Assembly (NCBI GenBank): GCA_022822185.1
Contig: JAJECE010000015.1
Span: 1-41,384, forward strand
Origin: Rhodothermales bacterium
GTDB lineage: Bacteria; Bacteroidota; Rhodothermia; Rhodothermales; Bin80
Direction: 5' to 3'
DNA length: 41,384 nt
In this document: positions 1-41,384 of the stretch, piece by piece
Numbering within the stretch: position 1 is the stretch's first letter
How the letters are laid out: each line of letters opens with the position of its first letter
The notes under the pieces: model-generated
The model's database searches: none
Seen by the model: only the letters and a program-made list of their open reading frames with translations
What the model was told of the DNA's origin: nothing
Position numbers and translations under genes: made by a program

Positions 1-2640
1 CAGAGGGTGTATCGGGTTCATTACGAGGCAGACCTTTTGCCGCATCGCGCTGCGAAAATTATGGCGCGTCAACCCGGCGTTGTATATGCTGAGCCTCAAT
101 ATCGGAGACGCAGGACCGGAATTCCTGTTCAAATGGAGAGCATGAAGGACTCATCAATTCAGATGCTCCTCCCCAATGATCCATTGTTCGAGAATAATGC
201 GTATATGGAGAGGATGGAAATGGTAAAAGCCTGGGATCATGTTAAGGGCGAAGATGGAGATGTTGTCATCGCAGTTGTTGATACCGGTACAGACTGGGAT
301 CATCCAGATCTGATTGCAAATGTCTGGACCAATCCCAATGAGATTCCAGACAACGGCGTAGATGATGACGGCAATGGCTTTGTGGATGATTTGCTTGGCT
401 GGAATTTTGCAAACGACACGGGGGATCCGAGGACTTTTCCCGGGGATCCAGGGCACGGAACTGCAGTTGCAGGTGCGGCCGTAGCCGTGGCGAACAATAA
501 TTTGGGGACGGCTGGCACCAGTTGGAATGCAAAACTGATGTCGCTCAATGCTGCCTGTGCAGCGGATGATTTTGAATATTTATGTAGCGAGAATGACGGA
601 ATTTTGTATGCTTCGGCGAACGGTGCCCAGATTATAAACTTAAGTTATGGTGGCTTCAAATACGATAGTACAGAGGAACTTGTCATTCAGGCCGCGACTG
701 ATCTGGGTAGCCTTGTCGTGGTTTCGGCACAGGATTATAAGATTGAGATGATAGAATATTGGGATTATCCCTCATCGTTCGTGACAACCCTGAATGTTTG
801 TGGTACGGACATGGATTCGTATCAAGTTAATTCCAGCCGTGGGTACACCATTGATGTTTGTACCGCTTCTAGGGTATTAACTACATCAGGGGGTGGATAT
901 TTTTTTTCGCGCGGTACATCTTTTGCCGCACCTTTGGTATCTGGAATCGCGGCGTTGGTCATGACACGGTTCCCAGAATTTGGGCCGGAGCAAGTTCGTG
1001 AGCAGATTCGGGCTACCGCGGACTCCAAGATTTACCAACATCACCCACCTTCGTATGAAGGACTGCTAGGTAGGGGATATGTGAATGCCTATCGGGCCGT
1101 TACAGAAACGGACAAGATTTCCGTTCGCATGGTGAATTGGGAGGCGACCAATCAATCACTGGACCCGCAGGAACAAACTCGGATCACGGCAACATTTGAA
1201 TCCTTTTTGGCCGATGCGGAGAATCTCACGGTGGAGTTTGTTTCTAATCTGCCACAGGTTACCTTTCCAGGCGGCAGCACGTTCAATATCGGGCCGCTAT
1301 CAGGTGGAGAGCAGATAAAAATAGAATTTTCATTGATGCCCGCAGCGGACATACCCTACAAATCTTTTTTATTTGTGGAGCCACGAATCAGTACATCAGA
1401 TGGATTGATCGTAAGCGGATCGGACGCAGTACGATTCATTGCAAATGATGCGCAGTTAGCATTACATGAGACGGCCACGCTCAGTTATACGATGACTTCG
1501 GAAGGGAATATCGGGCATACGGACTTTGGATGGACTAGAACAACTGATTATATTGGGCAGGTGGGGCAAGCATATTTAAAGGGAAGATCTTTTTCGCACG
1601 AGGCTGGACTGCTTGTAGGAATTGATCCATACCGCGTTGCGGGATCGGTATTTGAAAAGAAAAGGAATTTCTCCCAAAATCAGGATTTTTTTCCGATCAG
1701 TTCCATGGAATTTTTGAAGAACGAGGAAGGCCATCAGATGAGTCGTGTGATGATGATGGCGAAAGCAAACAAGCTTCCTGGTTTGAAAATCGTCCAAGAA
1801 TCGCTTGTAAATGCACTGAACCACTATGAGGATATGGCCCTTTTTCGGTATAGATTGAAAAATCAGTCCAATGAATCTGTGGAAGGAGTACACGCGGGCC
1901 TATATTTTGCTTTTACGAATAAATTCAACGATAGTACGGGGATGGGCCGTTATCAGAATGGAGACAATGAGGAAATATTTCCATATATGGGTTTGACTCA
2001 GAGGTTTGATGTTGGATATGTGGGGTTTGTGGTACTGTCAGATCTGGCGAAAAAGCATTATAGGACCTATGAAGAAGAGGAATGGTACCGTGAGTTATTT
2101 CAACCAGAGGATGTCTGGGATGGACTTACTGGTGGAATTGTAATGCCGTCCGTTCAAGATATTGAAGGTGGAGAGGCGCAATTAATGGCATCTGGTCCCC
2201 ATGAAATAGCGGCACACTCAGAAGTCGTTATTGATTTTGCCATTGTGTTTGGGGAAGATCTAGATGATTTGACGGAAAATGTATCCCGTGCGTTCGGGCT
2301 CAGGGACAGCTGGATCGGTATTCCCGCAAGCAGCGCAACCGGATCAGTCACGGAATTACCTGAATCTGTGGTTCTTTGGGGGAATTACCCGAATCCCGTA
2401 TCAGGTATAACGAACATAGAGTTTGATCTGCCATCGACAGCACAAATTTCCGTTAGGGTGACAGATCTGTTAGGGAGAACGGTAAAAACACTTCCTTACG
2501 GCCGATTTGGACCTGGCCGTGCCCATCTTCTTCAGATCAATGCGGATGAATTAGGCGCTGGAGTCTATTACTATACTCTCAGCGTATTTATGGAGGATCA
2601 TGTTGTTGAAAAATCAAGAGCAATGACAATTGTACGGTAG
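1..2640 (+). CDS. Subtilisin-like (S8) serine protease with T9SS C-terminal sorting domain, 5' end missing
   Basis: Secreted endopeptidase of the subtilase family. The frame is open from base 1, and its first residues look like the end of an I9-type propeptide (VVYAEPQ), so the true start and signal peptide lie upstream of the window; the GTG at 7 is only the first possible start inside it. Counting from that GTG, the catalytic triad is Asp92 (VVDTGTDWDHPDL), His150 (GHGTAVAG) and Ser305 (GTSFAAPLVSG), all intact. Residues about 490-770 form a second module that is clearly related to the same region of the next gene. Residues about 790-877 are a T9SS type A sorting domain (YPNP start, DLLGR core, GVYYYTL near the end). 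It is therefore probably exported by the Sec system, moved across the outer membrane by T9SS, and anchored or released. Substrate unknown. Confidence 0.93.
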   Translation, partial: QRVYRVHYEADLLPHRAAKIMARQPGVVYAEPQYRRRRTGIPVQMESMKDSSIQMLLPNDPLFENNAYMERMEMVKAWDHVKGEDGDVVIAVVDTGTDWDHPDLIANVWTNPNEIPDNGVDDDGNGFVDDLLGWNFANDTGDPRTFPGDPGHGTAVAGAAVAVANNNLGTAGTSWNAKLMSLNAACAADDFEYLCSENDGILYASANGAQIINLSYGGFKYDSTEELVIQAATDLGSLVVVSAQDYKIEMIEYWDYPSSFVTTLNVCGTDMDSYQVNSSRGYTIDVCTASRVLTTSGGGYFFSRGTSFAAPLVSGIAALVMTRFPEFGPEQVREQIRATADSKIYQHHPPSYEGLLGRGYVNAYRAVTETDKISVRMVNWEATNQSLDPQEQTRITATFESFLADAENLTVEFVSNLPQVTFPGGSTFNIGPLSGGEQIKIEFSLMPAADIPYKSFLFVEPRISTSDGLIVSGSDAVRFIANDAQLALHETATLSYTMTSEGNIGHTDFGWTRTTDYIGQVGQAYLKGRSFSHEAGLLVGIDPYRVAGSVFEKKRNFSQNQDFFPISSMEFLKNEEGHQMSRVMMMAKANKLPGLKIVQESLVNALNHYEDMALFRYRLKNQSNESVEGVHAGLYFAFTNKFNDSTGMGRYQNGDNEEIFPYMGLTQRFDVGYVGFVVLSDLAKKHYRTYEEEEWYRELFQPEDVWDGLTGGIVMPSVQDIEGGEAQLMASGPHEIAAHSEVVIDFAIVFGEDLDDLTENVSRAFGLRDSWIGIPASSATGSVTELPESVVLWGNYPNPVSGITNIEFDLPSTAQISVRVTDLLGRTVKTLPYGRFGPGRAHLLQINADELGAGVYYYTLSVFMEDHVVEKSRAMTIVR

Positions 2641-2917
2641 CGTATCTTCTTTGAGGATCATGGAGCATCTGTTCATGGCAATTTTCTTTCTTGAAAAAGC
2701 TCTATATTAGCCACCGGTAATGAGTTTACGCATGGGATCCCCGTGTCTAAACACACACAGGCTACCTAATAAACAACAGTGATGAGGTTGTTTCATGTTT
2801 GAGATTCACAGATGAATTGCCTTTTCAATTGATTCATATATTGTGTAGACACAAACGTATCCCATTTGTATCTTATGGTCCGACGGGATAAAAACCTTAA
2901 CTTATATCTTTTAAAAA

Positions 2918-4699
2918 ATGCAATACAAGACAGCAGTCCTGTTTTTCGTAATCGGTTTAATTGTCGTCGATGACAGTTTAAGCCAATCCAGACGAATTGT
3001 TTGGTCTGACCACCTAGAGGATTACAGACCTCTTTCCATTACGAATCCTGAATTTCGCCTTCAACCAACTCTACGCGGAGGAGAAGATGGAGAAGCGTTG
3101 AATTTCTTTTATGATTTGGGGAACGTATTCAGATTGGACCTTTATGGAAAGCAGGTTATAGGGAGTGCCAATGACGATGGGGTTCGTGTAACTCCGTTGG
3201 AGGAGGGAGATACGATTGGTCCTTCATCGGATAATTGGCAGATTGGGGGAGTATGCCGTAGAGATGATTGTAGCCGTGTACCGATTATTTCGTCAACAAA
3301 TTACACTGTGTGGTACGGAAAAACAGCATACGTGGGCACACACCTGTTCGCTGGAGGCCGCAATTACTATGGTTGGGTTAGAATCACAGTTTCTGCTAAC
3401 GGGCGGACACTTAAATTGAATGAGTATGCATTTCGTCTTGAACCGGGCATGCCGATTATTGCCGGAGAGAGAACGGATGCTATTCCTTCGCAAGCTATTG
3501 TACAAAACTCACAAACCACATGTTTCAGCATAACGAATGAAGGTAACATTGGATATACTGTTGTTGGTGGTTTAGGATCTGATCCTGAAACCTGTCCGCC
3601 AACCACTGGTGGAGAAAATGGAGTTGGGCTATTTTACAAAGGAAGAGACATGTTGTTCGAAGGTGCCTTTTTATTAGGATTTGACGAAAAAAATGTCTTA
3701 TCATCGGCTCGGGGAGATGATGCGTTCCTTATTCAAGATAGAGATTTTGTCCAAAAGCCAAATTCAAATTTTTATGTAAATAAAGGGGAAAATTTTCAAT
3801 ATGGCAGGGCTGAATTTGTTGATACCGATGCAAGAAATCCGGTTGGCATTTCTGTCGTTCAGGAGAGTTTTTCCTACAATACATCTAGGGAATCTGATTT
3901 TATATTTCTGCGTTATACAATCACGAACGAGTCTGGAAGTAATATCGAAAACATGTTTGCCGGTTTATGGATGGATTGGGATATGGGAGAGGGTTATCGT
4001 GACAATAATCATGACTTTGATGATGTGCGAAATTTTGGCTACGTTACTTCAGGAACATCATCACATCCGATGGCAGGAGTACGTTTGTTGGACAGTAAAT
4101 TTTCCAAGGTGAATACTTACGCTTTCAGTGTGAGGCAAGATCTGCATCCTGAAGATCCGAATCGCAGTATTCGAAGCACCAAAAAAAAGTGGGATGCTCT
4201 TTCGGGTTTGTTACAGAGGGTTTATTTATTCAGTGAGGATGTACTTCAACTTGTAAGTGCAGGTCCGATCAGTATTGCCCCAGGAGGTGCTGAGACGGTT
4301 TCGTTTGCTATGATTTTGGGGGATGACAGATTGGATCTTTTGGATAATGCAGACCTTGCACTGACCACATACAACGAAGATATTTGGGTTGTCGCAACTG
4401 AAGATGCCAATCTCGTGCCTGAGTGGATTACGATTGGAGAGATCTTTCCGCATCCCGTTACGCATCAGGCAACCCTCATATATAAATTGACACGCAGCGC
4501 ACGGGTGGAAGTTGACGTGTACGATCTTCTTGGACGGCATGTTGTCCAACTCTTAGATGCCACGAAGAGATCGGGAGATTATACCCTGTCCTGGAACATT
4601 GAAAATTTCAATCTTCCCAGTGGAGTTTATAGCCTGGATTGGACGATAGTGGGACAGGAAGACAAGTACAGGGACTCCCGGTTCATGATTGTCAAATAA
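2918..4699 (+). CDS. T9SS cargo protein of unknown function, related to the C-terminal half of the upstream protease
   Basis: A 593-residue exported protein. The ATG at 2918 is followed by a short signal peptide (hydrophobic AVLFFVIGLIVV, likely cleavage near SLSQS). Residues about 30-190 are not recognised. Residues about 200-490 match the corresponding region of the upstream subtilase in order: NEGNIGYT versus SEGNIGHT, VVQESFSYN versus VVQESLVNA, FLRYTITNES versus LFRYRLKNQS, WDALSG versus WDGLTG, and a final SAGP...FAMILGDDRLDLLDN versus ASGP...FAIVFGEDLDDLTEN block. The last about 85 residues are a T9SS sorting domain (FPHPV, VYDLLGR, SGVYSLDW). No protease triad is present. The 277 bases before it contain no gene that I can see. 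The pairing suggests two surface proteins built on the same scaffold, with or without an enzyme attached. Confidence 0.88.
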   Translation: MQYKTAVLFFVIGLIVVDDSLSQSRRIVWSDHLEDYRPLSITNPEFRLQPTLRGGEDGEALNFFYDLGNVFRLDLYGKQVIGSANDDGVRVTPLEEGDTIGPSSDNWQIGGVCRRDDCSRVPIISSTNYTVWYGKTAYVGTHLFAGGRNYYGWVRITVSANGRTLKLNEYAFRLEPGMPIIAGERTDAIPSQAIVQNSQTTCFSITNEGNIGYTVVGGLGSDPETCPPTTGGENGVGLFYKGRDMLFEGAFLLGFDEKNVLSSARGDDAFLIQDRDFVQKPNSNFYVNKGENFQYGRAEFVDTDARNPVGISVVQESFSYNTSRESDFIFLRYTITNESGSNIENMFAGLWMDWDMGEGYRDNNHDFDDVRNFGYVTSGTSSHPMAGVRLLDSKFSKVNTYAFSVRQDLHPEDPNRSIRSTKKKWDALSGLLQRVYLFSEDVLQLVSAGPISIAPGGAETVSFAMILGDDRLDLLDNADLALTTYNEDIWVVATEDANLVPEWITIGEIFPHPVTHQATLIYKLTRSARVEVDVYDLLGRHVVQLLDATKRSGDYTLSWNIENFNLPSGVYSLDWTIVGQEDKYRDSRFMIVK

Positions 4700-4820
4700 C
4701 TCACAAAATATTCATTTCCAAATCAATCCCACAGATCCTGAATAGAATATACAGCATTCACAGTTTCCTGAAAAATCCCCGAAAATGGAATAAGGGGAGA
4801 ATGTTGTCTTTGGTGTAACT

Positions 4821-7800
4821 ATGAACTGGAAAAAGAAGATGCGAATCATTGCACTGATTTTACTGGCGGCGACTGCCTGCCCTCCGGTTTTTGCTCAGAG
4901 ATTGTCAATCACGCCACCAGCGGTAACGGTTGTAGAGGGGGACTCTGAAGAGTTTACGGTCGTACTGTCGTCGGAGCCGACTGGAGACGTAACTGTGACG
5001 ATTATGCGGCAGGATGGAACAGAAGTCCGACTGAGCAGAACCGAACTGATCTTTACCTCCGCAAACTGGAATGTGCCGCAGACAGTGAGACTGGTGGCCG
5101 CAGAGGATGAGGATTTTGTGGATAACAGCGGGGCGCTGATTTTGATTGCGAGCGGAGATGGCTTAGCCGGAGGAGGAATCACCCTCAGTCCCGAGTCGGC
5201 AATCATTGATTTGCCTGGTGAGACTGCTCAATTCACGGCAACGGTTCATGACCAAGACGGACAAGCCGTATCGGGAATAGCCCTGGAATGGGCAAGTGCA
5301 GATCCATCTGTCGCCACGGTAGATTCGGACGGTAAGATCACCGCTGTAGGTTTTGGCAAGACGACGATCACTGCCGCACTGGCTGCCGCCTCAGGGACAG
5401 CAACGATTTGGGTAGACGATCCCCGCAACACACTCATCTCCGAACGTCAGATCCTTGAGATACTATTCAAAACGACCGGGGGAGACGGATGGGATAAAAG
5501 AGATGGTTGGTTGACCGATGAACCCCTTAACAGTTGGCACGGCGTAACAACGGACACCGAGGGATATGTAACGGGTTTGAATCTCCCCTACAACAATCTC
5601 ACGGGGATTATTCCGCCATCACTGGGAAGGTTGAGCAGACTTGAAGAATTGCTACTATACAACAATTCCCTGATGGGGCCAATCCCGCCCGAACTTGGCA
5701 ACTTAGGACAATTGAAAAGACTGGGATTTCGATCCAATGGTCTTACGGGTTCAATTCCACACGAACTCGGTAACCTCCAGCAGTTGAAGGAACTGAACCT
5801 GAGTTTCAATCCCCTGACAGGTCAGATTCCGCCGAAACTGGGCAGTCTTACGCAATTAACATATTTAAACTTAGCTGGGGCATCCCTGACGGGGCCAATT
5901 CCGCCCGAATTCGGTAATCTTACGCAACTAACATACTTAAATTTAACGTGGAATTCTCTGGTAAGTCCGATTCCACCGGAACTCGGTAAGCTCGCACAGT
6001 TGGAAGAGTTATGGTTGTTCCGTAGTAAATTGATAGGGCCGATTCCTCCAGAACTCGGCAAACTAACAGAACTGAAAGAACTACTTCTAAGTTCCAATTC
6101 TCTGACCGGCCCGATTCCTCCGGAACTCGGTAATCTTACACAACTGAAAGAGTTAACTTTATTTCGTAACGGATTAACAGGCCCTATCCCACCCGAAATA
6201 GGCAATCTAGCCGCCTTGGATGAACTTGCTCTTACCGACAATCAGCTTTCTGGATCAATTCCGCCCGAACTCGGTAATCTGATACAGTTAAAAGTCTTAG
6301 CTTTGGCTACAAACGAATTGACGGGGCTGATCCCGCCTGAACTTGGCAATCTCACACAATTGGAGACTTTTTTTCTGTTTGAAAACGAGTTAATGGGGTC
6401 GATTCCACGGGAACTTGGCAATCTCACGCAATTGAAGGACTTTAGTGTGGGCAACAATTTTCTAACGGGGCCGATTCCGCCCGAACTTGGTGGTCTAGGT
6501 ACCTTGAAGATACTTGATCTTTCAGGTAATCAACTCTCTGGGCGGATCCCATCTGAGATAGGTAACCTCACAGAACTGGAAACCTTGTGGCTATTCAAAA
6601 ACAAATTGACGGGACCAATCCCATTGGAATTGGGTGATCTTGTAAAACTGAATGCTCTATCTTCTGGCAATAATGATGATCTAGAAGGGTTGCTACCTCG
6701 CAGTCTTCTCAAACTTAGCCCAACATCCATACATATTGACGGTACGAGAATCTGTATTCATCAAGATGCGGTGTTCCTGAAGTGGTGGAACACCATTTCC
6801 GACAGCAAAGCTGAAGACTGTACGCCTAGCCAAATTGAGCGGCTTTCTCTGATTGAACTGTATGACAGGACAAATGGTACTTCTTGGGTAAATGCGGAGG
6901 GGTGGGCAGTCAACGCTTCGCTCAATAACTGGCATGGCGTGCACATTAGAGGCGGACGGGTCACGGGGCTCTCGTTACCGAACAACGCCCTATTAGGTTC
7001 AATACCAAGAGAGATCGCCAACTTCACCGAACTTGAGGTTCTTAATCTCGCCGACAATTCTCTGACCGGCATCCTGCCAGAAGAAATCTTGTCCCTGTCA
7101 AACCTGACTGAACTGCGTGTCAGCGGTAACATGGGGCTTGAGGGGACTCTCGGCGATGATATGATGAATCTCGCCAAACTTGAAGTGCTCCGTTTTGAGG
7201 ACACATCGTTGTGCGCCTCCCCCACTCAAGCATTCCAGACATGGTACACTAACCTCGTTGATGTGAGTGGCGCAATCTGCGACAACCCGGCTGAGGTTCG
7301 GCTAGACGTACCAGTCGCCTACCTGACGCAGTCCATCCAGACCCAAGAAGGTTCCGTGCGCCTCATTGAGGGACGTGATGCTCTGCTTCGTGTCTTCGTT
7401 ACCGGGGAACCGGCACCATCATTCTTCGACCACAAAGTGGTTGCTACGGTTCGAGGGGGAGGCAAAACACATCGGGTGGCGATAACTCGGAGCGGAGAGC
7501 AACTTTCGGCAATGGTCGACGAAAGCCGCCTTAACAACTCATTTAATACAGTTATTCCGGGTGATTTTATCACGTCAGATGCTACGCTGGTCGTGGAGGC
7601 TGATCCTGACGGTGTCATTCCGCGTGCGGCGGGAAGTCAGGATCGGTTCCCATCTGTGGGCGAAGAGCAACTCAATGTCGTTTCCGTTCCCGCTATGGAC
7701 GTTACCGTTGTCCCGGTTCTAGAGGCAAACCAGCCGGACCGGTCCATCTTTGAATGGACCGACAATATCAGTGACAACAGCCCGGAGGTGGGGCTCCTCA

Positions 7801-8762
7801 AATACGCTTTTCCATTCCATGAATTTCATGCCAGGAGCCGGGAGCCGTACTTCACATCACTTGACGTAGTTTCTGATCAAGGAGCGTGGGGCCTTGTACT
7901 GGAATTGGAAGCCTTACGGTTGATGGACAATGCAACGGGGTATTACTACGGTGCAACCGCCAGCGTCAACGGTTATGTGAGGGGAATTGCACGGCTTGGG
8001 GGATGGACTAGTATGGGCAAGGCGCTGGACACCGAATTTGCACACGAGGTCGGGCACAACCTGAATCTGGATCATGCGCCGTGTGGAGGGGCGCCAAATA
8101 CCGACCCAGACTTTCCCCATGCAGGTGGGAACATAGGTGCTTGGGGGTTTGACTTTCGTGACAACACACTAGTATCGCCTACATATCACAGGGATATCAT
8201 GGGCTATTGCTTCAACGTAGGATGGATCAGCGATTACTACTTTGAGAAGGTGATCGACTACCGTGAGCAGGTTGAAGGCAAGAACATGCAACCAATGACT
8301 AGTGCCGCCCATAATTCCGATGTGCTGGTATTATGGGGTGGTGTGCAGAATGGCAAACTCCGAATAGAGACTCCATTCCCAGTAATTGCCGCAGCACGAC
8401 TACCCCAAGAAGACGGACCATATCGTCTTGAGGGACTCGGACAAAATGCGGTCTTATTTTCGCTTTCCTTCATACCAGAAGAGGATAAGTTTGGCAATAA
8501 ATACTTCTTCTTCGCCATCCCGATTGAGCGGGAATGGGAAGAATCGCTGGAACAAATTGTCCTTACCGGTCCAGAAGGAAGCGTGACCATTGATGCGAAC
8601 GACCAGCGGGCACTGTCTATTTTTCGGGATATGCATACCGGGCAGGTTCGTGCCATTCTCCGCGACTGGAACGGCAAACTGCCCGTCGCATTGGAAGAGG
8701 CCGGCAATCTCAACGTTACGACAATACAGGGATTCAAAAACTCTGTCCGTCAGCGGAGGTAA
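4821..8762 (+). CDS. Secreted leucine-rich-repeat zinc metalloprotease (metzincin-like), 1313 residues
   Basis: Domains in order: signal peptide (residues 1-26, likely cut after VFA; LAATAC at 15-20 is a poor lipobox); a beta-sandwich domain (27-115); a bacterial Ig-like Big_2 domain (about 118-198); an LRR N-cap (GGDGWDKRDGW...SWHGV, 208-245); fifteen plant-type LRRs in exact 24-residue register (about 255-615, consensus LTGPIPPELGNLTQL); a second cap (NGTSWVNAEGW...NNWHGV, about 685-707) followed by about three more LRRs; and a beta-rich linker leading to a protease domain. The protease shows HEVGHNLNLDH at 1075-1085, the metzincin zinc motif with catalytic Glu1076, and a likely Met-turn (DIMGYC) about 50 residues later. 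Unlike its two upstream neighbours it has no T9SS sorting domain. It is probably an extracellular adhesin-protease; substrate unknown. Confidence 0.88.
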   Translation: MNWKKKMRIIALILLAATACPPVFAQRLSITPPAVTVVEGDSEEFTVVLSSEPTGDVTVTIMRQDGTEVRLSRTELIFTSANWNVPQTVRLVAAEDEDFVDNSGALILIASGDGLAGGGITLSPESAIIDLPGETAQFTATVHDQDGQAVSGIALEWASADPSVATVDSDGKITAVGFGKTTITAALAAASGTATIWVDDPRNTLISERQILEILFKTTGGDGWDKRDGWLTDEPLNSWHGVTTDTEGYVTGLNLPYNNLTGIIPPSLGRLSRLEELLLYNNSLMGPIPPELGNLGQLKRLGFRSNGLTGSIPHELGNLQQLKELNLSFNPLTGQIPPKLGSLTQLTYLNLAGASLTGPIPPEFGNLTQLTYLNLTWNSLVSPIPPELGKLAQLEELWLFRSKLIGPIPPELGKLTELKELLLSSNSLTGPIPPELGNLTQLKELTLFRNGLTGPIPPEIGNLAALDELALTDNQLSGSIPPELGNLIQLKVLALATNELTGLIPPELGNLTQLETFFLFENELMGSIPRELGNLTQLKDFSVGNNFLTGPIPPELGGLGTLKILDLSGNQLSGRIPSEIGNLTELETLWLFKNKLTGPIPLELGDLVKLNALSSGNNDDLEGLLPRSLLKLSPTSIHIDGTRICIHQDAVFLKWWNTISDSKAEDCTPSQIERLSLIELYDRTNGTSWVNAEGWAVNASLNNWHGVHIRGGRVTGLSLPNNALLGSIPREIANFTELEVLNLADNSLTGILPEEILSLSNLTELRVSGNMGLEGTLGDDMMNLAKLEVLRFEDTSLCASPTQAFQTWYTNLVDVSGAICDNPAEVRLDVPVAYLTQSIQTQEGSVRLIEGRDALLRVFVTGEPAPSFFDHKVVATVRGGGKTHRVAITRSGEQLSAMVDESRLNNSFNTVIPGDFITSDATLVVEADPDGVIPRAAGSQDRFPSVGEEQLNVVSVPAMDVTVVPVLEANQPDRSIFEWTDNISDNSPEVGLLKYAFPFHEFHARSREPYFTSLDVVSDQGAWGLVLELEALRLMDNATGYYYGATASVNGYVRGIARLGGWTSMGKALDTEFAHEVGHNLNLDHAPCGGAPNTDPDFPHAGGNIGAWGFDFRDNTLVSPTYHRDIMGYCFNVGWISDYYFEKVIDYREQVEGKNMQPMTSAAHNSDVLVLWGGVQNGKLRIETPFPVIAAARLPQEDGPYRLEGLGQNAVLFSLSFIPEEDKFGNKYFFFAIPIEREWEESLEQIVLTGPEGSVTIDANDQRALSIFRDMHTGQVRAILRDWNGKLPVALEEAGNLNVTTIQGFKNSVRQRR
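5575..6665 (+). repeat. Array of about fifteen 72-bp coding repeats (24-residue LRRs)
   Basis: Within the metalloprotease gene the motif encoding LTGPIPPELGNLTQLKEL recurs every 72 bases with no length variation, while synonymous and conservative changes make the copies non-identical. This is a coding repeat, not a CRISPR or satellite. The strict period could allow unequal recombination to change the repeat number. Confidence 0.85.
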
Positions 8763-9117
8763 TGTCGTTAGACAGTGTCAGGTGGGCAACATCAATCTGA
8801 ATCTACAGGTCATGAAACAGGAAGGCATTCCTGCCAGTGTGGGCTATATCCAGAAGATCTTTAAACAGCACCGCATTCCACGCCTTGCCCGGCGCTCTGT
8901 GGAGCAACGCTCCCCCCGTGTCATTCCCGCGGATCGTACCAAATTGGATCTCCGCGAACAGACGTTTGATACCGAGTATGCAGGCCTGTTTTTATTTGCC
9001 TTTGGTTTGGCACAGATGGATCTGAAAACCATGCTGGATCAATTCAAAATTCTGCGCGAACAGTGGTTCAATGAGCCCAGTGTGCATGGAGGGAAGACCT
9101 CAAGGCTCAAGAGTTGA
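8763..9117 (+). pseudogene. Transposase remnant (N-terminal HTH portion)
   Basis: Directly after the metalloprotease stop, and in a different frame, the sequence encodes about 115 residues without a credible start. They read like the helix-turn-helix part of a DDE-type transposase: a stretch of the type NLNLQVMKQEGIPASVGYI, then IFKQHRIPRLARRS, then a basic/acidic linker and LDLREQTFDTEYAGLFLF. In proteins I recall with this layout, several hundred residues of catalytic domain follow; here the frame stops at 9117 and nothing resembling that domain follows. It is therefore a truncated leftover. The family assignment is from memory of the pattern and is tentative. Confidence 0.5.
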
Positions 9118-9210
9118 TTGTTAAAATCGTAATCTGTAAGGGTGAAACCATCTCTCAATTATCGGGCGAATACGAACGGTGCGCAGTACTGTGGTGCGGC
9201 TCTGGAATCA

Positions 9211-10530
9211 TCAGGCTTGGCGATCAATCTCCTTGGGGTAACAAACGTATGTTTTTCTTTCAAATGTGGTAAGGGCCTGGATTGCACGCTCGTCGGTATG
9301 ATATTCAAGTTTTTCCAGTTTGCCGCCTTTTTCCAGACGATCCCAGACGCATATATCCTTATCATCCTGTCTAAACTTGCCGGGACCGGCTCTACCCTTG
9401 ATGGAGTAATAGGTGTGCGCGTTCGGATCGGTGATTCCTTTTCCTCGCAGAAAATTCGTTACGCCCCTCTTCCGGTTCTCATGCAGGGACCCGGATGATT
9501 TTCTTTTCTCAAATCTGCAGCGAAATAAGTCTCTCTGGATGAAACGATTAGACAGGTCTGCCAGAATTTCATCCTTGCTGGTACACCAGTTCTTTACACT
9601 GTAAGTGATATCGGAGTCATCCAGGCGCAGGAAATGGTCCAGAACCTGATCTTCCGCCAATCGATCCTTACCGGGGTTCTCCCGAAGAAACCATTTAAGG
9701 GTTGCCGAGGTGCCGGGGACCGCACAATCCTTTCCATCCAGAATCAGATCATGCGCCCGATTGATTGCGCCCTGAAGTACATGATCTGCCGCAATGACCG
9801 TTTTGTGCAGATACACCTGCCGATACATCAGCCTTCGAGCAATCAGCATGTTTTCCACAGCATAAACCCCTTTGGGCTCAATCGCCAGAATTTCTTCGCC
9901 TTGATCTTTATAGACACACAGGGTTTGCAGGATTCTGTCCACCCCGATTCTCCCTTCGGCAACCCCGGTAAAATGAGAATCTCTGCTCAGATAATCTAGA
10001 CGATCCACATCCAGTTGACCGGAGATCAAATCATGAAAGAAGGATCGTTCATAGTGTCCTTCAAACATCTGGATTGCCAGATTCAGCAATTCGACCATTT
10101 GTCGTTCAGATCGTTTCAGCCGTTCCGGTTGCCGGATAAGTCGTTCAATCAGGGCTTTGCCAATCTCCTCGTGTCCGGTATCGCGAATCAGTTTACGTTC
10201 AAGCGTATGCGAGTAGGGACCGTGACCGATGTCATGCAATAGAACGGCGGCCATGGCGGCCAGCCGTTCCCTCTGCAGAATTTCAGTTCCCTTGGATGCC
10301 AAAGAATCCAATGCGTTTGATAACAGTCCCATTGCCCCGAATGCATGAGAAAAGCGACTGTGCTCTGCCGCCGGAAAAACGAGATACCCCATCCCCAGCT
10401 GCTTAATCCGGCGAAGTCGCTGCACTTCACTGGACTCCAGTAATGATTGGATTATCTTTGAGGGTATTTTGGTAAACCCATGGACCGGATCAGCAAGTAC
10501 AATCGTCTTATGATGGGGCATTGTAATCAA
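9211..10530 (-). CDS. HD-domain phosphohydrolase (dNTPase/YfbR-SAMHD-like family)
   Basis: A 439-residue cytoplasmic HD-superfamily protein. The opening (VLADPVHGFTKIP) and LRRIKQLGMGYLVFPAAEHSRFSH are typical of the group annotated as HD superfamily phosphohydrolases. Metal ligands are visible as His62 (RFSH), His99-Asp100 (LLHDIGHGPYSH) and an Asp in DVDRLDYLSRD (174-179). Members hydrolyse phosphate esters, often of nucleotides; the exact substrate cannot be read from sequence. The C-terminal 150 residues are less conserved and end in a Lys/Glu-rich tail. The start is ATG at 10530, with a second ATG three codons in. It is divergent from the next gene across about 58 bases, which must hold both promoters. 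Confidence 0.85.
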   Translation of the reverse strand: MITMPHHKTIVLADPVHGFTKIPSKIIQSLLESSEVQRLRRIKQLGMGYLVFPAAEHSRFSHAFGAMGLLSNALDSLASKGTEILQRERLAAMAAVLLHDIGHGPYSHTLERKLIRDTGHEEIGKALIERLIRQPERLKRSERQMVELLNLAIQMFEGHYERSFFHDLISGQLDVDRLDYLSRDSHFTGVAEGRIGVDRILQTLCVYKDQGEEILAIEPKGVYAVENMLIARRLMYRQVYLHKTVIAADHVLQGAINRAHDLILDGKDCAVPGTSATLKWFLRENPGKDRLAEDQVLDHFLRLDDSDITYSVKNWCTSKDEILADLSNRFIQRDLFRCRFEKRKSSGSLHENRKRGVTNFLRGKGITDPNAHTYYSIKGRAGPGKFRQDDKDICVWDRLEKGGKLEKLEYHTDERAIQALTTFERKTYVCYPKEIDRQA

Positions 10531-10588
10531 AGCATTCAGGCTGTCATACAGAGAATGTACACATTATTTAATTTGATAGGGTACTGAA

Positions 10589-12019
10589 GTGGTAGAAACA
10601 AAAACGATCTCCATGAATCCGGCAGTTCCCGTATGCCTTGAAGTGGGCCGTGAGTACAGACCCAAGGCGGAGTACAGTATACGCATGTTACTTCAACCGC
10701 TTGGTTTGGGTCCGATCTTTAAGCCTCGCAGTGAACTGCGTGGCGAGGGGATCTATTATGGGCGTAATCCCTCTGGACTTCCATCTGCGATGACGGTTTT
10801 ACCATTTGCTTCCCGTTCAGAAGATTTTTTTCAGAACTTCATCCCGTTGAATCCGGCTTCTGTGACATGGAAAATCCATGCTGGCTATAAATTCCCCGTC
10901 CTTTTTTCGTCAAAAGCAGGAGATGATCTAGTCGCATCCGCATTCTACTGGCTTTCCGGCTGGCAGGAGAGTACAAGTACGGTGAGAGATTCACACGGTC
11001 GCTTCCCCCATAAAACATCACTTCAGGCAATCCTTGATGTAACGGAGATTCCGGTTGTGGATTGCTACCGGAGGGTTCTTCAGGGAAACCTTGCAGCGGC
11101 GGGAATTCCGGCACAATCAAAGACCTGGTCAGGAAAAAAATGGGCGTTTTGCCCCACAATTGATGTGGATTATCTGCGGCATTGGCGGCCGGGGATGATT
11201 TTCAGAGAGAAGGTGCAGTATTTTCTTCTGAACGATCAGGATGTCCGTGTCTTGGAGCGGTGGCGCAGGCTGTTTCAATTTATGCAGAGTTATTTTACGC
11301 CGGGAGATGCATTTCAAATTGCATTGCAGAGTATGCACCGTCTGATTCAAAGATGCGGGAAGGCAACGATCTTCCTGAAAACGGCTGCGCATGGTCCGAA
11401 TGATGTATATTATCGGCTGGACCAGAAATTTTTGCAGAACATGCTCAGGGATCTGCAGGCAGACAACTTTGAAATTGGACTGCATCCAAGTTACCATGCA
11501 CATACACATCCCGGCTATCTGCGCAGCGAGCGGAGTCAGCTTACGAATCTGATCGGAATATCCCCTGTGAGTGTACGACAGCATTTTTTGCGGTATACCC
11601 CCGGAATCACTCCGCAACTGCAGGCGGATGCCGGCTTCCTGATTGATTCTTCGCTGGGATTTTCGGAATGTGCAGGATTTCGCAATGGCACCTGCATGCC
11701 GTTTTTGAAATTTGATTGTGCCAGAAATGAGACAATGGACATTTGGGAGATGCCTTTGATCCTGATGGACGGGGCCCTCTTTAATCGGCAGAATTACAGT
11801 ACAGAAGCAGCCATACGCAAGAGCATTGATCTTCTGAAAACCTGTCAGGAGTTTGGCGGGGTGGGGGTCGCTCTGTGGCACAATGTGATTGGAGAAGAAA
11901 TGGATTATCCCGGATGGGGGAAACATTTTGAGACGGTCATGCAGTGGTGTAATGAGCAGGGGGCATATATTGGGGCTTTACAAGACGTGCTTAACTCCTG
12001 GAGAGGTCATCCGATATGA
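10589..12019 (+). CDS. Polysaccharide deacetylase-like protein (NodB-fold, DUF7033-type N-terminus)
   Basis: A 476-residue protein without an obvious signal peptide. The N-terminal about 180 residues resemble the region that precedes the deacetylase domain in many Bacteroidota proteins (EYSIRMLLQPLG, GIYYG, PFPVLF-like segments). The C-terminal part is a NodB-like carbohydrate esterase 4 domain: metal-binding motif TIDVDYL with Asp192 and Asp194, and EIGLHPSYHAH with His299. In this family these groups remove acetyl groups from polysaccharides or act on lipid-linked sugars. I chose GTG at 10589 because TAGGG lies about 7 bases upstream; an ATG at 10613 would also give a complete protein. The gene lies 23 bases before mutS and may be cotranscribed. 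Confidence 0.78.
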   Translation: MVETKTISMNPAVPVCLEVGREYRPKAEYSIRMLLQPLGLGPIFKPRSELRGEGIYYGRNPSGLPSAMTVLPFASRSEDFFQNFIPLNPASVTWKIHAGYKFPVLFSSKAGDDLVASAFYWLSGWQESTSTVRDSHGRFPHKTSLQAILDVTEIPVVDCYRRVLQGNLAAAGIPAQSKTWSGKKWAFCPTIDVDYLRHWRPGMIFREKVQYFLLNDQDVRVLERWRRLFQFMQSYFTPGDAFQIALQSMHRLIQRCGKATIFLKTAAHGPNDVYYRLDQKFLQNMLRDLQADNFEIGLHPSYHAHTHPGYLRSERSQLTNLIGISPVSVRQHFLRYTPGITPQLQADAGFLIDSSLGFSECAGFRNGTCMPFLKFDCARNETMDIWEMPLILMDGALFNRQNYSTEAAIRKSIDLLKTCQEFGGVGVALWHNVIGEEMDYPGWGKHFETVMQWCNEQGAYIGALQDVLNSWRGHPI

Positions 12020-12042
12020 TCACGGCTGGCTTGTTGTAATTG

Positions 12043-14613
12043 ATGGTAGGCAAGAATAAAGGCAGAACCCCGCTGATGCAGCAGTATTACCGGATTAAAG
12101 AAGAGAATCCGGGGACATTGCTGTTGTTTCGGATGGGGGATTTCTATGAGACCTTCGAAGACGATGCTCTGAAAGCAAGTGCAGTACTTGGGATTGTGCT
12201 CACCAAGCGGGCAAACGGGGCGGCGAATAGCGTGCCTCTGGCAGGATTCCCGCATCATGCGCTTGAGAATCACCTTCCCAAATTAGTGGAGGCCGGATTT
12301 CGGGTTGCCATTTGTGAGCAGCTGGAAAATCCTCAGACCACAAAATCCCTGGTTAAGCGCGGGGTGACGGAAGTCGTCACCCCGGGCGTATCCCTTCGGG
12401 ATCAGACACTTTCCCCGAAACATGCCAATTATCTGGTCGCGGTGCATTATGGAAAGATGCGGGCAGGGGTATCCTATGCAGATGTGTCCACTGGAGAGTT
12501 TGTGCTTACCGAGGTTCCTCATTCCCGATTGAATAATCTGCTGCAAAGCATTGAGCCATCCGAGATTCTGATTGACAAATCGCTTCGAGATGCCATTGGC
12601 GGTATCCGGGATCAGGGCTATATCGTTACACCGCGTGAAGATTGGATTTTTGATTATGACTTTGCGAATATCAACCTGCTTGAGCATTTCGGTACGCATT
12701 CTCTGAAGGGATTTGGCGTTTCCGGGTTGCGGGAGGGGATTGTTGCGGCGGGTGCCGTTCTCCATTATTTGATTGAAACGCAAAAAGGGAGGCTGGAGCA
12801 TATCAAAAAGATTCGTCTGCAGACCGATCAGGGGGCAATGCTTCTTGATCCGCAAACCCGCAGAAACCTTGAACTGCTTACTCCACTTCACGGAGATGCC
12901 AAAGCAATGACGCTGGTGAAGTTTCTGGATCGTACCTGTACGGCCATGGGAGCGCGGACCCTGCGGCGATGGCTTTTTCAGCCGCTGCGTGATGTGGGGC
13001 GGATCAATCGGAGACTGGATGCCGTGGAGACACTGGTCGGGAATTCCGAGGTCCGAACCAACCTGCAGGAGCACTTGAAGCAGGTTTCCGATATTGAGCG
13101 GATCGTTGGCAGAATCTGTACCCAGCGCGGGATTCCACGGGAACTTCTGAGTCTGGGACTTGCTTTACGTCAGGTCCCGGACATGATCTTGATGCTGAAC
13201 ACATCGGAATGTCCGGTTTTGGGACAATTGGCGCAATCTCTGAACCCGTGTACCGAGGTTGAATCTATGATTCGCGAGGCGCTGGATGAGACCTCCTCGG
13301 ATCAGATTTTTCGATCCGGTTACAACCCGGGCCTGGATGAACTTCTGCAACTCTCCCGTTCCGGGAAAAAATACATTGAAACGCTGCAAAAGCGTGAAAT
13401 TGACCGAACCGGCATCCCCTCCCTCAAGGTAGGCTGCAACAAAGTATTCGGATACTATCTTGAGATTACCAATGCCCATCGGGATAAGGTTCCTCCAGAT
13501 TATGTTCGAAAGCAAACGCTGGTCAATGCAGAGCGATATATTACCAGTGAGTTGAAAGAATACGAAGAACGAATTCTCGGAGCAAAAGAAAAGATGGCGG
13601 TGCTGGAGAGCGAATTATTACATGCGCTTCGAGCGAAGTTGGCGAAAAAATCTCAGGAACTGCAGGAGTTGGGGACTGCCATTGCAGTATTGGACTGCTT
13701 AGTGGCATTTGCAGAGGTTGCAGTTCGTGAAAGATATGTACGACCGGAGTTGAATAATTCCCGGCTCCTGCGAATTATTGATGGAAGGCACCCGATTGTG
13801 GAACAGTCTATCCCCGAAACCTTTGTCCCGAATTCGGTGGACATTGATCCGGACCAGAATCAGATCTTCATCATCACAGGCCCCAACATGGCGGGCAAGA
13901 GTGTTGTCTTGCGCCAGGTGGGACTGATTGTTTTGATGGCCCAGACAGGAAGTTTTGTGCCGGCCGAAGAAGCCCGGATTGGTGTGGTGGATCGCATCTT
14001 TACCCGGGTGGGCGCCTCGGATAATCTAGCCGCAGGTGAGAGTACATTTCTGGTCGAAATGAATGAGACGGCCAACATTCTCAACAATGCCACCCGTAAT
14101 TCCCTGATCCTTCTGGATGAGGTCGGCAGAGGGACCAGTACGTTTGACGGACTCTCGATTGCATGGGCCCTGGTAGAGCACCTGCACCAGAATGATTCCA
14201 TTGCGGCACGGACCCTTTTTGCGACCCATTACCACGAATTGAATGCACTGGAAGAACAGCTTGCGAGAGTTGAGAATCACCGCATTCATGTACAGGAGCA
14301 CAATGGAAGAATTGTGTTCCTGCGCAAACTGATTCGCGGTGCGGCAGATCATTCGTACGGAATTGAAGTGGCTCGCATGGCGGGATTGCCCGCCGAATTG
14401 TTAAAGCGGGCCAAAGTGATCCTGCGGCAGCTGGAGTCACAGGAAACGGTGGGCACAGAACTTGCTCCCCGAATTGAATCAATTCAGATGACCCTTTTTG
14501 ATGAACCGGAGCCGGATCCGCTGCGGGATCAGCTCAAGGAAATTGATCCAGATAAAATCACGCCCATGCAGGCATTATTGCTTCTAGCCGAGTTGAAGGA
14601 GCATCTGGATTAA
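12043..14613 (+). CDS. mutS: DNA mismatch repair ATPase MutS
   Basis: Full-length MutS (856 residues from the ATG at 12043; a TTG sits one codon earlier but ATG is the better start). It recognises mismatches and small loops and recruits MutL. The mismatch-reading motif GDFYETF lies near residue 30, the connector and lever/clamp domains fill the middle, and the ATPase domain has Walker A GPNMAGKS at 613-620, a Walker B/signature segment (LILLDEVGRGTSTFDG) and the ATHYHEL dimer motif. The C-terminal tail ends with the usual MQALLLLAELK helix. No partner mutL is in the window. purD begins 16 bases after the stop. Confidence 0.97.
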   Translation: MVGKNKGRTPLMQQYYRIKEENPGTLLLFRMGDFYETFEDDALKASAVLGIVLTKRANGAANSVPLAGFPHHALENHLPKLVEAGFRVAICEQLENPQTTKSLVKRGVTEVVTPGVSLRDQTLSPKHANYLVAVHYGKMRAGVSYADVSTGEFVLTEVPHSRLNNLLQSIEPSEILIDKSLRDAIGGIRDQGYIVTPREDWIFDYDFANINLLEHFGTHSLKGFGVSGLREGIVAAGAVLHYLIETQKGRLEHIKKIRLQTDQGAMLLDPQTRRNLELLTPLHGDAKAMTLVKFLDRTCTAMGARTLRRWLFQPLRDVGRINRRLDAVETLVGNSEVRTNLQEHLKQVSDIERIVGRICTQRGIPRELLSLGLALRQVPDMILMLNTSECPVLGQLAQSLNPCTEVESMIREALDETSSDQIFRSGYNPGLDELLQLSRSGKKYIETLQKREIDRTGIPSLKVGCNKVFGYYLEITNAHRDKVPPDYVRKQTLVNAERYITSELKEYEERILGAKEKMAVLESELLHALRAKLAKKSQELQELGTAIAVLDCLVAFAEVAVRERYVRPELNNSRLLRIIDGRHPIVEQSIPETFVPNSVDIDPDQNQIFIITGPNMAGKSVVLRQVGLIVLMAQTGSFVPAEEARIGVVDRIFTRVGASDNLAAGESTFLVEMNETANILNNATRNSLILLDEVGRGTSTFDGLSIAWALVEHLHQNDSIAARTLFATHYHELNALEEQLARVENHRIHVQEHNGRIVFLRKLIRGAADHSYGIEVARMAGLPAELLKRAKVILRQLESQETVGTELAPRIESIQMTLFDEPEPDPLRDQLKEIDPDKITPMQALLLLAELKEHLD

Positions 14614-14629
14614 ATCATACGCGTTTATT

Positions 14630-15898
14630 ATGCGAATTCTCATTGTTGGCAGTGGGGGACGTGAGCATGCACTGGCCTGGGCGGTCAGTGATGCAGACAC
14701 ACTTTTTATTGCACCTGGAAACCCCGGTACAGCGCAGTATGGAGTGAATATCCCTGTTCCGGTATCGGACCTGACAGGGCTGGTGTCCTTTGCACGAAAT
14801 GAACAGATGGATCTGGTCATCATTGGGCCCGAAGTTCCTCTTGCCGATGGGCTTGCCGATGCTCTGGATCAGGTGAAGATCCCCTGCTTTGGCCCATCGG
14901 CTGCTGCCGCCGAAATTGAAAGCAGCAAGGCATTTGCCAAAGGACTGATGCAGCGCCACGGTGTTCCGACTGCGCAATGGCAGCACTTTCATTCCGGTCA
15001 GTTAGATGCGGCCAAAAGTTATGCAAAGACGCTGGGCAGGTGCGTCATCAAGGCTTCCGGCCTCGCAGCAGGGAAAGGTGCAATCATGTGCGAGAATATG
15101 GAAGATTCCGAGCATGCTCTGCATGACTTGATGATTGCGGGAAGCCTTGGGGAGGCAGGGAAAGAAATTGTGATTGAGGAGTGGATGGAAGGTGAGGAAG
15201 CGAGTATGTTTGTTCTCACAGATGGGGATGACTATCTCCTTCTGGATTCTGCACAGGATTACAAGCGCGTATTTGATCAGGACAGGGGGCCGAATACTGG
15301 AGGGATGGGGGCATATGCTCCTGCACCGGTTATGACAGAGAGACGGATTGAGAGCACATGCTCACGTATCATTGAACCTGTACTGGAAGGGATGGCACAC
15401 GAAGGAAGGCTCTACAAAGGGTGCCTGTATGCCGGCCTGATGGTCACAGATGAAGGTCCGAAGGTTGTGGAATTTAACTGTAGATTTGGGGATCCGGAAG
15501 CGCAGGTTGTCCTGCCACTGATGGGAGGAGATGCCATTGAAATTCTATTGTGTGCTGCAAAAGGCGGGATCGGTAACTTGCGACTGGAAAAACAATCGCT
15601 AGCTGCGGCATGTGTGGTTCTGGCCAGCGGGGGGTATCCGGGATCGTACGAGAAAGGGCATGCAATCACCGGCATCAAGGCGGCCGGTGAAGTTCCGGGG
15701 GCATTGGTATTTCATGCAGGCACAAAATCAGAGAATGGAAACATCATGACTGCTGGCGGGCGTGTACTAGGAGTCACCGCAGTCCGTGAAACACTTTCAG
15801 ATGCAATTACCCATGCCTATCAGGCGGCGGACCTTATAGACTTTAAGAACAAACAACTGCGCCGTGACATTGGCTGCCGTGCATTAGATCGCGAATGA
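14630..15898 (+). CDS. purD: Phosphoribosylamine-glycine ligase
   Basis: A 422-residue ATP-grasp enzyme that joins glycine to 5-phosphoribosylamine to give GAR, the second step of purine synthesis. It opens with MRILIVGSGGREHALAW and has VIIGPEVPLADG, the ATP-binding segment VIKASGLAAGKGA, NTGGMGAYAPAP and the metal-binding VVEFNCRFGDPEAQ. Length and motif order are normal for the family. The stop overlaps the start of the next gene in an ATGA, so translation of the two is probably coupled although their functions look unrelated. Confidence 0.97.
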   Translation: MRILIVGSGGREHALAWAVSDADTLFIAPGNPGTAQYGVNIPVPVSDLTGLVSFARNEQMDLVIIGPEVPLADGLADALDQVKIPCFGPSAAAAEIESSKAFAKGLMQRHGVPTAQWQHFHSGQLDAAKSYAKTLGRCVIKASGLAAGKGAIMCENMEDSEHALHDLMIAGSLGEAGKEIVIEEWMEGEEASMFVLTDGDDYLLLDSAQDYKRVFDQDRGPNTGGMGAYAPAPVMTERRIESTCSRIIEPVLEGMAHEGRLYKGCLYAGLMVTDEGPKVVEFNCRFGDPEAQVVLPLMGGDAIEILLCAAKGGIGNLRLEKQSLAAACVVLASGGYPGSYEKGHAITGIKAAGEVPGALVFHAGTKSENGNIMTAGGRVLGVTAVRETLSDAITHAYQAADLIDFKNKQLRRDIGCRALDRE

Positions 15899-16773
15899 AA
15901 GGCATTCTGGCAAGTTTGTTCGTACTCCTGATGGTGTCTGTCCGGACTGCGCAGGCACAGGATACCCTTCAAACCGGATTTAAGGTGATTGCACAGGTCC
16001 CGGAGGCACGAGGCCTCGCCATGGATCCAGAGGGTTTGATCTATGTGGTCTCAACGTCGGAATTATTACAGTTGGATCATCAAGGGACGGTCACTGCACG
16101 TCTGGATGGTACGAATGCCGGCGTGTTCAGGAAGTTGTCCGATGTTGATCCAGGGAACGGGCTGATCTGGGTTATTGCAGATGCAGAGGCGGGCAGCCTT
16201 TTTCGGTTCTCCAAAGAATTACTGCATTTGGAGACCATTCGAGTACCCAGAAATACAGAGAGTGACTTCGGGGGCTCCCCCCGGCTTGATCTGCGGGATG
16301 CATTCACGACTGCACCGGGACAGCCCGTTGCCGTGGCAACGGGAGCAGGGGGGGAACTATTTGCCATTGACGCATCCTCGCAACGCGTTCTCAAATGGGA
16401 TGCAAGCCGGCGTCTGGAGCGTGTGATCGGGGCGTTTGGCGCGGGTGCGGGGCAACTGGTGGAACCGGTGAGTCTTGCCGCGAATGCATCCTCAATCTAC
16501 GTTGCGGATCATGCTCTTGGTGTGGTGAAGGTCTATGATTATTTCGGCGGTCACCTACGCAGTTTAAATGCCGGATCCGACCTGAACAGCCTCACGATCA
16601 CCGAGGACGGGGTATGGATGATCTTTCCCCGGTCGATTTGGATTTACAGTCATCAGGGCATCAGATCCCGTCAAATCGTCATCAAATTTAGTGCTCCATT
16701 GATTGCAGCCGTCCCGTTTCAGGATTCGATCTTTTTTTTGACCCCCAACCAGTTGCTTCAGGCAGAGATATGA
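15895..16773 (+). CDS. Exported beta-propeller (NHL-like) protein
   Basis: A 292-residue protein with a clear signal peptide (MKGILASLFVLLMVSV, cut after AQA). The mature part is made of repeated strands of the form GLAMDPEGLIYVVS, GGELFAIDASSQRVLKWD, SLAANASSIYVADHALGVVKVYD and SLTITEDGVWMI, spaced as blades of an NHL-type propeller. No catalytic motif is visible, so a periplasmic binding or scaffold role is most likely. It overlaps purD by 4 bases (ATGA). Confidence 0.75.
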   Translation: MKGILASLFVLLMVSVRTAQAQDTLQTGFKVIAQVPEARGLAMDPEGLIYVVSTSELLQLDHQGTVTARLDGTNAGVFRKLSDVDPGNGLIWVIADAEAGSLFRFSKELLHLETIRVPRNTESDFGGSPRLDLRDAFTTAPGQPVAVATGAGGELFAIDASSQRVLKWDASRRLERVIGAFGAGAGQLVEPVSLAANASSIYVADHALGVVKVYDYFGGHLRSLNAGSDLNSLTITEDGVWMIFPRSIWIYSHQGIRSRQIVIKFSAPLIAAVPFQDSIFFLTPNQLLQAEI

Positions 16774-17094
16774 ATCTGCTTCACCATTTTGATGCAGGGG
16801 GAAGCCGGTTTCTTCATCGTTGAAAAGTCTCAGATGAAGGAGGTGATGATGCAAACTGTACAGACAGAAGGGAAGGGAGAGCGTTTGTGTTCAGAAAATT
16901 TCTCAAACCACTTGGCATGAACTTCGTACTAGGCGGATTAAATTGAACATGCCATTGATAACTGGTTTCAAGCAGAGTACAAGGTATCTGACGATGCCTC
17001 CGCGCAATTGGTGTGCAGGGTCCAGATATGAAAGGGACATCTTGCCCGCTGGTTGGTATCACTTTCTAATGTAGGTAACCATTCATTTTGAAGT
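16774..17094. other. Leader region upstream of the ilv-leu operon
   Basis: About 320 bases between the propeller gene and ilvB. It must hold the operon promoter, but I cannot point to a convincing Bacteroidota -33/-7 pair, a T-box or an attenuator hairpin with a T run. The only clear signal is a very strong Shine-Dalgarno with a short ORF at 16849-16920 (listed separately). A small near-palindrome GGTAACC at 17073-17079 is too short to call an operator. Confidence 0.4.
16849..16920 (+). CDS. Candidate 23-codon small ORF with a perfect Shine-Dalgarno
   Basis: AAGGAGGTGAT at 16837-16847 is an almost full-length complement of the 16S rRNA tail and is followed by ATGATG at 16846-16851. From the second ATG a 23-residue peptide runs to TGA at 16918-16920. 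It contains only one Val and two Leu, so it is not a branched-chain attenuator leader. No function is recognised. Most genes nearby lack a good Shine-Dalgarno, which makes this one stand out, but a peptide this short may not be real. Confidence 0.3.
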   Translation: MQTVQTEGKGERLCSENFSNHLA

Positions 17095-18894
17095 ATGACT
17101 TACGACGAACACACAAAGGTACATCCTGTAACGACAGGCGACTCGCTCCCCGAGGTCCGGCCGGAGATCACCAGCACCAGCCAGGTGATGTCAGGGGCTG
17201 AGATTCTCCTCCGCTCTCTGGAGGCCGAGGGCGTAAAGATTATGTTTGGGCATCCCGGGGGGGCTGTGATCAAGGTGTATGATGAGATGCATCGAATCAA
17301 TCCGGAGTTTCAACATATTCTTGTGCGACATGAGCAGGGTGGAACGCATGCCGCAGAAGGATATGCGAAGGCGACCGGAAAGGTCGGGACGGTTTTGGTT
17401 ACCAGTGGACCGGGAGCCACGAATACCGTTACCGGGATCGCAGATGCGTATATGGACTCGGTTCCGATTGTGGTCTTTACGGGACAGGTTCCCACAGGTC
17501 TGATTGGCAATGATGCGTTCCAGGAATGTGATGCAGTCGGAATCACACGCTCGATCACCAAACACAGTTATCTGGTACGTGATATCAAGGATCTGGCCCG
17601 GACAGTGAAGGAAGCCTATCATATTGCCCGCACTGGACGCCCAGGCCCGGTACTGGTTGACTTACCCAAAGATGTTCTTCTGGCAGAGGCCCCGTTCCAA
17701 TATCCAGAGACCGTGAATATGCGGGGATATGCAGTGCCGGAGGCGGTTCGCCCCGAAAAACTGCAGCGGGCTGCACGCATGATTGCAGAGTCAAAACGTC
17801 CGCTTCTCTATGTAGGTGGTGGAGCCGTCAGCAGTGATGCCTCCGACAGTCTGACCGAATTGGCAAGGTACACGGGAATTCCTGTAACCACCACACTGCA
17901 TGGGCTGGGGGCCTTTCCTGAAGAGGATCCTCTTTCTCTCCGAATGCTGGGGATGCATGGAACCTGGTGGGCAAACCAGGCGGTGCAGCACTGCGACCTT
18001 ATCATTGCCGTGGGGGCCCGCTTTGATGACCGGGTGACCGGGAAACTGGACTCATGGGCTCCCCATGCAAAAGTGATCCATATTGAGATTGATCAGTCGT
18101 GTATCTCCAAGAATGTATTTGCAGACTGTGCAATTCTGGGCAATGTAAAAACGGTATTAGAGCGACTGCGTCCCCTGCTGGATCCAAAGGATACCACAGA
18201 ATGGCTTCAGCAAATTGATGTCTGGCGACAGGAATGTCCGCTGCAGTATCAGAAGGACGATAAACTGCGCGCCCAGGGTGTGATTGAAAAATTACGCGAC
18301 AAAACCGGAGGTGATGCGGTTGTGATTACGGATGTGGGGCAGCATCAAATGTGGTCTGCACAGTATTTTCGATTTCTCTATTCACGTACGCATATCACCA
18401 GCGGCGGGCTAGGGACGATGGGCTTCGGCATGCCGGCAGCAATGGGGGCCGCTTTTGGAATGCGTGAGATCGGATCTTCCCGCCCGGTAGTCTGTATTAG
18501 CGGCGATGGCGGCTTCGTAATGAATGCACAGGAAATGAGTGTGGCTGCCGCCCACAAACTGCCGATTAAACTTGCAGTGATCAATAATCGCTTTCTGGGA
18601 ATGGTTCGGCAGTGGCAGGAACTCTTCCACATGGAAAGGTACAGTCATACCGACTTGTCCGATACCAACCCGGACTTCGTAAAACTTGCGGAAGCACATC
18701 ACTGTGTCGGCCTTCGTGCAAATACGCCCGAAGAAGCCAGACAGATTATTGATGAAGCATGGGAAGTCACGGATCGACCGGTGTTGATGGAATTCTCCGT
18801 GGCCAAAGAGGAGATGGTGTTCCCAATGGTTCCTGCCGGAGCAGCAACCGGAGAGATGATTACAGATCGGATGACCCCGAATTCCTTTGTCTGA
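17095..18894 (+). CDS. ilvB: Acetolactate synthase, large catalytic subunit
   Basis: ThDP-dependent enzyme that condenses two pyruvates to 2-acetolactate (valine/leucine) or pyruvate with 2-oxobutyrate (isoleucine). It has 599 residues. The conserved core starts at about residue 32 (SGAEILLRSLEAEGV), leaving a polar N-terminal extension of about 30 residues. Key features: catalytic Glu80 in VRHEQGG, FAD-domain motifs in the middle, and the ThDP/Mg motif GDG at 470-472 through NN at 497-498. The start is ATG at 17095; no other in-frame ATG is better placed. It is the first gene of an eight-gene operon, with ilvN 30 bases downstream. Confidence 0.96.
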   Translation: MTYDEHTKVHPVTTGDSLPEVRPEITSTSQVMSGAEILLRSLEAEGVKIMFGHPGGAVIKVYDEMHRINPEFQHILVRHEQGGTHAAEGYAKATGKVGTVLVTSGPGATNTVTGIADAYMDSVPIVVFTGQVPTGLIGNDAFQECDAVGITRSITKHSYLVRDIKDLARTVKEAYHIARTGRPGPVLVDLPKDVLLAEAPFQYPETVNMRGYAVPEAVRPEKLQRAARMIAESKRPLLYVGGGAVSSDASDSLTELARYTGIPVTTTLHGLGAFPEEDPLSLRMLGMHGTWWANQAVQHCDLIIAVGARFDDRVTGKLDSWAPHAKVIHIEIDQSCISKNVFADCAILGNVKTVLERLRPLLDPKDTTEWLQQIDVWRQECPLQYQKDDKLRAQGVIEKLRDKTGGDAVVITDVGQHQMWSAQYFRFLYSRTHITSGGLGTMGFGMPAAMGAAFGMREIGSSRPVVCISGDGGFVMNAQEMSVAAAHKLPIKLAVINNRFLGMVRQWQELFHMERYSHTDLSDTNPDFVKLAEAHHCVGLRANTPEEARQIIDEAWEVTDRPVLMEFSVAKEEMVFPMVPAGAATGEMITDRMTPNSFV

Positions 18895-18924
18895 TTTGTG
18901 ACTTAAGACATCTGAGATAAATTA

Positions 18925-19491
18925 ATGACAGATACACTGATCCTCACACCGCAGCAGATCATCCGAAAAAAAGCTGCGGGCGAACCGATTCAGCCGGATG
19001 ATAGCGAGATGATTCAATCGCACACGATTGTGGTCCTCGTAGAGAATTCCATTGGCGCGTTCATCCGTGTCATCAATATGTTTTCAGCCCGCGGCTTTAA
19101 TATTGACAGTGTCACGGTTGGGGTCACCGAAGATCCCACGGTCAGCCGGATGAATATTGTGACCACAGGCAATAGCCGTATCATTTCACAGGTGCTGCGG
19201 CAACTTAGCCGTCTGGTGGATACCATTGAGGTTATCGACCTGACGGACACGGATTATGTGGAACGGGAGTTATGTCTGCTCAAGGTTTGCTATAATCGGG
19301 ATTCCCGCTCCGAGATCCTTGATGTCAACGAGATCTTTCGCGGAAAAGTAGTCGACATCACGTCTAGAACCATGACATTTGAACTTCGTGGGCCGTCCAA
19401 GAAGATTGAGGCCTTCATTGATATGATGGCCTCCCACAAGATCCTTGAAGTAGCCCGGAGCGGCCGGGTTGCAATGCAGCGGGATTCTTAA
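18925..19491 (+). CDS. ilvN: Acetolactate synthase, small regulatory subunit
   Basis: A 188-residue regulatory subunit. An ACT domain starts at about residue 33 (HTIVVLVENSIGAFIRVINM, FSARGFNIDSVTVG) and a C-terminal ALS_ss_C domain follows (ELCLLKV, SRTMTFELRGPSKKIEAFI). In the family the ACT domain binds valine and mediates feedback inhibition of IlvB. The N-terminal about 30 residues (LTPQQIIRKKAAGEPI) are an extension of the usual 160-residue form. It lies between ilvB and ilvC, 25 bases before the latter. Confidence 0.94.
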   Translation: MTDTLILTPQQIIRKKAAGEPIQPDDSEMIQSHTIVVLVENSIGAFIRVINMFSARGFNIDSVTVGVTEDPTVSRMNIVTTGNSRIISQVLRQLSRLVDTIEVIDLTDTDYVERELCLLKVCYNRDSRSEILDVNEIFRGKVVDITSRTMTFELRGPSKKIEAFIDMMASHKILEVARSGRVAMQRDS

Positions 19492-19516
19492 CTTGAATAC
19501 AGAATAAAAACAACAC

Positions 19517-20533
19517 ATGAAGGTACATTACAATGCGGACCCTGCTATCATCAGAGGGCGCAAGGTTGCAATTATTGGGTATGGAAGCCAGGGGCATGCC
19601 CATGCGCTGAATTTGCAGGACAGTGGGGCAACGGTTACCGTTGGTTTGCGGGTTGGATCACAGTCTATCGAAAAGGCACATGCAAAAGGACTCACTGTAA
19701 TGAGTATTACAGACGCTTCCGCATGGGGGGATGTGGTCATGATCCTGATCCCGGATCAGGATCAGAAACATGTATACGAGGCAGAGATTGCCCAGCACGT
19801 TACACCGGGAAAAGCGTTGGCATTTGGTCACGGATTTAACGTTCACTATGGACAGATTCAGGCCCCGGAAGGGGTAGATGTGTTTATGGTCGCACCGAAA
19901 GGGCCGGGACATCTGGTCCGTCGTACGTTTGAGGAAGGAAAAGGCACGCCTTGCCTTGTCGCAGTTGCACAGGACGCTTCTGGCAGCGCAATGGATCTGG
20001 CCCTCAGCTATGCCGATGCAATCGGGGGTACGCGGGCAGGCGTGATTGAGACCAACTTTAAGGATGAAACCGAAACCGATCTGTTCGGAGAGCAGGCGGT
20101 ACTCTGTGGGGGATCGCAATCCCTCATTCAGGCGGGGTTTGAAACATTGGTGGAGGCCGGATATCCGGAAGAACTTGCCTACTTTGAGGTCCTTCATGAA
20201 CTCAAACTCATTGTAGATCTCTACTATGAAGGCGGACTTGCGTATATGAATTACTCGATCAGTGATACGGCCGAGTACGGGAATTATTCACGAGGCCCCC
20301 GGGTGATCGGCCCGCAGGTGAAAGAGGAAATGAAGCGGATCCTTGCAGAGATCCAGTCGGGACAGTTCGCACAGGAATGGATTGCCGAGTGCGAAGACGG
20401 GCAGCCAACGTTTCAGGCCTATCGGGACAAAACCTCGGCCCATCCCGTCGAAGAAGTCGGACAGCGCCTGCGGAAGATGATGGCCTGGCTCAGAAAGAAT
20501 GAGCAGAGTACTGGAACGGATGAGGCCGCATAG
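19517..20533 (+). CDS. ilvC: Ketol-acid reductoisomerase (NADP+), class I
   Basis: Isomerises and reduces acetolactate to 2,3-dihydroxy-isovalerate (and the ethyl analogue for isoleucine). It has 338 residues, the short class I length. The Rossmann motif GYGSQG is at 21-26, and Arg45/Ser48/Ser50 in the loop GLRVGSQS fit NADPH preference. The Mg-binding [12 protein letters not shown] and the downstream [13 protein letters not shown] helix are intact. leuB begins on the base after the TAG stop, so the two are tightly linked. Confidence 0.97.
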
Positions 20534-21604
20534 ATGTCTGCGTACCAGATTGCGGTATTGCCTGGAGACGGGATCGGACCGGAAGTGACCCGGGAAGCTG
20601 AACGTGCTATATTGGCGGCGGCGGCGGCGTTTAACTTTGAAGTGAGTCTGGAGCATTGGCCCATCGGTGGCACGGCTCTGGACGAGTTCGACACGCCCTT
20701 CCCTGATGCGACGCAGGATGCGTGTCTGGCGGCCGATGCCGTTTTTCTAGGGGCGATCGGCGGCCCAAAATGGGATCATGAGACAGGGGCGCGGAGATGT
20801 GAGGCCGCCCTGCTGTCCCTGCGGAAAATTCTGGGAGGCTACGCGAACCTGCGACCGGTGATCGTGCAGGAAAGCCTGGTTGAAAGTTCTCCCCTGCGAG
20901 CCGAGCGTGTGGCCGGGACGGATCTCTTGATTGTACGTGAACTCACGGGCGGGATTTACTTTGGTCAGCCCCGAAGTAGTTCAACCGAGCGTGCATCGAA
21001 TGCGATGGTCTATGATCGGGATGAGATTGAACGAATTGCACGGACCGCATTCAACCTCGCAAGAAAACGCAAAGGACATCTTACTTCCGTAGATAAAGCA
21101 AATGTCCTTGAAGTTTCACAATTATGGCGGTGTGTGGTGACCGAACTCCATACATCGGAATTTCCAGATGTGGAGTTGGAGCACCTGTATATAGATAATG
21201 CCGCCATCCAGTTAATCCTGCGACCTTCCCGGTTTGATGTAATTGTAACCGGTAATCTGTTCGGAGACATTCTGAGTGATTTGGCGGGTACACTTCCTGG
21301 ATCGCTTGGGATTCTGCCATCGGCAAGCGTCGGAGGCCGGGTCGGATTATTTGAACCGGTTCACGGAAGTGCACCGGATATAGCGGGGAAGGGATATGCT
21401 AACCCTGCGGGGGCACTTCTTAGCGCGGTAATGATGTTGCAGGCCCTGGGAGAAGACGAGGCAGGTGCACACATACAGCATGGAGTCGTAAAAACGCTGG
21501 AAGACGGAATCCTTACCCGTGATCTGGGCGGGACGGCTTCAACGGGAGAATTTGGGAATGCTGTACTAGACCATGCATTCTCCAGTACTCCAGTTACTGT
21601 ATAA
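20534..21604 (+). CDS. leuB: 3-isopropylmalate dehydrogenase
   Basis: NAD-dependent oxidative decarboxylase of the leucine pathway, 356 residues. Motifs: LPGDGIGPEVTREAERA at the N-terminus, LLIVRELTGGIYFG, the catalytic Lys region (TSVDKANVL), TGNLFGDILSDLAG for metal/substrate, and the nucleotide-binding VHGSAPDIAGKGYANP. With CimA at the end of this operon it should also oxidise 3-methylmalate to 2-oxobutyrate, as known in citramalate-pathway organisms. Zero spacing from ilvC; 25 bases to leuA. Confidence 0.96.
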   Translation: MSAYQIAVLPGDGIGPEVTREAERAILAAAAAFNFEVSLEHWPIGGTALDEFDTPFPDATQDACLAADAVFLGAIGGPKWDHETGARRCEAALLSLRKILGGYANLRPVIVQESLVESSPLRAERVAGTDLLIVRELTGGIYFGQPRSSSTERASNAMVYDRDEIERIARTAFNLARKRKGHLTSVDKANVLEVSQLWRCVVTELHTSEFPDVELEHLYIDNAAIQLILRPSRFDVIVTGNLFGDILSDLAGTLPGSLGILPSASVGGRVGLFEPVHGSAPDIAGKGYANPAGALLSAVMMLQALGEDEAGAHIQHGVVKTLEDGILTRDLGGTASTGEFGNAVLDHAFSSTPVTV

Positions 21605-21629
21605 TTGAAGGCCACAAAAGTGATCTTAG

Positions 21630-23240
21630 ATGTCTGACGACAAGGTATTAATATTTGAGACAACGCTGCGCGATGGGGAGCAGGCACCCGGTGCATCCAT
21701 GAATATCGCAGAAAAGATCCGTATTGCGCACCAACTCGCCGAGTTGAAGGTGGATATCATTGAAGCCGGGTTCCCAATTTCTTCGCCTGCTCAGTTTGAG
21801 GCCGTCCAACAGATCGCCCAGGAGGTGGATGGACCTGTGGTGGCTGCCCTAGCCCGAACGATTGAGGCAGATATTGATGCTGCGGGCGAAGCATTGCGGA
21901 CCGGCGATAAGACCCGGATCCATACCTTTGTTGGAACCAGCGATATACATCTGTCGGCAAAATTCGGGGCGGACCGCTATGGAAAAACCCTGGAAGATAA
22001 ACGGGACTCGGTCTTGAAAATGGTAGATCGGGCAGTGCGCCAGGCGCGTGCCATTACCGAGGATGTAGAGTTCAGTGCAGAGGATGCAGGACGTACCAGT
22101 GTGGATTTTCTGGTCAAAGTCATCAACGTTGCAATTGCGGCGGGCGCAACCACCATCAATATTCCAGATACAACCGGCTACTGTGTTCCCAGAGAATATG
22201 CGGCGCTCTTCAAGACTGTACAAGAGCGGTGCACAGATATAAATCAGGTAATTCTTTCGGTTCACTGCCATGATGACCTGGGATTAGCGGTTGCAAATTC
22301 TTTGGCGGGCGTATTGGCAGGGGCACGCCAGATTGAGTGTACGATTAATGGTATTGGTGAACGAGCCGGAAATGCATCGCTGGAGGAAGTGGTGATGGCC
22401 CTGCATGTGCGTGAGCATCTTTTTGGTACAAAGACAGGGATTGAAACCCGGCTCCTTACCTCCACAAGTAAGATGGTCTCTGCGGCTACCGGGTTTCCTG
22501 TCCCCCCGAACAAGGCGGTTGTCGGCGCGAATGCGTTCAGCCATGAGGCAGGTATCCATCAGCACGGGATACTCAAAAGTCGTGAAACCTACGAAATCAT
22601 GAAGGCCGAGGATGTCGGTCAGGATACAGAAGCGATCCGCCTGGGACGGCACTCCGGGCGGCACGGATTATTCAGCCGCCTGGAAAAGCTGGGCATCTTT
22701 GTAGGCTCCGAGAGAAAGGAAGATGTCTATAAGGAGTTCGTCACGCTTGCGGATCGCAAAAAAGAAATCTTTGATGAGGACCTGGTGCTGCTGGCACAGG
22801 GACAGAGCGGAGACGGATCGGTAGTCCATTACCGTCTGGATCATTTATCGTTAAATTGCGGGACGGGCAGAGTTCCCCGTGCAGAAGTCCTTCTCTATCA
22901 TAGTTCCTCGGATACCTCCTGCCGCAAGGCGGCCGAAGGGGACGGCCCGGTGGCAGCAATCTATAAGGCGATTGATATGGCTGCCGGAAGCCATCATGGT
23001 TTAGTATCTTATGGGATCCGGTCGGTTGGAGAAGGGAAAGATGCTATGGGGGAGGTGACGGTTCTGATCAGCGAAAACGGGACGCTCTTCCGGGGGATTG
23101 CACGACATACGGATGTTCTGCAGGCCTCCGCGAATGCCTATGTTCAGGCATTAAATCAACTGGAGGCATTTCGGGCAAGTAGCGGGGAAGAGTTTGCTTC
23201 TGACGGAATCATGCAATCATTCGGCAGTGAAGGAGGATAA
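21630..23240 (+). CDS. leuA: 2-isopropylmalate synthase
   Basis: Condenses acetyl-CoA and 3-methyl-2-oxobutanoate, the committed step of leucine synthesis. It has 536 residues: an HMGL-like TIM barrel beginning FETTLRDGEQAPGASM, the metal-binding VHCHDDLGLAVANS, GERAGNASLEEVVM, then the LeuA dimer/allosteric domain from about residue 390 (HYRLDHLSLNCGTG...VTVLISENG). The presence of the allosteric domain implies leucine feedback inhibition. Its last codons carry the Shine-Dalgarno of leuC, and only 5 bases separate the two genes. Confidence 0.95.
   Translation: MSDDKVLIFETTLRDGEQAPGASMNIAEKIRIAHQLAELKVDIIEAGFPISSPAQFEAVQQIAQEVDGPVVAALARTIEADIDAAGEALRTGDKTRIHTFVGTSDIHLSAKFGADRYGKTLEDKRDSVLKMVDRAVRQARAITEDVEFSAEDAGRTSVDFLVKVINVAIAAGATTINIPDTTGYCVPREYAALFKTVQERCTDINQVILSVHCHDDLGLAVANSLAGVLAGARQIECTINGIGERAGNASLEEVVMALHVREHLFGTKTGIETRLLTSTSKMVSAATGFPVPPNKAVVGANAFSHEAGIHQHGILKSRETYEIMKAEDVGQDTEAIRLGRHSGRHGLFSRLEKLGIFVGSERKEDVYKEFVTLADRKKEIFDEDLVLLAQGQSGDGSVVHYRLDHLSLNCGTGRVPRAEVLLYHSSSDTSCRKAAEGDGPVAAIYKAIDMAAGSHHGLVSYGIRSVGEGKDAMGEVTVLISENGTLFRGIARHTDVLQASANAYVQALNQLEAFRASSGEEFASDGIMQSFGSEGG
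23230..23236 (+). promoter_or_regulatory. Shine-Dalgarno of leuC inside the end of leuA
   Basis: AAGGAGG lies nine bases before the leuC ATG at 23246 and is embedded in the last codons of leuA. This supports the leuC start and implies that leuC translation is tied to completion of leuA. Most other genes in the operon lack a comparable signal. Confidence 0.75.
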
Positions 23241-23245
23241 ATCTC

Positions 23246-24538
23246 ATGACAATTACAGAAAAGGTTATTGCCCGCCATTGCGGGCGACAAAGGGTTTCAC
23301 CCGGCGAGAGCGTCTGGGTGGATGTAGACATTCTGATGACGCACGATGTGTGTGGTCCGCCGACCATTGACATCTTCAAACGCGAATTCGGGGAAGATGC
23401 AAAGGTGTGGGATCCAGAAAAACTGGTCATTCTCCCGGATCACTACATCTTCACGCAAAATCATCATGCGAACCGGAATGTACGCCTGTTGCGGGCCTTC
23501 GCCGAGGAGCATAATTTGCCTCATTACTACGATGTAGGTTCTCCCCGGTACAAAGGAGTCTGTCATATGGCACTGGCCGAGGAAGGATTTAACCGGCCCG
23601 GCTCCCTGTTGATAGGCACCGACAGTCATACCTGCACCTCTGGTGCCTTTGGTATGTTCTCCACCGGGGTCGGCAATACCGATGCAGCACTCATTATGGG
23701 AACGGGAAAGATCTGGCTTCGCGTCCCGGAAACGATGCGATTTGTTTTTGAGGGAACCTTGCCTCCCTATCTGATGGCAAAGGATTTGATTTTAGCGGTG
23801 ATCGGGGATATTGGTTGCGATGGGGCGACGTATCGTGCAATGGAGTTTGATGGGGAATCTGTCTATGCTCTCTCGATGCAGGAGCGTATGACACTGACCA
23901 ACATGGCCATTGAAGCAGGGGGCAAGAATGGAATCATTGCACCGGACGAAACGACAATAGAGTATGTACGTGCACGGACCGATCATGAATTTGAATGCAT
24001 CTACAGTGATGAGGATGCACATTTTCATTCGGAATACCGCTATGATGTATCTACGCTGGAGCCGGTGGTTGCCAAGCCGCATCGCCCCGATAATCGTGCA
24101 AGTGTGATTGAGGTTGCAGGGACGCGTCTGGACAGGGCTTATGTTGGGAGTTGTACAGGGGGAAAGCTGGAGGATTTTCAGGCTGCTGCCGAGATTATTC
24201 AAGGGCAGGAGGTTGTGATTGACACCTATATCGTTCCTGCGACGACCGAGATCAGTGAATCCCTGCAGACCGAGACGCTAAATGGACGCACGCTCTGGGA
24301 TGTGTTTGTCAATGCAGGATGCAAGATGGGGCAGGCGAGCTGTGCCGCCTGTCTGGGAGGACCTCCAGATACATTTGGGCGGATGCAGGGAGATGAAGTG
24401 GTGATTTCTACCACGAACCGGAATTTCCCCGGCCGTATGGGTTCAAAACAGGCTTCCGTTTATCTTGCATCGCCACTGACGGTGGCCGCAAGTGCACTCA
24501 GTGGTGTCATTACGGATCCCAGAGAGGTGTTGGTATAG
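23246..24538 (+). CDS. leuC: 3-isopropylmalate dehydratase, large subunit (LeuC2/homoaconitase-type)
   Basis: [4Fe-4S] aconitase-family subunit of 430 residues, the shorter type seen in archaea and many non-proteobacteria rather than the roughly 465-residue enterobacterial form. Substrate and cluster motifs: LPDHYIFTQN, TDSHTCTSGAFG, GSCTGGKLEDF with Cys303, and ASCAACLGGP with Cys366 and Cys369 as the remaining cluster ligands. With LeuD it isomerises 2- to 3-isopropylmalate and, given CimA in the same operon, probably also citramalate to 3-methylmalate. It is followed 2 bases later by leuD. Confidence 0.94.
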   Translation: MTITEKVIARHCGRQRVSPGESVWVDVDILMTHDVCGPPTIDIFKREFGEDAKVWDPEKLVILPDHYIFTQNHHANRNVRLLRAFAEEHNLPHYYDVGSPRYKGVCHMALAEEGFNRPGSLLIGTDSHTCTSGAFGMFSTGVGNTDAALIMGTGKIWLRVPETMRFVFEGTLPPYLMAKDLILAVIGDIGCDGATYRAMEFDGESVYALSMQERMTLTNMAIEAGGKNGIIAPDETTIEYVRARTDHEFECIYSDEDAHFHSEYRYDVSTLEPVVAKPHRPDNRASVIEVAGTRLDRAYVGSCTGGKLEDFQAAAEIIQGQEVVIDTYIVPATTEISESLQTETLNGRTLWDVFVNAGCKMGQASCAACLGGPPDTFGRMQGDEVVISTTNRNFPGRMGSKQASVYLASPLTVAASALSGVITDPREVLV

Positions 24539-24540
24539 CG

Positions 24541-25107
24541 ATGGAATCCATGATTCGCGGTCTGGCTTATGTCGTGGGGGATGCGATTGATACAGACCAA
24601 ATTATCCCGGCAGAGCATCTGGTTTACAGCCTCAAGAAACCGGATGAACGGCGTATGTATGGCCGTTATGCCATGAGCGGCATTCCGGTGGAAGAACAGG
24701 GACTCCCGCAAGGTCATATCCCCTTTACAGATCCAGACAAGTATCTTAGCAGGTTTACGTTTGTGATTGGCGGAGCCAATTTTGGGTGCGGGTCCTCACG
24801 TGAGCATGCACCGTTTGCATTGACGGAAGCGGGGGCAAAAGTGGTGGTCGCACAGAGTTACGCGCGAATCTTCTATCGAAATACCGTCGACGGGGGGTTT
24901 GTGATTCCGTTTGAGTCTCATGAGAAAATCAATCATGAAATCCGCACGGGAGATCACCTGGAACTTGACACCAAGATTGGGCAGTTAACCAATCAGACGA
25001 CCGGGCAGGAGTATCTGCTGAAACCTCTAGGGGATGTCGCTGATATTCTGAACGCGGGCAATGTCTTCGAATATGCACGGAAGAATGGCCTGATTACGAC
25101 TGTTTGA
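24541..25107 (+). CDS. leuD: 3-isopropylmalate dehydratase, small subunit
   Basis: A 188-residue swivel-domain subunit that completes the LeuC active site. It shows DAIDTDQIIPAEHL, the phosphate/carboxylate-binding loop FGCGSSREHAP (Cys83-Arg87) and YARIFYRNTVDGGFVIP. The start is ATG at 24541, two bases after leuC. The TGA stop shares its A with the cimA ATG (TGATG). Confidence 0.95.
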   Translation: MESMIRGLAYVVGDAIDTDQIIPAEHLVYSLKKPDERRMYGRYAMSGIPVEEQGLPQGHIPFTDPDKYLSRFTFVIGGANFGCGSSREHAPFALTEAGAKVVVAQSYARIFYRNTVDGGFVIPFESHEKINHEIRTGDHLELDTKIGQLTNQTTGQEYLLKPLGDVADILNAGNVFEYARKNGLITTV

Positions 25108-26717
25108 TGGAACGGATTGAATTATTTGACACCACACTCCGTGACGGCACCCAGGGGGAGCATGTGACCCTGTCCGTAAATGACAAGATCCGCATTGCAC
25201 ACCGGCTTGATGCGTTTGGAATTCATGTGATTGAAGGGGGATGGCCCGGATCAAATCCGAAAGATCAGGAATTTTTTGAGCGTGCGATTGAGGAAAGCTG
25301 GCAACAGGCGGACATCTGTGCATTCGGGTCGACCCGCCGGGCGCAGAACCTGCCAGAGGAAGATCCAAACTTGCTTGCACTTGTTCAGGCCGAAACCAAT
25401 ACCGTTTCCATATTTGGAAAAAGCTGGATCCTGCATGTAGAGCGGGCGCTCAAGGTGACGAAGGAGGAAAATCTGAATATGATTGCAGAGTCCGTTAAAT
25501 GGCTGGCATCGAATGAGCGCCGTGTCATCTATGATGCAGAGCATTTCTTTGACGGATACAAGGATGATGACGGATACGCATTCGCGACCCTGCAGGCGGC
25601 GGCCGAAGCAGGTGCGGATGTACTGGTTCTGTGTGACACGAACGGCGGAAGCATGCCGGCAGAGATCGGACGGATTACCGAGCGTGTATGTGCTTTGATG
25701 GATCAGCATGTCATTGGGATTCATGCCCATAATGACAGCGGTGTTGCAACGGCGAACAGCATTGCAGCGGTAGATGCAGGAGCCCGTCACGTGCAGGGGA
25801 CCGTCAATGGGATTGGAGAGCGTACGGGGAATGCAGACTTATGTACGGTGGTTGCGTGTCTTCAGCACAAAATGGGGTATCAGTGCGTATCGGAAAAGCA
25901 GTTAACAACGCTTGCGGACTTGAGCCAGTTCGTTTACGAGATCTGTAACATGCTGCCCATTGATCGGGCTCCATTTGTGGGCCGAAGTGCATTTGCGCAT
26001 AAGGGCGGTATTCATGTATCGGCGGTTATGAAGGAACCGGCTGCATACGAGCATATGGTGCCTGATGTGGTGGGCAATAAGCGGCGGGTCCTGGTTTCCG
26101 ACTTGTCCGGGCAGTCCAATGTACGCTACAAGGCAAAGGAGTTGGGAATTCCCCTCAACGAAAGTAATCAGGCACGTCAGGCCGTCCAGCGCATTAAGGA
26201 ACTGGAGCACCTTGGGTATGAGTTTCAGGGGGCAGAGGCCTCGTTTGAGTTACTTCTCCGAACCATTCAGGGAGAGGATACGGAGATGTTCCGTCTGGAT
26301 CGGTTGCGGGTCTACAGCGAACAGGACCGGGATGGATCCGAGTGGTCAGAGGCCACGGTCGCTGTCTTTGTCGGCGAACATCGTGAACTTGCGGTGAGTG
26401 AGGGAGTGGGTCCTGTAGATGCATTGTCAGGTGCACTGAACCGGGCACTCTGCCGCTTTTATCCCCGTCTGGAGGCCCTGCGCCTTGCGGATTATAAAGT
26501 ACGTGTCCTTACGCCGGAGGAGGCCACGGCGGCTTCGGTGCGTGTATTGATTGAACATCACGATACGAACGGAGAAGATATTTGGCACACCGTGGGTGTG
26601 TCTCCGAATATTCTGGATGCCAGCTGGCAGGCATTGACGGACGGCGTGCGCTATTATCTTTTGCGTACCAAACCTGCTGTGCAGACGAAGGAGACCGAAG
26701 CCGTCGGTGCATTGTAA
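25107..26717 (+). CDS. cimA: (R)-citramalate synthase
   Basis: Makes citramalate from pyruvate and acetyl-CoA, the entry to threonine-independent isoleucine synthesis. It has 536 residues from the ATG at 25107 (a TTG one codon earlier is inside the leuD stop region and is rejected). The N-terminus LFDTTLRDGTQGEHVTLS, VIEGGWPGSNPKD, IFGKSWILHVERAL and HAHNDSGVATANS mark the CimA branch of the LeuA family (TIGR00977 type), distinct from the leuA upstream. The C-terminal allosteric domain is present, so isoleucine feedback is likely. Being translationally coupled to leuD supports dual use of LeuBCD. Homocitrate synthase is the main alternative but fits the motifs less well. Confidence 0.9.
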   Translation: MERIELFDTTLRDGTQGEHVTLSVNDKIRIAHRLDAFGIHVIEGGWPGSNPKDQEFFERAIEESWQQADICAFGSTRRAQNLPEEDPNLLALVQAETNTVSIFGKSWILHVERALKVTKEENLNMIAESVKWLASNERRVIYDAEHFFDGYKDDDGYAFATLQAAAEAGADVLVLCDTNGGSMPAEIGRITERVCALMDQHVIGIHAHNDSGVATANSIAAVDAGARHVQGTVNGIGERTGNADLCTVVACLQHKMGYQCVSEKQLTTLADLSQFVYEICNMLPIDRAPFVGRSAFAHKGGIHVSAVMKEPAAYEHMVPDVVGNKRRVLVSDLSGQSNVRYKAKELGIPLNESNQARQAVQRIKELEHLGYEFQGAEASFELLLRTIQGEDTEMFRLDRLRVYSEQDRDGSEWSEATVAVFVGEHRELAVSEGVGPVDALSGALNRALCRFYPRLEALRLADYKVRVLTPEEATAASVRVLIEHHDTNGEDIWHTVGVSPNILDASWQALTDGVRYYLLRTKPAVQTKETEAVGAL

Positions 26718-26897
26718 TTGCAGTCATTTCTGTTATCTGGATACTGCCTTGGGCTTAATCTCGAAGTTTATGCGTCCAGGGGACTGTGACGACCATTGGA
26801 TAGAAGGCCTGTTTTGGTCGGTGTCGCTAGACCACCTTTATACACTGGATTATTAGTTTTGCAAGAACCTCCTCTATAAGCAACTGTTCCATCCCCT

Positions 26898-28574
26898 ATG
26901 CGACGTTTCATATTCGTCCATCAACTTGCGTGCATGCTCTTAGGCACAACACTGCTGACATTTGCAGCGCTGGCGCAGGAAACCATTACTGTCACCCGGA
27001 ACGGTGTCGTGAAAACCGGCAGCCTGGGTACATGGGTTGAGCAGGATGGGCACATTGCAATTATAGCAGGTGCATCCGATGAAGCGGGGCTGTTCGCTGA
27101 TCGTGACCTTGCTACGGGGGATTTCCGAATAACGGCACAACTCAGACTTTCCGAACTAAATGCCACCGGCGCAGCATTCCAGCTGGGGGAAAGTTATCTC
27201 GGTTTCGATGGCCCCAATCAACAGTTGTATCTGTCTGGTGCTTTAGCAGGTCGGCATCATGTAGTTCTTGGCGATGCCCGTCCCCATCTTGAACCTGGAG
27301 AATGGTTTACTTTTGAAACTGCCCGAACAAATGGTACGATCCGGTTTCTGATCAATGATCAGTTCGTTCATTCCGTGGACAGTTTTGCAGGTATCGGACG
27401 TATTGGTTTCACATTTTCACTGCTTGGCCGTGTAGCGCCTCCCGCGAATGGTATACTCCATGTTCGGGAATTTGTCGGTACAGGCATTTTCCACTCAAGT
27501 GGTACCGTCAAGCCCGGCGGATTCAGTATCCCGCTCATTGACCTTGCCGAAGAAACTCACCGGCAAGTATTAGTGGATCGAGAGCCAAACCAGTACCTTG
27601 GTCATCCAACCACTGTGCTGCTGCATGATCAGCGTACCATCATTACCGTATATCCAAAGGGGCACGGGCGCGGTGCGGTGGTGATGAAGAAAAGTCACGA
27701 CGGCGGGCTTACCTGGAGTGATCGTCTCCCCGTGCCGGACAACTGGTCAACCTCGCAGGAGGTCCCGACACTTTATCCTGTCGTCGACCGTGACGGGACA
27801 AGACGATTGATCATGTTTTCCGGGTTGTATCCTATCCGCATGGCTGTTTCCGAGGACGAGGGAAACACATGGAGTTCACTGGAGCCCATTGGGGATTTTG
27901 GTGGAATCGTGGCTATGGGGGATGTAATCCGATTGCGTGATGGCCGCTATATGGCATTCTTTCACGATGACGGCAGATTTATTAATGGGCGAGAGGAAGA
28001 GCGTGGACAAATTTATGTGTATAAAACCGTATCGTCTGATGGCGGACTAACCTGGAGTCAGCCGGAAGTTGTCGTAACGCATCCCGTGGCGGATCTGTGC
28101 GAACCAGGTGTTATTCGATCTCCTGACGGCCAACAGCTTGCCATGTTATTAAGAGAGAATAGCCGTCAGTTCAACAGTTTCGTAACGTTCTCGGATGATG
28201 AGGGGGGTACATGGAGTACACCGAAGGAAGTCACAGGGGCGCTCACCGGTGACAGACATCAGGCCGTTTACGGTCCGGATGGGCGATTATTTATTTCTTT
28301 TCGTGACCGTACCCATGTTTCATCTACATGGGGCGACTGGGTCGGATGGATTGGCACGTATGAGGATATTGTGCATGGTCGTGAAGGGCAGTATCGTGTA
28401 CGACTGATGGACAATCAGGAGGAGGCCGATACGGCCTATCCGGGAGTTGAGATACTTCCCGACGGGACTGTAGTCACTACGACGTATGGTCACTGGACAA
28501 AAGACGAGTCCCCTTACATTATGAGCGTTCGCTTTACATTTGAAGAACTTGATAACAAGGTGGCCGAGAACTAA
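26898..28574 (+). CDS. Secreted BNR/Asp-box sialidase-like protein with N-terminal jelly-roll domain
   Basis: A 558-residue exported protein: signal peptide to about residue 26 (LLTFAALAQ), a DUF1080/LamG-like beta-sandwich (about 28-195), then a six-bladed propeller with four clear Asp boxes, SHDGGLTW 266-273, SEDEGNTW 318-325, SSDGGLTW 379-386 and SDDEGGTW 432-439. Asp boxes are structural; I do not see a FRIP motif and cannot confirm the sialidase arginine triad, so the substrate may be another sugar. It has no T9SS domain. A small gene begins 2 bases after its stop, and both are partly duplicated 1.65 kb downstream. The 180 bases before it contain no recognisable gene. Confidence 0.82.
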   Translation: MRRFIFVHQLACMLLGTTLLTFAALAQETITVTRNGVVKTGSLGTWVEQDGHIAIIAGASDEAGLFADRDLATGDFRITAQLRLSELNATGAAFQLGESYLGFDGPNQQLYLSGALAGRHHVVLGDARPHLEPGEWFTFETARTNGTIRFLINDQFVHSVDSFAGIGRIGFTFSLLGRVAPPANGILHVREFVGTGIFHSSGTVKPGGFSIPLIDLAEETHRQVLVDREPNQYLGHPTTVLLHDQRTIITVYPKGHGRGAVVMKKSHDGGLTWSDRLPVPDNWSTSQEVPTLYPVVDRDGTRRLIMFSGLYPIRMAVSEDEGNTWSSLEPIGDFGGIVAMGDVIRLRDGRYMAFFHDDGRFINGREEERGQIYVYKTVSSDGGLTWSQPEVVVTHPVADLCEPGVIRSPDGQQLAMLLRENSRQFNSFVTFSDDEGGTWSTPKEVTGALTGDRHQAVYGPDGRLFISFRDRTHVSSTWGDWVGWIGTYEDIVHGREGQYRVRLMDNQEEADTAYPGVEILPDGTVVTTTYGHWTKDESPYIMSVRFTFEELDNKVAEN

Positions 28575-28769
28575 ACATGACGGCTCTCATCGAACGCATT
28601 ATGCTTCGTGGTCCCCATGGCAGTGTTATCCTGGATCAGTCGACAACTGCCCAGCTCGCAATTATTATACGAGACACGGACAATGGACAGGTAGTCGGTT
28701 TGTTTGCGGATTCACCGGCATCCCTGATTGGTATCCGTCCGGAAATTTATCCACACCAAGGATATTCAT
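28313..28769 (+). repeat. Direct repeat copy A (sialidase 3' end plus small ORF)
   Basis: This segment is repeated at 29957-30419. By eye, the small-ORF part (28577-28769) differs at about 13 positions. Copy B carries a 6-base insertion (CATGGC-type duplication) near 30025. Copy A has the intact sialidase but a broken small ORF. Confidence 0.9.
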
Positions 28770-28867
28770 TACGCCGCTCCTTGCTGCGTCCTCCAGATAC
28801 GTCTACGGCAAAGCTTTTGCTCGCCTTACCTCTTTTTTTGAACCTGGGCAGCCCCGCTTTTTCTTGA
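28577..28867 (+). pseudogene. Small unknown gene, copy A, 3' end replaced by tnpB antisense sequence
   Basis: The first 64 residues (MTALIERIMLRGPHGSVILD and onward to PHQGYS) match the 82-residue copy B at 30227. After base 28769 the homology stops, and the remaining 32 codons are simply the antisense of a tnpB fragment. The native end (DTEDVLYTVMELDPKQ in copy B) is lost. It starts 2 bases after the sialidase stop, so the two were presumably cotranslated. Confidence 0.7.
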
Positions 28868-29192
28868 AGAACTGCTTGTAGACATCCGATAGAGCCTTCA
28901 GTCCACTGCGAGTTGCATTTACAGGATATTCTCTTAGCCATGGTGCGACCGTATCCTTGTGTACTTTATAGCATGTGTAGAAATCAAACTGGGAGGTCCG
29001 GGATTGTCCGGTTGCTTCGTAATCTTCCTTGACTTTTGCCAGCGCCGCATTCCAGAGATACCGGTTGGCTCCCGCCAATGCGTGCAGGAACGGATATACT
29101 TTCTGGTCTCCCCGTAACCGAAATTTTACCGTCACGTATTGGCGTGTCCCTGAACCAACGGAGGGCTTTGTCTTACAATCCTTAACGGGCAT
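28770..29192 (-). pseudogene. tnpB: tnpB (IS200/IS605 OrfB) remnant, truncated and frameshifted
   Basis: Read from 29192 downward, the sequence matches the N-terminal region of IS605-family TnpB: VTVKFRLRGDQKVYPFLHAL, ANRYLWNAALAKVKEDYEA, a W-containing helix, NATRSGLKALSDVYKQFFK and KKKRGCPG. At a seven-A run near 28840 one base appears to be missing; correcting it continues the protein as KKRGKASKSFAVDVSGG. Homology ends near 28770, so about two thirds of TnpB, including the RuvC nuclease core, is absent. The gene is dead. No tnpA is present. Confidence 0.8.
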
Positions 29193-29222
29193 GGCATCAA
29201 GCGGATGATGTTGTGTAGGCAG

Positions 29223-29246
29223 TCAGGGAGGGAATCTCCTTCCTGA
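29223..29246. other. Hairpin next to the tnpB remnant, possible transposon end structure
   Basis: TCAGGGAGG, a six-base loop GAATCT and CCTTCCTGA form a nine-base stem with one mismatch, about 30 bases upstream of the tnpB start. IS200/IS605 ends are marked by subterminal hairpins, so this may be the surviving end; it could also be a chance stem. Confidence 0.35.
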
Positions 29247-29398
29247 TTGTATCCGTTCTATCCACCTGACTGAAAAAAAAATCCCCAGGTATGGGCACTC
29301 AGGTATATAAGTCCCAAAAATTACAAAAGTGAGAAAAAAGTCCTATATTGTTGTCCCAAAACGTTCTGAATCTGGTAAAATGGGACGAAAATCAGATT

Positions 29399-29650
29399 AT
29401 GGATGACCAAACACCGAACACGACACGCATCTTTTGGCTTTTCCGCAAGTTGGCCAAGAACGACAGGCAGTCTGCGGAGGAAACCCACGAACTTGTAGAA
29501 CTTATCAACAAAATGGCAGGATCAAATGTAATTGAGCGGCTGGAAGCGAAGATTGATGTTCAGAATACGAAGTATAATGTGCTAATCTGGATGGTTGGAT
29601 CATTTGGCGCAGCGATTATTATTGTCTTAACGATCTTAGCACTAAAATGA
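29399..29650 (+). CDS. Small coiled-coil protein with C-terminal membrane anchor (83 residues)
   Basis: I chose ATG at 29399; the frame is open from a TTG at 29348 but that adds a non-matching segment. Layout: polar N-terminus, a short helix (AEETHELVELINKM, 26-39), a coiled-coil stretch (VIERLEAKIDVQN, 44-56) and a transmembrane helix (about 60-81, VLIWMVGSFGAAIIIVLTIL) ending in K. This is the layout of small DUF1640-like bacterial proteins, function unknown. Its TGA overlaps the ATG of a decayed paralogue, and a longer relative lies at 30693. Confidence 0.6.
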   Translation: MDDQTPNTTRIFWLFRKLAKNDRQSAEETHELVELINKMAGSNVIERLEAKIDVQNTKYNVLIWMVGSFGAAIIIVLTILALK

Positions 29651-29813
29651 TGGCAGGATCAAGCGTAATTGAGCGCGTCTGTAGGCAAAGATGGATGCCC
29701 AGAACGCCGCGCTAAAAGCAGAGCACTCCGCTCTCAACATAAAGTAAACTGTTCCTATCTGGGCAATAGGCTTCGCTGGAGTGATTATTTCGTTTGCAAT
29801 CATCTTTAGTTGA
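29650..29813 (+). pseudogene. Decayed paralogue of the coiled-coil/membrane-anchor gene
   Basis: Starts in a TGATG overlap with the previous gene as MAGSSVIER, matching MAGSNVIER of its neighbour. A two-base CG insertion then shifts the frame; restoring it gives ERL, a TAG in place of a Glu codon, then AKMDAQNAALKAEHSALNIK, a TAA, and a recognisable membrane helix (WAIGFAGVIISFAIIF) to TGA at 29811-29813. Two stops and a frameshift make it non-functional. Confidence 0.7.
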
Positions 29814-29956
29814 GGAGTATCTTAAATCCGCAACCTGTGCTTTACACTCGGAATAGCCAATACCCCCCGAAAGTCAATCAAAATATAGAAATCTTAGATT
29901 AGTCCATCCTTGAACGTTTTAATGTATAATTATCATTTATTTTTTCATGAAATTGC

Positions 29957-30419
29957 TCATTTTTCATATACATAGAGCGACTAGATCGGATGGGTTGGCA
30001 CGTATGAGGATATTGTGCATGGCCATGGCCGTGAAGGGCAGTATTTTGTACGACTTATGGACAATCAGGATGGGGGCGATACGGCCTATCCGGGAGTTGA
30101 GATACTTCCCGACGAGACTGTAGTTACTACGACGTATGGTCACTGGACAAAAGACGAGTCTCCTTACATTATGAGCGTTCGCTTTACATTTGAAGAACTT
30201 GATAACAAGGTGGCCGAGAACTAAACATGACGGCTCTCATTGAACGCATGATGCTTCGTGGCCCCCATGGCAGTGTTATCCTGGATCAATCGACAACTGC
30301 CCAGCCCATAATTATTATACGAGATACGGATAATGGACAGATAGTCGGTTTGTTTGCGGAATCACCGGCATCCCTGATTGGTATCCGTCCGAAAATTTGT
30401 CCACACCAAGGATATTCAT
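29957..30419 (+). repeat. Direct repeat copy B (truncated sialidase tail plus small ORF)
   Basis: Second copy of 28313-28769. The left edge is near the shared TTTCAT/TACAT sequence at about 29957-29974. It contains only the last about 85 codons of the sialidase-like gene followed by an intact small ORF. Confidence 0.88.
29965..30224 (+). pseudogene. 5'-truncated second copy of the sialidase-like gene
   Basis: Aligned to the intact gene at 26898-28574, only the final blade and tail remain. Two Trp codons of the parent (TGG in STWG and GDWVG) are TAG here, both G-to-A changes, so it could not be translated through even if it had a start. The remaining frame ends identically in FEELDNKVAEN and stops 2 bases before the small ORF. 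Confidence 0.85.
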
Positions 30420-30475
30420 GTCTAGATACTGAAGATGTGCTCTATACCGTTATGGAGTTGGATCCAAAACAATAA
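30227..30475 (+). CDS. Unrecognised 82-residue protein, intact copy B
   Basis: Begins MTALIERMMLRGPHGSVILD and continues through PIIIIRDTDNGQIVGLFAES to a C-terminus rich in acidic residues (DTEDVLYTVMELDPKQ). No signal peptide or membrane helix; a short beta-rich fold is plausible from alternating hydrophobic residues (IIIIRD, IVGLFAE). I recognise no family. In both copies it starts two bases after the sialidase stop. Copy B remains open although the sialidase tail before it has decayed, and most differences from copy A are silent or conservative, which hints that it was under selection. Confidence 0.55.
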   Translation: MTALIERMMLRGPHGSVILDQSTTAQPIIIIRDTDNGQIVGLFAESPASLIGIRPKICPHQGYSCLDTEDVLYTVMELDPKQ

Positions 30476-30692
30476 GGGATGATCTGCATTGGTCGTCCTG
30501 CGATCTGGAAAGAGGCAGGGGCAGGTCTAAATTCCAGGAATAGAATGTATTTAAGTCAGATGGAATACAAGGTCATGTCGCCAACTAAGGGTACTTAATA
30601 CGTTCCATTGCAGTCGGTTCACGGTTTATTTCTGAGACTTAATCAGATGCAGTTTCAGGGAACCGTTTACCCCGAAATAAATTTAAGCAGTT

Positions 30693-31148
30693 ATGCCGAA
30701 ACAGAATAAAGCGGATCTCCCATCGTCCACTGAGGAAGAGGTGTATGTCTTTACTCTCTTGGAGCACATGGGTTGTTCTGGTAAAGAGGCGGTTGCGTTC
30801 ACCAAATCCTTATTCAACATGTTGTCTACCCCTATTCTTGAGCAAATCAAGTCCAGCCATATGCAATTAGAAGCAAAGATGGATGCGCAAAACAGTAGCC
30901 TGGAGGCAAAGATGGATGTGCAGAACAGTAGCCTGGAGGCAAAGATGGATAGTCTGGAGGCACAGAACGGTACCCTGGAGGCAAAGATGGATAGTCTGGA
31001 GGCACAGAACGGTACCCTAAAGGAGAAGATAGATGCTCAAAACAGTAGACTGAAGGCGGAAATGAGCCATTTACGCTGGTTTGTTGGAATCTTAGTTGCC
31101 GTGCTTGGGGGCGTGCTGGCAACGGTCGTTGCTCTGGTTGCGGGATAA
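30693..31148 (+). CDS. Coiled-coil protein with C-terminal membrane anchor (151 residues)
   Basis: ATG at 30693. Residues 12-50 form a helical head (EEEVYVFTLLEHMGCSGKEA), residues about 50-125 are a long coiled coil built from near-identical units (LEAKMDAQNSS, LEAKMDVQNSS, LEAKMDSLEAQNGT twice, KEKIDAQNSR), and residues about 128-150 are a hydrophobic helix (WFVGILVAVLGGVLATVVAL). The layout resembles DUF1640-type proteins, which are probably inner-membrane-anchored oligomers; the function is not known. It is a longer relative of the gene at 29399 (shared LEAK-D-QN pattern and anchor). The unit length switches from 11 to 7 residues, meaning hendecad followed by heptad packing. Confidence 0.68.
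   Translation: MPKQNKADLPSSTEEEVYVFTLLEHMGCSGKEAVAFTKSLFNMLSTPILEQIKSSHMQLEAKMDAQNSSLEAKMDVQNSSLEAKMDSLEAQNGTLEAKMDSLEAQNGTLKEKIDAQNSRLKAEMSHLRWFVGILVAVLGGVLATVVALVAG
30867..31016 (+). repeat. Tandem repeats in the coiled-coil gene (two 33-bp units, then two identical 42-bp units)
   Basis: 30867-30899 and 30900-30932 are 33-bp units; 30933-30974 and 30975-31016 are 42-bp units with no differences between them. The 42-bp pair is a recent duplication. Both unit lengths are multiples of three, so gain or loss keeps the frame. Confidence 0.9.
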
Positions 31149-31462
31149 CCTCAGTATGCGTCTCGTGCATTGTTGGACGCGGTGACATGAGGCCTGCTGT
31201 GGGACCGAATGAAGGACATTCTCTTATCCTCCGACACCATCTGAAATCGGGGAGGTTCCCGAAATATCAGACGATTTTGTTTCGTTCCGACTGGAGCAAT
31301 AAATCAGTTCCCGGACGGATACCCTGATTGAGTCTATTGGCAGCGGCGAAAAACATTGGTTCTCGGAGTCTGAGATAATCCGCAGCAATGGTCTCCCGGA
31401 AACTAAGCAGGAACGCAGATGACGACCTCCTTTACAGATGATCCAGAGGCAATGAGAATATG
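31149..31462. other. Convergent intergenic region, nothing recognised
   Basis: About 314 bases between the coiled-coil gene (+) and argE (-). Both genes end here, so terminators are expected, but I see no stem with a T run on either strand and no credible ORF. Confidence 0.4.
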
Positions 31463-32539
31463 TCAGCTAAGCCGAAAATACTCTTTCACCGCCGCCTTGT
31501 AGAACTGAACGGCCTGAATGACCTCAGACTGTTCCACATGCTCATTGGGGGTGTGTGATAATTCACTGGAGCCGGGACCAACCTTCACCGCGGGAATCCC
31601 TTTTAGATAAATCCAGTCGCTTGCTGTTGGCGAACCCTGTGGTTTTGTTCCAGGGGCAGCGGTTAGACATGCTTTCACGATTGGCGCATCAATCTCCGTT
31701 GATACAGAGATGATCCGCTGGCTGTGAACTGTTACCTCGGATTGATGAACTGAGTTACGGATCATTTGAACGATTTCACCGTGCGTATAGGCGGGGGTAG
31801 TCCGGATGTCCAGATACATCGTACACAGATCGGGGATAACATTCCGGGCGGATCCTCCTTCAATGGTGGTCACATTCATGGTAATCTCTCCCAGTATGGG
31901 ATGAACCCTGTCAAACGTAATTTCCAGTAACCGCCCTATGTCCTCCGCAGCGTTCAGGATTGCGTTTTCTCCAAGTGCATGGCGTGCGGCGTGCGCCGTC
32001 CGGCCTTTCGCATCAAGCCGCACCACCAGTAATCCTTTTTGTGCAACTACGGGAAGTATGTTGGTGGGTTCGCCGATCAGCGCGGACTGTGGGCGGGGCA
32101 GTTTTGTTGCCAGTAATTTCTGGAGTCCGTTATTTTCGTAATCGGTCTCTTCACATTCCGTAAGTGCGACAATGAGTTGTCCATTTTCCGGTATCCAGTT
32201 TTCAGCGGCCAGTTCCAGGAGTGCGGTGGTCATAGATGCTCCTGAAGCTTTTGCATCCGATGCCCCCCTGCCGTAAATTTTTCCGTCAACATGTGTGGGA
32301 TCAAAGGGGGGGTAGGGATGTTCGGAAGACGGGGGAACAACGTCCAGGTGAGTCGCCAGGAGTAATTTATTTGGACCGTTTCCGATCCAGAAATACAGGC
32401 TGTTTTCGATACGTTCACTCTGGACACCATCACGATCCACATAGGCCTGCATGAAGCGGCAAATGCCATCCTCCCGTCCACTCAATGAGGGGAACTGAAT
32501 CATTGAGTCCAAGAGGTCAAGCACAATTGGTTGGCGCAT
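31463..32539 (-). CDS. argE: M20 metallodeacylase of arginine synthesis (ArgE-like; acetyl- or succinyl-ornithine/citrulline deacylase)
   Basis: A 358-residue M20 family zinc hydrolase. Ligands and catalytic residues: His64 and Asp66 (LLATHLDVVPP), Asp95 (YGRGASDAK), Glu130-Glu131 (TECEET), Glu in IGEPTN, and the C-terminal His in ELSHTPNEH. It is the last gene of the arg operon, 4 bases after argB. Where an acyl-ornithine carbamoyltransferase is used, this enzyme removes the acyl group from N-acylcitrulline rather than from acylornithine; whether the acyl group is acetyl or succinyl depends on the carbamoyltransferase (see argF'). Confidence 0.88.
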   Translation of the reverse strand: MRQPIVLDLLDSMIQFPSLSGREDGICRFMQAYVDRDGVQSERIENSLYFWIGNGPNKLLLATHLDVVPPSSEHPYPPFDPTHVDGKIYGRGASDAKASGASMTTALLELAAENWIPENGQLIVALTECEETDYENNGLQKLLATKLPRPQSALIGEPTNILPVVAQKGLLVVRLDAKGRTAHAARHALGENAILNAAEDIGRLLEITFDRVHPILGEITMNVTTIEGGSARNVIPDLCTMYLDIRTTPAYTHGEIVQMIRNSVHQSEVTVHSQRIISVSTEIDAPIVKACLTAAPGTKPQGSPTASDWIYLKGIPAVKVGPGSSELSHTPNEHVEQSEVIQAVQFYKAAVKEYFRLS

Positions 32540-32543
32540 GGTT

Positions 32544-33314
32544 CTAGGGAATGATGGCTGTGGCGTACTGTTTTCGAATCAAATCGTCCGGCCCCAATAT
32601 CCAGACACGCGGGACCCCCTTTTTCAGCGCACTGCGGGCGGTCTGAATTTTTACGGCCATTCCTCCACTGATCCATCCTTCCGAGATTCCGGCCTGTTCA
32701 TCAGACGGGGAGCATTTTTGAAGGAGCGAGACGGAATCTTTTACGTCCCGTAGAACTCCGCCTGACTCGGTTACCAGCAAAAGTTCTTTTGCACGCAAAG
32801 CGACCGCCAGTTCACAGGCAACTGTGTCTGCATTCACATTGTAGCGTTGGCCAGCATCATCTACGCCGAGCGGGGCAATAATCGGGATATACGCCGTATT
32901 CAGGAGAGTTTTAATCAGGGTTGTATCAATGGATACGATTTCACCCACCCAGCCAAAATCAACTTTCTCCCCATCAATCTGCCATGGTTCGCGCCGACGC
33001 ACCTTTACCGTCGAAGCATCTGCCCCGCTTAATCCAACGGAAAGGATGCCATAAGTAGATGCTTCGGCCACCAGCCGAATATTGAGTTCTCCCCTCATGG
33101 TCCATTCCGCAATTTTAAGATCTAGGTCTCCAGTTACCCGCCGTCCCTGAATGATCGTTGGGGTATGTCCGAGTTGCCTCGCTAAGCTGGTTGACTGAAC
33201 TCCTCCCCCGTGGACAATCACGACATCGGTCGTAAGGGTGTTGATCTGATCCCAGAACTCCGTTAGATTGTCCAGGATCGCTCCGCCAATCTTAACCACA
33301 ATTGGTCCGTTCAT
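32544..33314 (-). CDS. argB: N-acylglutamate kinase (acetylglutamate kinase family)
   Basis: A 256-residue amino-acid kinase that phosphorylates N-acyl-glutamate. Motifs: VVKIGGAILDN at the N-terminus, VIVHGGGVQ (phosphate loop), LSGADASTVKVRRR, and the C-terminal lysine region EGWISGGMAVKIQTA. The short length, lacking the N-terminal helix of arginine-inhibited hexameric forms, suggests a dimeric type. Its ATG overlaps the argF' stop by 4 bases. The acyl group may be succinyl if the argF' prediction is right. Confidence 0.93.
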   Translation of the reverse strand: MNGPIVVKIGGAILDNLTEFWDQINTLTTDVVIVHGGGVQSTSLARQLGHTPTIIQGRRVTGDLDLKIAEWTMRGELNIRLVAEASTYGILSVGLSGADASTVKVRRREPWQIDGEKVDFGWVGEIVSIDTTLIKTLLNTAYIPIIAPLGVDDAGQRYNVNADTVACELAVALRAKELLLVTESGGVLRDVKDSVSLLQKCSPSDEQAGISEGWISGGMAVKIQTARSALKKGVPRVWILGPDDLIRKQYATAIIP

Positions 33315-34327
33315 AGGAGATTCCAGGCTCGTTCCAGGATTGCTATTTGTGCGTGCAGCCTAAATTCAGACTGCAGTAGATGGATCGCCTGTGGGCTGTC
33401 AAGAACTGCATCCTCCGCCACGACCCCCCGACGAATCGGGAGACAGTGCATGAAGGCGGCAGTCCCCATATGGCGCTCTTGAACCTGCCACTTCTGATAC
33501 TGATCACGTATTTTTTTTTCTGCGTCAGGGTTATCATAGCGTAATTGGCTCCCCCAGGCTTTGGCGTAAATAATATCTGCCCCTTTATAGGCAGCATCCT
33601 GATCCTCTGTTTCTGTCAGTGAGTAGCCGTGCTTTGAGGTATAGGATTCTGCAAGGCGTATAATTTCGGGATCCAGTTCAAACCCCTTTGGTCGTGCAAT
33701 GGTAACCTGCATCCCAAGCCGCGCGGCCATTAAAAGTGCCGAATTCGGCACCGCATGTGCTAATGCACGAGGATGCCAGGTCCAGGAGAGAACAAAGCGC
33801 CGTCCTTTGACTTCATCCTGGAGGTGTTCCTGGATTGTCGCGGCATCTGCCAGGGCTTGACAGGGATGGTATAATGCAGATTCAAGGTTAATGACCGGTA
33901 CCGCTGCTGCCTCAAGGATCTTTTTGAACCGTGCTTCGCTTTGATCAATTGCATAGTCGGTGCCTGTAGCAAACAGGCGTACGCCCAGTGCATCATAGTA
34001 TCGTGAGAGGACGCCAATTGCCTCCCGTATATGCTCTACAGACTGGCCATCCATCCGGATCCCATCTCGCCATTCCATTCCCCATACGCCGGAGCCGGGG
34101 ATAATGACCGAGGCCTGGGCGCCAAGCCGCGCCGCTGCCACTTCCATAGATGTACGTGTACGCAGTGAGGAATTAAAGAAAAGCAGTCCAAGGCTGCGAA
34201 GGGGGGGCGATCCATGTACGGATCGGGGGTGACGATAATGGTAGCGTGCACGGACTAATTGTGACTCCCATGTCTGGTCATCCTCAAGATGCCAGTCGAA
34301 TAAATGTTGCAGTTCTGGATTAGACAT
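33311..34327 (-). CDS. argF': N-acyl-ornithine carbamoyltransferase, predicted N-succinylornithine type
   Basis: Transfers carbamoyl from carbamoyl phosphate to an N-acylated ornithine. It has 338 residues. Carbamoyl-phosphate motif SSLRTRTS (53-60), HPCQ at 153-156 and HCLP at 293-296. SWTWHPRALAHAVPNSAL and YAKAWGS place it with the X. campestris acetylornithine and B. fragilis succinylornithine enzymes, not with ordinary OTC. The residue known to choose the substrate (Glu92 in the acetyl enzyme, Pro90 in the succinyl enzyme, each 15 after a conserved Trp) is Val97 here, 15 after Trp82, in RMDGQSVEHI. Published E92V mutants of the acetyl enzyme switch to succinylornithine. It overlaps argB by 4 bases and argD by 8. 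Confidence 0.92.
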   Translation of the reverse strand: MSNPELQHLFDWHLEDDQTWESQLVRARYHYRHPRSVHGSPPLRSLGLLFFNSSLRTRTSMEVAAARLGAQASVIIPGSGVWGMEWRDGIRMDGQSVEHIREAIGVLSRYYDALGVRLFATGTDYAIDQSEARFKKILEAAAVPVINLESALYHPCQALADAATIQEHLQDEVKGRRFVLSWTWHPRALAHAVPNSALLMAARLGMQVTIARPKGFELDPEIIRLAESYTSKHGYSLTETEDQDAAYKGADIIYAKAWGSQLRYDNPDAEKKIRDQYQKWQVQERHMGTAAFMHCLPIRRGVVAEDAVLDSPQAIHLLQSEFRLHAQIAILERAWNLL

Positions 34328-35492
34328 GAGCAGTCGTCACTACATTCTTAAATGCTTCGGCGAATTCTGAAATGTGCTCCGCCTTTGTAATGAGCGGAGG
34401 CATCAGGCGCATCACATGCGGGTCAGCACTCCCGCCGGCCAGTACGCCGTGTTCACGCAAAGCCGGTAGAAGTTCACTGGATGGGATTTCCGTCCGGATC
34501 CCGATAAGGCATCCCCGTCCATGCACATCACGCACCAGAGGCTGGATTGCGGTTGCAATCTCATCAAAGATTTTCGGTGCTTGCTCCATGAGTCCATTGT
34601 GCTGAATGGATTCCAGGGTTGCAATGACGGCACTCATGGCAATCATGCCTCCACCGAAAGTAGATCCTTGATCTCCATATCTGACTTCATCAGAAAGTGA
34701 ATCACTTAACAGCAATGCGCCAACCGGAATCCCGGATCCTAGACTCTTTGCAAGTGTGATCATGTCTGGAATGATCCCAAATTGTTCACTGATACTAAAT
34801 GTGCCTGTACGACCGACACCCGTCTGTATTTCGTCAAAAATCAGGTGCACATCATGTTGGTCGCACAGTTTGCGCAGTCCCTGAAAGTAGTCACTCGCCC
34901 CCTCAACAATGCCGGCAATACTCTGAATCGGTTCAAGGAGCACGGCGGCGATATCGTGATCCTTGTCGAGGATTGAGGCGACGGACTCTAAGTTTCCAAA
35001 TTCGGCAAAATAATGCGCCGATGCGAGGACATCCTTGAAAGGGGTTCGATAGGATGGATTCCATGTTGCGGCCAGACTTCCGAGAGTACGCCCGTGGAAT
35101 CCGTTGGCAGTGGAGATAATACCGTTGCATCCGGTGGATTTTCTGGCGATCTTGAGTGCAGTTTCAATGGCTTCGGTGCCGGAGTTGCAAAAGAAAATCC
35201 GATGAAGCGGGGCCATTTCCGCAAGCAGCTGTGCTGCCTGTGCCCGGGTATCATTATAGACAACATTGGAATAGAAGAGGAGTTGTTCACTCTGTTTTTG
35301 AATTGCATGCACGACATGTGGAGGGCAATGGCCAAGTGCCGTTACACAATGGCCCCCGTAAAAATCCAGATAACGATTACCATCCGCATCCCAGACATAG
35401 CATCCTTGCCCGCGCACGAGTGCAACGGGCATTTTTTTATAGGTTGGAATGAGGAAAGTATCCTCATTCTTGATGATTTCCTGTGTGTTCAT
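34320..35492 (-). CDS. argD: N-acylornithine aminotransferase
   Basis: A 390-residue class III PLP aminotransferase making N-acylornithine from the acylglutamate semialdehyde. Motifs: YLDFYGGHCVTALGH, FCNSGTEAIETALKIAR, NGFHGRTLGSLAAT, IFDEIQTGVGRTG and the PLP Lys249 in TLAKSLGSG. The position between argC (4-base ATGA overlap) and argF' (8-base overlap) assigns it to arginine synthesis. Closely related enzymes can use succinylated substrates, consistent with the neighbouring carbamoyltransferase. Confidence 0.94.
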   Translation of the reverse strand: MNTQEIIKNEDTFLIPTYKKMPVALVRGQGCYVWDADGNRYLDFYGGHCVTALGHCPPHVVHAIQKQSEQLLFYSNVVYNDTRAQAAQLLAEMAPLHRIFFCNSGTEAIETALKIARKSTGCNGIISTANGFHGRTLGSLAATWNPSYRTPFKDVLASAHYFAEFGNLESVASILDKDHDIAAVLLEPIQSIAGIVEGASDYFQGLRKLCDQHDVHLIFDEIQTGVGRTGTFSISEQFGIIPDMITLAKSLGSGIPVGALLLSDSLSDEVRYGDQGSTFGGGMIAMSAVIATLESIQHNGLMEQAPKIFDEIATAIQPLVRDVHGRGCLIGIRTEIPSSELLPALREHGVLAGGSADPHVMRLMPPLITKAEHISEFAEAFKNVVTTAHV

Positions 35493-36490
35493 GGATGGGT
35501 TTGTGTGATGAGCCCGGTTTCGATGGGTAAGTCCAGCAACAGGTTCATATTCTGAATTGCCTGGGAGGCAGCACCGCGAAGCAGGTTGTCCAGTGCAAAA
35601 CCAACCACAAGATGCTCACCTCGGACGACCCATCCGATGTCACAATACGGAGATCCAACTGCATATTGCAATTCGGGGAGTGTCCCCCGCCAAAGCCGAA
35701 TGAGCGGATGAGGACCGTAGAGATGGATGAACCATTTTGCGATCTCGGGCTCCGGCAGGGGAGTCTCAAGTTGAATGGTTCCCCAAATACCGCGCGTCCA
35801 GGGGCCGGATACAGGGACCATTGCCAATTTAAATTGTGAATCTAAAAACTGTGAAATCTCGGCCAAATGCTGATGTTCAAGCACCTTGTAGGCACGGACA
35901 TTTCCATCTCTTTCCGGGAAATGAGTCGTTGGCTTTGGGCGAATTCCGGAACCGGATGCTCCAGTGATTACCGTGATGGATATGGAAGCGCCTGTACAGC
36001 ATTGATAGATGGGCCAAATACCCAGAAGCATTCCCGTTGCAAAGCAGCCTGGATTTGCAATGTAGCGGGTCGCATAGGGGGCAAAGAGTTCGGGTTGTCC
36101 ATATTTAAATTCAGGGATCAGTTCTGGAGCAGGATGCTTTACCTTGAAGAGAGATTCAAACCGGGAGACATCCTTGAACCTGAAATCAGAACTCATATCA
36201 ATGATGGATCCGTGATACCCATCATCAAGTAATGTTTTGATGCTCGCTGCTCCTTTTCCGTGTTCAGCGGCCACGAAAATCACATCAATATCGGAATAGT
36301 CAAATTCGGATACATCTGAGAATTGGATGTGTGGCTGCCCCCGAAGTACGGGATGTGCGATATCCAGTGATTTCCCTGCATAGGTTCGACTGGTAACGCT
36401 TATAAGCGAAGCCTGGGGGTGCTGAAGGGTCAGGCGTATGAGTTCCCGACCCACATAGCCGCTGCCATGAAGAATAGCTGTACGAATCAT
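35489..36490 (-). CDS. argC: N-acyl-gamma-glutamyl-phosphate reductase
   Basis: Reduces the acylglutamyl phosphate to the semialdehyde. I place the start at ATG 36490, giving 333 residues beginning MIRTAILHGSGYVGRELIRL with the NADP Rossmann motif at once. The frame is open 27 codons further upstream, but that part lies inside argG and shows no homology. Catalytic Cys149 sits in IANPGCFATG; ITGASGSGIRP and HRHL-like EHQHLAEI are as expected. It overlaps argG by ATGA at its start and argD by ATGA at its end. Confidence 0.93.
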   Translation of the reverse strand: MIRTAILHGSGYVGRELIRLTLQHPQASLISVTSRTYAGKSLDIAHPVLRGQPHIQFSDVSEFDYSDIDVIFVAAEHGKGAASIKTLLDDGYHGSIIDMSSDFRFKDVSRFESLFKVKHPAPELIPEFKYGQPELFAPYATRYIANPGCFATGMLLGIWPIYQCCTGASISITVITGASGSGIRPKPTTHFPERDGNVRAYKVLEHQHLAEISQFLDSQFKLAMVPVSGPWTRGIWGTIQLETPLPEPEIAKWFIHLYGPHPLIRLWRGTLPELQYAVGSPYCDIGWVVRGEHLVVGFALDNLLRGAASQAIQNMNLLLDLPIETGLITQTHP

Positions 36491-37677
36491 TTTTTTGCGT
36501 GTGCCTTGTGTGCAAGATATGCCTGCAGTCCACTGAGTTTGGAAAAACTGCGAGCATCCGGCCCATTCCATAAGGCACTTTCTTCACCATAGGTTGCTAC
36601 ACCGGTGTCAAACATAGAATAGGGGCTTTCGCAGCCTTGCACGGAAATATTCCCTTTGTATAGTCGAACAAAGACCGACCCGGTCACCACATTCTGGGAT
36701 GAGTTCAAAAATGCTTCTATATCTCTCATTACAGGATCAAAATATTGTCCTTCATGGAGCAGCATTCCATAGAAATCACTGATATGGTCTTTCTGATGTC
36801 GTTGCCATTTGGTCAGGACAAGTTTTTCCAGCTCTCTGTGGGCAGTAATCAGAATCAGCGGGGCAGGGGCTTCAAATCCAATTCGCCCTTTGAGTCCAAG
36901 AATCGTGTCGCCAACATGAATATCCCGCCCGACTCCATGTCTGCCGCCGAGAGACGCTAGTTGGGTGATAAGTGTAACGGGAGGGAGTTCCTGGCCATTC
37001 AGAGTAGCCGGCAGTCCATTTTTGAATTCAATGTGCAGATCGCAACCACCTTCGGGGGCTTCAGCAGGAGATACGGTATTCGGATAGGCATCATCCGGTA
37101 ATGGAACTTTTGTCCCCAGAGTTTCTTCTCCACCAATCGTTGTTCCCCACAGTCCATCATTAATGGAATATCGTGTGGTTTTCGAGGGGATTGAGATTCC
37201 GCGCTCACCAAGAAACTTGGTTGTATCCTCTCTGGTGAACCCACAGTCACGGATTGGTGTGATCAGTTCCATCTCATCGGCAAAGAGATGTACGACGGAG
37301 TCAAAGCGCACCTGATCATTGCCTGCTCCTGTTGAACCGTGGGCAATTGCTCTGGCCTTCATCTGCCGGGCAATTTTCACAACCTCAATTGCCTGCACTA
37401 CCCGTTCTGCGCCAACACAAAGGGGATAAACCCCGCCACGCAAGACATTTCCCATAATGAGAAACTTCAGATAATCATCATACAAGTTCTGGCGGGCATC
37501 AACATGAAAATGTTTTTCTGCCCCCAGTTGTCTGGAACGAGCCCTCAAAGCCGTTTCATCCAGAGATGCTCCCGTATCAACAGTTACTGTAAATACGGGC
37601 TCACCGTATGTTTCGCGCAGGTATGGGACGCAAAAAGATGTGTCCAGGCCCCCGCTGAAAGCTAGTACGATTCCCAT
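36487..37677 (-). CDS. argG: Argininosuccinate synthase
   Basis: Joins citrulline and aspartate using ATP. It has 396 residues: PP-loop AFSGGLDTSF (6-15), AHGSTGAGNDQVRFD, SPAEAPEGG, GGRHGVGRDIHVGD and KGNISVQGCESPYS. First gene of the arg operon; in Bacteroidota argG commonly leads argC-argD-argF'-argB-argE. argH and the glutamate N-acyltransferase are not in the window. The 201 bases upstream, shared with divergent moaA, should hold both promoters, but I see no certain ArgR-type operator. Confidence 0.95.
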   Translation of the reverse strand: MGIVLAFSGGLDTSFCVPYLRETYGEPVFTVTVDTGASLDETALRARSRQLGAEKHFHVDARQNLYDDYLKFLIMGNVLRGGVYPLCVGAERVVQAIEVVKIARQMKARAIAHGSTGAGNDQVRFDSVVHLFADEMELITPIRDCGFTREDTTKFLGERGISIPSKTTRYSINDGLWGTTIGGEETLGTKVPLPDDAYPNTVSPAEAPEGGCDLHIEFKNGLPATLNGQELPPVTLITQLASLGGRHGVGRDIHVGDTILGLKGRIGFEAPAPLILITAHRELEKLVLTKWQRHQKDHISDFYGMLLHEGQYFDPVMRDIEAFLNSSQNVVTGSVFVRLYKGNISVQGCESPYSMFDTGVATYGEESALWNGPDARSFSKLSGLQAYLAHKAHAKK

Positions 37678-37878
37678 TTGATCTCATTTTTTAAGATAAC
37701 CAATCTTTTTACGCGTGGAGACAATCCTGGATCAATTACGACTCCAAACCATAAGCAGGGTTGTGCAGTGAGTGATTCAGGTCCTGTGACCGGAACTGCG
37801 CAATCTCTTAAATTGGAGTACAGATCTTACATTCCCGGTCGTTGTTGAATTTACCTGGATGCCCAGAATGCAAAGATA

Positions 37879-38958
37879 ATGTTTGAACTTAAGGTTTTGT
37901 CGGAGCCGAACATTGTCTCCACCGCGCAGGTCCCGGACGATTTTTCATTATCCTATTCACCTGCCAGAGCGCAGGCCACTGTCCTTTCGGATGGATTTGG
38001 CCGTATACATCATTACCTGAGGATTTCGCTGGTTGAACACTGCAATCTGAGATGCAGTTATTGTATGCCGGAGGAGGGACTGGAGTGGACATCTCACGAA
38101 GAATTATTAACCGACGGAGAAATTATCCGCTTGGCACGAATTTTTGTTGGGAAGGGGGTAAAGAAAATCCGTTTGACGGGAGGCGAGCCGCTACTCAGGT
38201 CGGGAATTGGGAAGATCGTTGAAGAACTGGGGGCTTTGCCTGGGCTTCAGACGCTTGCAATGACGACCAATGCACTGCTCTTAAAGCGTAAACTGCCTGC
38301 ACTGCGGGCGGCCGGCATGAACTTGATCAATATAAGTCTCGACACATTACAGCCTGATCGGTTTAAGGAAATTACTCGTCGGGATGGCCTTGGACTTGTG
38401 TTAGAGGCCATTGACCATGCGATTGAACTGGGGTATTCGCCACTTAAGGTCAACTGTGTTGTGATGCGGGGAGTGAATGAGGATGAGATAGTTGATTTTG
38501 TTGAGTTCACTCGCAGACGGCCGATTGAAGTCCGGTTCATTGAGTTTATGCCTTTTGACGGCAACCGGTGGAATGAGGATAAATTGGTTCCCTACAACGA
38601 AATGCTCCGCATGATTCGTCGGGTATATCCAATGGAATCTCTGCACACCAGCCGCAAAGAAACCGCGAAGATGTACAAAGTATCGGGTTTTCTCGGGCGG
38701 ATTGGCTTCATTACATCAATGACAGATCATTTTTGCGAGGGATGCAATCGTCTCCGCATCACCGCTGACGGTCATCTGAAAGTATGCCTGTTTGGGCGAT
38801 CCGAGGTCAATCTGCGAGGTGCAATGCGAGGAGGCGCAGAGGATCAGGATCTACTGGAACTTATCAGTACAGCGGTGGGGGGCAAACACGCCCGGCATGC
38901 CGGGATGCATCTTATTGCGGCCTCAAAAAACCGTCCCATGATCACCATAGGAGGATAG
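37879..38958 (+). CDS. moaA: GTP 3',8-cyclase MoaA (molybdopterin synthesis)
   Basis: Radical SAM enzyme for the first step of molybdenum cofactor synthesis. It has 359 residues. The first [4Fe-4S] cluster uses Cys55, Cys59 and Cys62 (CNLRCSYC), LTGGEPLLR binds SAM, and the second cluster uses Cys286, Cys289 and Cys303 (CEGCNRL, VCLF). The protein ends in MITIGG, the conserved C-terminal Gly-Gly needed for activity. It has about 40 residues before the core, somewhat longer than usual. No other moa/moe gene is nearby, so it stands alone between the arg operon and an accessory region. Confidence 0.95.
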   Translation: MFELKVLSEPNIVSTAQVPDDFSLSYSPARAQATVLSDGFGRIHHYLRISLVEHCNLRCSYCMPEEGLEWTSHEELLTDGEIIRLARIFVGKGVKKIRLTGGEPLLRSGIGKIVEELGALPGLQTLAMTTNALLLKRKLPALRAAGMNLINISLDTLQPDRFKEITRRDGLGLVLEAIDHAIELGYSPLKVNCVVMRGVNEDEIVDFVEFTRRRPIEVRFIEFMPFDGNRWNEDKLVPYNEMLRMIRRVYPMESLHTSRKETAKMYKVSGFLGRIGFITSMTDHFCEGCNRLRITADGHLKVCLFGRSEVNLRGAMRGGAEDQDLLELISTAVGGKHARHAGMHLIAASKNRPMITIGG

Positions 38959-39024
38959 ATTCCGGACATTTCGATTATGATTGTATCCCCTCAATCTGTA
39001 TATTTGAATGCAAAGGAGGGAGTC

Positions 39025-39093
39025 ATGACAGGTCATGACGGCGATAGGATTGCGTTGCAGTATATAAAAGCATGCAAGTTATTGAATGCGTAA
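39025..39093 (+). CDS. Candidate 22-residue small ORF upstream of the nuclease
   Basis: AAAGGAGGG at 39012-39020 sits five bases before an ATG that opens a 22-codon frame (MTGHDGDRIALQYIKACKLL followed by NA) to TAA at 39091. It ends 38 bases before the nuclease ATG. The Shine-Dalgarno is one of the best in the window. Possibilities are a leader peptide, a small partner of the nuclease, or chance. Confidence 0.33.
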   Translation: MTGHDGDRIALQYIKACKLLNA

Positions 39094-39131
39094 GGCAATC
39101 ATCGGACTCAAGTAGGTGATCACTGAGTACT

Positions 39132-39950
39132 ATGGACGCTGGAGAAATTATGACATTGGCAAGAGGTGAAAATGTTTATACAACCGGTGCTCCGCCGTGC
39201 ATTGGAATTGGCCTGAAATGGTCAGGTGAGGAGTACAGTACGGCATTGCAGGGCCCGGTGGCTGCAGTCTTATTTGATGATGTGGGAAAGGGCGAAGCGG
39301 AAGAGATGTTGAGTGGGTTCACCGATACTCATTTTGATCAAGCTCGCCTAGACCGCATTTTTACAGATTCAAGGTATCCAAAGCCATGGCAAGCAGGAGA
39401 GGCGATTGCAGAAGCCTGGCTGGTTGCTCATCGGAACTGTTATTTTCCATGGTCAGTAAAGCGTGACATGCGGAAACAGGGGTCCAGCCTTCCAGGGGCA
39501 GATCTGGTTGGTTTACATGTTGACGCTCATGGTAATTGCATAGCTTTTGGTGAAGTTAAGACATCTTCGGAAGAACAGTATCCACCAAGGGTGGTGTACG
39601 GTGATGAAGGCCTCAGAAAGCAACTCAAAGATATTCGTGACAACACTGCTGTACGGAATGATCTGTTTCGATATTTAGCTCACCGAGCTGTGCGGGCTGA
39701 CTGGAAAGAACGCTTTCAAGAAGCGGCTAAACGATATTTAGCCAATCAGTCCGATGTTCGAATGTTTGGATTCCTGGTACGGGATGTCTCACCAAATGAG
39801 ATGGATTTAAAGGGGACAGTCCGCGATATCGGCCGGAATTGTCCAGGCAGTATGGTGATAGAAGTATTCGGCCTGTACATACAAGGTAATATGAAAAGAT
39901 GGGCGCATTTTCGTATCGTCTGTCACACTATTCATTTAACCTCAATTCAC
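39132..39950 (+). CDS. PD-(D/E)XK nuclease-like protein, probably a phage-defence gene, running in frame into an IS110 transposase
   Basis: The first 273 residues of a 633-residue open frame (39132-41033). The pattern Glu90 (WQAGEAIAEAW), Asp124 (LPGADLVGL), Glu141-x-Lys143 (FGEVKTSS) fits a restriction-endonuclease-like active site with its helix Glu, Asp and ExK. Downstream GLRKQLKDIRDN, LFRYLAHRA and VRMFGFLVRDV look like a conserved globular domain rather than random coding. The layout resembles nuclease subunits of defence systems such as HamA of Hachiman (DUF1837), but I cannot confirm that family, and no helicase partner is visible. The native end seems close to MKRW (about residue 257). 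There is no stop before the transposase ATG at 39951. Confidence 0.6.
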
Positions 39951-41319
39951 ATGTACAAAAAGGTTTATTTCGGGCTGGATGCCCACAATCACAGTTGCGT
40001 TCTCGCAATAATGGATCAGGATGGAGTCCTGGTCTCTAATGAGGGGTTCGGAACCTCGGAAGCTCGGCTGATTCACGCCGTGTCTTCAATCCGGGCTCAC
40101 CACAAACTCTTGGCCGTGGAAGAATCGTCCCTGGCGGGTTGGATCGCGACGACGCTGCGCCCCTATGTGACGGAGTTAATCGTTTGCGATCCCCGGCAAA
40201 ATGCGCTGATCAGCCGTAGCGGGCACAAGGATGACTTCGCAGATGCGTTTAATCTCTGTCGACTGCTTCGCCTGGACGAATTGTCTCCGGTCTATCACGC
40301 CGATGAGTCCCACCGTATAGATTTTAAAATTGCGGTGCAGCAGTATTTATCGTTCCGGGAGGAGCATGCCAAGCTGAAACGGCAGATCAAGGCGAAATTC
40401 CAGCAGGCTGGAATTGTTCGTACGGCGGGCATCAAAATTTATAACAAGACGCATCGGGATCATTATCTCAATCAGTTATCGACGGATACGCGGCGAGAAA
40501 TCGTTCTGAACCTGTATGAATGTCTGGATACAACGGGCAAAATGCGAAAAAAGGCTCGTGAATCTATGATCAAACTGGGAAAACGCTATCCGGAGATCCA
40601 GCAATTCATGCGCGTGCCCGGTGTTGGAATTGTCGGAGCTCATGTATTCAGTGCATTTATTCAGACCCCGCACCGGTTTGCGACCAAACAGCGACTGTGG
40701 AAATACTGCAGGCTTGGCATTCGTGAACAGAGCAGTGCCGGGAAGCCATTGGCGTATAAACGACTGGATTCTTCTGGATCAGGAATCCTGAAGTCCATCA
40801 GTTATCAGTGCTGTCTGTCTGCGCTGCGCACCAAGGATCCGAACGAAGTTTCATTATTCTACGAAGCTTCCTTCCAACGCACGGGGAACAAAACCCACGC
40901 GCGGCTCAATACACAGCGCAAGGTACTGGCGGTTCTTTGGACCATCTGGAAAAACAATGTAGATTATAACCCCAAACTTTTTTATTCACCACCTAAATCC
41001 GCGGTGACCGCGCAGTCTGTGACGAATTCATAGTGCTTTGCAACGGATGCTTGCGGATCCGGGTAGCCGGGATATGCTCCAACTGGGATTTTAACTCCAA
41101 TCTACGGAAGTTCTATACGAGGTTAGCAGCCCGGCCTTTTTGCCCAATAAGACATTAGAGCCCAAATTGGGACTCTCCCAAACGAGTCTGGCAATCGTAT
41201 GAATGCTTTTTTTTACCCGTCTAAGAAGATTCGCATCAAAGCAGACCTTAAGTTCAGCACAGACATGAATTCTTCCTGGTAACAGGCTACACGAAAATAT
41301 CATCACGGAGGATGCGCCC
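39901..41319 (+). mobile_element. IS110-family insertion sequence (ends uncertain)
   Basis: Defined by the transposase at 39951-41033. IS110 elements lack clear terminal repeats and target duplications, so the ends are estimates. GGGCGCAT at 39901-39908 recurs inverted as ATGCGCCC at 41312-41319; if these are subterminal repeats, the element has a short left end and a right end of about 280 bases, as in the IS1111 subgroup. An 8-base match between windows of this size is not rare by chance. Confidence 0.4.
39951..41033 (+). CDS. IS110-family DEDD recombinase/transposase
   Basis: A 360-residue transposase from the ATG at 39951 (MYKKVYFGLDAHNHSCVLAI). The RuvC-like DEDD residues are Asp10, Glu57 or 58 (AVEESSLAGW), Asp95 and Asp98 (SGHKDDFADAFNL). 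The C-terminal Transposase_20 domain shows MRVPGVGIVGAHVFSAFIQT, RFATKQRLWKYCRLGI and a Ser/Gly segment (LDSSGSGILKSISYQ) where the family has its catalytic serine. The frame appears intact, so the element may be active. Members are guided by a bridge RNA encoded in a non-coding end. It is in the same frame as the upstream nuclease, so both could be made as one 633-residue fusion or separately. Confidence 0.88.
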   Translation: MYKKVYFGLDAHNHSCVLAIMDQDGVLVSNEGFGTSEARLIHAVSSIRAHHKLLAVEESSLAGWIATTLRPYVTELIVCDPRQNALISRSGHKDDFADAFNLCRLLRLDELSPVYHADESHRIDFKIAVQQYLSFREEHAKLKRQIKAKFQQAGIVRTAGIKIYNKTHRDHYLNQLSTDTRREIVLNLYECLDTTGKMRKKARESMIKLGKRYPEIQQFMRVPGVGIVGAHVFSAFIQTPHRFATKQRLWKYCRLGIREQSSAGKPLAYKRLDSSGSGILKSISYQCCLSALRTKDPNEVSLFYEASFQRTGNKTHARLNTQRKVLAVLWTIWKNNVDYNPKLFYSPPKSAVTAQSVTNS

Positions 41320-41384
41320 TGTAAAATTTCGTTCATTTTGCAGTAGAAGGGGAGGTGCGTACGAAACTTATCTTTTCAAACGAG
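41034..41384. other. Non-coding right flank of the IS110 element
   Basis: About 350 bases to the window end without a credible gene. It holds several small stems, the clearest being TTGGGA-CTC-TCCCAA at 41167-41181, and a partly palindromic CCGGGTAGCCGGG at 41060-41072. In IS1111-type elements the bridge RNA lies after the transposase, so part of this region may be such an RNA. I cannot fold it reliably by eye. Confidence 0.35.

What the first reader, a model, noticed from the sequence alone, without database searches (positions are those of the whole stretch)
39132..41033. Defence-like nuclease and IS110 transposase joined in one open frame
A 273-residue PD-(D/E)XK-like domain runs without a stop into a complete IS110 transposase that has its own ATG. 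Either the element landed in frame near the natural end of the nuclease gene, leaving the nuclease nearly whole with a foreign tail, or the fusion is used. A programmable DEDD recombinase fused to a nuclease would be new; the conservative reading is a chance insertion. It also tells where an IS110 chose to land in a defence-type gene.
Basis: partly seen in the sequence, partly recalled or inferred. Interest (0 to 1): 0.6.

Follow-up and report, generated by a model that had tools for sequence, protein, structure and literature searches.

The report
IS1111-type insertion in Hachiman-like nuclease gene
A common kind of jumping gene (an IS110/IS1111-family insertion sequence) has landed 19 codons before the end of an anti-phage nuclease gene and happens to share its reading frame, so two unrelated genes look like one; this is an ordinary gene disruption, not a new fusion enzyme.

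Summary
The open frame at 39132-41033 is real, but it is a by-product of a simple insertion. The nuclease is HamA-like (PADLOC PDC-M23A, Hachiman-type fold). An IS1111-type element, 39886-41384, sits after its codon 252. The window contig ends exactly at the element's right end; contig C103 of the same genome begins with that right end and continues with the missing 19 codons, the stop and the overlapping helicase partner (PDC-M23B, HamB-like). Joining the flanks reproduces the empty site of a sister genome without a gap and a 271-codon nuclease frame. A 98% identical element copy sits antisense in an unrelated methyltransferase gene. None of 80 database homologues, nor any other relative found, is fused; their genes run about 16-28 codons past the junction point and usually overlap the helicase start. 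About one in six random insertions into a gene would be in frame. Likely outcome: altered C-terminus, lost coupling to the helicase, an impaired defence operon. Whether the fused product is made is untested. As no target base was lost, precise excision could restore the gene: the only mildly interesting residual idea.

The parts
39132..39887 (+). 5' part (252 codons) of a HamA-like PD-(D/E)XK nuclease gene, PDC-M23A; likely true start ATG 39150
   Evidence: PADLOC PDC-M23A E=3.8e-88; alignment with the uninterrupted gene of G003, identical order of genes; D124, E141, K143 invariant
39884..39885 (+). AG core at the left junction (repeated at the right end)
   Evidence: AG|GT boundary conserved in the related copies whose left ends are shown; flank joining restores the empty site
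39886..41384 (+). IS1111-type element of the IS110 family, 1,499 bp
   Evidence: 98% identical 1,498-bp copy at another site in G003:C83; right junction on G000:C103
39888..39950 (+). left-end leader, 21 codons open only in the tnp frame; joins the two frames
   Evidence: translation of the three frames; the same open leader in the G003:C83 copy
39892..39900 (+). left subterminal inverted repeat TGAAAAGAT (further matching block TTTCGTA at 39909-39915)
   Evidence: alignment of the two element ends
39951..41033 (+). IS110-family transposase gene, 360 codons and stop
   Evidence: PF01548 and PF02371
41034..41384 (+). long 3' non-coding region of the element, the place where IS1111-group elements carry their guide RNA; guide not demonstrated
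   Evidence: position and length, PMC11187229 and PMC11208160; target matches not above chance, folding not above shuffles
41370..41378 (-). right subterminal inverted repeat TGAAAAGAT (further block TTTCGTA at 41360-41366)
   Evidence: alignment of the two element ends

Best explanation
An IS1111-type element of the IS110 family inserted by its normal non-duplicating recombination at an AG core, at codon 252 of a 271-codon HamA-like nuclease gene. By chance its transposase frame matches the nuclease frame, and its left end is open in that frame, so the nuclease frame reads through into tnp. The nuclease loses its last 19 residues (a predicted C-terminal helix) and its ATGA overlap with the HamB-like helicase gene, which now lies beyond the element. 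Shown: both junctions, the restored empty site, the missing 3' end and the partner gene, and a second copy of the element elsewhere. Inferred: that the two-gene defence operon is impaired, and that any fused polypeptide is incidental.
For: Empty site with the same gene order in G003. G000:C103 starts with the last 141 bp of the element and continues with the rest of the nuclease gene and the helicase. Joined flanks match the G003 site over 120 bp with 3 substitutions and no gap and give an open 271-codon frame ending in ATGA. 98% identical copy of the element in an unrelated gene; its removal also restores an open 454-codon methyltransferase-like frame. No fusion in 80 homologous loci or among matches in 394 genomes of the phylum, where other frames are 265-294 aa. 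In-frame chance about 1 in 6.
Against: C5 and C103 are separate contigs; a second identical right end exists in G000:C104, so the physical link C5-C103 rests on the base-exact match to one target site rather than on a spanning contig. That the operon is impaired was not tested.
Confidence: 0.95

Rival explanations
1. The fused 627/633-residue protein is made and used, for example as a nuclease tethered to an RNA-guided recombinase.
For: The frame is open throughout and the catalytic residues of the nuclease (D124, E141, K143) are intact; ribosomes starting at the nuclease would by default read into tnp.
Against: Single occurrence; the element moves alone; the predicted C-terminal helix and helicase coupling are lost; the frame match is expected by chance in 17% of insertions.
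Confidence: 0.02
2. The element is a reversible switch: its precise excision restores the nuclease gene and the operon, as scarless excision is known for the family (IS492).
For: No target base lost or gained beyond the core; scarless excision is described for the IS110 family (PMC11208160).
Against: No excised allele was seen in G000; the sister allele lacks the element but carries a TGA at codon 136. Nothing indicates frequent switching.
Confidence: 0.04
3. The junction is a misassembly.
For: Metagenome-type assembly; the contig ends inside a repeat that shares 141 bp with another contig.
Against: The left junction lies at the same element end as in other copies, and the right junction, on an independent contig, completes the same target site base for base.
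Confidence: 0.02

Closest known systems
IS1111 group of the IS110 family (PMC11187229, PMC11208160)
   Same: DEDD-type transposase domains PF01548 and PF02371, short left end (65 nt), long 3' non-coding end (351 nt), subterminal inverted repeat of 9 bp, insertion without target duplication beyond a short core.
   Different: Transposase of 360 aa is slightly longer than the 330-350 aa reported for the IS1111 group; guide RNA not demonstrated; the element was not matched to a named IS.
Hachiman HamA/HamB (PMC12278908; PDB 8vx9)
   Same: HamA fold (Z 17.0 to 8vx9_A on a homologue), active-site D...E-x-K, adjacent HamB-like DEAD-box helicase.
   Different: About 14% identity in the structural alignment; Pfam HamA not reached; PADLOC files both proteins as PDC-M23; in the window the nuclease gene is interrupted.
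PADLOC candidate system PDC-M23
   Same: Best profile match for both genes (M23A E=3.8e-88; M23B E=0).
   Different: The two genes are separated by the element in this genome.

Membership tests
IS1111 group (IS110 family) | DEDD transposase domain PF01548 and C-terminal PF02371 | tested here: met
IS1111 group (IS110 family) | long non-coding region downstream of tnp, short left end | tested here: met
   65 nt left, 351 nt right
IS1111 group (IS110 family) | subterminal inverted repeats of 7-17 bp | tested here: met
   TGAAAAGAT, 6 nt from each end, plus TTTCGTA
[quoted passage not shown]
   best matches no better than with shuffled targets
IS1111 group (IS110 family) | conserved G--P----S(T)G motif in the C-terminal domain | tested here: inconclusive
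   the sequence reads GIREQSSAGKP at the likely place; not aligned to reference members
Hachiman (HamA) | HamA fold | tested here: met
   8vx9_A Foldseek E=2e-7, Z 17.0 over 244 residues; model made on homologue L058
Hachiman (HamA) | match to Pfam HamA (PF08878) by sequence | tested here: not met
   no match for the window protein; only E=0.03 for one homologue
Hachiman (HamA) | adjacent HamB-type helicase | tested here: met
   C103:200-3475, HamB profile E=4.5e-55, best match PDC-M23B; now beyond the element
PADLOC PDC-M23 | M23A and M23B side by side | tested here: met
   the pair is separated by the element in G000 but adjacent in G003
PADLOC PDC-M23 | anti-phage activity | not testable with these tools
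   no paper on PDC-M23 in the library

The most novel reading that the evidence does not exclude
The fused nuclease-recombinase polypeptide is translated in this strain and keeps an activity, or the element serves as a reversible on/off switch of the defence operon.
Probability: 0.05. Interest if true: 0.45.

Novelty: already known. Interest (0 to 1): 0.1.

Why it matters
As a fusion it matters little. It is a cleanly resolved example of an IS1111-type element entering an anti-phage nuclease gene, with base-exact empty-site evidence, and a reminder that a long open frame joining a gene to an IS110 transposase is expected by chance in about one intragenic insertion in six.

Tried and rejected
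Relaxed selection as proof of decay: dN/dS of the nuclease between G000 and G003 is 0.52, against 0.15 for the helicase and 0.08-0.11 for moaA and argG, but three other close pairs without an insertion show 0.42-0.48 as well, so it is not diagnostic. Guide RNA matches to the target (TACCCGTCT, ATACGAGGT in the 3' non-coding region): no better than with shuffled targets. Folding of that region: not more stable than shuffles. Rfam: only one sub-threshold tRNA-like match. Model of the whole fusion: mean pLDDT 53, because the mixed alignment misplaced the C-terminal half of the nucleases; not used. Literature on PDC-M23: none held. Searches for papers on IS110-nuclease fusions returned nothing relevant by title and abstract. 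First search of solved structures by sequence gave HamA only at E about 0.5; the fold comparison settled it.

Full report
Observation. The window holds an uninterrupted ORF at 39132-41033 (633 aa). Its first half matches PADLOC PDC-M23A (E=3.8e-88) and its second half the two IS110 transposase domains. The likely nuclease start is ATG 39150, preceded by ggag, where the PADLOC profile also begins. The native nuclease sequence ends at codon 252; residues 253-273 come from the element's left end.

Anatomy of the insertion. The window is the whole contig G000:C5. A 98% identical element in G003:C83 and the AG|GT boundary in related copies fix the element at 39886-41384: 65 nt left end, tnp of 360 codons, 351 nt right end. 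Subterminal inverted repeats TGAAAAGAT and TTTCGTA are present at both ends. The contig stops exactly at the element's right end. Contig C103 starts with the same last 141 bp and goes on with GTGCCCGTCTGAG..., the last 19 nuclease codons, the stop, and the overlapping 1,091-codon helicase gene, which matches PDC-M23B (E=0) and HamB profiles.

Empty site. Joining the two flanks of the G000 element gives the G003 site with 3 substitutions in 120 bp and no gap, and an open 271-codon nuclease frame ending in ATGA. The insertion therefore neither lost nor duplicated target bases beyond the core. The G003 nuclease allele itself has an in-frame TGA at codon 136.

Comparison with relatives. Among 80 loci from the collection of 84,980 genomes no nuclease gene is joined to an IS110 element. 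In 79 of them 16-28 codons follow the junction point before the stop (one partial match has 12), and the helicase start overlaps the nuclease stop by 4 nt in most. Of 394 genomes of the phylum, the other eight matches have open frames of 265-294 aa, against 637 here. Other intact copies of related elements have upstream open extensions of only 4-61 codons. A simulation of random insertions of this element into the window's genes gives in-frame fusion in 17% and an extension of at least 250 codons in 9%.

The nuclease. A model of the uninterrupted homologue L058 (mean pLDDT 88) matches E. coli HamA (8vx9_A: Foldseek E=2e-7; Z 17.0, rmsd 4.4 over 244 residues). D124, E141 and K143 of the window protein are invariant among the aligned homologues. 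The part lost in the window corresponds to a final helix (residues 255-266 of L058). In the published HamAB structure HamA is soluble only with HamB and contacts it through other segments (HamA 30-63, 102-117, 159-199; PMC12278908), so the effect of losing the last helix is not known; loss of coupled helicase translation is the more predictable damage (inference).

How it most likely works. IS110-family elements circularise and insert at RNA-specified sites around a short core (PMC11208160, PMC11187229). By its anatomy this element belongs to the IS1111 group; the guide RNA itself was not demonstrated. The match of reading frames is coincidental. The consequence is most likely an impaired defence operon. 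Excision could restore it, as the family is known to excise without a scar, but nothing shows this at this site.

Verdict. A real open frame with an ordinary cause.

Noticed in passing
L008/L057 (G003:C80, JAJECV010000099.1), nuclease codon 136; L011 (G014:C3), codon 83 of the match; L016 (G012:C64); L020 (G005:C84): Several relatives of the nuclease carry an in-frame stop (TGA or TAG) while the helicase frame stays open in those looked at; independent losses of the effector are possible.
   Followed up: partly
L055 (G003:C83:588-2091): The 98% identical copy of the element lies antisense in a C5-cytosine methyltransferase-like gene, which becomes one open 454-codon frame when the element is left out.
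   Followed up: partly
L054 (G000:C104:9222-9330): A second identical right end (109 bp) of the element at a contig end, with a different flank (TACCCGTCCGG): at least two copies in this genome; the left end of the second copy was not found.
   Followed up: partly
G014:C1:84028-88788 (L165): Related IS110 elements seem to lie head to tail with a period of 1,504 bp.
   Followed up: no
window 39132-39887 against L056: The nuclease differs from the G003 gene mostly in its first 176 codons (34 of 37 differences), while codons 177-238 are identical in DNA: patchy divergence, perhaps recombination.
   Followed up: no
L056:2-3575: Next to the intact operon in G003 lies a repeated two-gene unit (an AAA ATPase-like and a 240-aa protein, judged by eye), possibly another defence system.
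   Followed up: no
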